From Candidatus Zixiibacteriota bacterium (GTDB lineage: Bacteria > Zixibacteria > MSB-5A5 > WJJR01), in contig JBFMGX010000003.1 in assembly GCA_040752595.1 (NCBI GenBank), positions 1 to 64,000 of the forward strand: 64,000 bases of DNA. The letters are read 5' to 3'. The notes below the pieces were generated by a model. The model was not told the origin of the DNA. It saw only the letters and a list, made by a program, of their open reading frames with translations, and made no database searches. This document shows, piece by piece, positions 1 to 64,000 of the stretch. The first letter of the stretch is position 1. Every line of letters begins with the position of its first letter. A program made the translations under genes and the position numbers.

Positions 1-309
1 GCGGACCTCGAGAACATCATCCGCCTGATCGCCGAGACGCCGCCGACGGCCGCCTTCGGCTGTGCCTGTGACTGCCACGGTGATCCGAAGTGCGACGGGA
101 TCCGGTCGAACGTGTCGGATGTCGTCACGACGGTCGACGTGGCATTCCGCGGGGGGATCTCGGAAGCAGATCCCAATCCGTTGTGCCCGCGAGCGCCGAC
201 AGACGTCAACTGCGACGGTGTGACGACGATTACCGACGTGGTCAAGGAAGTGAACGTCGCCTTCCGCGGTGCGGACCCGGCGACGGAGTTCTGCAACCCT
301 TGCCCGTAA
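1..309 (+). CDS. Secreted protein with dockerin-like C-terminus (5' partial)
   Basis: The frame is open from base 1 to a TAA at 307-309, so only the last 102 residues are seen. After a short linker it has a Cys-rich dockerin-like pair: CACDCHGDPKCDG, then DVVTTVDVAFRGG, then DVNCDGVTTITDVVKEVN with AFRG. Each half has the Asp/Asn-rich calcium loop and helix expected of an F-hand. The same tail ends the next gene, so the two look like paralogous tails on different secreted proteins. Dockerins normally bind cohesins; a cohesin-like domain occurs in the giant protein at 31541-40285, but pairing is not shown. The function of the missing N-terminal part is unknown. Confidence 0.8.
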   Translation, partial: ADLENIIRLIAETPPTAAFGCACDCHGDPKCDGIRSNVSDVVTTVDVAFRGGISEADPNPLCPRAPTDVNCDGVTTITDVVKEVNVAFRGADPATEFCNPCP

Positions 310-342
310 TGGGCGAATGGTCGCGCCAGGCGGCCATGAACA

Positions 343-376
343 ACGGGGCGCTCCGGGATGGGGCGCCCCGTTTCTT
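343..376 (+). terminator. Rho-independent terminator after the first dockerin gene
   Basis: A 9-bp GC stem (ACGGGGCGC with GCGCCCCGT) closes a loop of about 10 nt and is followed by TTTCTT. It lies 34 bases after the stop at 309, in the right orientation to end that transcript. Confidence 0.7.
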
Positions 377-600
377 GTTGATGCTCCGCGCCAGTTGGGT
401 TCAGGGCCAAAGTCTGAGCGGGCGTGAACGCTCATAAGTTGTTGTCGGCCAATATGTTCTGTGGCTTTCGCCACGAGCCGGGAGGTGCCCAGAGCGGGAT
501 GGCCAAGCATGAATCGCCGCTGGCGCGATCCGTGACCATGTCCATCTCTCGCGGCCTTGAACGTGTCTGCCGACAAGACATGTATGGGAGGTGCACGAAC

Positions 601-1653
601 ATGGCTGCTTCCGGCTTGCCGAGTCCCAGATGGGCGCGCCCTGGCCCATCGATCGTTCTGATCATTCTCGTCGGCGTGTTTCTTCTCACCGTTACTGTGT
701 GGAGTGCACAGCCGACTCAGAAGCGACCCTCATTCTTCGGGGCCCAGATGCCGAAAGCGGCCGCGCCGTCCCATCCGTCCAGGGACCTGACGGTGCATGT
801 GCGCCCGCTGGCGTCCCCGCCGCGACGGCTCAGGGCAACCTCCAAGGCACCCACGGCCACGCGTGTTCTCGCTGCCGGCATGGACATCGACACGTGCGAC
901 GGGTACTGGCAGGGGGCGCCGGAGATGCGTTCCGTGGGTTGGATTCTCGGGCAGGAGGTCTATGCCTCGTACCAGGACCCGACCGAGACCGGATGCGTGA
1001 ATCCGTATCCGTTCACGATCACCGACGTCTTCTGGGCGGTCGTGGTCGACTATGACATCTCGCTGGCGCTTCAGCCCGTCATCGCCTCGAACGCGGGAAC
1101 GCCGGAGTGTCCCTATCCGGGAATACTGCTTTGTCTGGGAGAGGCGAGCACGATCGATCTTCCGGCCGGGGCGTGGCTGGTACAGCTTCCGTTGAATATG
1201 TCCTGTAGTGTGAATGAGACGTTCTTTGCCTGCGTCTATCTCCCCGACGTCGTCCCCTCGTACACGGCGGATCTGATCTTCGATGCGGACACGCTCAACC
1301 CGGCTGCGTGCCGCAGCTACACCGACTGGGGTGAGGGATGGCAGGACCTGTCGGTGGCATTCCCCAACATGGTTCTGTTTTCCATGGGCGAGACCACGGC
1401 TCCGGTCTGTGCCTGCCGATGTCACGGCGACCCGCAATGCGACGGTCTGGCCAGCGTGGCCGACGTCGTTCAGTGCGTCAACGTCGCATTTCGCGGCAGC
1501 ACGCCGATTGCCGATTCTCTGGTGCAATGCCCATATCCGACTACGGATCTCAACTGCGACGGCAACACGACGCTTTCGGACGTGGTGTTGATGGTGAATG
1601 TCGCCTTTCGCGGCGGCAGCGCGTCGGCGAACATCACCAATCCGTGTCCGTAA
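601..1653 (+). CDS. Secreted protein with dockerin-like C-terminus, function unknown
   Basis: A 350-residue protein. I chose the ATG at 601 because GGGAGG lies about 10 nt upstream and the N-terminus then reads as a signal or anchor segment (Arg-rich start followed by IVLIILVGVFLLTVTVW). The same frame is open upstream to a GTG at 424 but without a leader. The middle, roughly residues 90-265, is a Cys-containing beta-rich domain I do not recognise. Residues 270-350 are a twin dockerin-like module (CRCHGDPQCDG, VNVAFRG, DLNCDGNTTLSDVV, VNVAFRGG) closely matching the preceding gene's tail. It is probably exported and held in a surface or extracellular complex by the dockerin; this is inferred from the domain only. 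Confidence 0.85.
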   Translation: MAASGLPSPRWARPGPSIVLIILVGVFLLTVTVWSAQPTQKRPSFFGAQMPKAAAPSHPSRDLTVHVRPLASPPRRLRATSKAPTATRVLAAGMDIDTCDGYWQGAPEMRSVGWILGQEVYASYQDPTETGCVNPYPFTITDVFWAVVVDYDISLALQPVIASNAGTPECPYPGILLCLGEASTIDLPAGAWLVQLPLNMSCSVNETFFACVYLPDVVPSYTADLIFDADTLNPAACRSYTDWGEGWQDLSVAFPNMVLFSMGETTAPVCACRCHGDPQCDGLASVADVVQCVNVAFRGSTPIADSLVQCPYPTTDLNCDGNTTLSDVVLMVNVAFRGGSASANITNPCP

Positions 1654-1685
1654 CCACGTCGTTTCTACAACAGCACATACAGGTC

Positions 1686-1709
1686 AACAAGGGGCTTCAG
1701 CCCCTTGTT
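1686..1709. repeat. Palindromic repeat, AAGGGGCTTCAGCCCCTT type
   Basis: A 24-bp near-perfect palindrome (AACAAGGGGCT, TC, AGCCCCTTGTT). Five close relatives of this core occur in the window: 2241-2260, 29354-29377, 46358-46379, 50752-50771 and 50825-50844. All are intergenic or at a gene end. Confidence 0.85.
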
Positions 1710-1724
1710 TGCCTACAATTGGTT

Positions 1725-1845
1725 TCACAACCTCGTTCCTGTGCGGTCGGGTGCCCACACCCGACCGCAGCGCCGGGTGAGGGCACCCGGCGCCAGGACG
1801 TGTTCTGACCATCCATCTCGGTTGTGAAACCGATTCTATTGGAGC
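1725..1845. repeat. Two-hairpin repeat with GTTTCACAAC inverted ends
   Basis: Two perfect hairpins lie side by side: a 12-bp stem TGCGGTCGGGTG with loop CCCA (1742-1769) and a 10-bp stem GCGCCGGGTG with loop AGGG (1770-1793). They are flanked by GGTTTCACAACC on the left and its reverse complement GGTTGTGAAACC on the right. Sister copies are at 13941-14012 and 22060-22125. Confidence 0.8.
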
Positions 1846-1849
1846 GATC

Positions 1850-2212
1850 TCATGTAGAGGGATTGCCAGCGCCGCGGAGTTCGGCGCGGGTGGCCGTGGC
1901 CCGGCGCACGTGTGGAATCGTGATCGACCCGCCGACAACCAGGGCGACGGAGAAGATCTCATCCAGTTCCGTGTCGGTCACCCCTTCCTCCACGCAGCGG
2001 ATCATGTGGTAGGTGATGCAATCGTCGCAGCGCAGCACCAGCGAGGCGACCAGGCCGAGCATTTCCTTGGTCTTTGCGGGCAGGACACCGTCCTGATAGA
2101 CGCCGTGATCGACATTGAAAAAGCGCTGGATGTACTTGTGTTGCGACTTCAGCAGGAGCTCATTGAGTGCGAGGCGTTCGGTCTGGAATTCGGTCAGGGA
2201 TTTGCGGGGCAT
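1850..2212 (-). CDS. Carboxymuconolactone decarboxylase / AhpD-like family protein
   Basis: A 120-residue protein of the all-helical CMD/AhpD fold. The diagnostic CxxC..H sequence is present as CDDCITYH near residue 63, preceded by ASLVLR. In AhpD-type members these cysteines are redox active and the His/Glu relay supports alkylhydroperoxidase activity; gamma-carboxymuconolactone decarboxylases lack the CxxC, so a redox role is the better guess. The start is supported by AAAGGA 8 nt upstream. The gene stands alone between repeat-filled spacers, so the context gives no substrate. Confidence 0.9.
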   Translation of the reverse strand: MPRKSLTEFQTERLALNELLLKSQHKYIQRFFNVDHGVYQDGVLPAKTKEMLGLVASLVLRCDDCITYHMIRCVEEGVTDTELDEIFSVALVVGGSITIPHVRRATATRAELRGAGNPST

Positions 2213-2240
2213 GGGTCCCGTCCTTTGTTTCGGTGTTGTG

Positions 2241-2260
2241 CAAGGGGCTGAAGCCCCTTG
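2241..2260. repeat. Palindromic repeat, AAGGGGCTGAAGCCCCTT type
   Basis: A 20-bp inverted repeat, CAAGGGGCTGAAGCCCCTTG, 28 bases upstream of the CMD gene start. Same family as 1686-1709. Confidence 0.85.
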
Positions 2261-2279
2261 TCCTCATCAGAGAATATTC

Positions 2280-2440
2280 TGACAGGTTGTCGAATAACGC
2301 GAAAGATGAGGATCCCGCCCACCAATGTCATCCTGAGCGAAGCGAAGGATCTGCTGTTTCTTCCTATGACGGCAACAGCAGATTCCTCGCGGGCGTCCCG
2401 CCCGGTGGGCGGGACTGGCTCGGAATGACAAATCAACGTC
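2280..2440. repeat. TCATCCTGAGCGAAGC-type composite repeat
   Basis: Contains the run TGTCATCCTGAGCGAAGCGA and AAGGATCTGCTGTTT, a matching AACAGCAGATTCCTCG arm, and a GGCGTCCCGCCCGGTGGGCG hairpin. It resembles the elements at 14048-14212 and 26870-27033. Open frames across it (CHPERSEGS-like peptides) are repeat translation, not genes. It fills most of the gap between the CMD and M32 genes. Confidence 0.75.
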
Positions 2441-2467
2441 CCGTGCCAAGCGGCTCCTCCGGACCCG

Positions 2468-3985
2468 TTAGAATCCGTACAACGCGCCGAACTTGGCGTT
2501 CATGTAGCTCATCAGCGCGGCGGACGACAAGGGCTTCCCGGTCACCCGTTGGACGAGATCGGCGGCGCGGAAGCGCCGTCCTTGGGAGTGAATCTTGCGG
2601 CCGAGCCACTCTTTGATTGGGGCGAACTCGCCGCGGGCAAACATGGCATCGAGGTCGCCGAGGTCACTCTGTGCCTGGGCAAAGAGCTGCGCGGCATACA
2701 GGTTCCCCAACGAATATGTCGGAAAGTAGCCGATATATCCGGCGCTCCAGTGGACATCTTGCAGGCAGCCCTCGCGGTCCGTCGGCGGCGTCAGACCGAA
2801 ATAGGCGCGGAACTTCTCGTTCCAGACGGCGGGAATGTCGTCGACCGACAATTGCCCGGAGAAGAAGGCGCGTTCCAGCTCGAAGCGCAGGAGGATATGG
2901 AGGTTATAGGTGGCCTCGTCGGCCTCCACGCGGATGAACGACGGGCGGACGTCATTGACGACGAAGAAGAGGTCATCGAGGGTAACATCGGCGAGCGCCT
3001 CGGGAAACGCCTGCTGCGCCCGGGGGAAGAAGTGCACCCAGAATGACCGTGAGCGGCCGACCAGGTTCTCCCACAGCCGGGATTGCGATTCGTGGATTCC
3101 CAGGGAGATAAAATCACCGAGCGGCGTGCCGAAATGGCGCGGGTCGAGCCCCTGATCGTAGATGCCGTGGCCGGATTCATGCAGCGTACCGAAGAGGGCA
3201 TGGGCGAAGTTCTGTTCGTTGTAGCGCGTGGTCAGACGCACATCGCCGGGGCCGATGCCGGTGCAGAAGGGGTGGGTGGTGACGTCGAGACGCCCTTTCT
3301 GGTAGTCAAAGCCGATCGCCTCGGAGCACAGGCGGCCGAACTCCTTCTGGCGCTCGATGGGATAGCGGCGATTGAGAATCTCCAGGCGGGGGCGGCGGGA
3401 TGAACCGCGGATCTTCTCCAGCAGGCCGACCAGTTCGGTGCGCAACTGGGTCAGAATCGTTCCGGTGATCGCGACTGTTGCGCCGGGCTCGTAGTCGTCC
3501 AGCAGGGCATCGTACGGATCGACTTGGTAGCCGACCGCCTCCGCCTCCTGCTTTTTCAAGTCGATCATCTTCGCCAGCCAGGGCTTGAAGATGGCGTAGT
3601 CGGCCTTGGCGCGCGCCTCTTCCCAGGCCGTCTGCCCGAGCGAGGCGGTGCGGGTGATCTCCTCCACCAGGGACCGCGGCATCTTCACGGCGCGATCGTA
3701 CGACCGGCCCACTTCGCGCACGATGACCGCCGGGTCACCGTCGGGGTCGGTGACAAGGTCCGAGTTTCTCAGGGTGCTCAGCAATTCACCGATGCGGGGG
3801 TCAACAAGCCGCTCATGAGTCATCCCGGCGAGCAACGCCAGTTGCTCGGCGCGATGCGGACCGCCTTGGGGCGGCATGTAGGTGCGTTCATCCCAGCCGA
3901 GCAGCGAGGCGCACGAGTTCAGCATGGCGATGGCGCGCGTCTTTGCATTGAGCTCATCGAGGGCGGCTTGTGGTGTGAGGGACAT
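2468..3985 (-). CDS. M32 family metallocarboxypeptidase (carboxypeptidase Taq type)
   Basis: A 505-residue zinc carboxypeptidase, the usual length for M32 enzymes, which remove C-terminal residues from peptides in the cytoplasm. The zinc-binding HEXXH is HESGH at about residue 270, followed by the family-typical GIYDQG and, downstream, GIHESQSRLWEN carrying the third ligand Glu. The DERTYMPP sequence near the N-terminus is also typical. I chose the ATG at 3985 because AAAGGAG lies about 8 nt upstream; the frame stays open 31 codons further but without a leader. No signal peptide. It is monocistronic as far as can be seen. Confidence 0.96.
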   Translation of the reverse strand: MSLTPQAALDELNAKTRAIAMLNSCASLLGWDERTYMPPQGGPHRAEQLALLAGMTHERLVDPRIGELLSTLRNSDLVTDPDGDPAVIVREVGRSYDRAVKMPRSLVEEITRTASLGQTAWEEARAKADYAIFKPWLAKMIDLKKQEAEAVGYQVDPYDALLDDYEPGATVAITGTILTQLRTELVGLLEKIRGSSRRPRLEILNRRYPIERQKEFGRLCSEAIGFDYQKGRLDVTTHPFCTGIGPGDVRLTTRYNEQNFAHALFGTLHESGHGIYDQGLDPRHFGTPLGDFISLGIHESQSRLWENLVGRSRSFWVHFFPRAQQAFPEALADVTLDDLFFVVNDVRPSFIRVEADEATYNLHILLRFELERAFFSGQLSVDDIPAVWNEKFRAYFGLTPPTDREGCLQDVHWSAGYIGYFPTYSLGNLYAAQLFAQAQSDLGDLDAMFARGEFAPIKEWLGRKIHSQGRRFRAADLVQRVTGKPLSSAALMSYMNAKFGALYGF

Positions 3986-4326
3986 AGGGTGCTCCTTTGT
4001 CGTTTCGAGCGCAATGATCTTAGGAAATGGACCAGGGGAAATCAAGGTGTGTGGGAGGTGTGACATCTGCGGGGTCAACGGCGGGCTGAGCCCGCCCTAC
4101 ATCGGGTACGATACCGGTGGGGTCGATGTCGGCAGGGGCGAGGAGTCGTCTCGCCCTCGGGTGACCCAACGGGCCGCCCTACGTCGATACAATCGGGGGA
4201 GCAAGGCCAGGAATGCATGGATTCCGTCTTGTGTTTGCGCCGGTGGAGCCGATTTCATTGATAAGAAGGGCCGCGAACCGATCAGGGGATCGCCCCCCCA
4301 TACGAGCGGCATGGAATGCACAAGCC
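3986..4326. other. Intergenic region between divergent M32 and malQ genes
   Basis: 341 bases without a convincing gene. It contains a GGCGGGCTGAGCCCGCC palindrome (4081-4097), a GGGCGAGGAG/CTCGCCC hairpin (4136-4158) and GATCAGGGGATCGCCCC (4277-4293). Both promoters should lie here, but no clear -35/-10 pair was seen. An alternative GTG/ATG-initiated extension of malQ to 4213 would run through these hairpins and is less likely. Confidence 0.6.
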
Positions 4327-6474
4327 ATGGATGGTCGGCAGATACGACAACTGCAGCAACTGGCCCGGCTCTACGGTGTCCAGACGTCGTTTCACAACGT
4401 CAAACACGAGCGTCAATGGGCCACTCCGGACGGGTTGCTAGCGGCACTGCGCGCTCTGGGGGCGCAGGTTGCCGGTCTGGACGACTTGACCGAAGCGCGA
4501 CGACAACACCGGCGGGATCGCTGGCAGCGGGTCTTGGAGCCAGTGACAGTCGTTTGGGGACAGAACCCGGTGACACTGTCGCTTCGCCTGCCCGAAGAGC
4601 ACCTCGCGCATCGGATTGCCGGAACATGGGAACTTGAGAATGGGGAGCCCCGATCGGTCGCGGTCGACACTTCCGCACCGATGGTGACGGCTGCCGAGAC
4701 GGTCGATGGGCGACGGTATGTCTTGTTGGCTTGGAAACCTCCAGGGCGACTCCCCTGGGGGTACCATCGATTGATCCTGGAGTGGGCGGGTCAGCGGGCG
4801 GAAGCACTGGTCGTCGCCGCACCAGAGGTCGTCTATTCCCCGCGCGGGAAGCGCTTTCGAAGCCAATGGGGCGTGTTTGCGCCCCTCTACGCGTTGCATT
4901 CGACGCGCAGTTGGGGGAGCGGTGACTTCACCGATGGTGAAGCGCTGGTGGAATGGACGGCGGCGCACGGCGGGGCACTGGTCGGCACGTTGCCGCTCCT
5001 GGCGACATTCCTCGATTTCCCCTGCGATCCGAGCCCGTACACACCGGCGTCCCGGATGTTCTGGAGCGAGTTCTTTATCGATGTGACGCGTCTGCCGGAG
5101 TTGGAGTCTTGCCCCGAGGCGCAGGCGATGATCGCGGAGGGCGAATTCCAGCGGGAACTGGCGGAATGGAACGCCGCGCCCACGGTCGACTATCGCCGCC
5201 AGATGGCGCGAAAGCGGCAAGTGCTGGCCTGTCTGTCGCGCTACCTCTTTTCGCGGGACAATGGACGACGGGAGGAGTTGCGGCGGCATTTGGAAACGCA
5301 CCCCGAGCTCGACAGTTACGCCCGGTTTCGGGCCGCGATGCACCGGCGTCAGACGCGCTGGCCACAATGGCCATCGGCGGAGCGCGATGGCCAGCTTCCC
5401 GATCAGGGCGGTGATCGCGGGGAATGGCAATACCACGTGTATGCTCAGTTCGTCGCCGAAGAACAGGTGGCGGCATGGGCGCAGCGGGCCACAGAACGGA
5501 ACGTCGGCCTGTATTTCGATCTTCCGCTCGGCGTGCATGCCGATGGGTACGACATCTGGCGCCATCAGGATCTGTTCGCCACCGATGTCTCGGTGGGCGC
5601 GCCGCCCGATGCCTTCTTTCCCAATGGGCAGGACTGGAGCTTCCCGCCGTGGCGACCGCAGGCGATGCGGCAGTCGGGATATGCCTATCTGATCGCCTGC
5701 CTGCGCCATCACCTGCGACACGCCCGTATGCTGCGATTGGACCACATCATGGGTCTGCATCGCTTCTTCTGGATTCCGCGCGGCGGCGACGGGAACGACG
5801 GGGTCTATGTGCGCTACCCGAGCGATGAGATCTATGCCGTTCTGAGCGTGGAATCGCATCGACACCAAGCGATCTTGATCGGCGAGAACCTCGGGACCGT
5901 CCCGGGATACGTGAACCGGGCCATGCATCGCCATGGGATGGCGGGGATCAGCGTCGTATTGCATGACATGGTCACAGACCCGGAGGGAACCAAGCGGCGG
6001 CTGGCACGCTCGCCGCGGACCGTCGTCTGCCTCGGGACGCACGACATGTACCCATTTGCGGCCTATTGGCGCGACATCGACTTGCAAGAGCGGGAGCGTC
6101 TGGGGATCATCACATCGGATGCGGCGAATTGGGCGCGCGGGGAGCGTCCCGGCCAACGGGAGCGCCTGGCGGCGTATCTGCGCGGCATGGGTCTTTTGGG
6201 GGAGGGCGCCGGTGAGCGGGAAATCCTCCGGGCGATTTTGTCTCTGTTGGCACGGAGCGCCGTGCAGACGGTGCTGGTCAACATCGAGGACCTCTGGCTG
6301 GAGACGGTGTCCCAGAATGTCCCCGGGACCACGGACGAGCACGCGAACTGGCAGTTAAAGACGCGCCTGTCGTTGGAGGAGTTCACGGCGCAACCGGAAA
6401 TCATTGAGATGTTGACGACGATTGACGATCTTCGCCGCGAGGCCCGTTCCCGGGCACGGGCGGAACAGCGGTAA
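4327..6474 (+). CDS. malQ: 4-alpha-glucanotransferase (amylomaltase, GH77)
   Basis: A 715-residue cytoplasmic enzyme that moves alpha-1,4-glucan segments between maltooligosaccharides. GH77 signatures are clear: LPLLATFLD and [11 protein letters not shown] near residue 230, [18 protein letters not shown] at about 395, the nucleophile Asp in [16 protein letters not shown] near 471, the acid/base Glu in GENLGTVP near 519, and LGTHDMYPF near 570. The first 80 or so residues are an N-terminal domain of the long bacterial MalQ type. The ATG at 4327 is preferred; an in-frame ATG at 4213 is possible but overlaps hairpins. It is followed 16 bases later by glgB, so the pair is likely one operon for making or remodelling branched glucan. 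Confidence 0.95.
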
Positions 6475-6490
6475 CGGAGTCTATGCGCAG

Positions 6491-8437
6491 ATGGTGAAGC
6501 CGAAGACGGGAGAACGCAAGCGGCCGGCGGTGATCGACGCGACGCTGCTGTCGGCCGATGACCTCCATCTCTTCAATGAGGGCACGCACTACCGCCTCTT
6601 CGAAAAGCTCGGCGCGCATCCCCTGACAGTCGACGGTGAGGCGGGGACGTATTTCGCGGTGTGGGCTCCGGACGCACGGCAGGTGTGTGTGATGGGGGAA
6701 TTCAACGGCTGGAACAAGACCAGCCACGCCCTGCGTCCGCGCGAGCGGTCCGGAATCTGGGAGGGTTTCATTCCCGGTGTGACGCGCGGCGATCTCTACA
6801 AGTTCCATATCGTCTCGCGCTATCGGGGCTACACAGTCGACAAGATAGACCCGTTCGCCTTCTCCTGTGAGGAACCGCCGCGGACGGCGGCGCGGGTGTG
6901 GGAGTTCGGGTACACGTGGGGGGATGAGGCCTGGATGGCCGACCGGGCGCGGAATCACGCCTTGCACGCGCCGGTGTCGATCTATGAGGTCCACCTGGGA
7001 TCATGGCGGCGCAAACCGGAGGCGGGACACGCACCCTTGTCGTACCGGGAACTGGCGCCGATGCTGGCGGAGCATGTCCGGTACCTGGGTTTCACGCACG
7101 TGGAGTTTCTGCCGGTGATGGAGCACCCATTCTACGGATCGTGGGGGTACCAGACGACCGCGTACTTCGCGCCGACGGCGCGATACGGGACGCCGGAAGA
7201 CTTCATGTACCTGATCGACCATCTGCATCAGCAGGGAATCGGCGTCATTCTCGACTGGGTGCCGTCACACTTCCCGGCCGATGAATATGCACTGGGATTC
7301 TTCGACGGCACACATCTGTATGAGCATGCCTACCCGCAGAAGGGATTCCACCCCGATTGGAAGAGCTTCATCTTCAACTATGGCCGTCATGAAGTTGTGT
7401 CGTTCCTGATCTCCAGCGCTCTGTTCTGGCTGGAGAAGTACCACGTGGACGGGCTGCGCGTCGACGCCGTGGCCTCGATGCTGTACCTCGACTACTCGCG
7501 CGCCGAGGGGGAATGGATGCCGAACATCCACGGCGGACGGGAAAACCTGGAGGCGATCGATTTCCTGCGACGGTTCAACGAGCAGGTGTATCGCGCGCAT
7601 CCGGACGTGCACACGGTCGCGGAGGAGTCGACGGCGTGGGCGATGGTGTCGCGGCCGACGTACGTGGGCGGGTTGGGATTCGGCTACAAGTGGGATATGG
7701 GGTGGATGCATGACACGCTGGTGTACATGACCAAGGACCCGGTGCACCGGCGCTTTCACCACCATGACTTGACGTTCCGCATGGTCTACGCGTTCATGGA
7801 GAACTTCATCCTGCCGTTGTCGCACGATGAGGTCACGCACGGCAAGGGGTCATTGCTCGGCAAGATGCCGGGCGCGGACAACTGGCAGAAGCTGGCGAAT
7901 CTGCGTCTGCTGTTGGGATACATGTATTCCCAACCCGGAAAGAAGCTCTTGTTCATGGGCGCGGAATTCGCCCAGTGGCGCGAGTGGCATCACGAGGAGA
8001 GTCTGGACTGGCATCTGTTGCAGTATGCCCCGCACCAGGGTGTGATGCAATGGGTGAAGGATCTCAACGCGCTCTACCGGAATGAACCGGCGTTGCATGA
8101 GGGGGACTGCGAGTCGTGGGGATTCGAGTGGATCGATTGTGATGACGCGGCGGCCAGTGCATTGATGTTCCTGCGCAAGGGGCGCGACGGTCGGGCGCCG
8201 ATCCTCGTGGTGTGCAACTTCACACCGGTGCCGCGCGTGGCGCACACCGTCGGGGTGCCGCATCCCGGCGTGTGGCGGGAGATTCTCAACAGTGATGCCG
8301 GCGTCTACGGCGGCAGTGGAATGGGGAATCTCGGCGGCGTTGTCGCGGTGGAGCAGCCGTCGCACGGGCGGCCGTACTCGTTGTCGCTCACGTTGCCGCC
8401 TCTGAGCGTGGTGTTCCTGAAGCCGGCGGAGGTGTGA
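6491..8437 (+). CDS. glgB: 1,4-alpha-glucan branching enzyme (GH13)
   Basis: A 648-residue branching enzyme that cuts alpha-1,4 chains and re-attaches them in alpha-1,6 linkage in glycogen. An N-terminal CBM48 carries [20 protein letters not shown] at about residues 55-75. The (beta/alpha)8 barrel shows [19 protein letters not shown], the nucleophile in [10 protein letters not shown] near 324, the acid/base Glu in VAEESTAW near 377, and [15 protein letters not shown] near 440. The ATG at 6491 is chosen; a TTG in the same frame at 6422 would overlap the end of malQ. The length fits GlgB enzymes with one CBM48. It acts with malQ and the GH57 gene downstream. Confidence 0.96.
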
Positions 8438-8465
8438 CGGCGTATTTCGAGGACGTGGCGGGACG

Positions 8466-8568
8466 ACTGTTGAAAGCCCCCGAATGGGCGATCACAAGGA
8501 TCGCCCCTACGATGGAATCGCAACCGGTTCGTAGGGGCGAAGCTCGTCTTCGCCCGATTGATTGTTGA
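8466..8568. repeat. Two-hairpin repeat with CCCTACGATGGAAtCGCAAC linker
   Basis: Hairpin one is GGGCGATC/GATCGCCC (8486-8506); hairpin two is GGGCGAAG/CTTCGCCC (8535-8555). The linker CCCCTACGATGGAATCGCAA recurs almost unchanged in the element at 54322-54426, although the stems there have different sequences. It begins with CTGTTGAAAG. It separates glgB from the GH57 gene. Confidence 0.8.
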
Positions 8569-8587
8569 CTGCGGTTCCGATCCGGCC

Positions 8588-11026
8588 ATGGCGAGATTCA
8601 TCTGCATCCACGGGCACTTCTACCAGCCGCCGCGGGAGAATCCCTGGCTGGAGGCGGTGGAGACGCAGGACGGCGCCTACCCGTATCACGATTGGAACGA
8701 GCGTGTCACGGCGGAATGCTATGCGCCGAATGCGCGTTCGCGCATTCTCGACGATCAGCAACGCATCGTCAAGATCGTCAACAACTATTCCCGCATCAGC
8801 TTCAACTTCGGCCCGACGCTTCTGACCTGGCTGGAACGGCAGGCGCCGACGCTGTACGCGGCGATTCTCGACGCCGACCGGCAGAGCCGACGCGCGTACT
8901 CGGGCCATGGCTCGGCGCTGGCCCAGGTCTACAATCACATGATCATGCCGTTGGCGACGCCGCGTGATCGCTACACGCAGGCCTTGTGGGGGATTCGCGA
9001 TTTTCTGCACCGGTTCAATCGCTGGCCGGAAGGTGTCTGGTTGCCGGAGACGGCGGTCGATCTGGCGACTCTCGATGTGCTGGCGGAGTTGGGTATTCGG
9101 TTCACGATTCTGGCGGCCCATCAGGCGCGCCGCGTGAAACGAATCGGGGAGCAGAAATGGCGGGACGTGGACAGCGGGTCGGTCGACCCGACGATGCCCT
9201 ATCTGGTACGGCTGCCGTCCAAACGCACGATCGCCGTGTTCATCTACGACGGTCCGACTTCGCGGGCCGTGGCGTTCGAGCGCCTGCTGACCAAGGGCGA
9301 GAACTTCGTGGCGCGGTTGATGGCAGGGTTTGACCCGTCAGCGCAGCGGGATCAACTGGTGAACATCGCGACCGACGGCGAGACATACGGCCACCATCAC
9401 CGCTTCGGCGACATGGCGCTGGCGTTCGCGCTGGAAGACATCACGCGGCGTGGTCTGGCCCGACTGACGAATTACGGAGAGTACCTGGCCACACATCCAC
9501 CCAGCCATGAGCTTGAGATCATCGAGAACACGGCGTGGTCGTGCGCGCATGGCGTGGAGCGCTGGCGCTCGGATTGCGGCTGCAACTCCGGCAGCCATCC
9601 GGGATGGCAGCAGGCCTGGCGTGAACCGTTGCGCGCGGCGTTCGACTGGCTGCGGGATGAGCTGGCGACGCGCTATGAGACAGAGGCCGGCGAGCTGTTG
9701 AATGATCCCTGGGTCGCGCGCAACGAGTATGTGAGCGTCGTCATCGACCGCAGTCCGGAGACATGGGACAAGTTCCTGGCTGGTCAGGCGGCCCGACCGC
9801 TGTCGGGGAGTGAGCAGGTCCGGGTGCGCAAGCTTCTGGAGATGCAGCGGCATCTCATGCTGATGTATCACAGTTGCGGGTGGTTCTTCGATGACCCTTC
9901 GGGGATCGAGACTGTCGGCGTGATGCAGTGCGCCGCCCGGGCGATCCAGTTGGCCGCGGACCTGTTTGCGACCTCACCCGAGAATGGACTGCTCCGTCGG
10001 TTGGAAGATGCTGCCAGCAACGTCCGCGAGTTGGGAAACGCGGCGGAAATCTATCGGCGCATGGTGACGCCGGCGGTGGTCGACTTGAAGGCGGTGTGCG
10101 CACACGCGGCGATCCGCTCGCTGTTCACCAACGCGGGACAGACGACGACGCTGTATTGCTATCAAGTGCGTCGCGAGGAACGGTTGCGATTGGACGTGGG
10201 TCGTGGGCGGCTGGCTTTGGGACGCGCCGCGGTGGCGTCATCGATCACCGGTGAAGAGACGACGCTGACATATGGCGTATTGCACCTCGGAGGGCTGAAT
10301 CTCTCCGGTGGCGTCTCCGACGACTTGACCGAGGCGGAATACGAGACGCTGTGCGGGTCGATCGAGCGGGCGGCAGCAGACGGTGATCTTCTGGAAGTCA
10401 TCCGGCTCTGCGATCATCACTTCCGCCGGCTTCCCTATTCGCTCACGTCCCTGTTTCGCGACGAGCAGCGGCGCATTCTGAATGAGATTCTCCAGCCGAC
10501 GCTGGCGGAGGCGGAGGCGGTGTATCGGGATTTCTACGAGCGCTCGGTCGAGATCCTGCGCTTTCTGAAGGACAATCGGATTCCGCCCCCGGAGGGATTC
10601 CACGAGGCGTCGCGATTTGCCTTCAAGGCGGCATTGAAACGGGAACTGGGCGCCGCGCAACCCGATTGGGAACGGGTCGGAGCGCTGGTGACGGAGGCGC
10701 TGGCCACGGGGATCGTGCTCGACGAACCGGGATTGGCCCTGTTGTTCAAGCACGCCACGGAGCGGGCGATGCGTCAGTTCGGCGCGGCCTTCGATCAAAA
10801 CGCCCAGTTGACACGGCTCATCGGCGTCGTCGAGCAGATCCAGGCGCTCCCATTCCGCGTCGACTTGTGGGAGGTACAGAACATGTTTTACGATCTCTGC
10901 CAGGCGGTCCATGCCGGTTTCCACGCCCGGGCCGAGCGGGGGGATCGCGACGCGCAACGCTGGGTGGAGCAATTCGCCGCGCTGGGGGAGCAATTGTCCG
11001 TCAGAGTTGATTCCGCGGCCCCGTGA
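8588..11026 (+). CDS. GH57-like glycoside hydrolase with DUF3536
   Basis: An 812-residue protein. The N-terminus begins the GH57 barrel directly, with ICIHGHFYQPPRENPWLE at residues 4-21; WLPETAVD near 160 and ATDGETYGHHHRFGD near 262 are further family motifs. The C-terminal half (about 420-810) is helical and corresponds to DUF3536. GH57 enzymes act on alpha-glucans (amylase, branching or 4-alpha-glucanotransferase types); the exact reaction of the DUF3536 group is not established, so a role in glycogen metabolism is inferred from the family and from malQ and glgB just upstream. The ATG at 8588 follows a repeat. No signal peptide, so cytoplasmic. Confidence 0.93.
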   Translation: MARFICIHGHFYQPPRENPWLEAVETQDGAYPYHDWNERVTAECYAPNARSRILDDQQRIVKIVNNYSRISFNFGPTLLTWLERQAPTLYAAILDADRQSRRAYSGHGSALAQVYNHMIMPLATPRDRYTQALWGIRDFLHRFNRWPEGVWLPETAVDLATLDVLAELGIRFTILAAHQARRVKRIGEQKWRDVDSGSVDPTMPYLVRLPSKRTIAVFIYDGPTSRAVAFERLLTKGENFVARLMAGFDPSAQRDQLVNIATDGETYGHHHRFGDMALAFALEDITRRGLARLTNYGEYLATHPPSHELEIIENTAWSCAHGVERWRSDCGCNSGSHPGWQQAWREPLRAAFDWLRDELATRYETEAGELLNDPWVARNEYVSVVIDRSPETWDKFLAGQAARPLSGSEQVRVRKLLEMQRHLMLMYHSCGWFFDDPSGIETVGVMQCAARAIQLAADLFATSPENGLLRRLEDAASNVRELGNAAEIYRRMVTPAVVDLKAVCAHAAIRSLFTNAGQTTTLYCYQVRREERLRLDVGRGRLALGRAAVASSITGEETTLTYGVLHLGGLNLSGGVSDDLTEAEYETLCGSIERAAADGDLLEVIRLCDHHFRRLPYSLTSLFRDEQRRILNEILQPTLAEAEAVYRDFYERSVEILRFLKDNRIPPPEGFHEASRFAFKAALKRELGAAQPDWERVGALVTEALATGIVLDEPGLALLFKHATERAMRQFGAAFDQNAQLTRLIGVVEQIQALPFRVDLWEVQNMFYDLCQAVHAGFHARAERGDRDAQRWVEQFAALGEQLSVRVDSAAP

Positions 11027-11368
11027 TCCTGTCGATCCGCAACGACGCAGGTCCGGCTTGAGACCGTGACCCGCCTTCTTCCCGACGGCGCGACATCAGT
11101 ATTTCCCATTGTGACAAATTCACTGAAGAGTTCTATGGGGTCTGGTGCGAAGACCCAGCGTGGCGAGCGGGACGCGACCGGATCACACAAGAGCTGCGTC
11201 TTCGCGGCGCTTGACATGGCGGGCCCGTGACGTCAGATTGGGGCGATTCTGTCGGCGCGGGCCCCGCGGACGAGAGTTGGAGGGAGTCCGCGCGTGTCAA
11301 GGGCGCGGCATACATGATCGACGGGCCGCGACATATCGCGGACGAAAACCGACAAGGAGGAATTGAAG
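11027..11368 (+). other. Intergenic region upstream of the DUF1579 gene
   Basis: 342 bases without a supported gene. Nothing repeat-like stands out, in contrast with most other gaps. The last 15 bases hold the strong AAGGAGG leader of the next gene. Confidence 0.5.
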
Positions 11369-11992
11369 ATGAGAACACGGACATGGCAGTGCATCGCGAT
11401 CGCCCTGGTCGTGCCACTGGCGGGTGCAACGGTGATGGCGCAGGAATCCGGCAAGTCCGGCGCGCCGGGTGACAGCGCCGCGATGGCGGCGATGATGGAG
11501 GCGATGCTCAAGTACAGCACACCCGGCCCGGAGCACAAGTTTCTCGAGAAACTGACCGGCCATTGGACCGGCGATTTGAAGATGTGGATGGATCCCGCCG
11601 CGCCGCCGACCGAGACGAAGGGAACGTCGCATCGGGAGATGCTCCTCGGTGGTCGCTGGCTCAAAGAGGACGTGCACAGCGACTTCATGGGGCAGCCGTT
11701 CACCGGGATGTGGCTTGTCGGCTACGACAACTTCCGTCAGCGGTTCGTCTCCCTGTGGATGGACGACATGAGCACCGGCACGATGCTGTCGTACGGCACG
11801 CTGGACACGACCGGGACGGTGCTCACATGCAGCGGCACGATGGATGATCCGGCGACCGGGGAGAAAGACAAGAAGTTCCGCTCGGTCCTGCGGGTGACGG
11901 GGCCCGACGCGCACGTGGAGGAGATGTACAGCACCATTCCCGGCCAGGGTGAAGTCAAAGTGATGGAGATCCACTACACCCGCGCCAAGTAG
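11369..11992 (+). CDS. Secreted DUF1579 family protein
   Basis: A 207-residue exported protein. The ATG at 11369 has a perfect AAGGAGG 8 nt upstream. The first 25 residues form a signal peptide (MRTRTWQC, hydrophobic core, AQE cleavage region). Residues 50-207 match the DUF1579 pattern: GPEHKFLEKLTGHWTG, REMLLGGRWLKED, FTGMWLVGYDNFRQRF, and late YSTIPGQGEVKVMEI. Members adopt a lipocalin-like beta-barrel seen in many environmental bacteria and have no assigned reaction. It lies just before the phosphate transport pair with a 22-base gap, but no functional link is evident. Confidence 0.9.
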   Translation: MRTRTWQCIAIALVVPLAGATVMAQESGKSGAPGDSAAMAAMMEAMLKYSTPGPEHKFLEKLTGHWTGDLKMWMDPAAPPTETKGTSHREMLLGGRWLKEDVHSDFMGQPFTGMWLVGYDNFRQRFVSLWMDDMSTGTMLSYGTLDTTGTVLTCSGTMDDPATGEKDKKFRSVLRVTGPDAHVEEMYSTIPGQGEVKVMEIHYTRAK

Positions 11993-12014
11993 CGGGCGGC
12001 GTCGGAGAAGTCGC

Positions 12015-12647
12015 ATGCTGTTCGGACGATCGCGGGACGACGAGATCCAGGAACGGTTTGAGCGCCACATCGGCAACACCGTGGAATCGGCGGAGTTGCT
12101 GCGGGAGTTGTTGACGAACCTCGACCGCGGGAGCGAGTATGTCACGGGCGTGGTCCAGAAGCTCGTGGAGATGGAGCATGTCGGGGACCGGTACAAGGCA
12201 GAAATCCACTCGACCGTCGACAGGTCGTTCATCACGCGTCTTCACAAGGGCGATATCGACAAGCTGATCCACGAGATGGATCGTGTCGTCGACCACATCA
12301 AGAAGGTCGCGTTGTATGTCCGGGCCTATCGGCTGACCGGCAGCCGGGCCGAAGCCGTGGAGTTTTGCGGCATCGTCGTTGAGATGACGAAGCTGCTCGT
12401 CGGTGTGATCGCCGGTCTGGCCAAGCCGCAAGTCGCGGCCATCCGGGAAACCGTGGCACGTATCGACAGACTGGAGGAGGAGGCGGATCTTCTGCTCTAC
12501 AGCAGTCTGGCCACGCTCTTTGAATCAGAGCCGGATGCCAAGGCGGTCATCCAGTGGCAGGGGCTGTTGGAGATGTTGGAGGAGGTGACGGACAGTTGCC
12601 ATCATGTCACCTCCGTCGCCGTGTCCATCGTCCGCAAGGAGAGTTGA
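12015..12647 (+). CDS. DUF47 (PhoU-like) phosphate transport accessory protein
   Basis: A 210-residue, all-helical protein of the DUF47 family, distant relatives of PhoU. Typical sequence includes FERHIGNTVESAELL, VEMEHVGDRYKAEIHS near residue 55 and MDRVVDHIKKVALYV near 95, the acidic heptad pattern that binds metal clusters in PhoU. DUF47 genes commonly sit directly before Pit permeases, as here (7-base gap), and are thought to control phosphate flux through them. GGAGAA lies about 7 nt before the ATG. Confidence 0.95.
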   Translation: MLFGRSRDDEIQERFERHIGNTVESAELLRELLTNLDRGSEYVTGVVQKLVEMEHVGDRYKAEIHSTVDRSFITRLHKGDIDKLIHEMDRVVDHIKKVALYVRAYRLTGSRAEAVEFCGIVVEMTKLLVGVIAGLAKPQVAAIRETVARIDRLEEEADLLLYSSLATLFESEPDAKAVIQWQGLLEMLEEVTDSCHHVTSVAVSIVRKES

Positions 12648-12654
12648 GCCGGCG

Positions 12655-13647
12655 ATGTCCGCTCTTCTTGTCTTCGTGCTCGCGCTGGTCCTGCTGGCCG
12701 AATTCGTGAACGGCTGGACCGACGCGCCGAATGCCATCGTCACGGTCGTCTCGACCAAGGTCCTGTCGCGCACGCAGGCGGTGGCGTTGGCCGTTGTGTT
12801 CAACGTCATCGGTGTGCTGTCGGGCACCGCCGTGGCCACGACGATCGGCAAGGGGATCGTGGATCTGGCGGTGGTGAATCCGCCGACCATTGCCGCCAGT
12901 CTGATCGGCGTCATTGTCTGGGGCTCGGTGGCGGCGCGTTTCGGGATTCCGACCAGCGAATCGCATGCGCTGGTGGCGGGGCTGGCCGGGGCGGCGTTGG
13001 GCGTGGCGGGGCCGGAGGCGTTGGTCTGGAGCGGATGGAGAAAAGTGCTGATCGGTCTGGTGATGTCCAGCGCCGTCGGTCTTGGCGGCGGTTTCCTTTT
13101 GGCGACGCTCGTCAAGAAGGCGTTTGCCTCCACGGCTCCGGCCGCGACGGGCCGGCGGTTTCGGCATTGGCAGGTTGTCTCGGCGGCGTTCATGGCGTTC
13201 AATCACGGCTCGAACGACGGGCAGAAGTTTATGGGGGTATTCGCCATGGTGCTGGTTCTGGGCGGCGTGTTGCCGCACTTCAGCGTGCCGCTCTGGGTCG
13301 TGGCTCTCTGCGCGGTGACGATGGGCATCGGGACCTCGATCGGCGGATGGCGAATCATTCGTGAAATGGGCATGCGCATGGTCGACATCAAGCCGTGGCA
13401 GGGGTTTTGTGCCGAGACGGCCGCCGGCCTCACGATCTTCTCCGCCTCGCATTTCGGGATTCCACTGAGCACGACGCACTCCATCACGACGTCTCTCATG
13501 GGCGTGGCGGCCTCCGGGCGAATCTCGCGGGTCCGTTGGGACATCGCGCAAAAGGTGGCCTGGGCGTGGTTGCTCACGTTTCCCATCTGCGCCGCCCTCG
13601 CCTTCCTGGCGTCGCTACTTATCAAAGCCGTTTTCCCGCCGACCTGA
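12655..13647 (+). CDS. Inorganic phosphate transporter, Pit family
   Basis: A 330-residue inner-membrane permease that imports metal-phosphate with protons or sodium. The inverted-repeat halves each carry the family signature: FVNGWTDAPNAIVTVVST near residue 15 and NHGSNDGQKFMGVFA near 183; GIPTSESHALVAG and GIPLSTTHSITTSLMG mark the paired re-entrant regions. About nine membrane segments can be drawn. The start is the ATG at 12655 with AAGGAGA upstream, just behind the DUF47 gene; the two are surely co-transcribed. A longer in-frame start at 12604 would overlap DUF47 and adds a polar stretch, so it was not used. Confidence 0.95.
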   Translation: MSALLVFVLALVLLAEFVNGWTDAPNAIVTVVSTKVLSRTQAVALAVVFNVIGVLSGTAVATTIGKGIVDLAVVNPPTIAASLIGVIVWGSVAARFGIPTSESHALVAGLAGAALGVAGPEALVWSGWRKVLIGLVMSSAVGLGGGFLLATLVKKAFASTAPAATGRRFRHWQVVSAAFMAFNHGSNDGQKFMGVFAMVLVLGGVLPHFSVPLWVVALCAVTMGIGTSIGGWRIIREMGMRMVDIKPWQGFCAETAAGLTIFSASHFGIPLSTTHSITTSLMGVAASGRISRVRWDIAQKVAWAWLLTFPICAALAFLASLLIKAVFPPT

Positions 13648-13738
13648 ACGGGGATGAACATATGTCTTCGTCTTCCTGCTGTCGTCTGGCGCGCGTCGGA
13701 GGGCGGATGACGTGCCGATGAGGACAGGGGGTATTCTC

Positions 13739-14047
13739 ATGTTCGAGCATCGGCATGAGCCGTTGTTGGCCCGGACGGCCTTTGCCGCGAGGCTGGTTCG
13801 GCACGCGCTGATGGCGACTGGGATGATTGCCGGATCGCTGGGAATCGGGGTGGTTGGGTACCACGGGTGCGAAGGGATGCCGTGGATCGACGCATTGGTC
13901 AATGCGGCCATGATCCTCGGCGGGATGGGACCGGTCAACCCCGGCGCCGGGTGCCCTCACCCGGCGCAAGTCCTCGCCACATCACGGTCGGGTGTGGGCA
14001 CCCGACCGCACATGTGCGGAATTGGGAGGTTTCTCAACAAGCCCTAA
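13739..14047 (+). pseudogene. Small membrane protein truncated by an intergenic repeat
   Basis: The ATG at 13739 opens MFEHRHEPLLARTAFAARL, then one membrane helix (ALMATGMIAGSLGIGVVGYHG) and the conserved-looking PWIDALVNAAMILGGMGPV. Right after this (about 13941) the frame enters the two-hairpin repeat and reads repeat translation (NPGAGCPHPAQV...) to a stop at 14047. From memory, proteins of this type normally go on into a second membrane helix and end near 110 residues; that half is absent. I therefore read it as a gene whose 3' half was replaced by repeat DNA. It could still make a chimeric product of 102 residues. Function unknown. Confidence 0.6.
13941..14012. repeat. Two-hairpin repeat, GCGCCGGGTG and GGTCGGGTG stems
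   Basis: Stem GCGCCGGGTG with loop CCCT, a spacer of about 24 bases, then GGTCGGGTG with loop TGGG. Same stem set as 1742-1793 and 22066-22117, but in a different order and spacing. It forms the aberrant 3' end of the small membrane protein gene. Confidence 0.8.
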
Positions 14048-14212
14048 CAGGCTGCTGAAAGAGGTCAATCCATGTCATTCTGAGCCCCGCCGATGTTGGG
14101 CGGGGCGAAGAATCTGCTGTCGGTTTCATAGGTAGAGACAGCAGATCCCTCGCTCCGCTCGGGATGACAATGGTCGGACAGGTCCGCATTTCTTGGGTTC
14201 TTCAGCAACCTG
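14048..14212. repeat. MITE-like composite repeat, CAGGCTGCTGAAA ends
   Basis: Bounded by CAGGCTGCTGAAAGA and, inverted, TTCTTCAGCAACCTG (12 of 15 matching). Inside are TCATTCTGAGCCCCGCC, a CCCCGCC/GGCGGGGC hairpin, and CAGCAGATCCCTCGCTCCG. A near full-length sister lies at 26870-27033. No open frame for a transposase, so it is a non-autonomous element if mobile. Confidence 0.8.
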
Positions 14213-14376
14213 CTATAGGCCCGTGGCACCAAATGCTCATATCCCCTTCGAGGTTAAGACACCCACTGTAGTCGCGATGGATCTGTCCACAAGAGAGGGG
14301 CGAAGACGAGCTTTTCTCCTGCGGGACAATTGGTGCCCGGTTGCAGGCGCGATCCTTGTGTTCGCCCTCGTGCGTG

Positions 14377-15521
14377 TCAGCCGCGCGGGGTCACGCGAGT
14401 CCCGGGGGGAGCATCCTTGGCGGCGCGCCCATCATCGTGACAACCGGCGCAGTTGGGCGGTGTGTCGTAATGGCGTCCGGGATGACAGTCGGTGCAGTCA
14501 ACTTGGACATGGGTCTCGTCGAGCTGGAGACCGGTCACAGCATGGGAGAAGTTCTCCTGATTCCAGCCGGCGTGACAGGCGGCACAGGCCATGGTGAGGC
14601 GCCCAATGCGTTTCCCAGTGGGATGACAGGCACGGCACTCCAGCCCGCGGTGGTAGTGGCTCGATTCCCAGCCGGTCGACGCATGTGTGAAGGCGGGTCG
14701 CTCACCCGTGCATGACATTTGGCGCAGCGGTTCTTCACGTGGCAGTTGTTGCAGGTGGCGTGGATCACTTCCTGGGTCTTGGCCAGGTTCGGTGTCTTCT
14801 GCAGATCATGGCAGCGGCTGCAATTCTCCTGCTGATGATAGTCGACACAGCGTAGCCCGAACAGATCGATGTTCTCCTTGTGGTAGAACGTCACGACGGG
14901 TCCGGCGACATAGGGCGTCTGGTAGGTTTTCTTCTCCGGCTCGGTGATGGTCGGATGGGCGATCCCCATGATGTCCGATGAATCGAGCGTCATCTGTTCC
15001 GTCGGTTTCCCCGGCTGGGGGAGGTGGCAAAGGACACAGCCGGTGTCATGGCTCCATTCACGGTGACAACCGAGATACTGGCGGTGGTAGGCGCCCTTGA
15101 GCCCAGGCTGACGGAGGTTGTTGGGGTTGGTCTCGCCGCCGTGGCATTCCCGGCACGGGGGGATGCGTCCGGGCGGGCTGAAATGGTGACATGTGGCGCA
15201 GTCGTTGGCCATCTCCGCCATGCCGGCGTGAATCTTGTGATTGAAATGGACGGGTTGATACAGATCGGCCGATTGGCCCAACAAGGCGGAATCAGAAGCC
15301 TCGGCCAGACCGTGCGCGCCGCTGGCATGGGACATCATCAGGCGCGTGCACGGCTGTAGGCAGGGATCGGCGGTCGTCGGCGCGGCGCAGGTGTGGCAGG
15401 TGGCGCAATCCAGATGCGGCATCTCCACCGCGAGGCCGGTTGAATCCGCGGCGCGCCCGACGCCGGATGCCGTCACGGCGGCGAGGGCGATGAGTGTCAG
15501 CGGCGGGATGATACGATTCAT
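14377..15521 (-). pseudogene. Multiheme cytochrome c, frameshifted
   Basis: The ATG at 15521 starts a signal peptide (MNRIIPPLTLIALAAVTASG, cleavage near GRA-AD) and a periplasmic cytochrome c. Upstream frame: seven CXXCH sites (CATCH twice, CRECH, CVLCH, CSRCH, CNNCH, CAKCH). Near 14705 the frame shifts; the other frame continues to 14377 with four more (CRACH, CAACH, CTDCH, CAGCH). Restoring one G in the GGG run at 14705-14707 joins them as CAKCHARGERPAF. Two further sites are broken by single G-to-A changes (YLGCH and CVDYH, each tgt to tat). The original thus had about 13 haem sites. It follows the NrfD remnant by 39 bases, so both came from one respiratory operon. A sequencing error could explain the frameshift, but hardly all the defects. 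Confidence 0.8.
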
Positions 15522-15560
15522 GACTGTCGATCTCCGGTCGGACTCCGTCGGGCGCGGCTG

Positions 15561-16052
15561 TCACAGGACCTGGGCCGGGCCGAACCTCCGATGCACGATG
15601 CGAACGACGTCCTCGTTCCGGGTTCCGGCATCCGCCGGCACCGTGATCACGGGGAACGTCATCACGATCCAGCGGTAGACCAAAATCAGCGCACTGACCA
15701 GCCCCAGAGTGACAGCGATCTCCAGTGGTGACGGGAACTATGTCTTCACGGGGTACAGGGGCTGATAGGCCACCAGGAAGACATTGATGCGATTGAAGAC
15801 GACGCCGCCCACAACCAACGCCGCCGATGCCAACAGACCGGTCGTCGAGCGTCGCACACGCTCTTGCGCCAGCAGGATCATCGGCAGAGCGACGCCCAGC
15901 GCCAACTCCAGCAGAAACAGAATCCCCCGCAGGGAACCATCGAACGCCAGCGGCCAGACGCCGCGAAGGGTCAGATCAATGACCTTGGCGGCCAGATAGA
16001 TTCCCAGGAACACCGGCACCAAACGTGCCAGCGACGACAGGACGTCGAGTTC
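15561..16052 (-). pseudogene. NrfD/PsrC-type membrane subunit remnant with in-frame stop
   Basis: From about 16052 the minus strand encodes the C-terminal half of an NrfD-family quinol-interacting membrane subunit: LDVLSSLARLVPVFLGIYLA, then GILFLLELALGVALPMIL and GGVVFNRINVFLVAYQP. A TAG at 15738-15740 interrupts it after LYPVKT, exactly where related proteins read KTYFPS. Past the stop the same frame continues FPSPLEIAVTLGLVSALILV and YRWIVMTFPVITVP to a TGA at 15561. The N-terminal helices are missing: upstream sequence in this frame is hydrophilic and unrelated. NrfD subunits pass electrons between quinone and periplasmic partners; the cytochrome just downstream would have been that partner. 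Confidence 0.75.
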
Positions 16053-16406
16053 CGGGCACAGCCGGAAGGGCCGCACCCTCGTCTGATCCCGACCGCTCGG
16101 AGTGCCTTTGTGGTCGGGAGATGTTGTCCTTCCCTCTCTCCGGGACGTGGTTGCGCTGAGGGATTCCAGCATCGCGGGACCTCGGACCACGAAGTCGTTG
16201 TCCAATAACGGAACGGCGCACGTTTGTCTTCTTGCCGGAGGCGTTTCGGGCGGGGCGCTATCGGGGGCGGGGACTGGGAATAACCACCGTCCCGGCGGGT
16301 AAACCGGATGTGTCGGCGCCTTGACACGGTCGCGCTTGAACGCGGGCGCTTGAATCGGCGGGCGTGTCAACGTATGTTCCCGTTGGGCGAATTGGAAGGA
16401 TTCGAC
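16053..16406. other. Gap between the NrfD remnant and the next gene
   Basis: No supported gene. This is where the lost 5' half of the NrfD gene would have been; none of it is recognisable in any frame. The promoter of the gene at 16407 should be here, but no clear one was seen. Confidence 0.5.
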
Positions 16407-19007
16407 ATGAAGAAATCCTGGAAGAGTCGGGGCACGGTCGGTGCCGCACTGTTGGTTTCTTTCGTGACGGTGGGCTGGCCGGAGGCATGGGCCTTCAACC
16501 CGTCGGCGGATTCCGGCGCGTATCATCGGCCGATGCAGGTCCGATCGGCGACGGCACCGGTGGAATCACGGCGCATTCATCATGCCGGGCGCGTCTGGGC
16601 GTCGCTCGGAAACGACGGCACGCTCGGTTCGCGCCATGAGACCTTGCTCGGGGATCCGTGGGACATGCAGACGTTGCAGATCACGTATGCGCCATCGTTT
16701 GAATTCCCCAGCGGCTCGCGTCTGGATTACCTCTACATGGGGTCGATCTGGATTGGCGCCATCGTGGCCAATGACACGCTGGTCAGTCTGAGCCATGGTG
16801 GTTGGGCGTCCCAGGAGTTGCTGGGTTTTCAGCGCATGCAGGACGGGATTCCCAACGGGTATCCGTGGGACTGCAAGCCCCGGGACACGGTGACGCGCGG
16901 GCTGCAGGAGGTCCACAACTGCGTGTACTACGATACGATGGTGCTGGCGGGGGGTTCGACCGATCCGGAGCGTTCGGGTCCGCATCTGCCGATCGGGCTG
17001 GAGATCACGCAGGTGTCGCACGCCGGGTCCGATCCGTACACGCAGGGTTTCATCATCGTCGATCAGCGCATCAAGAACATTTCGGATCATGCGATCGAGA
17101 AGGTCTGGCTGGGGATTCACGCCGACAACGACATCTGGTACCAGTTGGGAAGTTGGCAGTCCCTCGACGACGTTTCGGGGTTCCTGCACCTGTGGCCCAA
17201 TCCGGCCGCGCCGACGTACATGGACACACTGAACGTGGCGTGGGCGGCGGACAACGACGCCGACCCCGTGGGCGGGGAGTATGTGCGTTCCTCCTGTCGT
17301 GGGGCGATGGGCTTTCGCATCCTGCGCGCGCCGGCAGGAACACATGTGAACTTCAACTGGTGGACCGTGGATGGGAATGCCGTCTTCGACTGGGGGCCAC
17401 GGAATGTCCGGGACCTGCGCGGCCTCGGACACGGTGGGACCGGATCGCCGGAGAGCGATCGGGCCATGTATCACTTCATGTCGAACGACGAAATCGACTA
17501 CGGCCAGTTGTTCACGCCCGTGGATTACACGGCGGAGGGTTGGAGGCCGCCGCCGGCGCGGCCGTTCTCGTGCAACCTGGGCGACGGCTGGGATACGTAT
17601 CTGTGCCTCTCCGTCGGCCCGATCCCGCGTCTGGAACCGGGGGAGGAAATCCCCTTCACGTATGCCTTGATCTTGGGCGACAGCTTGCACCAGGATCCCA
17701 CGAACCGCTACGACTGCGGCAATCCCCAAGCGTACTACAACAAGTTGAGCTTCACGGACCTGGCGCGCAATGCCTGGTGGGCGGCATTCGTTTTTGACAA
17801 TTTCGGCGTCGATACCGACAACGACGGATACAGCGGTGAATCGTTCGTCGATTCGGTCTCGGGGGAGCGGGTGTACACGTCGGGAGACGGGTGCCCGGAT
17901 CTTTCGGGGCCGAGCTCGCCGCCCTGTCCGCACCTGGAGTTGATCTCGCGTCCCAAGGAATTGACCATTCGCTGGTCGGGTCAGGTGACGGAGTTGGCGA
18001 CCGATCCCCAGTTGCTCGAACAGGATTTCGAAGGCTACAAAGTGTACTATGCCGAGCGCAATTCGCGGGACGATATCCCGGCGCCGGAGGACTACACGCT
18101 GTTGGCCAGTTGGGACAAGATGGATTTTCGCCGCTATACCTGGGACCCGGCGGGCGAGGCGTGGCGGCCGACTTCGTCGCCCAAGACCGCGTCGGAGTGG
18201 CGGGGGGAATTTCAGGACGCTGGGTTCGATCCGGAGGCACATGCGAGACCGTCCTTCGAGTCATGCTATCGCTACGCGGATCGCGATCCGGAGGGTGCCG
18301 TCGTGGAACGGTGTGCCTACTTCGTGCCCGCGGGATTCAACATGGGCAACGAGTACGTGGTCGCCGGGGACACGGTGCGCAACCTGATCCGGAGGGTGGC
18401 GACCCGGACGGATGAATCCGGACGAGAGTACGGCGAATACGAGGTGACGCTGGACAACCTGCTGCAAGCGAAGCACTATTTTGTGTCCATCACGGCCTTT
18501 GATTATGGTGATCCGGTGAAGAGCCTGCCGTCACTGGAGATCACCCCCGGGCAGTGCCGGGTGGACGGGCTGCCGATTTACTCGGCGGACGTGGTGGAAG
18601 CGTACTGGGACTCCGGCGGGGCGCGTCACGATTCGGTGCGCGTGATGGTCTATCCCAATCCCTATAAGATCTCGTTTTTGGATGCGGACGGGCATCGCAC
18701 CAGCTACTACGAGCAGGGGTACGAGGGGACTGTCGGGCAGCGCAGCTCGGGTCAACCGCTGGATGAGCGCGACCGGCGGATACACTTCATCAATGTTCCC
18801 CACGACGCAAGGATTCGCATCTACACGTTGGACGGGGACCTGGTTCGAACGCTGGATCATCCGGATGAGAACCTCTCCGGGTACTCATCAAAGATCTCGT
18901 GGGATGTGGTGTCGCGGAACACGCAGGCCGTGACCTCCGGGATCTACATCTACCGCGTCGATTCGAAGCTGGGATCGCAGGTCGGGAAGATCGTGATTAT
19001 CAAGTAG
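16407..19007 (+). CDS. Large secreted protein with FlgD-like C-terminal sorting domain
   Basis: 866 residues. The ATG at 16407 has GGAAGGA 7 nt upstream and opens a signal peptide (MKKSWKSRGTVGAALLVSFV, cleavage after AWA). The body is beta-rich, with WLGIHADNDIWYQLG near residue 235 and an Asp-rich VDTDNDGYSGESF stretch near 470 that could bind calcium. The last 80 residues (VMVYPNPYKISF, RIRIYTLDGDLVRTLDH, GIYIYRVDSK, KIVIIK) are the FlgD/T9SS-type C-terminal domain used in FCB bacteria for export and surface attachment. The central domains are not recognised; such proteins recur in many copies in these genomes. Probably cell-surface or released. Confidence 0.88.
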   Translation: MKKSWKSRGTVGAALLVSFVTVGWPEAWAFNPSADSGAYHRPMQVRSATAPVESRRIHHAGRVWASLGNDGTLGSRHETLLGDPWDMQTLQITYAPSFEFPSGSRLDYLYMGSIWIGAIVANDTLVSLSHGGWASQELLGFQRMQDGIPNGYPWDCKPRDTVTRGLQEVHNCVYYDTMVLAGGSTDPERSGPHLPIGLEITQVSHAGSDPYTQGFIIVDQRIKNISDHAIEKVWLGIHADNDIWYQLGSWQSLDDVSGFLHLWPNPAAPTYMDTLNVAWAADNDADPVGGEYVRSSCRGAMGFRILRAPAGTHVNFNWWTVDGNAVFDWGPRNVRDLRGLGHGGTGSPESDRAMYHFMSNDEIDYGQLFTPVDYTAEGWRPPPARPFSCNLGDGWDTYLCLSVGPIPRLEPGEEIPFTYALILGDSLHQDPTNRYDCGNPQAYYNKLSFTDLARNAWWAAFVFDNFGVDTDNDGYSGESFVDSVSGERVYTSGDGCPDLSGPSSPPCPHLELISRPKELTIRWSGQVTELATDPQLLEQDFEGYKVYYAERNSRDDIPAPEDYTLLASWDKMDFRRYTWDPAGEAWRPTSSPKTASEWRGEFQDAGFDPEAHARPSFESCYRYADRDPEGAVVERCAYFVPAGFNMGNEYVVAGDTVRNLIRRVATRTDESGREYGEYEVTLDNLLQAKHYFVSITAFDYGDPVKSLPSLEITPGQCRVDGLPIYSADVVEAYWDSGGARHDSVRVMVYPNPYKISFLDADGHRTSYYEQGYEGTVGQRSSGQPLDERDRRIHFINVPHDARIRIYTLDGDLVRTLDHPDENLSGYSSKISWDVVSRNTQAVTSGIYIYRVDSKLGSQVGKIVIIK

Positions 19008-19395
19008 CGGTGTCTTGGATGTCCATGTCAGAACGCGGTAACTGCCGGCTCGTCGCATGGCGATCCAGAGGGCAAATCGCCGCGGCGGACCGCTGAACCT
19101 CATCTCCACAGAATCGGTCTCATAGTCGCCATACCCAACAGAATACCCAACAGACGACTCGGTGGCGCCGGGCGCACATGGCCGGCGCTGCTGTCGGACG
19201 AGGGTACTTCACAGCACTTGATGGGGGCTGCGAAATCGTCTGTGCGGTCCCCCGTCCGACCGGCTCTCTCTTGATGCGAGGACGTGAGTGAGGATCCGCC
19301 GGTTCGCATCAACCCCGCATCGTTGTTTGTCGATACTGAATACGGTGCACTCCCGAAGGCGATGCTGCGACAGTGAGTGACGGGGGGATCTCGAC
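19008..19395 (+). other. Intergenic region before the surface locus
   Basis: 388 bases with no convincing gene and no member of the repeat families. It should hold the promoter for the 19396-21997 genes; GGGGG about 9 nt before the GTG at 19396 is the only leader seen. Confidence 0.5.
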
Positions 19396-19890
19396 GTGCG
19401 CGATGTTCACGATCATGGCCGGAGGGCACCGATCATCGGGAAATTGTCGATCGGGCTGTCTGTCGCCTTGCTCGCCGTGCTGCCGATGACGGCGCGGACG
19501 ACGATCAGCGTGATCGTCAGCAACTCGACTTTTACATTCGGTACCCAGCCGCCGAACACCTGGCTGACCTCGCAAACGACGATCATCAGAAATGACGGCA
19601 CGGAGTTGGAGAATTTCGCGGCGAGAATCAGCCAGTTGACGGCGGGCGTCAACACGTGGGCGCTCAGTGCCACGACGAACGGCGCCGACTCGATTCGGGC
19701 GCAATGGTCGACGACGAGCGTCTCCGGACCGTGGAATAATATTTCGGCATACAATACGGACTTTTCGATCGCCACGAATCTGGCCGTCAACGACAGCATC
19801 AACTTTTGGTTTCGGATCCAGACACCCACGACAACGACCTCATACAGCGAGTACTCTGCTACATTAACCGTAACGGCGACAATGCCTTAA
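19396..19890 (+). CDS. Small secreted beta-sandwich protein (surface locus, gene 1)
   Basis: 164 residues, starting at a GTG (19396) because no ATG precedes the signal segment; a GGGGGGATC leader sits upstream. Signal region LSIGLSVALLAVLPMTA ends near residue 34. The mature part is rich in Thr, Ser and Asn with no Cys: VSNSTFTFGT, then TTIIRNDGTELENFAARI and, near the end, SINFWFRIQTPTTTTS and ATLTVTATMP. The next gene shows the same plan (FGT.., TVTNDGN.., LWFRFNAPT, TVTA), so the two are paralogues. The pattern suggests a single Ig-like or pilin-like beta-sandwich exported to the envelope. Function not known. Confidence 0.75.
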   Translation: MRDVHDHGRRAPIIGKLSIGLSVALLAVLPMTARTTISVIVSNSTFTFGTQPPNTWLTSQTTIIRNDGTELENFAARISQLTAGVNTWALSATTNGADSIRAQWSTTSVSGPWNNISAYNTDFSIATNLAVNDSINFWFRIQTPTTTTSYSEYSATLTVTATMP

Positions 19891-19991
19891 CGGAACCGTC
19901 TCGATCCGGCCTTCTAATGTGGGGAATTCATCCGATAGAGCCATTACAGAGCAAGAGGATTCGATGATCGCATAACGGAGGGGGAAGGGTG

Positions 19992-20537
19992 ATGAGCAAA
20001 CGAACCGCAGCAGGTCTCATCCCTGTGATCGCATTGGCGCTGCTGGGACTCTGGGTTTCGTCGGCACAGGCGGCGAATCCGGCGACGATCAATGTGACCG
20101 TGATGATCCAGAACCTGAGTGTGTCGGCCACGGGACCCATTGCCTTTGGGACTGTCTTGGCGAGCAGCGAGACGGTATCCGGCTCGGCGTCGACGGTGAC
20201 CAATGACGGCAATGTGACCGAGACCTACTCGTTGTCATTGGCCAATCCGGGCGGATGGACGGCGGTTCAGGCGGCGCCTTCCGGCGCGGAGGAGTTCGCG
20301 CTCCTGGCGCAGTTCAACTCCTCCGGGCCCACAGCGGTGAGTTTCACCTATGCCAACCATGCGCTCTCGACCTCGTCGACCCCCAGCAGCGGCACCAAAT
20401 TCGCCGGGAATCAGACCGGGTTGTCTGTCGCGGTGTCGGGCACGCGTTCGCTCTGGTTCCGGTTCAATGCGCCGACTTCGACGGCGGTGACGACACAGCA
20501 GACGATCGTGGTCACGGTCACGGCAGCGGCCGGTTGA
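19992..20537 (+). CDS. Small secreted beta-sandwich protein (surface locus, gene 2)
   Basis: 181 residues. The ATG at 19992 follows a purine-rich GGAGGGGGAAGGGTG leader. The signal peptide (KRTAAGLIPVIALALLGLWV, cleavage after AQA) precedes a mature domain of about 150 residues, again Thr/Ser-rich and Cys-free: TINVTVMIQNLSVSATGPIA, FGTVLASSETVSGSASTVTN, and near the C-terminus LWFRFNAPTSTAVTTQQTIV. It is a paralogue of the gene 101 bases upstream. The repeated V-T-V-T strands suggest an Ig-like beta-sandwich similar in style to WxL or spore-coat-U/fimbrial subunits, though I see no diagnostic WxL motif. Confidence 0.78.
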   Translation: MSKRTAAGLIPVIALALLGLWVSSAQAANPATINVTVMIQNLSVSATGPIAFGTVLASSETVSGSASTVTNDGNVTETYSLSLANPGGWTAVQAAPSGAEEFALLAQFNSSGPTAVSFTYANHALSTSSTPSSGTKFAGNQTGLSVAVSGTRSLWFRFNAPTSTAVTTQQTIVVTVTAAAG

Positions 20538-20590
20538 GCCGGGGCGGTCCATCGGTCTGAAATCGGCTCACTCCCGTGGGCCGGGAAGTC

Positions 20591-21526
20591 ATGGGGCAGT
20601 CGATGAGAATGAGAAGAATCGGATTCTTCCTTGCGGTGCTGTGCGCGCCGGCGGCTGTGGTGATGTCGCCGTACCCCTCCCACGCCGGGGGGCTGAGCAC
20701 GCAATTGGGCGAAGTGGCGATCGAGAACCTCCAGATCGGCCAGACTTACAACCTCAAGCAGTTGGCGAACCTCAGTCTGATTGTCACCAACACCAGCGAT
20801 TTTTCCGTCGAGCTGGTGATGGAGGTGCAAGCGCCCGACTCCAGCGAGCTGAAGGGTGGCTCGGAACCGGTGCCGGCAACGGGCTGGATCACGCTGACGC
20901 AGACGACCTTCACTCTGGAAAGGGGCGCCAAGGCCACATCGGACATCCTGATCACGGTCCCGGACGACGAGCGGTATCTCGGCCGGAAATACCAGGCCTC
21001 GATCTGGTCGCATACGCTGGGCGGCAACGACGGGGGGATGTGCCTCGCCTACGGATTGAAGACCCGCGTGCTGTTCAGCACCGACACGGTGAAGGCCGAC
21101 CCGGTTGAAGCCGTCGTGGCCTCGACGGCCAGCGCGGATTTCACCCTCAAACCGGAGGAGATCACGCTGACCGGCATCGAGCCGGGCCGCGTCTATGACG
21201 TGGCAGAGGCCGCCGGCGTTCTGCTGGAGATCACCAACCGCAGCGAACACATCGAGACAATCCGGCTGGCCAGCCGCACGGTAGACAACTCGCTGGCGAC
21301 GCTCACCGGCGGATTCTCCGATGCGCCCGATGCCTCGTTCCTGCGGTTCAGCGAAAGCGAGATCACGCTGCCGCCACGTGCCACCCGGATCGTCAAGATG
21401 TATTTGGAGTTTCCCGCCCGGACGGAATACGCCGGTGGGCGGTACATGTTCGTGATCCATGCCTACACGGCCGGTGAGAGCGTGATCGCCGGCGTCTATT
21501 CCCGGCTCTACGCCTCCACGAAATAG
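20591..21526 (+). CDS. Secreted two-domain Ig-like protein (surface locus, gene 3)
   Basis: About 311 residues. ATG codons at 20591, 20603 and 20609 are all possible; all keep the signal peptide (RRIGFFLAVLCAPAAVVMSP, cleavage near SHA). Two similar domains follow: one with VAIENLQIGQTYNLKQLANL, SLIVTNTSD and DERYLGRKYQASIWSH; a second with ITLTGIEPGRVYDVAEAAGV, LLEITNRSEH, LPPRATRIVKMYLEFP and YAGGRYMFVIHAYT. Each has a strand pattern like the DUF916-type proteins that partner WxL surface proteins in Gram-positives, but it lacks their C-terminal membrane anchor. Standing 53 bases after the two small subunits, it could be a periplasmic or surface partner for them. That role is inference. Confidence 0.75.
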   Translation: MGQSMRMRRIGFFLAVLCAPAAVVMSPYPSHAGGLSTQLGEVAIENLQIGQTYNLKQLANLSLIVTNTSDFSVELVMEVQAPDSSELKGGSEPVPATGWITLTQTTFTLERGAKATSDILITVPDDERYLGRKYQASIWSHTLGGNDGGMCLAYGLKTRVLFSTDTVKADPVEAVVASTASADFTLKPEEITLTGIEPGRVYDVAEAAGVLLEITNRSEHIETIRLASRTVDNSLATLTGGFSDAPDASFLRFSESEITLPPRATRIVKMYLEFPARTEYAGGRYMFVIHAYTAGESVIAGVYSRLYASTK

Positions 21527-21538
21527 GCGGCAGCCGTT

Positions 21539-21997
21539 ATGAATATCCGCATCAGGCGCAGCGTGGCGATCTTCGTCGGGCTGGGGATCGGTTTTCTCGG
21601 CAGCTCGCTGTCGACATTGGCATTGCGGGGCGGCCCGCCCTCACGCGCCCCGGAATCGCCCCCGCCGGCATCGTCGGTGGCGGTCATGGTCACCGTCGTT
21701 CCGAAGTTGCCCGTTCCCGGAGAATTCGAACTCCAGCAGAACTATCCGAATCCGGTGGGCGGTGGCACGGTCATCCGCTATGGACTGCCCGCCGACTGCC
21801 ACGTGGAGCTGACGATCTACAACACCTTGGGGCAGAAGGTCCGGTCGCTGGTGAATGAGTATCAGACGGCCGGTCTGCGGATTGTCGAGTGGAATGGTGA
21901 AGATGACCGCGCAAACCGGATCGCCAGCGGCGTCTACTTCTACGTTATCCGGGCCGGGGGACATACCGCGGTCAAAAAGCTGGTCGTGGTCCGATAG
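21539..21997 (+). CDS. Mini secreted protein consisting of a sorting domain (surface locus, gene 4)
   Basis: 152 residues: a signal anchor (RSVAIFVGLGIGFLGSSLST), a short Pro-rich linker, then from about residue 60 the complete FlgD/T9SS-like C-terminal domain: FELQQNYPNPVGGGTVIRYG, VELTIYNTLGQKVRSLVNE, GVYFYVIRAGG, KKLVVVR. This domain is normally the last 80-90 residues of a much larger cargo; here there is essentially no cargo. It starts 12 bases after gene 3, so it belongs to the same operon. It might cap or anchor the small subunits, or be a stripped relic of a larger gene. Confidence 0.78.
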   Translation: MNIRIRRSVAIFVGLGIGFLGSSLSTLALRGGPPSRAPESPPPASSVAVMVTVVPKLPVPGEFELQQNYPNPVGGGTVIRYGLPADCHVELTIYNTLGQKVRSLVNEYQTAGLRIVEWNGEDDRANRIASGVYFYVIRAGGHTAVKKLVVVR

Positions 21998-22013
21998 ATT
22001 CTCCACGTATCAA

Positions 22014-22140
22014 GGATCCCGTAGAATCAGTTTCATAACCGGCATACCTGGCGGCAAACCATGTGGCGCCGGGTGCCCACACCCGGCGCTGCTGTCGGGT
22101 GTGGGCACCCGACAGCACAGGGATGGGGCTGTGAATCCGT
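22014..22140. repeat. Two-hairpin repeat with degenerate GTTTCATAAC ends
   Basis: Perfect stems GCGCCGGGTG (22066-22089, loop CCCA) and TGCTGTCGGGTG (22090-22117, loop TGGG). Left edge TAGAATCAGTTTCATAACC, right edge GGGCTGTGAATCCG. Same family as 1725-1845, with a compensated second stem (TGCTGTC rather than TGCGGTC). Confidence 0.8.
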
Positions 22141-22240
22141 TTGTGGGAACGACATTCATCGCCGGACGCGGCATGCGATCCGTTGCGTGTTGTTCGGGAT
22201 CGCCTGCCCCTGTGTCCGTGCACGCAATGCGTCGGTGTGT

Positions 22241-23686
22241 TCACCGTCGGCGTCGGGGTCTCGGCGGAGTCGTCTTCGTGGTCGGGCGGGAACGGCGGCC
22301 ATAGCCGCCTCCGGGCGGTTCCGGCTTGGGCACCGGCGGCGCAGGTCTGGTTCTCGGTACCGCTTTGGTCTTGGTTGGTGCGTGCGGGAGCGTCTGCGCG
22401 GATGAGCGCCGTACGGCCTTGTGCCGGGTGCGGTCACGCTCTTCGGCGCGGCGCGTCTTGATGGCCGCGATCCGTTCGGCGATAGGCACTTCGAGTTTCT
22501 CGGACGGCTTCGCCGAATAGTCGAAGCCGTCGAGTGTCAGGTGCGGCAGACGGGTTCCCAACGCCTTCTCGATGGCGCGCAAATCCGCCTCTTCCTCCCC
22601 GGAAACAAACGTGAAGGCATCGCCGAGCGCCGAAGCGCGGGCCGTCCGTCCCACCCGGTGGATGTAGGCATCCGGCACACTGGGAACATCGAAATTCACG
22701 ACGTGGGATAATGCCTCGACGTCAATCCCGCGCGCGGCGATGTCGGTGGCCACCAGGACCGGGAAGAGCCCGCGCTTGAATCCGTTGAGCGCCTCGGTGC
22801 GCTGGCCCTGGCTGCGGTTGCCGTGGATGCGTTCACAGGCGACGCCGCGCCGCTTGAGGAATTCCGCCACACGATTGGCGCGGTGCTTGGTGCGCGTGAA
22901 GACCAGCGCGCTTCGGATCGAACCGCGGCGCAACAGTTCCAGCAGGAGCACCGGCTTGAGCTCCTTGCGCACGGGATAGACCGCCTGGGTGATGCCCACG
23001 GCAGGGGCGGACTGGCGATCGATGTTGATCGCCACGGGACGATTCAGCATTTCCTTCGCAAGCGCGACGATCGGCGGCGGCAGGGTCGCCGAAAAGAGCA
23101 GCGTCTGCCGGCGCGGCGGCAGATGCTCCAGCACCCGGCGGATGTCGGGGAGAAAGCCCATGTCGAGCATCCGGTCGGCTTCATCCAGAACGAGGATCTC
23201 CAGCCCCTTCAGCCGCGCGTAGGGATACTGGAAATGGTCCAGCAGCCGTCCCGGTGTCGCCACGATCACGTCGACCCCGCGGCGAAACGCGTGCTCCTGT
23301 GGTCCCATGCCGACGCCGCCGAACACCGGCGCGCCCGACAGAGGCGTGTGGGTGGCCAGCAATTCCAGATGGTCGGCGATCTGCGCCGCCAACTCCCGCG
23401 TCGGCGTCAGGATCAGCGCGCGGGTGGTGTGGCGCCGTTTCCCCAGGAGTTGGTGGAGAATGGGCAGCACAAAGGCGGCCGTCTTGCCGGAGCCGGTCAT
23501 GGCGCAGGCCAGAATGTCGTGCCCCGCCAACGCCGGCGGGATGGCATCCCGCTGAATCGGCGTCGGATGCGTGAAGCCCATTTCCGCCACGCCGCGCAAT
23601 AGATCGGCGTGCAGGGCAAACGACGAGAACGGGCATTCGTCGGGACCATGCGATTCACGCGCTCCGCCGGGCGGGGGTTTGATCAT
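22241..23686 (-). CDS. rhlE: DEAD-box RNA helicase, RhlE-like
   Basis: 481 residues. Helicase motifs appear in order: Q motif GFTHPTPIQRDAIPPAL (residue 37), Walker A AMTGSGKT (60), PTRELAAQI (93), TPGRLLDH (144), DEAD in VLDEADRMLDMGF (163), SAT (196), then ALVFTRTKHRANRVAEFL, ATDIAARGIDV and HRVGRTARA in the second RecA domain. The last 100 residues are basic and Pro/Arg-rich, like the RNA-binding tails of the RhlE group. These enzymes unwind short RNA duplexes in ribosome assembly and RNA decay. The ATG at 23686 has AGAGGTG about 11 nt upstream. It follows the POT gene by 62 bases on the same strand. Confidence 0.94.
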   Translation of the reverse strand: MIKPPPGGARESHGPDECPFSSFALHADLLRGVAEMGFTHPTPIQRDAIPPALAGHDILACAMTGSGKTAAFVLPILHQLLGKRRHTTRALILTPTRELAAQIADHLELLATHTPLSGAPVFGGVGMGPQEHAFRRGVDVIVATPGRLLDHFQYPYARLKGLEILVLDEADRMLDMGFLPDIRRVLEHLPPRRQTLLFSATLPPPIVALAKEMLNRPVAINIDRQSAPAVGITQAVYPVRKELKPVLLLELLRRGSIRSALVFTRTKHRANRVAEFLKRRGVACERIHGNRSQGQRTEALNGFKRGLFPVLVATDIAARGIDVEALSHVVNFDVPSVPDAYIHRVGRTARASALGDAFTFVSGEEEADLRAIEKALGTRLPHLTLDGFDYSAKPSEKLEVPIAERIAAIKTRRAEERDRTRHKAVRRSSAQTLPHAPTKTKAVPRTRPAPPVPKPEPPGGGYGRRSRPTTKTTPPRPRRRR

Positions 23687-23748
23687 GGGGTTCACATTCA
23701 CCTCTGGGCCGCCGATGCCGGCGGCACGCATTGGGACGTCATCTCATG

Positions 23749-25029
23749 TCAGGCCGACGCCGTCTTCTTGTGCTCGAAGCGCCGCCCGACATAGGCAAAG
23801 AGCACGGTCACGATCACGATCATGATGGTCAGCCCGCTGAAGTACATGCCCGGTGTCGTCTGCGTGTACAGGCGGGAGAAGAAGCCGGCCAGGACATCGC
23901 CTGCGAAGATCGTGAACAGCCAGACACCGGTGATCAACGACTTCATGTGATTGGGGGCCTCCTCGAAGGCCAACTGGAGACCGATCACGGAGATGCACAA
24001 TTCCGCCATCGTCATCAGAATGTAGGCGCCGACCTCCCACAGGATCGACACCTTGGTCGTGGCGGAGATGAAGCCGGCGGTCGCCATCGTCCCCATGCAG
24101 AGGATCACCAGGAAGAAGCCGATGAGCATCTTCTTCGGCGACGACAGCCGGACCGTCTCACTCCGGTCGGTCCGGGACCAGAGCCAGGCGAACAGCGGGG
24201 TGAGGGCGATGATCAGGATTGGGTTGATCCCCTGGATGGCATCGGGCGCGATGCGGCCGAAGGCCGTGTCGAGCACCATGTAGTCGCGCGCGAACAAGGT
24301 CCAGGTCGAGTACGACTGATCGAACACCGACCAGAAGAAGATCACGAGCACGAACAAGCCGGAGAGGCGCACGAGAGTCGTGCGCTCCTCATGACGCTGC
24401 TGGGGCGTCTTCTCGGCACGGGCGCCGCGACGGATCACTTCTTTCGGGTAGTGTTTCTTGCCGAGGTAGAAGACTGCCAATGCCACCGCCATGAGCACCG
24501 TCGGCGCCATGAACGCGGTGCGGTACCCGTAGTGATCGCGGATGAAGGGCAACGTCAGGGTCGTGGAGGCGGCGCCGATGTTGATTGCCATGTAGAACCA
24601 GGAGAAGGCCTGCGAGAGGAGGTGGCTCTTGCCCTGCTCTTGATACATCAGGCCCATCAGCGTGCTGATGTTCGGCTTGATCGATCCGGAGCCACCGGCG
24701 AGAAGGAACAGAGCGACATAGAGCCCGACTTCGGTCGACCAGGTGCCGAGGATGATCTGTCCGATCAGGTAGGGGATCGCAAAGTAGATGATTGTCTTGA
24801 ACTTTCCCAGCCAGCGATCGGCGATGTACCCGCCGACGAGCGGCAGGATGTAACAGGAGGCGGTGAACAGGGAGGCGACGGTGGCGCTGTTGGCGTCGCT
24901 ATAGCCCAGCTTCTGGACCATATAGAGCAGAAGCAGAGTCCTCATGCCATAGAAGCAGGCACGCTCCGCCAGCTCGCCCCAGAAGATGAACCAGAACCCG
25001 CGGGGATGGCGATTGTCCTCGGTTGTCAT
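23749..25029 (-). CDS. POT/PTR2 family proton-coupled peptide transporter
   Basis: 426 residues, about 12 membrane helices. The POT signature near the N-terminus reads FWGELAERACFYGMRTLL (ExxER type, here GELAER), and the second family motif region is SWFYMAINIGAAS near residue 125. These symporters take up di- and tripeptides with protons. The start is the ATG at 25029 with GAGGT 8 nt upstream. It lies 25 bases after the AspT-like gene on the same strand; both are nutrient or amino-acid transporters and probably share a transcript. Confidence 0.93.
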   Translation of the reverse strand: MTTEDNRHPRGFWFIFWGELAERACFYGMRTLLLLYMVQKLGYSDANSATVASLFTASCYILPLVGGYIADRWLGKFKTIIYFAIPYLIGQIILGTWSTEVGLYVALFLLAGGSGSIKPNISTLMGLMYQEQGKSHLLSQAFSWFYMAINIGAASTTLTLPFIRDHYGYRTAFMAPTVLMAVALAVFYLGKKHYPKEVIRRGARAEKTPQQRHEERTTLVRLSGLFVLVIFFWSVFDQSYSTWTLFARDYMVLDTAFGRIAPDAIQGINPILIIALTPLFAWLWSRTDRSETVRLSSPKKMLIGFFLVILCMGTMATAGFISATTKVSILWEVGAYILMTMAELCISVIGLQLAFEEAPNHMKSLITGVWLFTIFAGDVLAGFFSRLYTQTTPGMYFSGLTIMIVIVTVLFAYVGRRFEHKKTASA

Positions 25030-25054
25030 GTGATCGGACCTCGGCGTTGGATGG

Positions 25055-26713
25055 TTATAACAACAGTGTCGTGACAATGATCTGGGCGAGGATGATCTTG
25101 GCGATCATCGAGGCCGGTTGCACGGCGGCATACCAGAGATTCGGCAGGTCGTTCTGCGCCTGCTGATTGGCGTAGGCCAAACAGGCCGGCTGGGTCTGAA
25201 CGCCGGAGAGGATTCCCATCGCCGCGGACATCGGCAGTTTCAGGCGCCGATGGGCGAACAACAGGGTCCCGACCGCGACAAACGAGGCGATGAGGACGGC
25301 GGCGATCACCATGCCGAACGCGCCGGTCTGGATCGTGGCCCCGAGCCCCCGTCCCGCCTTGGTGCCGATGGCCGCCAGAAAGAAGACCAGACCGATCTGG
25401 CGCAAGACGAGATTGGCATTGAACGGCAGTCCCCATTGGATCGGGCCGGTGCGCTCCAGGCGCCCAAGAATCAAGCCGACGATCAGTGGACCGCCGGCAA
25501 AGCCGAGCCGGAAGGTGGTGCCGTTCGGCAGCGGGATCGGCGCCATACCGACAAAAACGCCCAAAACGATGCCCAAAGACAACGATAGATAATCGGTCTC
25601 GGACAAGGATCGGAGCGAATCGCCGAAGAAGGCGGTGATGCGGTCGACCTCCTGGCGGGGCGAGACCACCAGAATGCGGTCGCCCATCTCAAGTGTTGTG
25701 GCCGGCAAGGGAACGAATTCGGCGTCGCCGCGGCGGAGACGGGTGATCGTGCCGACATAGGCGCGGCGCCGTCGCAGTTCCCCCACAGCGGTGCCGACGA
25801 CCGCCGGAGTGGAGACGAAGTACCAGCGGTAGGCCGTGTCGTCCCGCCGTTCGGCGACACGCTCCGTCGATTCTTCGCCGAGAAAGAGGTGGACGGTCTT
25901 GAGCGCCCGGGCCGGACCGACCACCACAAGTGAATCACACGCCCCCAGAATAGTATCCGGCTCGACGACTTGGACGGTGTCACCCTTCTTGATCCGGCTG
26001 AGGACGAAATTGGGATTCTCCAGCGCGGCCAGGAATTGATCGGCGGTGCGTCCGATCACGGCGGGATTGGTGATGCGGTACGTGCGGCTGGTGACCGCAT
26101 CGGCCTCGGCTTCATGGGCGCGTTCGGCGGTCTCGCGGGCGAAATCGATCTTGAACACCCGTGCGAAGATGAACATCCAGAGAATGGCGGCCAACACGCC
26201 GAGCGGATAGGCCAAGCCATAGGTCACCACCGGGCTGTTCAGCAGCAAATCGAGTTGGTCCGGCGGCAGCGCCGGGGACATGTTCTTGATCGCCTCCACC
26301 GCGGCGGCCAACGCCGGTGTGTTGGTGAGCGAGCCGCAGAACAGACCGGCGGTCGCGGCCGCCGACAATCCCAAGAGGCGGCCGGTCAATCCGGCCACGA
26401 CGGCGCCGCCCAGTAGGATCAGGACAGCCATCGTGCTGACGCCGAGCCCGCGTTTCTGGAACGAGGCGAAGAACCCCGGCCCGGCCTGCAGGCCGATGGC
26501 ATAGACAAACAACACCAGACCGATGACGTAGATGTGCTCCGGCAGGACCAATCGCGGATCGACGGCGGAGAAAGCGATGCCGACGAACAGCAATGCCGCC
26601 ACGCCCAGCTTGAAGCCGTGAATACGGATGTTGCCGATCAGATATCCCAACCCAATGACCGTGAACAAGAGCAGGAGGTTGTTTGCTGCCAGCAGGTCGA
26701 GGAGAGGGGACAT
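25055..26713 (-). CDS. AspT/YidE-like duplication permease with two TrkA-C domains
   Basis: 552 residues. Two halves of five or so membrane helices (GLGYLIGNIRIHGFKLGVAA at the start; FRLGFAGGPLIVGLILGRLE in the second half) flank a cytoplasmic centre with two TrkA-C/RCK_C domains (about residues 195-370; FVLSRIKKGDTVQV and AYVGTITRLRRGD). This is the architecture of the aspartate:alanine exchanger AspT and of YidE/YbjL proteins. Substrate cannot be told from sequence; an amino or organic acid exchanger is likely. The ATG at 26713 was chosen over an upstream in-frame start that adds a polar, unlikely leader. First gene of a transporter pair. Confidence 0.93.
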   Translation of the reverse strand: MSPLLDLLAANNLLLLFTVIGLGYLIGNIRIHGFKLGVAALLFVGIAFSAVDPRLVLPEHIYVIGLVLFVYAIGLQAGPGFFASFQKRGLGVSTMAVLILLGGAVVAGLTGRLLGLSAAATAGLFCGSLTNTPALAAAVEAIKNMSPALPPDQLDLLLNSPVVTYGLAYPLGVLAAILWMFIFARVFKIDFARETAERAHEAEADAVTSRTYRITNPAVIGRTADQFLAALENPNFVLSRIKKGDTVQVVEPDTILGACDSLVVVGPARALKTVHLFLGEESTERVAERRDDTAYRWYFVSTPAVVGTAVGELRRRRAYVGTITRLRRGDAEFVPLPATTLEMGDRILVVSPRQEVDRITAFFGDSLRSLSETDYLSLSLGIVLGVFVGMAPIPLPNGTTFRLGFAGGPLIVGLILGRLERTGPIQWGLPFNANLVLRQIGLVFFLAAIGTKAGRGLGATIQTGAFGMVIAAVLIASFVAVGTLLFAHRRLKLPMSAAMGILSGVQTQPACLAYANQQAQNDLPNLWYAAVQPASMIAKIILAQIIVTTLLL

Positions 26714-26869
26714 CGTTGGTCGTCCGGATACAGGGCCTGGCGGCCACGGCGTCGAGATAGAGATACGGAGAATCAACGGCGGCGGCAAGGGGGTGTTGAC
26801 CGGGTCGGGAAATGTCGAGGGCGATTGTGCCTTCTGGCAGTATTCAACAAGCCTTGAGAGCGTCTAATT
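26714..26869. other. Upstream region of the transporter pair
   Basis: Divergent control region with no gene. It ends in TATTCAACAAGCCTTG, which resembles TTTCTCAACAAGCCCTAA directly left of the 14048 element, so the element boundary may extend to about 26841. Confidence 0.45.
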
Positions 26870-27033
26870 GGATGCTGAAAAAGGCCAATCCATGTCATTC
26901 TGAGCCCCGCCGCTCTCTGGCGGGGCGAAGAATCCGCTGTTGTTCTCATAGGGAGAAACAGCAGATCCTTCGCTTCGCTCAGGATGACAATGGTGGGGTC
27001 GATCCGCATTTCCTGAGTTTTTCAGCAGCCTCC
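26870..27033. repeat. MITE-like composite repeat, GATGCTGAAAAA ends
   Basis: Sister of 14048-14212. It opens GGATGCTGAAAAAGGCCAAT and closes TTTTTCAGCAGCCTCC. The inside again holds TCATTCTGAGCCCCGCC, a CCCCGCC/GGCGGGGC hairpin, AACAGCAGATCCTTCG and GATCCGCATTTCCTGAG. Same orientation as the 14048 copy. Confidence 0.85.
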
Positions 27034-27054
27034 TAACAATATGAACGGAGCATT

Positions 27055-27170
27055 CCAGGACCCTCACCCCATCCCTCTCCCCGGAAGGGAGAGGGGGATC
27101 AGATTCTTCCCCTCTCCCCTCTGGGGAGAGGGGAGGCTTGCCCTGAGCGAAGTCGAAGGGGTGAGGGGTC
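27055..27170. repeat. CCCTCTCCCC-type hairpin repeat
   Basis: CTCTCCCCGGAAGGGAGAG and CTCTCCCCTCTGGGGAGAG hairpins follow one another, framed by CCCTCACCCC and GGGGTGAGGG. Related runs lie at 41920-41960 and 63650-63800. Frames across them are Pro/Ser-rich repeat translation. Confidence 0.8.
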
Positions 27171-27586
27171 GTCAGCGGCGCATTACACATGCCGAAACCC
27201 CCGACGTACCTTGAGCTTCTCATTCTCATAGACGCTCCAAAGACCCAAGTTTAGAGAGTGCACGCCATGCGCCCCCGCGTCGCGTAGCTTTTTGCATACA
27301 TGCGCCCCCCGAGGGCGGGTGGCGCGCACCGACAAGGCGGTCGGTCGCCCGTTAGGGCCTTTTGGGACAGCCCCTGCTGGAATCCCACGCACAAGCCCTT
27401 CGACATGCGGCGTCGAAGGGCCTGTGCGTGCCACCCGAGTGTTGGGGAAGTCAACGCTGCCGGGGCGTTGCGGAAATCAACATGATGTCAGGCGCGGCAC
27501 GATTGCGGTTGACCGGGATGGATGATATGGTGTGATTAATAGGCTGTATCTGCCCAGAGAGGCAGGCCGGGGAGAATGGAGGAGAG
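27171..27586. other. Gap before the M2 peptidase gene with a long hairpin
   Basis: 416 bases without a supported gene. At 27388-27432 there is a long hairpin: CACGCACAAGCCCTTCGAC on the left and GTCGAAGGGCCTGTGCGTG on the right, 19 positions with one mismatch and a 7-nt loop. No second copy is visible in the window. Confidence 0.6.
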
Positions 27587-29281
27587 ATGCGTCGAGTGGC
27601 TTTGGCAGTAGGAGTTGGCGTTGTTGTGGTGGTCGTATCGGCGATCCACGCCATGGGAACGGGAGTGACACAGGACGATTTCAAGACGTTTCTGGCCGAA
27701 TACGAGGCGAAGGCCATCCCGCTGAGTCGCGCCAGCAGTCTGGCATACTTCATTGCGTCGACTTCGGGCGCCGACAGCGCCTACGAGAGATACAATGCAC
27801 TGGAGCTCGAATACCGTCGCCTGCATTCCGATACGGCCGCCTTCGCGCGGATCAAGGCGTTCCGCGACGGGGGACAGGTCACCGATTCCCTGCTGCGTCG
27901 CCAGTTGGAACTCCTGTACCTCGGGTACATGGGCAACCAGATCGCTGGGACGTTGTTGGAGCAAATCACGGCGCTGGAGACCAGCATCGAGCAGAAGTTC
28001 AACACCTATCGCGCCGACGTGGGCGGGCGGAAGCTCTCGGACAACACGGTGGACAGCATCCTGCGCGCGTCGACCGATTCCCGTGAGCTGGAAGCGGTCT
28101 GGACGGCGAGCAAGGCGATCGGTGGGGTGGTGGAGGCGGATCTGCGTCAGTTGGCCCGGCTGCGCAACCAAGCCGCCCGTTCGGTCGGCTTCGCCGATTT
28201 CTACGAGATGCAACTGAAGCTCACCGAGATCGAGCCGGAGGAGCTGGAGCGGCTGTTCGTTGAGTTGGACAGCCTGACGCGCGGCGCCTTCATCGAGTTG
28301 AAGGCCCAGATCGACTCGGTGCTCTCGGTTCGTCTGGGCATCCCCCGCGACCAACTGCGACCCTGGCATTATCAGAACCGGTTCTTCCAGGAGGCATTGT
28401 CAGTCTACGATGTGAATCTGGATGGGTTCTTCACCGGAAAGGACCCGGTGGCGATCGCCAAGGCGTACTTCGCTGGAATCGGCATGCCGGTGGACACGAT
28501 CCTCGCCCACAGCGATCTCTATGAGAAGCCGGGGAAATACCAGCACGCCTACAGCACCGACATCGATCGCGAAGGGGACGCGCGCATCGTCTGCAACATT
28601 CGTCCCGATTACAACTGGATGAACACGCTCCAGCACGAGCTGGGTCATGCGACCTACTCGTATTACAATGATCCGTCGCTCCCCTGGCTTCTGCGGGACG
28701 CCGCGCATTCGCTGACCACCGAGGCGGTGGCGCTCTTTTTCGGCTCACTGGCGGGGAATCCCCAATGGTTGATCGATGAGACCGGCGCGCAGAAGGCGGA
28801 TGTCGACCGGGTGGCCAAGGCGTGTGCCCAGTCGATGCGCGCCGAGAAGCTGATCTTCAGCCGCTGGTCGCAGGTCATGCTGCATTTCGAGCGCGGGTTG
28901 TACGGGAATCCGGAGCAGGACCTCAACACGCTGTGGTGGGACTTGGTCGAGAAGTATCAACTGCTGACCCGTCCGGCGGGACGGAATCAACCGGACTGGG
29001 CATCGAAGATTCACATCGCCACATCGCCGGTCTACTATCACAGCTACCTGATGGGAGAACTGCTGGCGGCGCAGTTCGCCGAGACGTTGCGTCAAAACGT
29101 GCTGGGTCGCAACGATCCGCACAGTGCGAGCTTCGCGAATGACCCGCGGATCGGCCGGTTCTTCATGGACACAGTCTACCGTCCGGGGGCCCGCCATCCC
29201 TGGAATGAGATGATCGCGCGGGCGACCGGATCGAAGCTCTCATCGGCCGCCTTCGCCCGTCAATTCGTCAGCGCCCGGTAG
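27587..29281 (+). CDS. M2 family peptidyl-dipeptidase (ACE-like)
   Basis: 564 residues. An N-terminal hydrophobic segment (LAVGVGVVVVVVSAIHA) suggests export to the periplasm. The zinc site is HELGH near residue 350 (TLQHELGHATYSYY), followed by TTEAVALFFGSLA supplying the third ligand Glu, and by SPVYYHSYLMGELLAAQ and HPWNEMI, all characteristic of M2. These enzymes release C-terminal dipeptides. The length is near the family norm. The ATG at 27587 has GGAGGAG directly upstream. It stands alone; gdhA follows after a 677-base gap. Confidence 0.94.
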   Translation: MRRVALAVGVGVVVVVVSAIHAMGTGVTQDDFKTFLAEYEAKAIPLSRASSLAYFIASTSGADSAYERYNALELEYRRLHSDTAAFARIKAFRDGGQVTDSLLRRQLELLYLGYMGNQIAGTLLEQITALETSIEQKFNTYRADVGGRKLSDNTVDSILRASTDSRELEAVWTASKAIGGVVEADLRQLARLRNQAARSVGFADFYEMQLKLTEIEPEELERLFVELDSLTRGAFIELKAQIDSVLSVRLGIPRDQLRPWHYQNRFFQEALSVYDVNLDGFFTGKDPVAIAKAYFAGIGMPVDTILAHSDLYEKPGKYQHAYSTDIDREGDARIVCNIRPDYNWMNTLQHELGHATYSYYNDPSLPWLLRDAAHSLTTEAVALFFGSLAGNPQWLIDETGAQKADVDRVAKACAQSMRAEKLIFSRWSQVMLHFERGLYGNPEQDLNTLWWDLVEKYQLLTRPAGRNQPDWASKIHIATSPVYYHSYLMGELLAAQFAETLRQNVLGRNDPHSASFANDPRIGRFFMDTVYRPGARHPWNEMIARATGSKLSSAAFARQFVSAR

Positions 29282-29353
29282 ACTCGCGTATCCTCGGGTT
29301 GCTTGAGGATCGGCACGGTTTCGCAATCGATAGATCCCACTCCAGCGACGGTG

Positions 29354-29377
29354 AACAAGGGGCTTACGCCCCTTGTT
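29354..29377. repeat. Palindromic repeat, AAGGGGCTTACGCCCCTT type
   Basis: AACAAGGGGC, TTAC, GCCCCTTGTT: the same family as 1686-1709, with a changed centre. GGTTTCGCAATCGATAGATC some 20 bases before it resembles the GTTTCACAAC edge of the two-hairpin repeats. Confidence 0.8.
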
Positions 29378-29610
29378 TGCCGGTGGGCGCGGTCGTCGCC
29401 GAGGCCACGTGTCCCAGTCTGTGCCAAGTGGGTTTTTGTCAGGTATCACACGGTTTTTGTCGGCACATTCGATCCGGACTCCGAAGGACGAACGTAGAAG
29501 ACACGGCAGCCGACAGCGCATCATGTGATTGCGCGTCTTCTGTCGGTCGACGGTCTCATCGCGGGTTGTTCCGCGCCGCCCGTCGACCATGAAAAGATCG
29601 TTTGCTGAGG

Positions 29611-29686
29611 ATTGCCAAATGAATGAAATAAGAGCTCGTCAGGAGCACAGGGCTCCTGACCTACGGACGCTGTTCCATTTGGCAAT
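29611..29686. repeat. 76-bp mini-element with 11-bp terminal inverted repeats
   Basis: Perfect ends ATTGCCAAATG (29611-29621) and CATTTGGCAAT (29676-29686) enclose the palindrome GTCAGGAGCACAGGGCTCCT (29639-29661), a stem also seen at 41823-41845 and, less exactly, at 46388-46412. No obvious target duplication. Confidence 0.65.
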
Positions 29687-29943
29687 GTAAGGATCAATAA
29701 GTGTCAAAATGGACGCGCGTTCGGTGATCCGCCTTGACTTGGGGCGGCGGCCGGTACATGGTGGGCGACGGCTTGGGTCGGGAAATCTGTCACATGACGG
29801 ACAGAAACGCTCCCAGCCATCCGAACGACCCGGCGTCGGTTGACTTGTCCGGAGAGAGTTGGTGTCCGCGCAGTGACCTGCAATGCCCCGTTGTACCAGT
29901 TCGCCTGCATGGGATAGTCGTTTCACATCACATTATGTCATGA

Positions 29944-31314
<1,371 letters not shown>

Positions 31315-31340
31315 CGCTCAAGAACAGCACGTTTGTGAGC

Positions 31341-31370
31341 GGGGGGAGTCGTAAGACTCCCCCCGGTTCT
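31341..31370 (+). terminator. Terminator of gdhA
   Basis: A 10-bp stem GGGGGGAGTC/GACTCCCCCC with a GTAA tetraloop, then GGTTCTTCTTCC, 27 bases after the stop codon. The U-tract is interrupted but the position is right. Confidence 0.75.
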
Positions 31371-31481
31371 TCTTCCTCCGGCGCAATGACCAAGAGCGAC
31401 CGCACACCTGAGGGATCGTGAAGCCGATTCTACGATGGCATTGATTGCCTCTCTCGACAAGCTCGCGTACAGGGTCGCATG

Positions 31482-31517
31482 AAAAAGCCCCGCCCGGAAG
31501 ATCCTCCGGGCGGGGCT
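31482..31517 (-). terminator. Terminator of the giant surface protein gene
   Basis: On the minus strand a 13-bp stem (AGCCCCGCCCGGA with TCCGGGCGGGGCT), 6-nt loop, followed by TTTTTC. It lies 24 bases after the stop at 31541 and is a textbook intrinsic terminator. Confidence 0.9.
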
Positions 31518-31540
31518 GTTGGTCTCGATTGGAGAGAGGA

Positions 31541-34500
31541 CTACTTCACCAGCATCATCTTCTTCGTCGCCGTGAAGGACGCGGCGTGCAGCCGGTAGAA
31601 GTAGATGCCGGAAGCCGCCGCATGGCCGGAGCGATCGGTTCCGTCCCAAGTCACCGCCACGCGTCCGGCAGGCTCGTGTCCATTGAACTCGCGGACCTGC
31701 TGACCGAGGACGTTGTAGATCGCCAGAGTCCAGTCGGCTTCATCCTTCAAATCGAAGGTGATCACCGTGCCGGCGTTGAACGGGTTCGGGTAGTTCTGCT
31801 GGAGCGCGAACTCCGTCGGCACGAACCGTGCGGCCATGCGCACCGGCAAGACGGCGCCGGAGGCATCCGACAATTCTGCCGTGGTGAGATCGATGCGGCC
31901 ACCTCCGGTCACCGGGATGCTGAGCAGCTCGTGCGTGCCGGCGGACAAGTGGACGCCCCGCTCCCACGGGTAGGCGATGATGCGCAGCTCGTCGGCGGTG
32001 CTGTTCGATTTCATGGCCATCGCGGCAGCGGCGCCGGACAACGTCGGAGTGCCGAGATCGAGATCGGAGTAGTGGAAGACCAGATGCGCGCCGCCGATCT
32101 CAACCGGAGAGTTTGTGGTCACCCGGAGCATGCCGTTCTCGATCGAATAGCGGACGTCCGCGACTGTGCCGGTGGCCGCTTTCGGATGGCCGCCCGGTGG
32201 ATAGGGCTGGGCATCGCCGGTGATGATGCGAATCATGTAGATCAGGTCGGCCACGGTCAACACGATGCCGTCGTCGTTGACGTCGGAGGCCAGGATCTGG
32301 ACGTCTTTGTAGCAGTTCGGCGGGTCGTCATCGTCGCAGACGTCCGACCACACCCCATCGCCGTAGATGAAGTAGTTGGTGAACAACACGGCGTCGCCGA
32401 CCTCGTTGGCGATGCCGTTGAGGTTCATATCACCGCGGTCATCGGGCGGCTCGATGATACAGATCCACCCGCCGATGAAACAGATGGCCGGGACGGGATT
32501 CTCCTTGGCGTTGGACAGGCACGTGTCGATCGCCATGTGGCTTTCCACGAACGTCGTGTCGCCGGACCGGCTGGAGATCACGTTGTCCGTGCAGTCAAAC
32601 CAGCAGAAGTTGATCGGCACGCATTGGTTGATCAGGTTGCGATCCGAGGAGACGTCGAACGTGAGCGTGGCGATCGCCCCGATCGGATGATAGGCGCCCT
32701 CCGGGGGCGTAACGCCGTTGTCCAGGTTGGCGATGCCCACGAGGCGGAGATAGCCCGACGGGCATCCGCCGGTGCAATTGCCCTGGGCGCCGTAGCGATA
32801 GGTGAAGTACTCCCACTGGAGGGAGTCGATGACGTGCCCCTTGTCGGCTCCCAGAAAGACCAGCACGCTGGGATCGTAGCAGATCAACAGGTCGAAGCCG
32901 CCGATGTCGGTGAAGAGACTGTCGAAGTTGACCGGTATGCTGACGCGCTGGCCGTTGAGCGTCTGAATCGTGCCGTCATTGTCGCCCAGCGAGACGATGA
33001 TGCGGCAGCCGCAGTTGTCCTCATCGATCAGGAACGTCACACAGAACGACTTTTCGCATGAGGCACCGCAGGCATCGGAGCAACGAATCGTGACGCAAAC
33101 CTGGCCGTCACCGGCGGGCGTGTAGATCCACTTGCCGTTGCTCAACATCCCGGGGCCGCTGACGATCTGACAACCGGTGAAATTGCCGTCGACGTCGCTG
33201 CCGCCGACCGGCAGTTGTACCTCTTGCGGGACACAGTTCTGACGGATCGTCATGTCGCCGGGGACATTGCACACCGGCGGGCTGTTGACGTCGAAGGTGA
33301 CATTGAACGACTTCTCACACGAGGCGCCGCAGGTGTCGGTGCAGCGGACCGTCACGGTCACCGTCTGCTCCGTCGTCGGCGTGTAGCACCACATGCCGCC
33401 GGCCAGTTGGCCGGGACCGTTGATCTTCTGGCAGGTCACCGGGCCGCCCTCGGGATCGCTGCCGCCGACCGGCAGGCAAAGCTGCGTCGGTGAGCACTGG
33501 AAGACGGTCGTGTCGTTGGGGACCAGGCACGTCGGCGGCGTATTCAGCGCGACCGTGACGTTGACTGTGTCGTAGTCCGAGGCGGCGCAGGAATCGGTCA
33601 CCTTGACGATGATTGTATACACGCCGGAGCCGGCCGGAGTGAAGCAGACCAGGTTGGCATCGGTGTTGATCGTCGCTCCGGGTGGACCCGCGACCAAGAA
33701 CTCGAACAACGGACCATTGTTCGGGTCGACCACCGTGTACGATTTGCAGATCGACGCGGGGGCGCATTGGGACACCGTCGTATCGTTGCCCAACGAAATC
33801 GTGGGTGGCGTGTTGATCGTCACCTGATAGACGATCATGTCCTGATCGGCGGCGCCACAGGTGTCGGTGATGCGCGCGATGATTGTGTAGGCACCCGTCC
33901 CGGACGGCGTGAAGCAGACCTTGTTGGCGGCGGTGTCAATCGTGGCGCCGGCTGGCCCCGACACCAGCGCCTCGATCAGCCCGCTCATCCCGTTCGGGTC
34001 ACTCACCGTGTACGTCGCGCAGATCTGCTCCGGCGCGCACTGGAAGACCGACTGGTCAGACCCGAAGGCGATGGTCGGCGGGTCATTCATCTGGATATTG
34101 ACATTGAAGCTGCTCTGGCAGGTGTTGCCGCACTCGTCGGCGCAGCGGATCGTGACTGTGAACGATTCAGTCCTCCAAGCTCTGTAGACCCAGGAGCCGT
34201 TGACCACGGTACCGTAACTGGAGGTATTCCAGCACATCACTGACGCATCGCAGTTGTCGGTGCCCGAGACCGGAACCGAGATGTCGGTATTCTCGCAGAG
34301 GGAGAAGTTGACCGGCTCGGTCGGCAGATTGCACACCGGCGACTGCGTGTCGACGATCGTGATCACCTGAATGCACACGCTGGTGTTGCCGCAGACGTCG
34401 TACGAGACCCACCGGCGGGTGATCGTTCCGGTATTGCCGCCGCAGCCGTTGAGATTCGGCTGCTCGAGGAAGGTCGTCGTGACATTCGGATCACAGTTGT

Positions 34501-37500
34501 CAGCCACGGTTACCGTCGCCGGCGGCGGAATGGGATCGCCGCACTGGATTGTCGTGTCGCGCGGACAGGTGCCTACGACGTGTGGCGGAGTGTCGTCAAT
34601 GACGGTGATTGTCCGTTGACATTGGGCCGTTGCTCCGCAGGAATCGGTAGCCGTGTAGGTGTACGTGTAAACCAACGGGCTGCCTGGGCAGCCGGCGGCG
34701 CCGTTGTTGGTGCTCGAGCAGGTGACTGTCACAGTCCCGGTGCCGCCCGTTACAGTCGCGTCGCTCGGGTTGCACGGCGGCACTTCTGCGATGCATTGGA
34801 CGGCCAGATTCCCGGGGCAGGTGATCTGCGGCGGCTGGCCTATGACGAAGGTCACGTGGAATGTCCCTTCGCAGTAGGCATTACAGGCATCGGTGCAGCG
34901 GATCGTCACGGTCACCGTGCCGGCACCGGACGGCGTGTAGCACCAGTTGCCGCCGGAGAGAATGCCGGGGCCGCCGGTCATGACGCATCCCGTGAGGTTG
35001 CCGTCCGGATCGGTCGCCGAGACCGGGAGGCAGACCTGCGCGGGCGCGCACTGGAAGATCGTGGTGTCGTTCGGGACGTTGCAGACCGGCGGGTCGTTGA
35101 TGACAAACGTCACGTTGAAGGTCTTCTCGCAGAAGGCCCCGCAGGCGTCGCTGCAACGGACGGTCACTGTCACGGTCTCGTCGCCGGTCGGTGTGTAGCA
35201 CCAGTTGCCGTTGAGTTGTCCGGGGCCGGAGACGATCGTGCACCCGGTCAGGTTGCCGTCGGCATCCGTCGCCGAGACCGGGAGACAGACCGGCGTCGGT
35301 GAGCACTGGAAAATCGTGGTATCGTTCGGCACGGTGCAGACCGGCGCGGCGTTGATGTCGAACGTGACATGGAAGGTCTTCTCGCAATATGAACCGCAGG
35401 CATCGGTGCAACGGACGGTCACGGTGACGGTTTCGTCGCCGGACGGCGTGTAGCACCAGTTGCCGCCGGAGAGCGTCCCTGGCCCGTTCGTGATCGCACA
35501 TCCGGTCAAATTGCCGTTGGGATCGGTGGCCGAAACCGGGAGACAGACCTGGGTCGGCGCGCATTGAAAGATGGTGGTGTCGTTCGGGACACTGCAGACC
35601 GGCGGATCGTTGATGTCGAAGACGACCGTGAACGATCCGGGACAACTGACGCCGAGTGTGTCGGTGCAGCGGATATCGACGGTGACGGTTTCATCGCCCG
35701 AGGGTGTGTAGCACCACTGCCCGCCCGACAGCGTCCCCGGCCCGTTTTCGATCACACAGGTGACCGGCGGATGCTGGCTGGTGGCGTAGACCGGCAGGCA
35801 CAATTGGGCGGCCGTGCACTGCACGACCGTCGTGTCGTTGGGAATGAAGCAATTCGGCGGCGCGGTCTGGTAGATGGTCACCATCACGGTGTCGCGGTCG
35901 CCGGCACCGCAGGGATCCACGACTTGGGCCACGATCGTGTAGGTCCCCGTCCCGGGGGGTGTGAAGCAGATTTGGTTCAGCGCCGTGTCGATCGTCGTCC
36001 CCGCAGGTCCGCTCACCAGCGATTCGATCAGGCCCGCCATGCCGTTGACGTCGTTCGGGATGTACGTGATGCAGACGGGATTCTGCGGGATGGTCTGCGG
36101 CAGCGAGATGTCGTCGCCCAGCGCGATCGTGGGCGGATCGTTGATGTCGAAGGTGACATGGAACGTCTTCTCGCAATAGAGACCGCAGGCGTCCGTGCAC
36201 CTAACAGTGACAGTGACTGTCTCATCGCCGGTCGGCGTGTAGCACCAGTTGCCGCCGGAGAGGATTCCCGGTCCACCAGTAATCGTGCAACCGGTCAGAT
36301 TGCCGTTGACATCGGTGGCGGAGACCGGGAGACACACCTGGGTCGGCGTGCACTGGAAGAACGCGGTATCGTTGGGGATGTTGCAGACCGGCGCGTCGTT
36401 GATGTCGAAGGTGACATGGAACGTCTTCTCGCAGTAGGCGCCGCAGGCATCGGTGCAGCGAATCGTCACCGTTACGGTCTGGTCGCCGGTCGGTGTATAG
36501 CACCAGTTGCCCCCGGAGAGGGTGCCCGGTCCGCTGGTGATGGCGCAGACGGGGTTGTTGCCGGTCGCCGAGACCGGGAGACAGACCTGTGTCGGCGTAC
36601 ACTGGAAGAACGAGGTATCGTTCGGGATGTTGCAGACCGGCGCGTCGTTGATATCGAAGGTCACATGGAAGGTCTTCTCGCAATAGGCGCCGCAGGCGTC
36701 GGTGCAGCGGATGATGACGGTGACGGTCTCATCGCCGGACGGCGTGTAACACCAGTTGCCGCCGGAGAGGGTGCCCGGTCCGCTGGTGATGGCGCATCCG
36801 ATCAGGTTGCCGTTGGGATCGGTGGCCGAGAACGGGAGACAAACCTGCGTCGGCGTGCACTGGAAGAACGAGGTGTCGTTCGGGATGTTGCAGACCGGTG
36901 CGTCATTGATGTTGAAGGTGACATGGAACGTCTTCTCGCAATAGAGACTGCAAGCGTCCGTGCAGCGGATGGTCACCGTGACCGTCTCGTCACCGGACGG
37001 TGTGTAGCACCAGTTGCCGCCGGAGAGGATTCCCGGTCCGCTGGTGATGGCACATCCGGTCAGGTTGCCGTTGGGATCGGTGGCCGAGACCGGGAGACAC
37101 ACCTGGGTCGGCGTGCACTGGAAGAACGAGGTGTCGTTCGGGATGTTGCAGACCGGCGCGTCGTTGATATCGAAGGTCACATGGAATGTCTTCTCGCAAT
37201 AGAGGCCGCAGGCGTCGGTGCAGCGGATCGTCACGGTGACCGTCTCGTCACCGGACGGTGTGTAGCACCAGTTGCCGCCGGAGAGGGTACCGGGTCCGCT
37301 GGTGATGGCACATCCGGTCAGGTTGCCGTTGGGGTCGGAGGCCGAGACCGGGAGACAGACCTGTGTCGGCGTGCACTGGAAGAACGCGGTGTCGTTCGGG
37401 ATGTTGCAGACCGGTGCGTCGTTGATGTCGAAGGTGACATGGAACGTCTTCTCGCAATAGAGACTGCAAGCGTCCGTGCAGCGGATGGTCACGGTGACGG

Positions 37501-40285
37501 TTTCGTCGCCGGACGGTGTGTAGCACCATTGCCCACCCGACAATGTCCCCGGTCCGCTGGTGATGGCACATCCGGTCAGGTTGCCGTTGGGGTCGGTGGC
37601 CGAGACCGGGAGACAAACCTGTGTCGGCGTGCACTGGAAGAACGCGGTATCGTTGGGGATGTTGCAGACCGGCGCGTCGTTGATGTCGAAGGTGACATGG
37701 AACGTCTTCTCGCAGTAGGCGCCGCAGGCGTCGGTGCAGCGAATCGTCACCGTTACGGTCTGGTCGCCGGTCGGCGTATAGCACCAGTTGCCGCCGGAGA
37801 GGGTCCCCGGTCCGCTGGTGATGGCGCAGACGGGGTTATTGCCGGTCGCCGAGACCGGCAGACACACTTGTGTCGGCGTACACTGGAAGATGGTAGTGTC
37901 GTTCGGAATGTTGCAGACCGGCGTGGCGTTGAAGGTGAACGTGACATTGAAACTGTCTTCGCAGTACAGTCCGCATGAGTCGGTGCAGCGGATCGTCACG
38001 CCGACGGTCTCGCTGCCCGACGGGGTATAGCACCACTGGCCACCGGACAGTGTGCCCGGCCCGGCGGTCTTGGTACATCCCTCCAGGTTGTTGTCCTGGT
38101 CTGTTCCCGAAACCGGAAGACAGACACTGGTCGGATTGCACAGGAAGATCGTCGTATCGTTCGGCACGCTACACACGGGCGCATGGTTGGGACAGATCGG
38201 GAAGGCGTGATGCCCGGTCGGCGCGTTCGCCGGGCTGGCCACGGTCACCGAACCATCCGAGGCGGTGAAGTAGTACTGAATGCTGTCGCCGCCGCAGACC
38301 AGTTGGCTTCCCGGCACCGAGGCGCAGAAGGTGCTGTCGGTGCGCGTGGTCGGCACCGACGTGTACGGCGACGAGCCGGAGTTGCGATAGAACAGATTCA
38401 CCGTCAACTGGTTCAGCGGCGTGTCCTCGTCGGTGACGTAGGCGCAGAGCTGGACCGTGGTGCCCCAGCGCTGGCAGGTGTTGTCGAGCGCGATCGTCGC
38501 CGGGGTGCGCACGATCACCGGCGGGGCCTTCTCGCAATAGTTGGCGGTGTCGCAATCGACGCACTGTCCGCTGCCCAGATGGTGGCAGATGATGACGTCA
38601 TGGCAGTCGCCGTTTTGGATCGTGTCGGGGCTGTCGTAGCAGATCAAATAGCGGCTGCAGAGCCGCGTCTTGATCTGCGTGTAAATCGCATCAAGTTGCG
38701 CGCCGGTCGGAGCATTGTAGTAGGCGCCGCCGGTGGCATACGAGAGCTTCTGCACGTATTGGGGATCGAAACTGCCACCCAATGTTATGCCATAAAGCGG
38801 AATCCCCGCCCCCAAGGCGAGGTTGACAATCAACGCCGAATCATCGGCAAAGCCGTCCCCCAAGCCATCGGGGGAGCTCCCACCGCCGCAGTTCTGGCTG
38901 TTGTTCTCCATCCCATCGGTCAAGTGGATGACCGCCTTGCTGCCCAGCTCGGGCACGGTGAGGCCGACACCGGCCCAGACGCCATCGAAGTACGCCGTGT
39001 ATCCGCCCGTGCTGAGACCGTTGATCGCGGCCAACAGCAGCGTGGTGTCCCCGGTGAAATTCTGCACGACGGTGTAGCAAGTGGAGAACTTGACAATCGC
39101 GGCGCGGTCGTAGATGTCCATGTTGCGCACGAATTGTGCCGCGGCGTTCTTGGCCGCCGTCATTTTCCCGCCATTGGCCATGCTGCCGGAGACATCGATC
39201 ACCAGGCAAGTGGCAGTGCGACAGGAATCGAGCGTCAGTTGCTGGACCGTGAACCCGTTGATCTGGTTGTTGTCCTGATACACGCAGAAGCTGTCGGCCG
39301 TCAGGCCGCCGACGGGATATCCGAACTGATCGAGCGCTTCGACATAGGTGCAGATGTGCGGGAACTGGCTTGGGTCGAGCTGCGAGATATTCAGCGAATC
39401 GAAGGCGCTGGCGGCCTCCTCCGGTACGAGGGAGGCGGCGAACAGCACATGCCGATTGGGGCTCGGCGAATGCGTGGCGCTGGGAACCGATGTGCCGGTG
39501 GCCGGTTCGGAATGGTCGGCCGCCGACATGTTGCTGGAACTGCCCGACTGATCGAAACCTTCGCTGTATCCGTTGTTCCAAGTGTATGAACCGGTCTTGC
39601 CGCAGAAGACGTCGGCGACCGCCATGCCGCCAGCAAAGACGTTCAGCGTCGCGGTGATCGGATTCGGGGAACTGGAGTTGACGGAGGTGCCGGCCGAATG
39701 GCCGATCGGTGTCGTCTGATTGACATTGGCGTAGGTCGACGCGCCGTACTTCGGCGACGCCGGCGCCGAGCCGCCCCAGGTCACAGTAAACGTGTTCGTG
39801 CCCGCGGCGGTGATTCCCGCCTCTTTGAGATACCACAACTCGGTGCGGACAATCGACGAGGTTCCGGCGGCCACGCCGCCGATGCGTGTCAGGGACTGAC
39901 CGCCGTAACTGACGGCGTTGACGCCAACGTCACTTCCGTTCTCGTATCCGACCGCGAAGATCAGAAGCCGACTGCTGCCGACACCCGCGGTGTGCGTCAG
40001 GCCGGTCGTCCAACTCCCCAACCGCACGACATTGGCGGCGATCGACGCCGGCGACGGCGAGAGCGCCGAGGCCTTGAGGGCCTCAGCGGTCAGACTGTCC
40101 TCGACGAAATAGGGGTCGTCGTCGGTGCCGAGATTGATGCGCCCGGGTCCCGCCGTCCACGCCGCCGGAGGCGCGAGAACGTTGATGACGAGCAGCAGAG
40201 GGAGAACCGTGGACAGTGCACGAAGGCAACATGCGCGACGGGACAGACCACGCCCCCGCGCGAGGAAGATGAACAGCGTTTTCAT
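31541..40285 (-). CDS. Giant secreted protein: vWA, Cys-rich repeats, cohesin-like, dockerin, sorting domain
   Basis: 2914 residues. ATG at 40285; signal peptide to about residue 45 (TVLPLLLVINVLAPPAAW). Then a beta domain, a von Willebrand A domain near 355-540 with MIDAS DVSGS, and from about 700 some 15 repeats of 80-85 residues (C.IPNDT..FQC.PTQVCLP, GPGTLSGG.WCYTP, TVTIRCTDACG.YCEKTF, VTFDIND). Interspersed are three PTIALG..-type domains and two HYR-like domains (CPGNLAVQC, CPRDTTIQCGD). Near 2425-2605 is a cohesin-like domain (VSIPVNFDSLFTDIGGFDLL, ICYDPSVLVFLGA), near 2615-2690 a dockerin-like pair (GDMNLNGIANEVGDA, SDVNDDGIVLTVADLIYMI), and the last 85 residues are a FlgD/T9SS-like sorting domain (LQQNYPNPFNAG ... 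KKMMLVK). Probably a disulfide-rich surface adhesin or scaffold. Confidence 0.93.
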   Translation of the reverse strand: MKTLFIFLARGRGLSRRACCLRALSTVLPLLLVINVLAPPAAWTAGPGRINLGTDDDPYFVEDSLTAEALKASALSPSPASIAANVVRLGSWTTGLTHTAGVGSSRLLIFAVGYENGSDVGVNAVSYGGQSLTRIGGVAAGTSSIVRTELWYLKEAGITAAGTNTFTVTWGGSAPASPKYGASTYANVNQTTPIGHSAGTSVNSSSPNPITATLNVFAGGMAVADVFCGKTGSYTWNNGYSEGFDQSGSSSNMSAADHSEPATGTSVPSATHSPSPNRHVLFAASLVPEEAASAFDSLNISQLDPSQFPHICTYVEALDQFGYPVGGLTADSFCVYQDNNQINGFTVQQLTLDSCRTATCLVIDVSGSMANGGKMTAAKNAAAQFVRNMDIYDRAAIVKFSTCYTVVQNFTGDTTLLLAAINGLSTGGYTAYFDGVWAGVGLTVPELGSKAVIHLTDGMENNSQNCGGGSSPDGLGDGFADDSALIVNLALGAGIPLYGITLGGSFDPQYVQKLSYATGGAYYNAPTGAQLDAIYTQIKTRLCSRYLICYDSPDTIQNGDCHDVIICHHLGSGQCVDCDTANYCEKAPPVIVRTPATIALDNTCQRWGTTVQLCAYVTDEDTPLNQLTVNLFYRNSGSSPYTSVPTTRTDSTFCASVPGSQLVCGGDSIQYYFTASDGSVTVASPANAPTGHHAFPICPNHAPVCSVPNDTTIFLCNPTSVCLPVSGTDQDNNLEGCTKTAGPGTLSGGQWCYTPSGSETVGVTIRCTDSCGLYCEDSFNVTFTFNATPVCNIPNDTTIFQCTPTQVCLPVSATGNNPVCAITSGPGTLSGGNWCYTPTGDQTVTVTIRCTDACGAYCEKTFHVTFDINDAPVCNIPNDTAFFQCTPTQVCLPVSATDPNGNLTGCAITSGPGTLSGGQWCYTPSGDETVTVTIRCTDACSLYCEKTFHVTFDINDAPVCNIPNDTAFFQCTPTQVCLPVSASDPNGNLTGCAITSGPGTLSGGNWCYTPSGDETVTVTIRCTDACGLYCEKTFHVTFDINDAPVCNIPNDTSFFQCTPTQVCLPVSATDPNGNLTGCAITSGPGILSGGNWCYTPSGDETVTVTIRCTDACSLYCEKTFHVTFNINDAPVCNIPNDTSFFQCTPTQVCLPFSATDPNGNLIGCAITSGPGTLSGGNWCYTPSGDETVTVIIRCTDACGAYCEKTFHVTFDINDAPVCNIPNDTSFFQCTPTQVCLPVSATGNNPVCAITSGPGTLSGGNWCYTPTGDQTVTVTIRCTDACGAYCEKTFHVTFDINDAPVCNIPNDTAFFQCTPTQVCLPVSATDVNGNLTGCTITGGPGILSGGNWCYTPTGDETVTVTVRCTDACGLYCEKTFHVTFDINDPPTIALGDDISLPQTIPQNPVCITYIPNDVNGMAGLIESLVSGPAGTTIDTALNQICFTPPGTGTYTIVAQVVDPCGAGDRDTVMVTIYQTAPPNCFIPNDTTVVQCTAAQLCLPVYATSQHPPVTCVIENGPGTLSGGQWCYTPSGDETVTVDIRCTDTLGVSCPGSFTVVFDINDPPVCSVPNDTTIFQCAPTQVCLPVSATDPNGNLTGCAITNGPGTLSGGNWCYTPSGDETVTVTVRCTDACGSYCEKTFHVTFDINAAPVCTVPNDTTIFQCSPTPVCLPVSATDADGNLTGCTIVSGPGQLNGNWCYTPTGDETVTVTVRCSDACGAFCEKTFNVTFVINDPPVCNVPNDTTIFQCAPAQVCLPVSATDPDGNLTGCVMTGGPGILSGGNWCYTPSGAGTVTVTIRCTDACNAYCEGTFHVTFVIGQPPQITCPGNLAVQCIAEVPPCNPSDATVTGGTGTVTVTCSSTNNGAAGCPGSPLVYTYTYTATDSCGATAQCQRTITVIDDTPPHVVGTCPRDTTIQCGDPIPPPATVTVADNCDPNVTTTFLEQPNLNGCGGNTGTITRRWVSYDVCGNTSVCIQVITIVDTQSPVCNLPTEPVNFSLCENTDISVPVSGTDNCDASVMCWNTSSYGTVVNGSWVYRAWRTESFTVTIRCADECGNTCQSSFNVNIQMNDPPTIAFGSDQSVFQCAPEQICATYTVSDPNGMSGLIEALVSGPAGATIDTAANKVCFTPSGTGAYTIIARITDTCGAADQDMIVYQVTINTPPTISLGNDTTVSQCAPASICKSYTVVDPNNGPLFEFLVAGPPGATINTDANLVCFTPAGSGVYTIIVKVTDSCAASDYDTVNVTVALNTPPTCLVPNDTTVFQCSPTQLCLPVGGSDPEGGPVTCQKINGPGQLAGGMWCYTPTTEQTVTVTVRCTDTCGASCEKSFNVTFDVNSPPVCNVPGDMTIRQNCVPQEVQLPVGGSDVDGNFTGCQIVSGPGMLSNGKWIYTPAGDGQVCVTIRCSDACGASCEKSFCVTFLIDEDNCGCRIIVSLGDNDGTIQTLNGQRVSIPVNFDSLFTDIGGFDLLICYDPSVLVFLGADKGHVIDSLQWEYFTYRYGAQGNCTGGCPSGYLRLVGIANLDNGVTPPEGAYHPIGAIATLTFDVSSDRNLINQCVPINFCWFDCTDNVISSRSGDTTFVESHMAIDTCLSNAKENPVPAICFIGGWICIIEPPDDRGDMNLNGIANEVGDAVLFTNYFIYGDGVWSDVCDDDDPPNCYKDVQILASDVNDDGIVLTVADLIYMIRIITGDAQPYPPGGHPKAATGTVADVRYSIENGMLRVTTNSPVEIGGAHLVFHYSDLDLGTPTLSGAAAAMAMKSNSTADELRIIAYPWERGVHLSAGTHELLSIPVTGGGRIDLTTAELSDASGAVLPVRMAARFVPTEFALQQNYPNPFNAGTVITFDLKDEADWTLAIYNVLGQQVREFNGHEPAGRVAVTWDGTDRSGHAAASGIYFYRLHAASFTATKKMMLVK
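36150..38180. repeat. Near-identical tandem coding repeats of about 255 bp
   Basis: Within the giant gene, eight consecutive units of about 255 bp (246 where the unit reads SATGNNPVC) are very similar at the DNA level, including silent positions. Phrases such as TTCTCGCAATAG and GTAGCACCAGTTGCCGCCGG recur at a constant phase. Units further toward 33030 are more diverged. Confidence 0.9.
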
Positions 40286-41109
40286 GTAAAAGGCCTTTCT
40301 CACTCGCTCATACTACATGTCCATACCACGGTTGACAGTGAAACGGAGACAAACAGCGTTCGTGTCTGCCCCCCTGTCTGAGCGCGGCTTGCGTTCCTCA
40401 AGCGTCGTCACGCAACGCCTCAGCCCAGTCTTGTGTCTGACAAACTGCCGTACAAGAAGAACAAGTGATATGACTTGGGATCAGCGCGGATACGCCGCTG
40501 ACGGCAGCCGCAACGGATCCTCTACGTGCAAATGAATAAGACCCTTGACCAAAGTCAAGTGATTTCCCGGTTAAGGCTCTGTACGGGACAGGATTCCCCC
40601 ATCGCGATGCCTCGCGGGGGGGAGAATCAACGCTATTCTGGTCGTGCTGAGGGTCGGTATTGGGATCCATGCCGAGCATTTCGTCATGGAGACTCGGGCA
40701 CCGAATCGCCGGAGGTTCAAAGAGCTACGATGAGGTTGGCGCTGTGGCGCGAGCCCGAGCGACGGATGAACGCCATGACCTGTCACAATGTCAAGAGCCA
40801 TAACGAGTTTTCAAGACCGGATTCGCAGACGACCTGGTCGCGAACGGAGGAGTGACCGTCTCCCGGCGTGATCGGGGGCAATTGTGGTTCTGATGATGAA
40901 TTGCAAAGTCAAATCAGGATTCTGAGGGCGTGTCACTGCTGTCAACCACCTGACCGATGACGTCTGGGCCGTGGGATACCGCAGGGGTAGTCAATTAAGA
41001 CATTGCAGTACAATAAATTATACAATTATCCCAAGAATCAACAAACAACCTTCTGCGCTCCTCGTATTTCTGCTTGAGATTATTACAGTATTCGCTTAAC
41101 TAATGAAGT
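40286..41109. other. Divergent intergenic region, AT-rich near the ArsR gene
   Basis: 824 bases between the giant gene and the ArsR-rhodanese gene, with no supported gene; short frames here lack leaders and family features. From about 40990 composition turns sharply AT-rich compared with the rest of the window, as expected of a promoter and operator zone for the regulator. Confidence 0.6.
41013..41029. promoter_or_regulatory. Possible ArsR-type operator
   Basis: An imperfect inverted repeat ATAAATTATACAATTAT sits about 80 bases before the ArsR start in the only strongly AT-rich patch of the window. ArsR/SmtB repressors bind AT-rich imperfect palindromes overlapping their own promoters. This assignment rests on position and symmetry only. 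Confidence 0.35.
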
Positions 41110-41844
41110 ATGGCCGCCAACCGATCATCCACTCGGTACAAGACGGATCTTTACCGTCAATTCGCCCGCGTCGGCCAGGCGGTCGCCAATCCCCGCCGCT
41201 TGGAGATTCTCGATCTGCTGTCACAAGGTGAACGGACAGTCGAACTCCTTGCCGGAGAGATCGGGACGACAGTCTCCAATGTCTCCCAGCATCTGCACGC
41301 CTTGCGCGAAGCCGGTCTGGTGGAGTCCCGCAAGGAGGGGCTGTATGTCCATTACTCCATTGCGGGCGAGCAGGTGGCGGCCTTTTGGCGCGCGTTGCGC
41401 GCGTTGGCCATCGATGTCTCGGCCGAGGCGCGCGAGTTAGTCCGTTCTTTCATTGACGAACGTGACACGTTCGAATCGGTGGAGCACGATGAGTTGGTGA
41501 AGCGGGTCGAGTCGGGAGACGCCGTCGTCATCGACGTACGTCCCTTGTGGGAATACGAGGCCGGTCATATTTCCGGGGCGCTGTCGATTCCTCTGGGAGA
41601 ATTGCCCCAGCGTCTCGGTGAGGTTCCGAGCGATCGTGAGGTGGTCGCCTACTGTCGCGGCCCCTATTGTCTTCTCTCGGTGGAGGCGGTGGAGCTCTTG
41701 CGTCGTCACGGCATTCGGGCGCGCCGTCTGATTGACGGACTCCCGGAATGGCGGGCGGCGGGACGGCCCACGGACCGAACGGAGGACGGACCGCAAGTCG
41801 CAGAGGGGGAATCGGCCCGCCCGTCAGGAGCGCAGGGCTTCTGA
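41110..41844 (+). CDS. ArsR-family regulator fused to a rhodanese domain
   Basis: 244 residues. Residues 15-100 form a winged helix (VANPRRLEILDLLSQGERTV, VSNVSQHLHALREAGLVESR, YVHYSIAG). Residues 125-215 are a rhodanese domain (VIDVRPLWEYEAGHISGALS, active loop CRGPYC near 183). There are no other cysteines, so the classic metal-binding ELCVCD motif is absent and sensing may go through the rhodanese Cys (persulfide or redox). The final residues, RPSGAQGF, are encoded by an intergenic repeat. The efflux pair starts 174 bases downstream and is the likely target. The leader before the ATG is weak. Confidence 0.92.
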   Translation: MAANRSSTRYKTDLYRQFARVGQAVANPRRLEILDLLSQGERTVELLAGEIGTTVSNVSQHLHALREAGLVESRKEGLYVHYSIAGEQVAAFWRALRALAIDVSAEARELVRSFIDERDTFESVEHDELVKRVESGDAVVIDVRPLWEYEAGHISGALSIPLGELPQRLGEVPSDREVVAYCRGPYCLLSVEAVELLRRHGIRARRLIDGLPEWRAAGRPTDRTEDGPQVAEGESARPSGAQGF

Positions 41845-41960
41845 CCTACGGAGATCTGCGGCAGAGCGCAAGAGGCGATGGATGCCGGATGGAACATCGG
41901 TGTATCCGAGGCGGCAGCACCCCTCACCCCGCCCTCTCCCCTGTGGGGAGAGGGGAAGTG
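41823..41960. repeat. GTCAGGAG palindrome and CTCTCCCC hairpin repeats
   Basis: GTCAGGAGCGCAGGGCTTCTGAC (41824-41846) overlaps the end of the ArsR gene and supplies its last codons and stop. From 41920 CCCTCACCCCGCCCTCTCCC and GGGGAGAGGGG form the second repeat type. Confidence 0.75.
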
Positions 41961-42018
41961 ACTTGTAGTTGACCTGATCGAATTGGTGGATGCAGTTGGT
42001 TAAGGATGGAGTTTCACA

Positions 42019-43061
42019 ATGATGAGAGAAATCTACTCACTTCGGTTCTTCCTCCCATTCTTCGTGTCCGCCGTGTTGCTGGGCGGAGGATGCCGGCACT
42101 CGACGCCCTCGGCCGGAGGAGGACAGGACCATCCCGCGCGCAAGGTTATGGTGTCCGTGGTTGGTCGATCACCGCGAACGCAGCATGTGGAGCAGGCGGG
42201 AACGGTCGCGGCGCGTCATCGCGCCGACATCGAAACCAAGGTACAGGCGCGCGTGGAGCGAATCGGCGTCGCCATCGGCACGCGGGTCCAGCGCGGCGAA
42301 CTGTTGGCCGAATTGGACACGCGCGAGATTCGGGCCCGGTTGACGCAGGCACAGGCGCTGCGGGAGCAGGCGGCGCAAGATTTCGCGCGCTACGAGACTC
42401 TACTGGCCGGTGGTGCCGTCACCCGGCAGGAGTATGACGGCGTCAAGGCGCGCCAGGAGGTCGCGGAGGCCTCTTGGGCGGAGGCCGAGGCGATGTTGAG
42501 TTATGCGCAGATCACGGCTCCGTTCTCCGGCACCATCATAGACCGCGCGGTCAATGTCGGCGACCTGGCCGTGCCCGGTCGCCCGCTCTTCACCCTGGAA
42601 GATGGGGCGTCGCTGCAGTTTGTCGCCGCCGTGCCGGAGGCATATCGCGGACGCGTCAATCTCGGCGAATCGCTTCGCGTCTCCGTGCCCGTCGCCGCCG
42701 TCGAGTACTCGGCGGTTGTCGACGAGTTGTCGCCGAGTGCCGATCCCGGCAGCCGGACGTTCGTGGTCAAGCTGGCGCTTCCCGATCCGTCCGGTCTGCG
42801 GGCCGGACAGTACGGGCATCTGCTCCTCCCCACGGGCGAGGAAGCGGTGGCGTCGATCCCGCTGTCGGCGCTCGTGCGTCGCGGGCAATTGGAACTCGTG
42901 TACGTGGCGAGCGACGAACATCGGGCCGGACTACGATTTGTTCGCACCGGTCGGCGATCGACGGATCAGATCGAAGTGCTCGCCGGATTGCGGGACGGGG
43001 AACGCGTGATCGTGAACCCCCCCGCCGGTCTGTCCGACGGCGACGCGATTGAGGAGCCATC

Positions 43062-43065
<4 letters not shown>
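42019..43065 (+). CDS. RND efflux periplasmic adaptor (membrane fusion protein)
   Basis: 348 residues. The N-terminal [16 protein letters not shown] looks like a lipoprotein signal (lipobox-like LGGGC), so it is probably anchored to the inner membrane on its periplasmic side. HlyD-type order: barrel-sandwich half-motif [20 protein letters not shown] near residue 70, a short coiled-coil hairpin (about 95-165, [16 protein letters not shown]), second lipoyl half [16 protein letters not shown] near 165, then the beta-barrel. Its stop overlaps the start of the RND pump by 4 bases, so they are translationally coupled. An ATG at 42022 is also possible. Confidence 0.95.
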
Positions 43066-46370
<3,305 letters not shown>

Positions 46371-46387
46371 GCCCCTTGTCCGCGGAT

Positions 46388-46487
46388 GTCATCAGGTGCG
46401 CAGGGTACCTGATCTGCGAACTTGGTGGGCAGAGCCCACCCTTGATATCCGAACTCGTGCTTTGTAGGGTGGGCTCCGCCCACCGTT
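46388..46487. repeat. GGTGGGC-type paired hairpins
   Basis: CATCAGGTGCGCAGGGTACC (GTCAGGAG family, degenerate) is followed by GGTGGGCAGAGCCCACC and GTAGGGTGGGCTCCGCCCAC. The same pair design is at 48479-48544, and a single GGCGGGCTGAGCCCGCC stem at 4081. Confidence 0.8.
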
Positions 46488-46530
46488 TCTTGACTTGTAG
46501 ATGGATTCAGACACAAGGAGGAAACGCATC

Positions 46531-46731
46531 ATGTCACTGGAACACACCATTCGCGCCATCGCCGGGACATTCGTTCTCGCCAGCGTGGCGCTGGGCTGGT
46601 TTGTCAGCCCGTACTGGTTTCTGTTCACCGCCTTCGTCGGCGCCAATCTCCTGCAGTCGGCGTTCACGAAGTGGTGCCTGATGGAGGACATCCTCAGGAA
46701 GACGGTCTTTGCGCGCCGTCAGACGGCGTGA
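46531..46731 (+). CDS. DUF2892 family small inner-membrane protein
   Basis: 66 residues with two membrane segments (AIAGTFVLASVALGWFV and YWFLFTAFVGANLLQSAF) and the family-typical FTKWCLMEDILRK end carrying a conserved Cys. ATG at 46531 with a perfect AAGGAGG 9 nt upstream; the frame extends 10 codons further without a leader. DUF2892 is the membrane part of YgaP-type rhodanese proteins, so finding it after an ArsR-rhodanese regulator and RND pump suggests a shared sulfur or thiol-toxicant theme. Confidence 0.92.
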   Translation: MSLEHTIRAIAGTFVLASVALGWFVSPYWFLFTAFVGANLLQSAFTKWCLMEDILRKTVFARRQTA

Positions 46732-46816
46732 GGGCGATTGACGGTCGCAAGCTCGGTTCGGCGGCGGGGCGAGTCGCTCCCGTGGCTGTGCGTGCCGAAC
46801 AAAGGGGTGGGCGGGT

Positions 46817-46884
46817 GTGCCACGGGTCTTCAGACCCGTGAATCTCGTTGGCAACAGGTAACACAGGTCTGAAGACCTGTGGCA
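46817..46884. repeat. GTGCCACGGGTCT-type paired hairpins
   Basis: CACGGGTCTTCAGACCCGTG and ACAGGTCTGAAGACCTGT lie in tandem, and the outermost GTGCCAC/GTGGCAC pair across the whole unit. A two-hairpin plan like the other families, but no second copy in the window. Confidence 0.75.
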
Positions 46885-46908
46885 CATCGGTTCCTGGCGG
46901 CGGATCAG

Positions 46909-46993
46909 CGGAGGGGCGGGGACTCGAACCCCGATGGGCTTTTGGCCCGGCGGTTTTCAAGACCGCTGCCTTACCAGTTAGGTCTACCCCTCC
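46909..46993 (-). tRNA. tRNA-Ser (UGA)
   Basis: Acceptor GGAGGGG pairs with CCCCTCC. The anticodon stem GCGGT/ACCGC closes a CTTGAAA loop giving UGA. The long variable arm (CGGGCCAAAAGCCC) is the class II arm expected for serine, and the T-loop reads GGTTCGAGTCC. CCA is not encoded. 85 nt. Confidence 0.93.
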
Positions 46994-47035
46994 GTGAACA
47001 CGCCGGATGTCCGCCCGGCTGTCGTATCCGATGCC

Positions 47036-47064
47036 AAGATTGGACGCCGTCGCCCCCTTGTCAA
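47036..47064 (-). promoter_or_regulatory. Probable sigma-70 promoter of tRNA-Ser
   Basis: On the minus strand TTGACA (47064-47059), 17-nt spacer, AATCTT (47041-47036). The -35 is perfect and the -10 weak. Transcription would begin roughly 35 nt before the tRNA. Confidence 0.45.
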
Positions 47065-47176
47065 CCGGGGTGATGCGGTGTGTTCATGACCATGCCGGCG
47101 CAGCAAACTCCTTGCCTCTCGTGTTTCACAAGCACAGATTGGACGGACGCTTGGTCTACCATGCCCAGCAAGAGGA

Positions 47177-48460
47177 ATGCCTGTGCGTCGGCCATACGAT
47201 CTTCTCGCTGCAATTGCCCTCGCGGCGACCATCTTCGGAATTGCCAGACCCGTTCCGGCCGAGGACATACGTTGGGAGTTCAGTGCCCAAGTCCGTCCGC
47301 GGCTGGAGATTCGCGATGGCTATCGACGGCCGCTGATGAGGGATGAGGGCCCAGTGCTCCTTCTTTCGCAACGCACCCGGCTTGGGATCCGTTGCATAGT
47401 CAATCCCCAAGTGACCGCATTTGTTCAGTTCCAGGATGCCCGCACGTGGGGAGATGAAGGGAGTCAAGCGTGGGGAACTCGCTCGTCAGTAGCCCTCTTG
47501 GATACGTACCGCGCTTTCATTGAGTTGAGATGGAGACACTGGTCTCTCCGGTGCGGTAGGCAGGAGCTCACGTGCGAGGAAGAGCGCATCATGGGTAGCT
47601 CGGATTGGCTGCAGCAGGCCAGGGCTCATGATGCCATATGTCTGCAATGGCAGAGGGGACATTGGACGGGTCAGACCGCGTGGGCGCACAATGAGTCGGG
47701 CCAGCCGTTGACATCAGATTACAGCATCTACATTGAGAACGGCAATTGGGACTACAAGAGTCTGGCGATGTGGTGGATTTCACATCAGACAAGAAGATGG
47801 AAAGAGAGCTTCTTCCTCCTGTACGACCACGATTGGGAAATGCGGGACATGTTGGGATACACGTCGCGGTTCTCTTTCGGTCCGCGTTTTGAATCTGCGC
47901 TTGAGAGATTCGGGCTCCGGCTAGAAGCTCATTGGCAACTGGGGCGCCTGAAAAGGAGCACATGGTACTACCCGGGTCCTTCGATCGCCGATACCCTCGA
48001 TGTCAACGCCTTCATGGTTGCCTCATCTGTCACTTACGACTTGGGCGCAGTCAAGCTCGGGCTGTGGTACGACTATCTCTCGGGCAACCGTTCTGACTCC
48101 TCTGCCTACAGAGCATTCGATGCACCGTATCCGTCCAATCACGAGTTCTACGGCTGGGCCGACTATTTTGAGGACATCCCGAACGACACCAGGCAACGCG
48201 GCCTCCAGGATTTGGCACTCAAGATAACCATCAGAAACATCGGCCCGGTGTCCGGGCAATGCGATCTGCACTATTTCTGGTTTGCGCAGCCGGATGAGAA
48301 ACGCGACAAGGCGTTGGGGATGGAAATCGACATCGGAGCAACATTTCCGCTGATGAAGAGCGTCGCCTTGTCGGCCGGTTACGCGCATGTGGTGCCGACC
48401 GAGGCGCTCAAGCGTGAAGGGCGGCGAGACCGCGGGGAATTGGTTCTATTCGATGCTTGA
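47177..48460 (+). CDS. Outer-membrane porin of the alginate-export (AlgE-like) family
   Basis: 427 residues. Signal peptide MPVRRPYDLLAAIALAATIF with cleavage near PAE. The mature chain alternates short aromatic-rich strands typical of an outer-membrane barrel: WEFSAQVRPRLEIRDGY at the start, RTRLGIRCIVNPQVTAFVQF, the conserved RAFIELRWRHWSLRCGRQEL near residue 115, and AGYAHVVPTEAL near the end. The start ATG at 47177 has AGAGGA very close upstream. Its GC content and third-position bias look lower than those of its neighbours, which could mean acquisition from elsewhere. The transported substrate is unknown. Confidence 0.85.
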   Translation: MPVRRPYDLLAAIALAATIFGIARPVPAEDIRWEFSAQVRPRLEIRDGYRRPLMRDEGPVLLLSQRTRLGIRCIVNPQVTAFVQFQDARTWGDEGSQAWGTRSSVALLDTYRAFIELRWRHWSLRCGRQELTCEEERIMGSSDWLQQARAHDAICLQWQRGHWTGQTAWAHNESGQPLTSDYSIYIENGNWDYKSLAMWWISHQTRRWKESFFLLYDHDWEMRDMLGYTSRFSFGPRFESALERFGLRLEAHWQLGRLKRSTWYYPGPSIADTLDVNAFMVASSVTYDLGAVKLGLWYDYLSGNRSDSSAYRAFDAPYPSNHEFYGWADYFEDIPNDTRQRGLQDLALKITIRNIGPVSGQCDLHYFWFAQPDEKRDKALGMEIDIGATFPLMKSVALSAGYAHVVPTEALKREGRRDRGELVLFDA

Positions 48461-48478
48461 TTTCAATGTGGAGTGACT

Positions 48479-48544
48479 TGGTGGGCGGAGCCCACCCTAC
48501 GATATTGTCGAAGTTGTCCCTTGTAGGGTGGGCTCTGCCCACCA
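48479..48544. repeat. GGTGGGC-type paired hairpins
   Basis: GGTGGGCGGAGCCCACC, then a spacer ending CTTGTAGG, and GGTGGGCTCTGCCCACC. It ends 8 bases before the rlmI start codon. Same family as 46418-46487. Confidence 0.8.
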
Positions 48545-48551
48545 TGGCCCT

Positions 48552-49745
48552 ATGCTACCGCGCATCATCCTCAAACCCGGCAAAGACAAGGCCGCACGCC
48601 ATCGGCACCCCTGGGTCTTTTCCGGTGCCATTGCGCGGATCGACGGCGATGTCAGGCCAGGCTCGGGGGAAATTGTCCGGGTCATGACAGCCGATGGGGC
48701 GTTCCTTGCCCACGGATATTACAATCCCCGTTCCCAGATTGCGATCCGTCTTCTGGAATGGAATGAGGCGGTTTCGGTCGATGAGTCATGGTGGCGTGGG
48801 AGACTGAGGGATGCGATCGCCGCCCGGCGCGATCTCTTCGCCGATCCACAGACCAACGCCTTCCGTTTGGTCCATGCCGAGGCCGATGGCCTACCCGCAT
48901 TGATCGTCGACAAGTATGGCGACTGCCTCGTGATCCAATCGCAGGCCGCCGGGATCGATGCGGTGAAAGCGGTTCTCGTCGACGAGCTGAACGCGCAACT
49001 GCATCCGGGAGGGATCATCGAACGCAGTGAGGGCTCGGCACGTGAATTGGAGGGATTGGCTGAGGCGCGCGGCGTTGTGTCGGGTTCCGTGCCGCCGACT
49101 GTGGAGATCGTCGAGAACGGGCATCGCTTCGTCGTCGATCTGAATGAAGGGCAGAAGACCGGATTCTATCTCGATCAGCGGGCCAACCGCGCGCTCGTCG
49201 CAACGCATGCCCGTGATCGCGAAGTCCTCGATTGTTTCGCGTACACAGGTGGTTTCACGGTGTATGCATTGGCATCCGGGGCGCGTGCGGTGACCTGTGT
49301 CGATTCATCGGCGCCGGCGCTGGCGCTGCTTGCGCAGAATGTGGCGCTCAATGACATCGCCGTCGACCGCGTGTCGACCATCGAGGGGAATGCCTTCGAG
49401 GTTCTCCGCAAGTTCCGCGATCAGGGGCGGTCGTTCGACATGGTGATTCTCGATCCGCCCAAGCTGGCGGCCAATCGATCCCAGTTGGAGAAGGCACTGC
49501 GCGCCTACAAGGACCTGAATCTCTTGGCGATGAAGCTGCTGCGTCCCGGTGGCATCCTCGCCACCTTCTCCTGCTCGGGCGCGGTGAGTGTCGCCGCCTT
49601 CCAGGAAATGATCGCCTGGGCGGCAACCGATGCCGCCCGCAGCGTGCAAATCCTCCGTCGCCTTTCGCAAGCCGCCGATCATCCGATCCTCGTCTCATTC
49701 CCCGAGTCGGAGTATCTGAAGGGGCTGTTGTGTCGGGCGGTGTGA
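48552..49745 (+). CDS. rlmI: RlmI-like rRNA cytosine-C5 methyltransferase (PUA + SAM-MTase)
   Basis: 397 residues, the standard RlmI length. An N-terminal PUA domain (LKPGKDKAARHRHPWVFSGA at residue 6, HGYYNPRSQIAIRLL near 56) is followed by the RlmI-type middle domain (EADGLPALIVDKYGD) and a Rossmann methyltransferase (GQKTGFYLDQRANR, VLDCFAYTGGFTVYALASGA near 225, DMVILDPPKLA near 300, FSCSGAVS near 342). E. coli RlmI makes m5C1962 in 23S rRNA; this protein is of the same group, though the exact target base is not shown. The ATG at 48552 was chosen since the upstream in-frame codons belong to a repeat. Confidence 0.92.
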   Translation: MLPRIILKPGKDKAARHRHPWVFSGAIARIDGDVRPGSGEIVRVMTADGAFLAHGYYNPRSQIAIRLLEWNEAVSVDESWWRGRLRDAIAARRDLFADPQTNAFRLVHAEADGLPALIVDKYGDCLVIQSQAAGIDAVKAVLVDELNAQLHPGGIIERSEGSARELEGLAEARGVVSGSVPPTVEIVENGHRFVVDLNEGQKTGFYLDQRANRALVATHARDREVLDCFAYTGGFTVYALASGARAVTCVDSSAPALALLAQNVALNDIAVDRVSTIEGNAFEVLRKFRDQGRSFDMVILDPPKLAANRSQLEKALRAYKDLNLLAMKLLRPGGILATFSCSGAVSVAAFQEMIAWAATDAARSVQILRRLSQAADHPILVSFPESEYLKGLLCRAV

Positions 49746-49773
49746 TTCGTTGCCCGGACCGGTGGCCCTGACC

Positions 49774-50412
49774 GGTGGCCCTGACCTTGGTCAGGGTGTA
49801 CCAAGGACACCAGAGAAACGCGATGCGCCGCCATGCCTACAACGATCCCGGCCACGCGCATTTCCTCACATTCTCCTGTCACCGCAATCAGCAACTCCTC
49901 ACCAACGACACTGTGCGGCACTTCCTGGTCGAGACTCTTGACGCCGCCCGGGAGATAGAGCAATTCGACCTCTGGGCGTACGTGTTCATGCCGGATCATG
50001 TGCACCTGCTGCTTCATCCGAGGCGGGCGGAACACTCGATTCCCAGCATTCTCCGACGCATCAAGGAACCCTCCACCCGCCGTGTTGTGACCCTCTGGCG
50101 CGAGACTGCTCCGAAGAAACTCGATCTTCTGAAGGCGTCCTTCGGCAACCGCGAGGTTCATCGCTTCTGGCAGGCAGGAGGCGGATTCGATCGCAATCTG
50201 ACCGACATGGGCGCGGTTCGTCGCGCTGTCGAATACATCGAGTACAATCCTGTCCGCCGCGGGTACGTTAAGGAACCGGGAGAGTGGACATGGTCAAGCG
50301 CTCGCGCGCGTCAGGGGGACAAGCACGCGCCGTTGCATGTGGACTCACTTGAGTCAGCGTTCTCGGGAACGGGCAGCGACCTTCGTATACCCTGACCAAG
50401 GTCAGGGCCACG
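49774..50412. mobile_element. RAYT unit with near-perfect terminal inverted repeats
   Basis: Left end 49774-49806 (GGTGGCCCTGACCTTGGTCA, GGGTGTACCAAGG) and right end 50380-50412 (its inverse, CCTTCGTATACCCTGACCAA, GGTCAGGGCCACG) match at about 30 of 32 positions. Each contains the palindrome CCCTGACCTTGGTCAGGG. The pair encloses only the RAYT gene. A partial extra GGTGGCCCTGACC stands just left of the unit. Confidence 0.75.
49823..50395 (+). CDS. REP-associated tyrosine transposase (RAYT, Y1_Tnp)
   Basis: 190 residues. The HUH motif is MPDHVHLLLHP near residue 56, and the catalytic Tyr region is AVEYIEYNPVRRGYVK near 140, both family signatures of IS200/IS605-like RAYTs that bind and cleave REP hairpins. 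The ATG at 49823 lies just inside the left repeat; the last residues (LRIP, stop TGA) lie inside the right repeat. The frame is intact. RAYTs are usually single-copy, host-domesticated genes that scatter palindromic REPs. The flanking CCCTGACCTTGGTCAGGG palindrome is its most likely substrate. Confidence 0.93.
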   Translation: MRRHAYNDPGHAHFLTFSCHRNQQLLTNDTVRHFLVETLDAAREIEQFDLWAYVFMPDHVHLLLHPRRAEHSIPSILRRIKEPSTRRVVTLWRETAPKKLDLLKASFGNREVHRFWQAGGGFDRNLTDMGAVRRAVEYIEYNPVRRGYVKEPGEWTWSSARARQGDKHAPLHVDSLESAFSGTGSDLRIP

Positions 50413-50874
50413 CCAGCCAGGCATAAGGCATTTGGGGAAATAGGGTTAACAGGATGGGCGAAGATTGGGCCGCGACAATGTCCGCCCGGCAGTATATTCT
50501 CCCCACCCGGACATCGGCTGCCTGTTGATCGTGTTGGCATGCAATCATTGCCACTGCGGGGCGACCGATATAAGGGGAAACGATGCCAAGGGCACTCTCG
50601 GTTCCACAGGGAGTGTTCCGGCGCCCCGATCAGGGGATCGATGAGGTGAGTCAGACCCCATCAGCCACGTGTTGAGCACAGGCAATCCCAGGGACAGCGC
50701 GAGGCGACAGCGCAGGGGGTTAGAAACCCCCTGTCCGCGAGGGTTGATGTGCAAGGGGCTGAAGCCCCTTGTCCGCGATGGGTTGTTCGGATAGGGTGTA
50801 GGCAGCATGGCGGACCTTGAGGTGCAAGGGGCTGAAGCCCCTTGTTTACCGGGGCTACAGGTTAGGCAACGGGA
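50396..50874. other. Repeat-filled gap upstream of phoH
   Basis: 479 bases without a gene. After the right RAYT repeat it holds, in order, CAGGGGGTTAGAAACCCCCTG (50713-50733) and two AAGGGGCTGAAGCCCCTT palindromes. The promoter of the phoH-to-CNNM block must be within or beyond these hairpins. Confidence 0.6.
50713..50844. repeat. Three consecutive palindromes before phoH
   Basis: CAGGGGGTTAGAAACCCCCT, then CAAGGGGCTGAAGCCCCTTG at 50752-50771 and again at 50825-50844. The first two share the trailer CTGTCCGCGA / TTGTCCGCGA, so they look like a duplicated unit whose stem sequence has changed while the flank stayed the same. Confidence 0.8.
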
Positions 50875-51873
50875 ATGACTGACCGGCGCAGCCAGAGAAT
50901 CATATCGATCGAGGGGACCGATCCGCGGGTGCTCTTTGGGCGGCACAGCGTCTACCTGAGTTTGATGGAGGCGCGGCTGGGGGTGTCGCTCACGGCGCGC
51001 GGTGATGAGGTGATTGCGGTCGGCGAGCCGGAGAAGTTGGATATCGTGGCGCGTCTCTTTGCCGACCTGTTGGCGCATATCGACAAGACTGGGGAACTTT
51101 CGGAGCGTTACCTGCATTATGCCATCACCGTGGTCATGGAAGGCGGCGAGGGCCCAGCGGCGCAGTTGGAGGCCGCGGGTGGCACCAATGGCTCGAGGCA
51201 GCGCATTGCCCCCAAGACGCTGGGACAAAAGGAGTATCTCGATTCCATTGAGAACTACGACATCACGATCTGCATCGGCCCCGCCGGGACTGGGAAGACC
51301 TACCTGGCGGTGGCGATGGCGGTCGCCGAATGGAAGGCGAAGCTGGTCAGCCGGATCATCCTGGCCCGTCCGGCGGTCGAGGCGGGGGAGTCGCTCGGAT
51401 TTCTCCCCGGCGATATCCGTGCCAAGGTCGATCCGTATTTGCGCCCGGTGTACGATGCGCTCTATGACATGATGCCGATGGAGAAGATGCACCGGCTGAT
51501 GGAAAACGGGACGATCGAGATTGTGCCGTTGGCGTTCATGCGCGGACGGACCTTGAACAACGCCTTTGTGATTCTCGATGAGGCGCAAAACACCACGGTC
51601 GGCCAGATGAAGATGTTTCTCACGCGTCTCGGCGAGCGTTCCAAAGCGGTGGTGACCGGCGATGTCACGCAGATCGACCTGGTCAAGCCGGCGTCGTCGG
51701 GATTGCTTCTGGCGGAGAAGATCCTGCGCGGGATCAAAGGAATCGGCTTTGTGCAGTTGACCGAGCGCGACGTCGTGCGGCACAAACTGGTCGCCGCGAT
51801 CATCCGGGCGTTTGAGGCGCATGAACAGAACGACAAGCGGGCGGATGCGGGGAATAGCGGGGCGAGAGCGTAG
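50875..51873 (+). CDS. phoH: PhoH family ATPase
   Basis: 332 residues, the standard PhoH length. An N-terminal KH-like region precedes the P-loop domain: Walker A IGPAGTGKTYLA near residue 137, ARPAVEAGESLGFLPGD near 163, Walker B AFVILDEAQNTT near 226, VVTGDVTQIDL near 262. It is an RNA-linked ATPase found next to ybeY in most bacteria and thought to act in RNA processing. Here it begins the conserved phoH-pgpH-ybeY-CNNM order. Confidence 0.96.
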   Translation: MTDRRSQRIISIEGTDPRVLFGRHSVYLSLMEARLGVSLTARGDEVIAVGEPEKLDIVARLFADLLAHIDKTGELSERYLHYAITVVMEGGEGPAAQLEAAGGTNGSRQRIAPKTLGQKEYLDSIENYDITICIGPAGTGKTYLAVAMAVAEWKAKLVSRIILARPAVEAGESLGFLPGDIRAKVDPYLRPVYDALYDMMPMEKMHRLMENGTIEIVPLAFMRGRTLNNAFVILDEAQNTTVGQMKMFLTRLGERSKAVVTGDVTQIDLVKPASSGLLLAEKILRGIKGIGFVQLTERDVVRHKLVAAIIRAFEAHEQNDKRADAGNSGARA

Positions 51874-51892
51874 TCGCAGCTGTTGGATTCAG

Positions 51893-51936
51893 CAGGAGAA
51901 ACAGCAGATCCTTCGCTGCGCTCAGGATGACATGTG
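51893..51936. repeat. Fragment of the TCATCCTGAGCGAAGC composite repeat
   Basis: AGAAACAGCAGATCCTTCGC followed by TGCGCTCAGGATGACATG, one arm of the element family at 14048 and 26870, between phoH and pgpH. Confidence 0.7.
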
Positions 51937-51994
51937 CGGTGCAGGATATCGCAATGTGCGAGGCCATTCAGCCACCTAACCAGAGCCAGTCCAT

Positions 51995-54319
51995 ATGTTC
52001 CAACTCCTGCTGAAGGTCAAACGGTCGCTGGCCGCCAAGTCGCGGGCGCGGCTGGAGCGTTGGTCGAAATCGCGGCGCTATCGCCGGGTGCAGACCGCGT
52101 TCCATGTCTTTCTGGCGCTCGTGATTGTCGCGCTGTCGATCGTGTTGTTCCCCCGGCAGGAGTTGTACTATTCGCCCGATTTCCCGCGGGAAGGCGACAT
52201 CGCCGCGGCTGACATTATCGCGCCCTTCGATTTCCCGGTGCTGAAGACTCCGGAGGAGCTCGACGCCGAGGCGCGTCAGGTGGAACGCGCCACGCCGCCG
52301 GTCTTGGCATACGATCTGGCGATTGCCGACTCGGTGGAGCGGACGATCGGTTTTCTCTTTGATCGGGCCGAGCGTGTGGCGGCGGCGCCGATCTCCGCCA
52401 AGCTGCGTCTGGAGCGGCTGGAGCAGGAGTTTCCCTGGCTGGACTTGGACGGCCTGATCGCGCCGCGCATCGGAGGTGGGTGGCTGGCCCTGCGTTTTGC
52501 GGTGCAAGATGTCATCCGGCGCGAATATTCCGCCGGGCTCTTTCCGGACCGGCATTTCCTCCCCACCTCCGAGAGTCCCTTTGTGCTGGTGCGCCGTCCT
52601 GGCGCCGGCGATCTGCCGCTCCAACGCGAGCAGATTCTCGATGTCGACGCGGCCCGCAGCCGTCTCGATGCCGAGTTGGCCGAAGTGCCCGGTGTCGATT
52701 CGCTCGAACGGGCCGGGCTGGTGCACGTGATCGGCACCATGCTGGCGCCGAACTTGACCTATGATCATGAGACCACGGAGCAGCGACGGCAGGCGCGTCT
52801 GGCGGAGATTCGCCCCTACAAAGTGCGCATCTTTCGCGGCGAGCGGATCGTGGCGAAGGACGAGCGGGTCTCCGCGGTGCATGCGGAACGTCTGGCGGCG
52901 CTGGCACGCGTGCGGGCCGAATCGCAGGAGTACGGCAATCCACTCCTGCGCTGGATTCCCATCGTCGCGCGGGCGGTTCTGGCCGGATTCTGTGTCTCCG
53001 GCATGTGGGCCTACTTCCGCTATTTTCGGCGCGCCTACCTGAGGCGCACCGCCGTCATCCTGCTTTTGGCTGTTGTCTGGACCATCGTTCTGATCCCGAC
53101 GCGTTTCGCGCACAGCGCCGGTTGGCCGGCGATGTATCTGATTCCCATCCCGTTGGCGGCGATTCTGGTCACGGTCCTGGTCGATCTGACGACCGGTCTG
53201 ATCGCGACGGTCTTCCTGTCGTTGCTGATCGGAATCGTCACCGGATTCGACTACACCGTCCTCTTGGTCGGGCTCTCCGCCGGTCTGGTATCGGCGGTCA
53301 GTCTTCGTGTGGTGCGTCGACGGTATGATTTCTATCGTCCCGCGCTGTACGGGTCGCTGGTCTATCTGCTGGCGATCGTGTTGTTGGAATCGCTGCGCGG
53401 CACGGAATCGCACCGGATGTTGGCGGCGGCGGGGTATGGGCTGGTCAATGCCATCGGCGGCGCGGTGCTGGCGGTCGGCGTGCTCCCGGTGTTCGAGTCG
53501 CTGTTCGGTTTCACGACCGATCTGACGCTTCTGGAACTGTCGAACCTCAACCATCCGCTGTTGAAGCGACTGTCGCTGGAGGCGCCCGGGACCTATCATC
53601 ACTCGCTCGTGATCGGCAATCTGGCCGAGGGGGCGGCGGAGGCGATCGGCGCCAATCCACTCCTGGCGCGGGTCGGCGCCTACTTCCACGACATCGGCAA
53701 GATGGAGAAGCCGGAGTACTTCGTGGAAAACATGCGTCACATCAAGAGCAAGCACGACAAGCTTTCGCCGACGATGAGCGCGCTTATACTCGAATCGCAC
53801 GTCAAGGGGGGCCGGGAACTGGCGCTGGAGTACAACCTCCCCGACCCGGTGATCGACTTCATCGAACAGCATCACGGCACGACGACGATGCAGTTCTTCT
53901 ATCACAAGGCGCAGCAGCAGAGTCCCGATGAGCCGGTGCCTGAGGAGGAGTTCCGCTACCCCGGTCCGAAGCCGCAGACGCGGGAGACCGCCATCGTGAT
54001 GCTGGCCGACTCGACCGAGGCGGTCACGCGGACTTTGGACGATCCCAAACCGGGACGGTTGCAGAGCGCCATCAAGAAGGTGATCGCGGACAAGTTCCTC
54101 GCCGGTCAACTGGAAGAATGCAACCTCACACTGCGCGACATCCACAAGATCGAAGAGAGTTTTCAGAAAACCCTCCTGGGTGTCTTCCACCAGCGGATCG
54201 ACTATCCGTCCGCCGTCACGCGCGAAGAGGAAGAGGATACGGTACCGACTCCCAACGGCGGCTTGGCGAACGGTGCCAAGGGGGCGCGGGGGCGCAGGGC
54301 ATCGCGTCCGCCCGTGTAG
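51995..54319 (+). CDS. pgpH: 7TM-HD family phosphohydrolase (PgpH-type, c-di-AMP phosphodiesterase-like)
   Basis: 774 residues. One N-terminal membrane helix (VFLALVIVALSIVLF) precedes an extracytoplasmic 7TMR-HDED region (to about 325), then a bundle of about seven helices (330-500), then a cytoplasmic HD domain: YHHSLVIGNLAEGAAEAIGA near 533, metal-binding HD in YFHDIGKMEKPEYF near 567, and HHGTTTMQFFYHKA near 628. Studied PgpH proteins hydrolyse cyclic di-AMP. No diadenylate cyclase gene is visible in the window. It sits between phoH and ybeY as in many genomes. No good leader is seen before the ATG. Confidence 0.94.
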   Translation: MFQLLLKVKRSLAAKSRARLERWSKSRRYRRVQTAFHVFLALVIVALSIVLFPRQELYYSPDFPREGDIAAADIIAPFDFPVLKTPEELDAEARQVERATPPVLAYDLAIADSVERTIGFLFDRAERVAAAPISAKLRLERLEQEFPWLDLDGLIAPRIGGGWLALRFAVQDVIRREYSAGLFPDRHFLPTSESPFVLVRRPGAGDLPLQREQILDVDAARSRLDAELAEVPGVDSLERAGLVHVIGTMLAPNLTYDHETTEQRRQARLAEIRPYKVRIFRGERIVAKDERVSAVHAERLAALARVRAESQEYGNPLLRWIPIVARAVLAGFCVSGMWAYFRYFRRAYLRRTAVILLLAVVWTIVLIPTRFAHSAGWPAMYLIPIPLAAILVTVLVDLTTGLIATVFLSLLIGIVTGFDYTVLLVGLSAGLVSAVSLRVVRRRYDFYRPALYGSLVYLLAIVLLESLRGTESHRMLAAAGYGLVNAIGGAVLAVGVLPVFESLFGFTTDLTLLELSNLNHPLLKRLSLEAPGTYHHSLVIGNLAEGAAEAIGANPLLARVGAYFHDIGKMEKPEYFVENMRHIKSKHDKLSPTMSALILESHVKGGRELALEYNLPDPVIDFIEQHHGTTTMQFFYHKAQQQSPDEPVPEEEFRYPGPKPQTRETAIVMLADSTEAVTRTLDDPKPGRLQSAIKKVIADKFLAGQLEECNLTLRDIHKIEESFQKTLLGVFHQRIDYPSAVTREEEEDTVPTPNGGLANGAKGARGRRASRPPV

Positions 54320-54321
54320 GA

Positions 54322-54426
54322 CGTGTTGAAGAACCACCTTGGGCAGACACACAGGTCTGCCCCTACGATGGAACCGCAACGTGTTCATCGGGGCGGCCCT
54401 GTGTGGCCACCCGCGCTTTCAACACG
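54322..54426. repeat. Two-hairpin repeat with CGTGTTGAA inverted ends
   Basis: Perfect 9-bp ends CGTGTTGAA and TTCAACACG. Hairpin GGGCAGAC/GTCTGCCC (54341-54362), linker CCTACGATGGAACCGCAACG, then a GGGGCGGCC/GGCCACCC hairpin. The linker matches the 8466 element while the stems differ. Confidence 0.85.
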
Positions 54427-54482
54427 CCTTGTGGAGTGGTTCCGCGCTTGACGCCGTCGGCGTCGATCTGCTTTGTTGTGTC

Positions 54483-55040
54483 ATGATTTGTGCCGCGACC
54501 AGCCCCGCGTCACCGGACGACGATCCTCCCCGAAAATCGGGTCGTCTGCGTGTGAAAGTGTGGCGCGGTGTGAGCCGGGTACGTCTCCCCGCCAGGGACA
54601 TCGTGCGCGCCCTGAATCGTATCGGACGCCGTGAGGCGCACCGCGGCGCAGTGCACGTCATCGTCGTCGACGATCCGCACATGCACGCGCTGAACCGACG
54701 GTTCCGGCGGCGTGACCGCCCGACCGACGTGCTGGCGTTTCCGTTGGCCGACGGGATGGGGGCAATCGACGGCGGTCCGTGGGGCGAAATATACTGCAAC
54801 TACGATCATGCCCGTCGCTGGCGATCGGAGCACGGCGGCACGGTGGCCGCGGAGCTCATCCGGCTGGCGGTGCACGGATACCTGCACCTGCTTGGGTACG
54901 ATCATCACACCGTCGGCCAGCGGCGACGGATGATCGCCGCCGAGAATCGCTGCCTGGCGGCGGCCGGGCTGGTCGACCTCCGTGGGCGCCGGGTGTCGGC
55001 ACAGCCATCGCGACGGGGAGGAAGAGCCGGCCGTGACTGA
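54483..55040 (+). CDS. ybeY: rRNA maturation endoribonuclease YbeY
   Basis: 185 residues from the ATG at 54483; the domain itself begins near residue 20 (LRVKVWRGVSRVRLPARDIV). Diagnostic metal site HGYLHLLGYDHH near residue 132 and TDVLAFPL near 78. YbeY acts in 16S rRNA 3'-end processing and ribosome quality control. The start is uncertain: no strong leader is visible, and the upstream frame runs through the repeat at 54322-54426. The stop overlaps the GTG of the next gene by 8 bases, showing translational coupling. Confidence 0.93.
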   Translation: MICAATSPASPDDDPPRKSGRLRVKVWRGVSRVRLPARDIVRALNRIGRREAHRGAVHVIVVDDPHMHALNRRFRRRDRPTDVLAFPLADGMGAIDGGPWGEIYCNYDHARRWRSEHGGTVAAELIRLAVHGYLHLLGYDHHTVGQRRRMIAAENRCLAAAGLVDLRGRRVSAQPSRRGGRAGRD

Positions 55041-56286
55041 GTTCTTCCTGAGTCTGGCCGTCGTCGCGGTGTTGTTCGCGATCATTTACGGCGTCAGCGT
55101 CGCGGCGATGCGCGTGTTCACGATATCGGGTCCGGCTGCCGATGAGCGAAAGAGGACGGCGCGCCAACGGTTCCTCGATGCCTTCAGCAAGGACCCGCGC
55201 GAACTGCTGTTGGCGGCGGAGCTGCTCAACTCGCTGGTCTTTGTCGCCATCACGGCGGTCGTCATCTGGTCGCTCTCCCGTTTGTGGCAGGAGCGGGCCT
55301 GGCCGACTTTGCCGGCACTGATCATCGCGCTTCTGGCCGTCTGGCTGCTGCGGGTTTTGTTGGGTGACGTTCTGCCGAAGCGTCGGGCGATTGAGCCGGC
55401 GGACTCATCGGACCGTTCACGTCTGGCGGGCTTGGCTCTGATCTACTGGGTGTTTCGTCCCCTGTTGTGGCTGGCGGGGTGGATCACCCGGGCGCGCGTC
55501 GGAAAGCGACCTCCGGCGGAGCGAGAGGAAATCGTCGAACGGGCCATCGACACGTTGGCCGAATCGGCCGGGATGGATGAGCCGGTGATTGAGCCCGATG
55601 AGCGTGCCATGATCGAGGGTGTCATCGGTCTCGAAGGGACCGAGGTTCGTGAAGTCATGGTGCCGCGGGTGGACATCGTGGCCGTCGACGTCCACGCCAC
55701 CGTGGAGGATGTCCGGCGCCGCACGACCGAGTTCGGTCACTCACGTCTGCCGGTCTTCGACGGCGACCTCGATTCGATCGTCGGCATTCTCTACGTGAAG
55801 GACTTGTTCTGTGCCCAGTTGGGCGGGACCATAGACCTGGGAGCGTTGGTGCGGCGCGCGTATGTGGTGCCGGAGACGAAACGGGTCGACGATCTTCTGG
55901 AGGAGTTCAAACGCGAGCGCGTCCACATCGCGATCGTCCTGGATGAGTTCGGCGGCACCGCCGGGTTGGTGACACTGGAGGACATCCTCGAGGAAATCGT
56001 CGGCGAGATCGAGGATGAACACGACCTTGGCCGTCGTCAGATCGAGCACGATACCGACGGCAGCCTGCACGCCGATGGCGTTGTATCGCTGGACCAGATC
56101 GCCGCGGCCTTCGATATCGAATTGCCCGATGAACGATTCGAGACGATCGGCGGCCTCATCTATGATCGTGTCGGCGGCGTTCCGAAAGTCGGACAGTCGT
56201 TCGCCGAGCACGGGCTGGCGATCACCATCGAGCAGATGGACGGTCAGCGCATCCGGCGGGTGCGCATTCGGCGTGCGGCGCGATAG
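55033..56286 (+). CDS. CNNM/CorC hemolysin-family membrane protein with CBS pair
   Basis: 417 residues, GTG start at 55033 with GGGAGGAAG about 10 nt upstream, overlapping ybeY. Residues 1-150 are a CNNM-type membrane domain of about four helices. Two CBS domains follow (residues 205-325; VREVMVPRVDIVAVD, HSRLPVFDGDLDSIVGILYV, HIAIVLDEFGGTAGLVTLED), then a CorC_HlyC domain (340-415; FETIGGLIYDRVGGVPKVG). Such proteins are linked to magnesium or cobalt efflux and homeostasis. In many genomes it lies between ybeY and era, as the order here begins to show. Confidence 0.94.
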   Translation: MTEFFLSLAVVAVLFAIIYGVSVAAMRVFTISGPAADERKRTARQRFLDAFSKDPRELLLAAELLNSLVFVAITAVVIWSLSRLWQERAWPTLPALIIALLAVWLLRVLLGDVLPKRRAIEPADSSDRSRLAGLALIYWVFRPLLWLAGWITRARVGKRPPAEREEIVERAIDTLAESAGMDEPVIEPDERAMIEGVIGLEGTEVREVMVPRVDIVAVDVHATVEDVRRRTTEFGHSRLPVFDGDLDSIVGILYVKDLFCAQLGGTIDLGALVRRAYVVPETKRVDDLLEEFKRERVHIAIVLDEFGGTAGLVTLEDILEEIVGEIEDEHDLGRRQIEHDTDGSLHADGVVSLDQIAAAFDIELPDERFETIGGLIYDRVGGVPKVGQSFAEHGLAITIEQMDGQRIRRVRIRRAAR

Positions 56287-56375
56287 ACGCGCCATCGGGA
56301 ACCGGTCGCGGGCAGATTACGTTATGCACACCGAGGTCATCGTGGGATCGACGACGTCAGGAGGCCTGTGACCCC

Positions 56376-56567
56376 ATGCCGATCTATGTCTACCAGTGCG
56401 CCCGCTGCGGCCATCGCTTTGAGGAGTTGGTGTTCTCGGCGGCCGCGGAAGCGGCCCTGAGATGTCCGCGTTGCCGATCGGAACAGATCGTACGTCAGTT
56501 GTCCCCCTTCGCCACGACGGTCGCTTCCGGCTGCCCGGATCGCTCCTGTGCCGGCGACGGCGGGTGA
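56376..56567 (+). CDS. FmdB-family zinc ribbon protein
   Basis: 63 residues. It begins with the family hallmark MPIYVYQCARCGHRFEEL; the two CxxC pairs (CARC at 8-11, CPRC at 30-33) form a zinc ribbon, and the LSPFA phrase follows. AGGAGG lies about 12 nt before the ATG. FmdB proteins are putative regulators of unknown target. It lies 89 bases after the CNNM gene and 40 bases before the SprT-like gene, all on one strand. Confidence 0.92.
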   Translation: MPIYVYQCARCGHRFEELVFSAAAEAALRCPRCRSEQIVRQLSPFATTVASGCPDRSCAGDGG

Positions 56568-56607
56568 CGTCTCGCCCGTTGACACAACCGGCGGTTGTGC
56601 GGCTTCT

Positions 56608-57228
56608 ATGACGACTCAGGTCGAGCTGTTCGACGGCGCCACAGCGGCCCTGCCGGATGAGGCGGAGTTGCAGCGGCGCTTCACCGTGTTCAATGCCGAC
56701 TTCTTTGCCTCTGAATTGCCGGCTGCGCAGGTCGGCTGGTCGAACCGGATGAGGATTGCGGGGACCTGTGACCGGCGGCACCGGGTGATTCGGCTGTCGC
56801 GCGCCTATCATGAGCAGTTCCCCGGCGACGTCAACGACACGCTCAAACACGAGATGATCCACCTGATGCACGCCGGTCACGACGCGGCCTTCCGGGCCGA
56901 GGCGGAGCGTATCGGCGCCAGCGTGCATTGCCGCGAATACCCGGGGCTTCATCCCCGCGCCCGCCTCACCTACATCTGCCCGCATTGCCGAACCGTGTAC
57001 CATCGTGTGCGCCACGAGCGGCTCTTCTGCGGACGCTGTGCACGAACGCGGCTCGACGAGCGCTTCATGCTGGTCCTGCGGCCTGCGGCCCGTGGTCAAA
57101 AGGCGGCCAAGGCGGCCAAGAAATCGAGGCACTCCGCGACGGCCACCCATTCCCGTCGGCCCGGGCGGCCGCGACAGTCCGCGCTAGGCGACTTGTTCGC
57201 ATCGGGCGTCGCTTCACTGCCACGATGA
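56608..57228 (+). CDS. SprT-like zinc metalloprotease domain protein
   Basis: 206 residues. The SprT fold is marked by LQRRFTVFNADFFASELPA near residue 20, IRLSRAY, and the metal site KHEMIHLMHAGHDAAFRAEA near 90. A zinc ribbon follows (CPHC near 130 and CGRC near 147), then a basic tail rich in Lys and Arg. The SprT/Spartan group includes DNA-protein crosslink proteases; the bacterial members are little studied. A GTG at 56548 in the same frame is possible but overlaps FmdB, so ATG 56608 was taken. Confidence 0.88.
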   Translation: MTTQVELFDGATAALPDEAELQRRFTVFNADFFASELPAAQVGWSNRMRIAGTCDRRHRVIRLSRAYHEQFPGDVNDTLKHEMIHLMHAGHDAAFRAEAERIGASVHCREYPGLHPRARLTYICPHCRTVYHRVRHERLFCGRCARTRLDERFMLVLRPAARGQKAAKAAKKSRHSATATHSRRPGRPRQSALGDLFASGVASLPR

Positions 57229-57247
57229 GGAGAAGGGGCTTCCGGTG

Positions 57248-57403
57248 CTGTTGAAAGAGACGTCGGTGGGGCAGACATTCCTGTCTGCCCACGATCATGC
57301 GCAGGCAAGAATGCCTGCGCCACCGTCGTTTGGCGTGGTCGCTTCTAATCAGGAAGTCGGCTATGCAAGCCGGAGGTCCTTCCAACGCGCCTTTCTCAAC
57401 AGG
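57248..57403. repeat. Two-hairpin repeat with CTGTTGAAAG / CTTTCTCAACAG ends
   Basis: Stems GGGCAGACA/TGTCTGCCC (loop TTCC) and GCGCAGGCA/TGCCTGCGC (loop AGAA). The imperfect inverted ends match those of the 54322 element and the sequence left of the 14048 element (TTTCTCAACAAGCCC). Confidence 0.75.
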
Positions 57404-57429
57404 CCCTTCCGTCCCTGGTGGGCCGATCC

Positions 57430-57458
57430 TTGACTCCGGTGACGGTGCGGGGTAATTT
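57430..57458 (+). promoter_or_regulatory. Sigma-70-like promoter of the CAU tRNA
   Basis: TTGACT (57430-57435), a 17-nt spacer, and TAATTT (57453-57458), ending 10 bases before the tRNA 5' end. Spacing and position are right for a tRNA promoter. Confidence 0.7.
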
Positions 57459-57468
57459 TCCCGTTCGG

Positions 57469-57545
57469 GGCGGTGTAGCTCAGCTGGTCAGAGCAGCGGA
57501 ATCATAATCCGCGTGTCCGGGGTTCGAATCCCTGCACCGCTACCA
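57469..57545 (+). tRNA. tRNA with CAU anticodon, probably elongator tRNA-Met
   Basis: Acceptor GGCGGTG pairs with CACCGCT (G1-U72 wobble); D arm AGCTCAGCTGGTCAGAGC; anticodon stem GCGGA/TCCGC with loop ATCATAA; T arm CGGGGTTCGAATCCCTG; CCA encoded. The initiator features (unpaired 1-72, GGG/CCC anticodon stem) are absent, so it is elongator Met or tRNA-Ile2 with lysidine-modified CAU. Confidence 0.92.
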
Positions 57546-57665
57546 TCTCGTCAAGACCCCCGGCACCTGTCTTTTTGACAAGCGGTCATAGATACTCTTC
57601 CAAGGTTGACCTTGGTTTGCGTCAAATTCATGCCGTGGAGTAAGATCAAAACCTGAGAGGGCGCG

Positions 57666-58223
57666 ATGGGATTCGAGGCGAAGCGGGTGGAGGAAATCAC
57701 GATACCCCTGGCGGAGTACCCCCATGTGCGCGAGACCGCGACATTGAAGGACGCCATGGCGGTCTTCAAGTGCCAGTTGGTCGTGGAAGGGGAGCGCTCG
57801 TTGCCGCGCGTCGTTTTGGTGCTCAACGCGGCGCGGGAGATCGTGGGGCAGGTGCGGCGGCGCGACATCCTGCGGGGGTTGGAACCGGAGTTTCTTGTGG
57901 CCCGACCAGGGTCGGATCGCCAGGCGCGCGTCGACTTCAACATGGATGCCAATCTCCTCGAGCTCTTCTTTGATCGCGCCGTCGAGGGGATCCGGGAACG
58001 GTCGATGCGCCGGGTGAGTGAGATCATGCTCCCGGTCGAGGTCACGATCAACCACGATGATCACATCATCAAGGCGATTTACGAACTGGTGGACAAGAAT
58101 CTGAGTCTCCTCCCCGTGTTGAAAGACCGAGAGGTCATCGGTGTGGTCCGTTCGGTCGACGTGTTCCGTGAATTGAGCCGGATTGTGCTCCCGGAACACG
58201 ACAACAGTGGGGACTGCGACTGA
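57666..58223 (+). CDS. Two-CBS-domain protein (paralogue of 60490-61026)
   Basis: 185 residues, soluble. CBS 1 (about residues 8-70): ITIPLAEYPHVRETATLKDA, RVVLVLNAAREIVGQVRRRD, ILRGLEP. CBS 2 (about 118-175): VSEIMLPVEVTINHDDHIIK, LLPVLKDREVIGVVRSVD. Between them is a short helical insert (DANLLELFFDRAVEGIRE). CBS pairs bind adenine nucleotides or similar ligands and regulate partner proteins. It lies 46 bases before a DASS transporter; a paralogue lies beside the PPDK-like gene. The shared phrase RRD-[IM]-L-[RQ]-G-L and the same insert point to duplication and a common job. Confidence 0.9.
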   Translation: MGFEAKRVEEITIPLAEYPHVRETATLKDAMAVFKCQLVVEGERSLPRVVLVLNAAREIVGQVRRRDILRGLEPEFLVARPGSDRQARVDFNMDANLLELFFDRAVEGIRERSMRRVSEIMLPVEVTINHDDHIIKAIYELVDKNLSLLPVLKDREVIGVVRSVDVFRELSRIVLPEHDNSGDCD

Positions 58224-58269
58224 TGCATGCCGTGATGCATGCCGCCGGCCGTCGGCAGACGGGAACAGC

Positions 58270-59826
58270 GTGACTGCCCATGCCACGGGGGGAGTCGCGC
58301 CGCCGCGATCGGAGTCGTTCCGCATCGGGACGAGACGATTCCTGTCGCGGGTCGATCCGACGAAGCTGATCGCGGCCGGTACCGGGATTGGTCTTTTTGT
58401 TCTGTTTCTCCTTGTGCCGGGTCTGCCCGACGCCGTCGATCCGGCGGCGCCTGGTCATCTCGTGCCGTTGCCACGCGAAGGGCGGTTGGCCATCGGTCTG
58501 TTCCTGTTGACGGCCACATGGTGGGTGTTCGAGGTGATTCCCGTGGGCATCACGGCCGTCGCCGTCGTCGCTGCGCAGGCCCTGTTTGCCATCGCCAGAC
58601 CGGGCGCGCCGCCGACCAAAGCCTTTACCGACTTCTTCGATCCCGCCGTTTGGTTCATCTTCGGGTCCCTCCTGTTCGGGATGGTGTTTTCCAAGACCGG
58701 CCTGACGCGCCGTCTGACCTACCGAATGGTCGGACTGATGGGCGAACGCACGAGTCTGATTTACCTGGGGTCTTTTCTGATGGTCTTCGTGCTGACGCTC
58801 TTCATGATGCACACGGCCGCCGCCGCGATCTCCTTTCCTCTGCTCATGGCGGTGTATTCGCTCTATGAGGAGAGTGAGCGGCCGACCCGTTTCGGCAAGG
58901 GGCTGTTCATCGGCATGGCCCACGCCTGCGCCTGCGGTAGTCTGGTCACCTATCTCGGGTCGGCCCGAGCGGCGATCGCGGCCCGATACTATGCCCAAGT
59001 GATGCCGGCGACTCTTGCGGAGGGGCACGATCCGATCACCTTCGGAGATCTCGCCTTCTACATGTTGCCGTTGGGCTTGTTCATGGTGCTGGCGCTGTGG
59101 GTTCTGGTCATGATTCTCTTCAAGCCGGAGCGGCCATCGATCCCCGGTCTGCGGGAACGGGCGCGTCAGCTTTCGCAACGGCTCGGTCCGGTTTCCGCCC
59201 GTGAGATCACGTCGCTCGTCATCGTCCTGGGCACCGTATTCTCTCTTCTCCTTTTGCCGTCTTCCGCCGATTCGGGCATCGACAGGAGTGTCATCATCCT
59301 CACCGCCGTCCTGCTCTTCTTTCTGCTGCGCATTCTCAGTATCGACGATCTGGAGAAGGTGCCCTGGAGCATCATGCTCTTGTTCGGCGGTTCGCTGAGT
59401 CTCGGGCTGTGCCTGTGGGAGACCGGAGCGTCGCGGTGGATGGCGCTTCATCTTCTGCCGCTGTTTCGGGATCATCATCCTCTTCTCTTTGTGCTCGTCT
59501 CGTCCTTGGCGATCATGATCATGACCAACCTCCTGGTCAATGTCGCCGTCATCGCGCTCTGCCTGCCGGTGGCCTTGACGGTCGCCCTGTATCTCGGCGT
59601 TTCGGGAGAGGTTGTGCTGTATTCCAGTCTGGCGGCCGCGGGGATGCCGCTTTTGCTGCTCATCGGCGCCGCGCCCAACGTGATGGCGTATCAGAGCAAG
59701 ATGTTCACCCCGCGCGAGTTCTTCGGGGTCGGTCCTTTGGCGAGCGCCGTCGTCATGGGGATCCTGACGCTGTTTGTGGTGTTGGTTTGGCCGATCTTGG
59801 GGATGCCGACGTTCCCAAGGGGATGA
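58270..59826 (+). CDS. SLC13/DASS family sodium-coupled anion transporter
   Basis: 518 residues, about 12 membrane segments. Family features: LLTATWWVFEVIPVGITAVA near residue 80, FGSLLFGMVFSKTGLTRRL near 130, HTAAAAISFPLLMAVY near 180, and LLVNVAVIALCLPVALTVAL with SLAAAGMPLLLLIGAAPNVM near 430-465, the paired sodium/substrate hairpins. Substrates in the family are dicarboxylates, citrate or sulfate; this one is not assigned. The start is a GTG at 58270; no good ATG is available before the first helix, and upstream codons would overlap the CBS gene. Confidence 0.9.
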   Translation: MTAHATGGVAPPRSESFRIGTRRFLSRVDPTKLIAAGTGIGLFVLFLLVPGLPDAVDPAAPGHLVPLPREGRLAIGLFLLTATWWVFEVIPVGITAVAVVAAQALFAIARPGAPPTKAFTDFFDPAVWFIFGSLLFGMVFSKTGLTRRLTYRMVGLMGERTSLIYLGSFLMVFVLTLFMMHTAAAAISFPLLMAVYSLYEESERPTRFGKGLFIGMAHACACGSLVTYLGSARAAIAARYYAQVMPATLAEGHDPITFGDLAFYMLPLGLFMVLALWVLVMILFKPERPSIPGLRERARQLSQRLGPVSAREITSLVIVLGTVFSLLLLPSSADSGIDRSVIILTAVLLFFLLRILSIDDLEKVPWSIMLLFGGSLSLGLCLWETGASRWMALHLLPLFRDHHPLLFVLVSSLAIMIMTNLLVNVAVIALCLPVALTVALYLGVSGEVVLYSSLAAAGMPLLLLIGAAPNVMAYQSKMFTPREFFGVGPLASAVVMGILTLFVVLVWPILGMPTFPRG

Positions 59827-60003
59827 GGATGACGCCCAAGATTCATGTCGTCGCCTCTGGGGGGACCGTCGCGGCTGGACGGACCGTCCCAAGAGCGGCT
59901 GATACGATGACCGGGTGGGAGAATTCCCTTACCCGCTTGGACTTCCGGTTCAAGCGACCTCTCCCGGAGGGAGAGATTGGAGTTCTGCAGAAGGGGATGT
60001 GTC

Positions 60004-60486
60004 ATGGATGAGAAGTTGATCAACCTCCTGATCGTAGATGATGAGGAAACGTTTCTGTGGGCCATTGCCAAGCGTCTGGAGACCCGCGGTTTCAATGTCG
60101 TCGCAGTCACCCGTGGCGAGGCGGCCATTGCGGAGGCGCAGAAGCAGCCGTTCGACATCGCCCTGGTGGATCTGCGCATACCGGGGATGAACGGCGAGGA
60201 GACCTTACGGATCCTGAAGCAGGAGCACCCCTGGCTGGAGGTCGTCATCCTGACCGGCCATGGGTCCGTCGAATCGGCGGTCGAATGCACGAAGGATGGA
60301 GCCCACTCGTATTTGCAGAAACCCTGCGAATTCGACCGACTGCTTGCGGTTCTGACCGAGGCCTACAAGAAGAAAGTCATGAACAAGCTGAAGACTCGCG
60401 AAGAGCGCATGAACGAGTTGATTGACTACAGCCAGTTCAGCACGCCCCTGGCGATTCTCCGGAAGATCCGGCAGTTGGACGAGTAG
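60004..60486 (+). CDS. Stand-alone response regulator receiver protein
   Basis: 160 residues. The receiver domain occupies residues 1-125: acidic pair in LLIVDDEETFLW, phospho-acceptor Asp in ALVDLRIPGMNGEE near 53, Thr in VILTGHGSVESAV near 80, Lys in YLQKPCEFDRLL near 102. The last 35 residues are a charged helix (KKVMNKLKTREERMNELIDY) rather than a DNA-binding domain, so it must act through protein contacts. No histidine kinase is encoded nearby. It is 177 bases after the DASS gene and its stop is 3 bases from that of the converging CBS gene. AAGGGG leads the ATG. Confidence 0.93.
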   Translation: MDEKLINLLIVDDEETFLWAIAKRLETRGFNVVAVTRGEAAIAEAQKQPFDIALVDLRIPGMNGEETLRILKQEHPWLEVVILTGHGSVESAVECTKDGAHSYLQKPCEFDRLLAVLTEAYKKKVMNKLKTREERMNELIDYSQFSTPLAILRKIRQLDE

Positions 60487-60489
60487 GCG

Positions 60490-61026
60490 TTACTCCCGGA
60501 CGGCGCGGGCGATGATCTCACCGATGGCATCCTCGGCATAGATGATCCCCGTGATCTTCCCTCCCTCGACGACGGGAATGAACGTCAGGTTGCGGTCGAT
60601 CATCAGGTACATGACCAATAGGGCGGGTGTGTTCGACTCCACGGTGGCGTGGATCGGGGTCATGAACTCGATGATCTGCTTTTCCAGCAGCCCGCGCAAC
60701 TCCTGCACGGCGCGCTCGGCGTTGAACCCCAGATGATAGAGGTCGAAATCCCCGGCGGCCTCCGGAACGACCGCGAGCTGTTCGGTCTTGTTGCCGGTCC
60801 GCCGCAGTCCCTGGAGCATATCGCGGCGCTGGACCAGGCCGAGCAACTGGTTCTGGGCGCTGAAGACCAGCATGACCCAGGGGACGTTGCGTCCCGGCCC
60901 ACGACGGCTTTCCACGCTCTCCAGCTCCGCCAGCGCCTGGCGGAACGTGAACCAGTAGGGTACGTAGGGAAACGATGACAGCGGGATCATCATCTCACCG
61001 GCGCATTTCATCTCCATCGCTCCCAT
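60490..61026 (-). CDS. Two-CBS-domain protein (paralogue of 57666-58223)
   Basis: 178 residues, same plan as the first CBS protein: MIPLSSFPYVPYWFTFRQAL, VMLVFSAQNQLLGLVQRRDM, LQGLRR, a helical insert (NAERAVQELRGLLEKQ), then EFMTPIHATVESNTPALLVM and LTFIPVVEGGKITGIIYAED. The start is taken at 61026; ATG codons at 61017 and 61011 are alternatives. The start lies inside the 3' end of the PPDK-like gene (32-base overlap), so the two are co-transcribed and probably co-translated. This suggests a direct partnership between the CBS protein and the phosphohistidine protein. Confidence 0.9.
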   Translation of the reverse strand: MGAMEMKCAGEMMIPLSSFPYVPYWFTFRQALAELESVESRRGPGRNVPWVMLVFSAQNQLLGLVQRRDMLQGLRRTGNKTEQLAVVPEAAGDFDLYHLGFNAERAVQELRGLLEKQIIEFMTPIHATVESNTPALLVMYLMIDRNLTFIPVVEGGKITGIIYAEDAIGEIIARAVRE

Positions 61027-63559
61027 TCTCCACCTTCAGTCCGAGTCTTCCGGCGATCTCATTCAGGTACCATTGGGCGCGCGCATCGCTGGACAAGGTC
61101 ATGTCGAGCTGCTTGGTCAAGATGGTGAGTCGTCCGAGCAGGTGCAGCCGATCGAGGATTTCCCTCCGGCTCCGATATGCCACCAATGAATCGAGGAAGT
61201 CCCCCTGGCCGGAGTTCTCGAATCCCATCCGTTTCAACAGCTCCGCGATCAACCAGACCCGGCGAATGCGGCGTTCCAGGGGAGCGCCGCCCAACTTGAA
61301 CTGCATACGAATGTAGTTCTTCTCCGGCTCGGAGGCGGCGATCGCCTCGATCGTGGAGAAGTGGTATCCCATGCGCAGGTTGAGGAGCATGTATTCCTGG
61401 CTGAGGAAGGCGTAGCTGTTTTCCGAGAATTCCGGTTGATGGCCGCCCTGGATGTTGGCGCCGACGACGGCCAGGAATCCTCTCAGATCCGCTGGGACCT
61501 GACTCTCCGGCCACCCCTCCAACAGGATACCGTCCCACAGGGATTTCATCGGCTGCGAGGCGATCTCGCTTTCCTGCTCCCAGCGCCGGCCGGCGACAGC
61601 ATCGTAGTCGCGGTCGAGGTAGATGATATTGATCCAGAGCGGGATCTTGGTCTTCAGGCGCAGCCCGATGTCGTTCTTGTGCTTCGTTCCCCTTAAGGCG
61701 GCGAAGATGCTCTCCATCGCCTTCTGATGGATGAACCGGGTGATGTCGTGCAACGTGCGGCAGTTCTCGGCCGTGAACCGGGGGTCGCTGGGGTGAATCA
61801 CGTCGAGGTGCACGATCGGTGCGATCATCGCGTCCAGGAGCGGCGCGCCTACGGGCGTCGTGGTGGCGCTGGTGATTTGACCCGGCTGCACGACCCAGTC
61901 GGGATGCGCGCCGTCATAGACGACACCGTGGGTGGCGTCCATGGTGACCGGTCGCCCGGCCGGGAGCCGCAGGGCATCGTTCATGCCGGCGATGGTGGGT
62001 ACGGAAAGCTCGCGCGCGATCGTGGCCAGGTGGCTGGCACTCCCGCCCACCATCGTGATCAGGCCGCTGATCCGACGCATCACCGCCACGAGGTAGGGCG
62101 AGGGATTGGGGGCGACCAAGACGACACCGTCCGGCACCGCACCGAGCGCGGCCGGCGAGTTGACATGGTACACCGGCCCGACACCCGCCCCTGAGGAGAT
62201 CGGAGTGCCTCCCTGCAGCAGTACGACCGGATCGACGTCCGACGGCACTTGAATCTGGGTCTTGGGCGGCGGCGTCCGGAGGGGACGCGTCTGCAACAGG
62301 TACAACTCTCCCGAGCGGTCCAGCGCCCATTCGATGTCCTGCGGCTCGCCAAAATGGGTCTCAAGCGCGACGCCCCATTGTGCCAACCGCCCCAGTTGCT
62401 CGGTTGTGAGCGAAGGAGTGGATTGTTCCTGCGGCGCGATCGGGTACTCCTGCACGCCGCCGTCCGGGCTCAGGCGGAGCCCGGTCGGTTTCCTGGCCAC
62501 GCTGGCGTAGACGACGCTGCCGTCGGCACGGGAGACGTGAAAGACGTCCGGAGTCACTGTTCCGTTCACCAGCGGGATGCCCAAGCCGAAAATCGCATTG
62601 ATGAGAACGTGACCGGCGGCGGGATGGACCGGGTCGTGCGTGTAGACCACGCCGCTGGAGGCGGCATCGACCATTTCCATGCAGGCGACGCCCATGGCCA
62701 GGTCCAGCTCGGCCAGGGAATGGCTCGACAGGTAGTAGATCACCGCGGGCGTGAACTTGCTGGCGAGAATCTGCTTGTAACGTTCCAGCAGATCGTCCCG
62801 TCGTACATTCAGGTAGGTGCGGTACTGTCCCGCAAACGTGAAGGCGCTGTCTTCCCCGACCGCGCTGGAGCGCAACGCGAAACCGTCGCGGCCGGTGCGG
62901 GCGGATAATTCATTAAAGGCGCTCCGAATCGCGGCGGCGAGATCTGCGGGAACCGGCTTGGCGATCACGAGCTCTTGGATCTCCTCGCTCACCGTTTCCA
63001 GGTGCTCATACTTGCGGATTCGGACCGTCGCCAAAAGCCGGCGAATCCGCTCGCTCAAGTCGTTGACATCGATGAAATGCTGATAGGCCCAGGCACTGAT
63101 GGCGAACCCATCCGGTACCGGCAGCTTCACCCGCGATTTGATCTCGCCCAGGTTGGCGTTCTTGCCGCCGACCGAGTTTGCCCGGTCCCGATTCAACCGC
63201 CCGAAGGGTATGATGTACTCGTCGGCAGGAATCCGCCGCGCCTGGGGCAGAAGCGCCTCGACCTCGTGCGAAATCGCGCTCAGCCGTTCACGCAGAATCA
63301 GATAGTCACTGCCCCCCAGCTCGATCATCCGCTCGATGATGTCGCTTACGCCTTCGCGGATCTCGACGAATTCGTCCCAGAGGGCGACGATCGAGTCTAG
63401 GCGGCGATCCTTATGCTTCTCCTCCAGCCGACTGACGAGCTTGAGAACCTGGTTGTGCCGGTCCAGGAGCTGCCGGAACACCGAGAACTTGCGCTGGATG
63501 TCCTGCAGGATGTCCCGGCGCTTGGCGCGGGAACTCCCGAAGATTCGGTCCCACCACAT
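60995..63559 (-). CDS. PPDK/PEP-synthase-like ATP-grasp and phosphohistidine protein lacking the PEP barrel
   Basis: 854 residues. 1-115: helical, charged N-terminal region (KRRDILQDIQRKFSVFRQLL, coiled-coil-like). 118-455: PPDK_N ATP-grasp (NSVGGKNANLGEIKSR, FALRSSAVGEDSAFTFAGQY, DIEWALDRSGELYLLQTRPL). 465-560: phosphohistidine swivel domain with the His in GGSASHLATIARELSVPTIA near residue 510. From about 575 the chain (IHPSDPRFTAENCRTLHDIT, RFIHQKAMESIF, SQEYMLLNLRMGYHFSTIEA) shows no PEP/pyruvate TIM-barrel motifs. So it should be able to move phosphate from ATP to its His but not to make PEP in the usual way. It overlaps the CBS gene downstream. Confidence 0.9.
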   Translation of the reverse strand: MWWDRIFGSSRAKRRDILQDIQRKFSVFRQLLDRHNQVLKLVSRLEEKHKDRRLDSIVALWDEFVEIREGVSDIIERMIELGGSDYLILRERLSAISHEVEALLPQARRIPADEYIIPFGRLNRDRANSVGGKNANLGEIKSRVKLPVPDGFAISAWAYQHFIDVNDLSERIRRLLATVRIRKYEHLETVSEEIQELVIAKPVPADLAAAIRSAFNELSARTGRDGFALRSSAVGEDSAFTFAGQYRTYLNVRRDDLLERYKQILASKFTPAVIYYLSSHSLAELDLAMGVACMEMVDAASSGVVYTHDPVHPAAGHVLINAIFGLGIPLVNGTVTPDVFHVSRADGSVVYASVARKPTGLRLSPDGGVQEYPIAPQEQSTPSLTTEQLGRLAQWGVALETHFGEPQDIEWALDRSGELYLLQTRPLRTPPPKTQIQVPSDVDPVVLLQGGTPISSGAGVGPVYHVNSPAALGAVPDGVVLVAPNPSPYLVAVMRRISGLITMVGGSASHLATIARELSVPTIAGMNDALRLPAGRPVTMDATHGVVYDGAHPDWVVQPGQITSATTTPVGAPLLDAMIAPIVHLDVIHPSDPRFTAENCRTLHDITRFIHQKAMESIFAALRGTKHKNDIGLRLKTKIPLWINIIYLDRDYDAVAGRRWEQESEIASQPMKSLWDGILLEGWPESQVPADLRGFLAVVGANIQGGHQPEFSENSYAFLSQEYMLLNLRMGYHFSTIEAIAASEPEKNYIRMQFKLGGAPLERRIRRVWLIAELLKRMGFENSGQGDFLDSLVAYRSRREILDRLHLLGRLTILTKQLDMTLSSDARAQWYLNEIAGRLGLKVENGSDGDEMRR

Positions 63560-63649
63560 GTTACGGTCTTTACGGCCTTAGAGGGCGGTTAACAGAATGA
63601 GAAGCTCAATGTGCGTCGGGGCTTCGGCATGTGTCATGCGCTTCTTGCG

Positions 63650-63800
63650 ACCCCACACCCCTTCGACTTCCTTCGACTCCGCTCAGGACAAGTCGCTCAG
63701 GGCAGGCCTACCCTCTCCCCAGAAGGGAGAGGGGATGATAACCTCTCCCTCCGGGAGAGGTCGATCCGCCGCAGGCGGATCGGGTGAGGGAGTTCTTTCG
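63650..63800. repeat. CCCTCTCCCC-type hairpin repeat
   Basis: CCCTCTCCCCAGAAGGGAGA, CCTCTCCCTCCGGGAGAGG and GATCCGCCGCAGGCGGATC hairpins in series, with TTCGACTTCCTTCGACTCCG and CTCAGGACAAG flanks. It fills the space between the PPDK-like gene and the last partial gene. Confidence 0.8.
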
Positions 63801-63823
63801 CCCGCTCATTTCGTCAGAGGCTC

Positions 63824-64000
63824 TTAGAGCGCAGCGGCCTTCAGCGACCGTTCCTGCCGGAGGCCGCGGACCATGAGCAGGGTCACCACCGCGCACATGG
63901 CCAGTGCAGCGCCCATCACCGTGTAGGCGGCGGCGGTGGTCATCGCGAACTGCTTCAAGGCCACCGAGATTCCGGCGAGGACGATCATGATGGCGAACAA
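63824..64000 (-). CDS. C-terminal end of a membrane protein (5' part beyond the window)
   Basis: The minus strand is open from the window edge to a TAA at 63824-63826: 58 residues, LFAIMIVLAGISVALKQFAM, then TTAAAYTVMGAALAMCAVVT, LLMVRGLRQERSLKAAAL. Two hydrophobic helices and a short basic cytoplasmic-type tail suggest the end of a polytopic transporter, perhaps of the major facilitator type. The family cannot be fixed from this piece. Confidence 0.6.
   Translation of the reverse strand: MFAIMIVLAGISVALKQFAMTTAAAYTVMGAALAMCAVVTLLMVRGLRQERSLKAAAL

Follow-up and report, generated by a model that had tools for sequence, protein, structure and literature searches.

Clusters in which a DASS-type sulfate transporter is encoded together with two-component systems and CBS proteins are reported in the main text of PMC11887813 (2025) from Desulfobacteraceae and from 26 SRB species. 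According to the same main text, the Desulfobacteraceae clusters encode abundant sulfate transporters, and the authors also proposed an energy- or APS-sensing layer acting via CBS (PMC11887813). The transfer of phosphate from ATP to histidine and then to an acceptor, with AMP as a product, has been described for HpeHI and RPH (PMC12167813). In phenylphosphate synthase, furthermore, the activity of the dikinase is stimulated by the gamma subunit (PMC6114531).

The locus compared here with these systems lies in a window (the whole stretch of DNA that was analysed) of 64,000 nt, starting at position 1 of contig JBFMGX010000003.1 of a Candidatus Zixiibacteriota bacterium (GCA_040752595.1). All five genes of the preliminary description were present at 57666-63559, and their geometry was as described there (Table 1), including the gap of 3 bases (60487-60489) between the convergent ends of the receiver (+) and CBS2 (-) genes. 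The overlap of 32 bases between the CBS2 and PPDK-like genes was also confirmed when counted from the first ATG of CBS2; a start at an internal ATG, either 61017 or 61011 and close to the start sites of relatives, would shorten the overlap to 23 or 17 bases. The two CBS proteins were indeed paralogous, with 30% identity over the whole length (E 6e-23). A longer frame of the DASS gene opens at TTG 58183. In addition, a sixth gene had been overlooked, which lies immediately upstream of the PPDK-like gene and encodes a TauE/SafE permease. Its frame is broken near 64070-64086, and it is intact in neighbourhoods of the same clade (L060-L062, L080-L082, L093).

Table 1. Features of the locus, with positions in the window (nt) or, for domains, in the protein.
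Feature	Position	Strand	Evidence and remarks
CBS1, two-CBS protein, DASS-pairing type	57666..58223	+	Pfam CBS 1.6e-11; orthologues immediately before DASS in other genomes
DASS permease, probable sulfate symporter	58270..59826	+	Pfam PF00939 (Na_sulph_symp) 3e-43; likely start GTG 58270
Single-domain response regulator	60004..60486	+	Pfam Response_reg 1.6e-27; receiver Asp and Lys present
CBS2, two-CBS protein, type directly 3' of PPDK-like gene	60490..61026	-	Pfam CBS 2.2e-8
PPDK-like dikinase, 854 aa	60995..63559	-	Pfam PPDK_N 3e-85; PEP-utilizers mobile domain 3e-18
N-terminal helical extension of dikinase	residues 1-110		
ATP-grasp domain of dikinase	residues 128-435		
Phosphohistidine swivel domain of dikinase	residues 476-545		His510
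C-terminal domain of dikinase, without known relatives	residues about 572-840		~300 aa
TauE/SafE (TSUP) permease, 3' end only in window	63824..64000	-	runs on along contig to 64848

The C-terminal domain of the PPDK-like protein is shared by a dozen phyla or more, and its genes occur in two conserved layouts: PPDK-HK-RR-CBS1-DASS (layout A) and TauE-PPDK-CBS2, the layout of the window's clade. The CBS2 layout forms one clade (SH-aLRT 100) across five phyla, and CBS2 is the next gene after the PPDK-like gene in L060-L062, L080-L082, L084, L085 and L093. For instance, L082 carries TauE-PPDK-CBS2-CBS1-DASS in a single run, which is the gene set of the window without the inversion. The DASS permease adjoins a CBS protein in many relatives, as it does in the window (57666-59826). 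Among 68 well-flanked homologues, 54 lay within 6.5 kb of a permease gene, a CBS gene or both and 14 had neither at this distance, so that the homologues do not occur mostly apart. Moreover, in the order to which Desulfococcaceae bacterium HSG9 belongs, the PPDK-like family was present in 73 of 116 sampled genomes. The conserved functional set suspected in the preliminary description is thus borne out by the same genes recurring together in many genomes; it is widespread and uncharacterised in sulfate-respiring bacteria and not peculiar to this genome.

Outside genomes that encode dissimilatory sulfite reductase, the PPDK-like family was almost absent. In the phylum of the host, dsrA was found in 33 of 34 genomes with the C-terminal domain and in 20 of the 99 others (Fisher 3e-16, shared ancestry ignored). 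In Acidobacteriota, all 14 genomes with the domain had dsrA, and the domain was found in none of 270 dsrA-negative genomes (Fisher 6e-17, again ignoring shared ancestry). In other phyla, dsrA was present in 43 of the 49 genomes with the domain over the cut-off. The family is not required for sulfate reduction, because 20 dsrA-positive genomes of the host's phylum are without it. The genome itself carries sat, aprBA and dsrAB on contig C17; judged by these genes, which do not fix the direction of the pathway, the host would be a dissimilatory sulfate reducer. Beside the module, sat-aprBA was found in L067/L110 and L040, and qmoAB in L063, L066 and L097. This distribution, together with the host's own sat, aprBA and dsrAB, points to a sulfate-permease module of sulfate reducers.

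The identification of the permease as an anion transporter held. The SNT motifs of dicarboxylate transporters were absent from the window DASS and from all 31 cluster homologues, while the other DASS of the same genome has two. The substrate is most likely sulfate, as judged from these motifs, and the uptake of carbon, which had also been suggested, is rejected because of the missing motifs and the context of dissimilatory sulfate metabolism.

The PPDK-like protein was barrel-less with an intact phosphohistidine site, as first described. The catalytic Lys, Arg, Glu, Gln and Arg of the ATP-grasp PPDK_N domain are kept; K133, R230, E236, E410 and H510 were invariant in 71/71 homologues, Q423 was found in 70/71 and R425 in 69/71. 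By its sequence, the protein retains all residues that the conversion of ATP to His510-phosphate and AMP requires. No Pfam match to PEP-utilizers_C, the PEP/pyruvate TIM barrel, was obtained, and the NCBIfam scores (312 and 333) were under the cut-offs (740 and 598), which rules out an ordinary PEP synthase. The structure model matched 2ols, 5hv2 and 9goj. The C-terminal domain, modelled as mixed helices and strands, had no match in Pfam, NCBIfam, PDB sequences or PDB folds at E<=0.001; weak fold matches with query TM-scores <=0.23 were set aside. It contains invariant His, Arg and Asp residues (H604, D605, R608, H611, H733 and R767). Plasmid-borne relatives were also considered and rejected, because the plasmid matches listed reach only the shared ATP/His half of the protein.

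The explanation that we prefer, and to which we give about an even chance, is a sulfate-permease module in which the dikinase and a CBS protein tune sulfate uptake to the energy state. Two anion permeases (DASS and TauE/SafE, the latter mostly beyond the window) are each encoded with a small two-CBS protein, with the dikinase alongside. By analogy with the gamma subunit that stimulates phenylphosphate synthase, the CBS protein may be the regulatory subunit of the dikinase. It would read adenylates (AMP, ATP or APS), whose pools shift upon sulfate activation, and the activity of the permease might then be adjusted, either through the state of phosphorylation of the dikinase or through a product that it makes with its C-terminal domain. 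No more sulfate would be imported and activated than the ATP supply permits. A kinase/receiver pair, where present, would be a second, separable control layer. The more specific idea that the ATP-driven phosphohistidine protein and its CBS partner form a dedicated energy gauge gating sulfate permeases, passed between phyla with the permease as a unit, is put forward tentatively, at somewhat less than even chances.

A metabolic role of the dikinase is rather unlikely. The C-terminal domain would bind a small acceptor, which the enzyme phosphorylates, or the reverse reaction would regain ATP from the AMP and PPi of Sat and Apr; the CBS protein would be an adenylate-sensitive activator, and the permeases would lie nearby since all serve sulfate activation. 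The ATP-side residues are all invariant and many C-terminal residues are too, and the invariant His, Arg and Asp residues are as compatible with an enzyme that uses a small-molecule acceptor as they are with a regulator. The characterised relatives RPH, HpeHI and phenylphosphate synthase are small-molecule dikinases, and the family is limited to genomes where AMP and PPi arise at a high rate. However, the genes that constantly lie beside it are those for permeases, CBS proteins and two-component systems, with sat and apr found less often, and its sequence resembles the water dikinases (PEP synthase) more closely than the PPi-using PPDK.

In the circuit envisaged in the preliminary description, the receiver would obtain its phosphate from the His of the PPDK-like protein instead of from a histidine kinase. 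A receiver with its Asp and Lys does lie nearby, no Cache-domain sensor histidine kinase was present in the window, and the layout-A dCache kinase was not detected in the host genome by a search with an N-terminal dCache query. However, most layout-A relatives carry a dCache-PAS-HisKA kinase between PPDK and RR, beside the receiver. The absence of a histidine kinase is therefore a local loss and not a design principle. Moreover, the window receiver, 177 bases from DASS, is not the conserved layout-A receiver; it is of the type of the tandem stand-alone receivers in Desulfobacterales clusters, with homologues in L180, L188 and L157. Several TauE-PPDK-CBS2 units, L061 and L093 among them, lack a receiver next to them. 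We know of no precedent for transfer from a swivelling His to a receiver, and the circuit is considered improbable.

A role of the proteins in the activation of aromatic compounds, comparable to that of phenylphosphate synthase and its gamma subunit and with an indirect link to sulfate reduction, seems if anything less probable still. Some sulfate reducers degrade phenol. Phenylphosphate synthase has a His subunit that resembles PEP synthase, another subunit for ATP, and a 24-kDa subunit with a stimulating effect (PMC6114531). However, no gene for a carboxylase of this pathway was seen next to the module, where sat, apr, qmo and anion permeases are found; the distribution tracks dsrA across many phyla, and the PPDK-like protein is fused and not split into subunits. 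Chance adjacency of the CBS, permease, receiver and PPDK-like genes, although none of the other genomes sampled from the genus had the module, can practically be dismissed because these genes are found again in different phyla with their order unchanged.

Sulfate reducers have to match sulfate import to an energy-poor respiration with an up-front ATP cost. If true, the energy gauge would be a regulator not recognised before, acting at the first step of dissimilatory sulfate reduction. A protein family that carries a new domain, hardly occurs outside dsr-bearing genomes across many phyla and is encoded with permeases offers a definite candidate for this matching as well as a genomic marker, and its spread allows the question to be addressed in relatives that can be cultured. 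No role of a dikinase in sulfate uptake was found in the main texts of the open-access literature searched, and a figure of PMC11887813 may show the gene.

Compared with known systems, the PPDK-like protein has ATP-grasp and phosphohistidine domains and conserved residues in common with PEP synthase, PPDK, rifampin phosphotransferase and HpeHI. Unlike these swivelling-His dikinases, it has no PEP-utilizers_C barrel, a unique C-terminal domain and an extra N-terminal helical domain. In PTS-Ntr, EI-Ntr acts on KdpD and TrkA, and a phosphohistidine protein is thus tied to the control of ion transport and to a kinase/receiver pair. However, PTS-Ntr uses PEP and not ATP, includes NPr and EIIA-Ntr and has no CBS protein, and its sequence relation to the PPDK-like protein is limited to the mobile His domain. 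Phenylphosphate synthase PpsABC, whose gamma subunit we take to contain CBS domains, differs in its split subunits, phenol substrate and genomic context. It is similar in combining a dikinase with a small stimulating protein (PMC6114531). The claim that no system of this composition had been described stands for the dikinase but not for the rest: the main text of PMC11887813 makes no mention of a PEP-synthase-like dikinase, of the C-terminal domain or of the TauE-PPDK-CBS2 unit, and the response regulators there are WalR-type, unlike the receiver-only protein of the window, which contains no kinase gene. By the same main text, the published DASS/two-component/CBS cluster for sulfate uptake resembles the relatives studied here in its DASS, CBS proteins, Cache-domain sensor kinase and response regulators, and in its occurrence in sulfate reducers.

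The five genes named in the preliminary description were found at the end of the window, encoding two small two-CBS proteins (CBS1 and CBS2), a DASS anion permease, a receiver-only response regulator (RR) and a barrel-less, PEP-synthase-like dikinase (PPDK-like protein). CBS1 and CBS2 were paralogues over their full length, the converging genes were spaced by 3 bases, and the overlap of the CBS2 and PPDK-like genes was 32 bases when counted from the first ATG of CBS2; relatives suggested a CBS2 start at 61017 or 61011. Contig C3 runs 1175 bases past the window end and encodes a TauE/SafE (TSUP) permease there; therefore, the complete set is TauE-PPDK-CBS2 facing CBS1-DASS-RR. The TauE/SafE frame was broken near 64070-64086, by either mutation or an assembly error, and the gene was intact in relatives from the same clade. 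Two similar inverted repeats (CCTCTCCC...GGGAGAGG; 0.03 expected by chance) enclosed the RR-CBS2-PPDK stretch, possibly a dispersed repeat tied to rearrangement. A tRNA-Met gene was located 120 bases upstream of CBS1, and a tRNA-linked insertion is possible because the module was missing from the sampled members of the same genus.

Features of the gene set and of the host dsr locus
Feature	Sequence	Position	Strand or location
tRNA-Met gene	window	57469-57545	
CBS1	window	57666-58223	+
DASS	window	to 59826	+
Inverted repeat	window	59958-59976	
RR	window	60004-60486	+
CBS2	window	60490-61026	-
PPDK-like gene	window	60995-63559	-
Inverted repeat	window	63742-63760	
TauE/SafE permease gene	contig C3	63824-64848	strand of PPDK-like gene; spans window end
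81-aa frame	L160 (locus on host contig C17)	4475-4720	dsrD position

Four parts make up the PPDK-like protein: an N-terminal helical extension, the ATP-grasp and phosphohistidine domains, and a C-terminal domain roughly 300 residues long. The ATP-site residues (K133, R230, E236 and E410) and His510 were invariant in 71 aligned homologues. The C-terminal domain was conserved as strongly as the remainder (mean column identity of 44%, with 12 positions invariant). It matched nothing in Pfam, NCBIfam or PDB sequences, and a fair model (pLDDT 84) gave no significant fold match either. Judged from its sequence, the protein has an intact dikinase half and has lost the pyruvate half. The first half matches PEP synthase, rifampin phosphotransferase and HpeI, and the C-terminal domain is novel; the protein is thus a dikinase whose acceptor side differs.

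When named genomes were searched, relatives turned up in a dozen or more phyla, including Zixibacteriota, Calditrichota, Hydrogenedentota, Poribacteria, Acidobacteriota, Myxococcota, Elusimicrobiota, Omnitrophota, Latescibacterota, Ignavibacteriota, Bacteroidota, Nitrospirota and Thermodesulfobacteriota. The co-occurrence of CBS, receiver and dikinase genes was borne out, with two layouts recurring among annotated flanks: PPDK-HK-RR-CBS1-DASS (layout A), whose histidine kinase (HK) is dCache-PAS-HisKA-HATPase, and TauE-PPDK-CBS2 (layout B). Among 68 homologues flanked on each side by 3 kb or more, a DASS or TauE permease lay within 6.5 kb in 48, a CBS gene in 37, either or both in 54, a receiver in 51 and the dCache kinase in 37. 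The CBS2 layout formed a single clade (SH-aLRT 100) over five phyla, which suggests transfer as a unit. In an Abyssobacteria locus (L082), TauE-PPDK-CBS2-CBS1-DASS formed one run, and thus the window's arrangement looks like a rearranged form of the same gene set. Within the order to which Desulfococcaceae bacterium HSG9 belongs, the C-terminal domain occurred in 73 of 116 genomes, and many flanks carried TauE and kinases as well as series of stand-alone receivers to which the window's RR is related; in L179-L198 from this order, the dikinase often lay inside clusters that also held several kinases and as many as three stand-alone receivers in succession. Several Bacteroidota and Ignavibacteriota genomes (L132-L142) had two divergently oriented PPDK-like paralogues separated by a TauE gene, the second paralogue belonging to a distant clade.

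A kinase-free relay from the phosphohistidine to the receiver, as earlier proposed, was unsupported, because most layout-A relatives encode a kinase themselves, the receiver in the window belongs to a different type, and several layout-B units lack a receiver. The claimed lack of a histidine kinase does not extend to those relatives; from the host genome, where one query sequence did not find it, the layout-A kinase appears to have been lost.

The C-terminal domain was closely associated with dsrA. In the host's phylum (133 genomes), dsrA was present in 33 of 34 genomes with the domain versus 20 of 99 without it (Fisher 3e-16), and in Acidobacteriota (297 genomes) all 14 domain-bearing genomes were among the 27 with dsrA (Fisher 6e-17); these values ignore shared ancestry, and the pattern repeats in separate phyla. 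Among 49 further genomes picked by the domain alone, 43 had dsrA over the cut-off, four had fragments or weak matches, and two had none. Two sampled same-genus members had no C-terminal domain, sat or aprA, and no dsrA over the cut-off. The module also occurred in a genome titled Nitrospira sp. (G175, locus L152), along with two dsrA-like genes, of which one exceeded the cut-off; this was unexpected for a presumed nitrite oxidiser.

Moreover, sat-aprBA or qmoAB lay close to the module in several genomes. In the 2.94 Mb host genome, dsrAB, aprA, aprB and sat formed a single block on contig C17, and their presence indicates a dissimilatory sulfate pathway. An 81-aa frame immediately followed dsrB, at the place expected for dsrD; it had no Pfam match, and thus we can only infer the direction of the pathway. 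The host also encodes one SulP permease and one further DASS. The cluster DASS and 31 relatives had neither SNT motif, whereas the host's other DASS kept both. These motifs mark dicarboxylate carriers (VcINDY and kin). Sulfate would be the natural, though unproven, substrate of the cluster DASS.

In relatives of the dikinase, ATP phosphorylates the histidine with release of AMP, and the swivel domain then delivers the phosphate group to an acceptor (PMC12167813). Furthermore, the phenylphosphate synthase reaction is stimulated by a 24-kDa subunit (PMC6114531). Most likely, CBS2, whose gene overlaps that of the dikinase, would be its adenylate-reading regulatory subunit, and the pair would set permease activity, directly or via a product. 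The 24-kDa subunit presumably carries CBS domains. Because sulfate activation consumes ATP and yields AMP and PPi, an adenylate gauge would make sense. A similar idea was put forward for CBS proteins in Desulfobacteraceae clusters, although the dikinase is absent from the main-text account of that cluster (PMC11887813).

The statement that no system of this composition had been described was only partly upheld. The cluster type of sulfate reducers that combines DASS with two-component and CBS genes has been on record since 2025 (PMC11887813), whereas the literature searched had nothing on the dikinase family with its novel domain, its cross-phylum reach, its near-confinement to dsr-bearing genomes, or the TauE-PPDK-CBS2 unit, and on that basis these would be new. 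Rifampin phosphotransferase and HpeHI are likewise dikinases with a different acceptor side (PMC12167813).

Follow-up and report, generated by a model that had tools for sequence, protein, structure and literature searches.

The locus described here raises the question of whether a sodium-coupled anion transporter, two CBS-pair proteins, a receiver and a protein resembling pyruvate phosphate dikinase (PPDK) belong to one functional module and, if so, what that module controls. With a probability of about 0.6, the locus was read as one version of a module that controls the uptake of sulfate, or of another sulfur oxyanion, in dissimilatory sulfate reducers. This reading rests on the gene content, its conservation, the co-occurrence with dsrAB and the retained catalytic residues of the dikinase; the cargo, the ligands, the phosphoryl acceptor and the direction of control are what we infer beyond these observations. 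The five genes are arranged as follows in the window, the whole 64,000-nt stretch of DNA that was analysed.

57666..58223, + strand: CBS-1 (CBS1 family), the CBS-pair protein adjoining the transporter (Pfam, family alignment)
58267..59826, + strand: DASS/SLC13 sodium:anion symporter (probable GTG start at 58267; mechanical ORF from 58183)
60007..60486, + strand: receiver-only response regulator, RRw type (probable ATG start at 60007)
60490..61026, - strand: CBS-2, the CBS-pair protein accompanying a distinct PPDK-like clade (Pfam, family alignment, tree)
60995..63559, - strand: PPDK-like dikinase (Pfam, alignment, AlphaFold2)

An earlier note had described these five genes, and the ORF check of the window recovered every one of the reading frames at the same coordinates. 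Its two details of the layout were also verified from the coordinates: the PPDK-like and CBS-2 genes overlap by 32 bases (60995-61026), and the converging receiver and CBS-2 genes are separated by a gap of 3 bases (60487-60489). The Pfam domains in gene order were CBS, Na_sulph_symp, Response_reg, CBS, and PPDK_N with PEP-utilizers. Alignments of homologues favored the DASS start at 58267 (GTG) and the receiver start at 60007 (ATG) over the upstream TTG codons. An anti-phage system was considered and rejected, as PADLOC yielded only weak generic matches, to the receiver.

A search with the C-terminal domain of the PPDK-like protein found relatives in 34 of the 132 Zixiibacteriota genomes and gave 162 candidate stretches in the contigs of a wider set of genomes, 80 of which were retrieved; about 15 phyla were represented. 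The other proteins of the window recurred around the PPDK-like homologues, and because the homologues adjoin each other in dozens of genomes, the five-gene arrangement is far beyond chance. The module proposed in the earlier note is real and conserved. Among 53 distinct near-type PPDK-like loci, each with at least 5.5 kb of sequence downstream, a histidine kinase was found in 35 (within 6.5 kb), an RRm receiver in 36, a CBS protein of these families in 37 and a DASS transporter in 21. The commonest order was PPDK-like, Cache/PAS histidine kinase, receiver, CBS1 and DASS, with the kinase gene usually flanked by those for the PPDK-like protein and the receiver. In a second type of locus, which includes the window, the PPDK-like gene was followed by CBS2; one example (L077) had a kinase, receivers and a TauE/SafE transporter before the PPDK-like and CBS2 genes, and CBS1 and DASS after them. 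The CBS2 loci formed one clade of 12 rows in a quick tree of the PPDK-like proteins (SH-aLRT 99), and the mixture in this clade of Zixiibacteriota with Calditrichota, Poribacteria, Fibrobacterota, Myxococcota and others points to horizontal transfer. The neighbours of the more distant PPDK-like proteins were kinases, receivers and TauE transporters, and in the relatives from Desulfobacteraceae the PPDK-like gene lay beside HK/RR genes and TauE or DASS.

The steadiest part of the gene set was the CBS-DASS pair, which was also present in dsr-positive genomes that lack the PPDK-like protein. A CBS gene of the same family was located directly upstream of 36 of the 45 near-complete module-type DASS genes in the 132 Zixiibacteriota genomes; the separate occurrence of the homologues in most genomes, which the earlier note had named as evidence against its proposal, was therefore not what we found. 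The two CBS proteins of the window are paralogous, as had been noticed before, with 30% identity over 175 aa (E 6e-23). Pfam scored two CBS stretches in CBS-1 and only the C-terminal one in CBS-2. In the alignment, the Asp ending each CBS motif was retained in both proteins, and the ribose-type Asp positions were retained in CBS-1. The family motif YPHiPyWFTlRQ had diverged in CBS-1 of the window, and CBS-2 retained the motif FP..PYWFTxRQALAE.

The source genome, which belongs to Zixiibacteriota, carries sat, aprBA, dsrAB, dsrC and dsrP/K-like genes, all on contig 17, where an NrfD (DsrP-like) gene and a DsrK-like ferredoxin gene were identified. From gene order and Pfam, this set was called sat-aprBA-dsrAB-dsrC-dsrMKJOP, in which M, J and O are predicted. 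An 81-residue ORF between dsrB and a CobB/dsrN-like gene was considered as dsrD and had no Pfam or PDB match, so the reductive direction was taken from the gene content only. Across the 132 Zixiibacteriota genomes, with dsr matches counted at E 6e-20 or better and the weak ones of G127 and G108 left out, dsrA or dsrB was found in 33 of the 34 carriers of the PPDK-like protein and in 20 of the 98 non-carriers (Fisher p 4e-16; here and below, the statistics treat related genomes as independent). Similar results were obtained for the genomes with module DASS (dsr in 45 of 49, p 3e-22) and with module CBS (39 of 42, p 4e-18). The association of the PPDK-like protein with dsr was repeated in a second phylum, since all 14 carriers in a sample of 297 Acidobacteriota genomes had dsrA (every match with E below 1e-50), compared with 13 of the 283 others (p 6e-17). 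When 49 carrier genomes from many phyla were considered, 42 were above the dsrA cut-off, 2 more had a dsrB-type match, and the rest had fragments or nothing. The PPDK-like gene shared a contig with dsrA in at least seven genomes (G084, G077, G139, G249, G209, G436 and G300), as did the CBS-DASS pair in G078, and in these eight genomes the distance to dsrA was within about 5 to 25 kb. The distribution of the PPDK-like protein follows dissimilatory sulfate reduction; this co-occurrence is an association and not a mechanism. The protein was missing from 20 of the 53 dsr-positive Zixiibacteriota, which means that sulfate uptake does not depend on it and was counted against the sulfate uptake reading.

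The PPDK-like protein consists of a helical N-terminal region (1-110), an ATP-grasp PPDK_N domain (128-435), a phosphohistidine swivel domain (476-545, with H510) and a C-terminal domain (about 560-845) in place of the PEP/pyruvate barrel, and its AlphaFold2 model contained the helical N-terminal region, the ATP-grasp and swivel domains and a C-terminal alpha/beta domain. In the alignment of 114 sequences, K133, R230, E410, Q423 and H510 were invariant, and D408 and R425 nearly so. Ten residues of the C-terminal domain, H604, D605, R608, H611, P640, H733, G757, R767, D787 and D819, were also invariant among the sequences covering each position. The protein shares the ATP-grasp and phosphohistidine domains with all catalytic residues of PpsA and pyruvate phosphate dikinase (H510 in 114 of 114), but these enzymes have the barrel where it has the helical N-terminal region and the new C-terminal domain. 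No PEP-utilizers_C was present among its Pfam matches, and a separate canonical PPDK with PEP-utilizers_C is encoded in the same genome. An ordinary PEP synthase, the identity that the earlier note had named as telling against its proposal, was ruled out by these two observations. Since the catalytic residues are kept and the barrel is missing, autophosphorylation by ATP is expected from the sequence and PEP/pyruvate chemistry is not.

The PDB matches of the ATP-grasp and His domains were PEP synthase (best 2ols) and rifampin phosphotransferase (RPH). RPH likewise has a dikinase architecture with an acceptor domain instead of the barrel; its drug-binding domain sits between the ATP and His domains, whereas the extra domain of the PPDK-like protein lies after the His domain. 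No match was found between this C-terminal domain and RPH, and the PPDK-like protein scored 234 bits against the curated NCBIfam RPH cut-off of 999. The C-terminal domain also had no Pfam match and no PDB match in sequence-profile searches. Foldseek gave nothing at E <= 0.001, where a missing match need not mean a new fold, and the best hit of VIA-align had a Z of 6.4 among unrelated folds, with weak creatine/arginine kinase rows at Z of about 4, and no fold was assigned.

A cluster of related content has been published, so the remark of the earlier note that no described system of this composition is known is too strong. The main text of PMC11887813 deals with a DASS-type sulfate transporter gene cluster of Desulfosarcina variabilis 3be13 and other sulfate reducers; it describes a DASS cluster of 30.5 kb that includes CBS and two-component genes, and proposes regulation by sulfate outside the cell and by adenylates or APS inside it. 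As in the window, a DASS transporter adjoins CBS-domain proteins there, and the host has the dissimilatory sulfate reduction pathway, which is on contig 17 in the genome of the window. The published cluster has Cache-domain kinases, which are absent from the window but present in the clusters of most relatives and on contig 17; its response regulators are of the WalR type, whereas the receiver of the window has no DNA-binding domain; and the main text mentions no PPDK-like protein. The cluster was described in Desulfobacteraceae, and the hosts found here are Zixiibacteriota and many other phyla.

The receiver of the window has the conserved acidic pair, the phosphoacceptor Asp, the Thr and the Lys (D/D/T/K), as well as a conserved tail of about 40 residues. 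No DNA-binding output was found in the 169-residue protein, in which only Response_reg exceeded the Pfam cut-off. The earlier note had described the module as having no histidine kinase, which is correct for the window, as no own-genome match was located on contig 3, but not for the family (35 of the 53 loci) or for the genome. A matching Cache histidine kinase, its frame interrupted by one in-frame TAG, was found on contig 17, the dsr contig, together with a Cytidylate_kin2-family gene and two receivers. In L072 and L082, a Cache-type kinase gene lies directly before a receiver gene of the window type, so the lack of a kinase is peculiar to this locus. The location of the own-genome kinase on another contig and the TAG in its frame were counted against the sulfate uptake reading.

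These results bear on the proposal of the earlier note, by which the receiver would obtain its phosphate from H510 of the PPDK-like protein instead of from a histidine kinase. Such a transfer is favored by the lack of a kinase in the window and by the intact H510 and receiver Asp, but was judged very improbable given that the kinase belongs to the set in most relatives, adjoins the same type of receiver in L072 and L082, and has a matching copy on contig 17 of the same genome. The cargo of the transporter allows another alternative, in which a dicarboxylate is imported as carbon source and the dsr association mirrors only an anaerobic lifestyle. The window DASS protein is homologous along its full length to VcINDY, an SLC13 sodium:dianion symporter, its best PDB matches are VcINDY and NaDC3, and dicarboxylate carriers are found among DASS members. 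However, the two SNT substrate/sodium signatures of VcINDY are changed to A-H-T (motif 1) and M-N-V (motif 2) in the module family, where the changes are conserved (M-H-T and V-N-V in the window), and the near-exclusive dsr co-occurrence in two phyla and the linkage to dsrAB also make a dicarboxylate unlikely. With signatures that differ from those of VcINDY, the residues do not prove sulfate either. DASS transporters of Desulfobacteraceae have been tied to sulfate by expression and proteome data (PMC5840216; main text of PMC11887813). Because the gene set tracks dsrAB, sulfate is the more likely cargo; of the carbon or anion uptake suggested in the earlier note, the anion stands and a carbon compound is less likely.

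The main rival to a regulatory dikinase is a metabolic one, which would phosphorylate a metabolite, or regain ATP from AMP in reverse, for the energy metabolism of sulfate reduction, its gene adjoining the transporter because the two belong to one pathway. The ATP-grasp and His residues are all retained, the ten invariant C-terminal residues, H604, D605, R608, H611 and H733 among them, resemble an active site, and AMP and PPi are produced by sulfate activation. The strict invariance of the C-terminal residues, which fits a plain metabolic enzyme too, was counted against the sulfate uptake reading. Still, a single genome contains several PPDK-like paralogues, many of which are accompanied by an HK/receiver of their own and by TauE or DASS, a pattern that resembles a set of regulators, and a canonical PPDK is already present in the genome; a metabolic role was thus considered rather improbable, and the protein is probably a regulatory dikinase. 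A bolder proposal, which we hold doubtful as a whole, makes the PPDK-like protein the founder of a class of signalling dikinases that is new and restricted to sulfate respiration; its C-terminal domain would make or modify a dedicated signal with the ATP-derived phosphoryl and so match sulfate uptake to cellular energy. The signal would be either a small molecule that is phosphorylated and sensed by the CBS proteins or a partner that is phosphorylated, and the dikinase would recur across about 15 phyla in copies that are each accompanied by a sensor kinase and a transporter for anions.

In the reading of the locus as a sulfate uptake control module, the DASS protein would import the anion with sodium, and the CBS-pair proteins, with adenine nucleotides or APS as ligands, would modulate the transporter or its partners. 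ATP is converted to AMP in the course of sulfate activation and APS reduction, so that adenylates would report the sulfate flux. The Cache-domain histidine kinase, encoded elsewhere in the genome, would sense a ligand outside and phosphorylate the receiver, which would have to act on a protein since it has no DNA-binding domain. The PPDK-like protein would transfer a phosphoryl group from ATP to H510 with release of AMP, and the swivel domain would carry it to the C-terminal domain and on to a small molecule or a protein. The protein, probably a regulator, may respond to ATP:AMP.

The cluster type has been published already; new here are the family of dikinases, the domain in it that has no assignment, and the association with dsrAB across phyla. 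In the open literature searched, including the main text of PMC11887813, we found neither the dikinase nor its new domain nor this association mentioned, and nothing on a dikinase in the transport control of sulfate reducers was found beyond PMC11887813 (main text) and PMC5840216; the main text of other dsr surveys did not mention it. The C-terminal region of the PPDK-like protein constitutes a conserved domain for which no family is annotated. Being almost restricted to genomes with dsrAB, the dikinase family may serve as a genomic marker for dissimilatory sulfate metabolism. Sulfate respiration, one of the main routes of anoxic carbon oxidation, begins with the uptake of sulfate, and the dikinase family offers a concrete protein with which the matching of this uptake to the energy supply can be tested.

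The response regulator (receiver) gene, the gene of the second CBS-pair protein (CBS-2) and the PPDK-like dikinase gene were flanked on both sides by inverted copies of a palindromic element, and this flanking pair represented the only copies in the 64-kb window (2 observed versus 0.03 expected). The features around these genes and upstream of CBS-1 were as follows.

59955-59978 and 63740-63763: palindromic element CCTCTCCCNNNGGGAGAGG, two inverted copies (96%)
57469-57545: tRNA-Met gene
51995-57228: region before the tRNA-Met gene and CBS-1, the first CBS-pair protein gene

Insertion beside the tRNA-Met gene is possible, since the PPDK-like gene was absent from two genomes of the same genus and the tRNA-Met gene ended 120 bases before CBS-1. 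The genes further upstream looked to be of ordinary kind: two were recognised from their translations, one for a membrane protein with an HD domain and one that is YbeY-like, and the others encoded a CNNM/CorC and a SprT-like protein.

A Cache-domain histidine kinase was encoded on contig 17 of the same genome.

10879-12468 of locus L173: Cache-domain histidine kinase gene

This gene contained one in-frame TAG, positioned between the sensor part and the kinase part, which reflects either disruption of the gene or an error in the sequence.

Clusters of PPDK-like and two-component genes were repeatedly adjoined by Cytidylate_kin2-family proteins (L155, L076, L073, L074, L194, and L197), with the protein of L076 fused to a receiver. 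PPDK-like paralogues reached up to five per genome in Acidobacteriota. Near distant PPDK-like paralogues, transporters of TauE/SafE, the sulfite exporter family, were found in place of the DASS transporter (L065, L067, L068, L071, L074, L126, L185, and L186).
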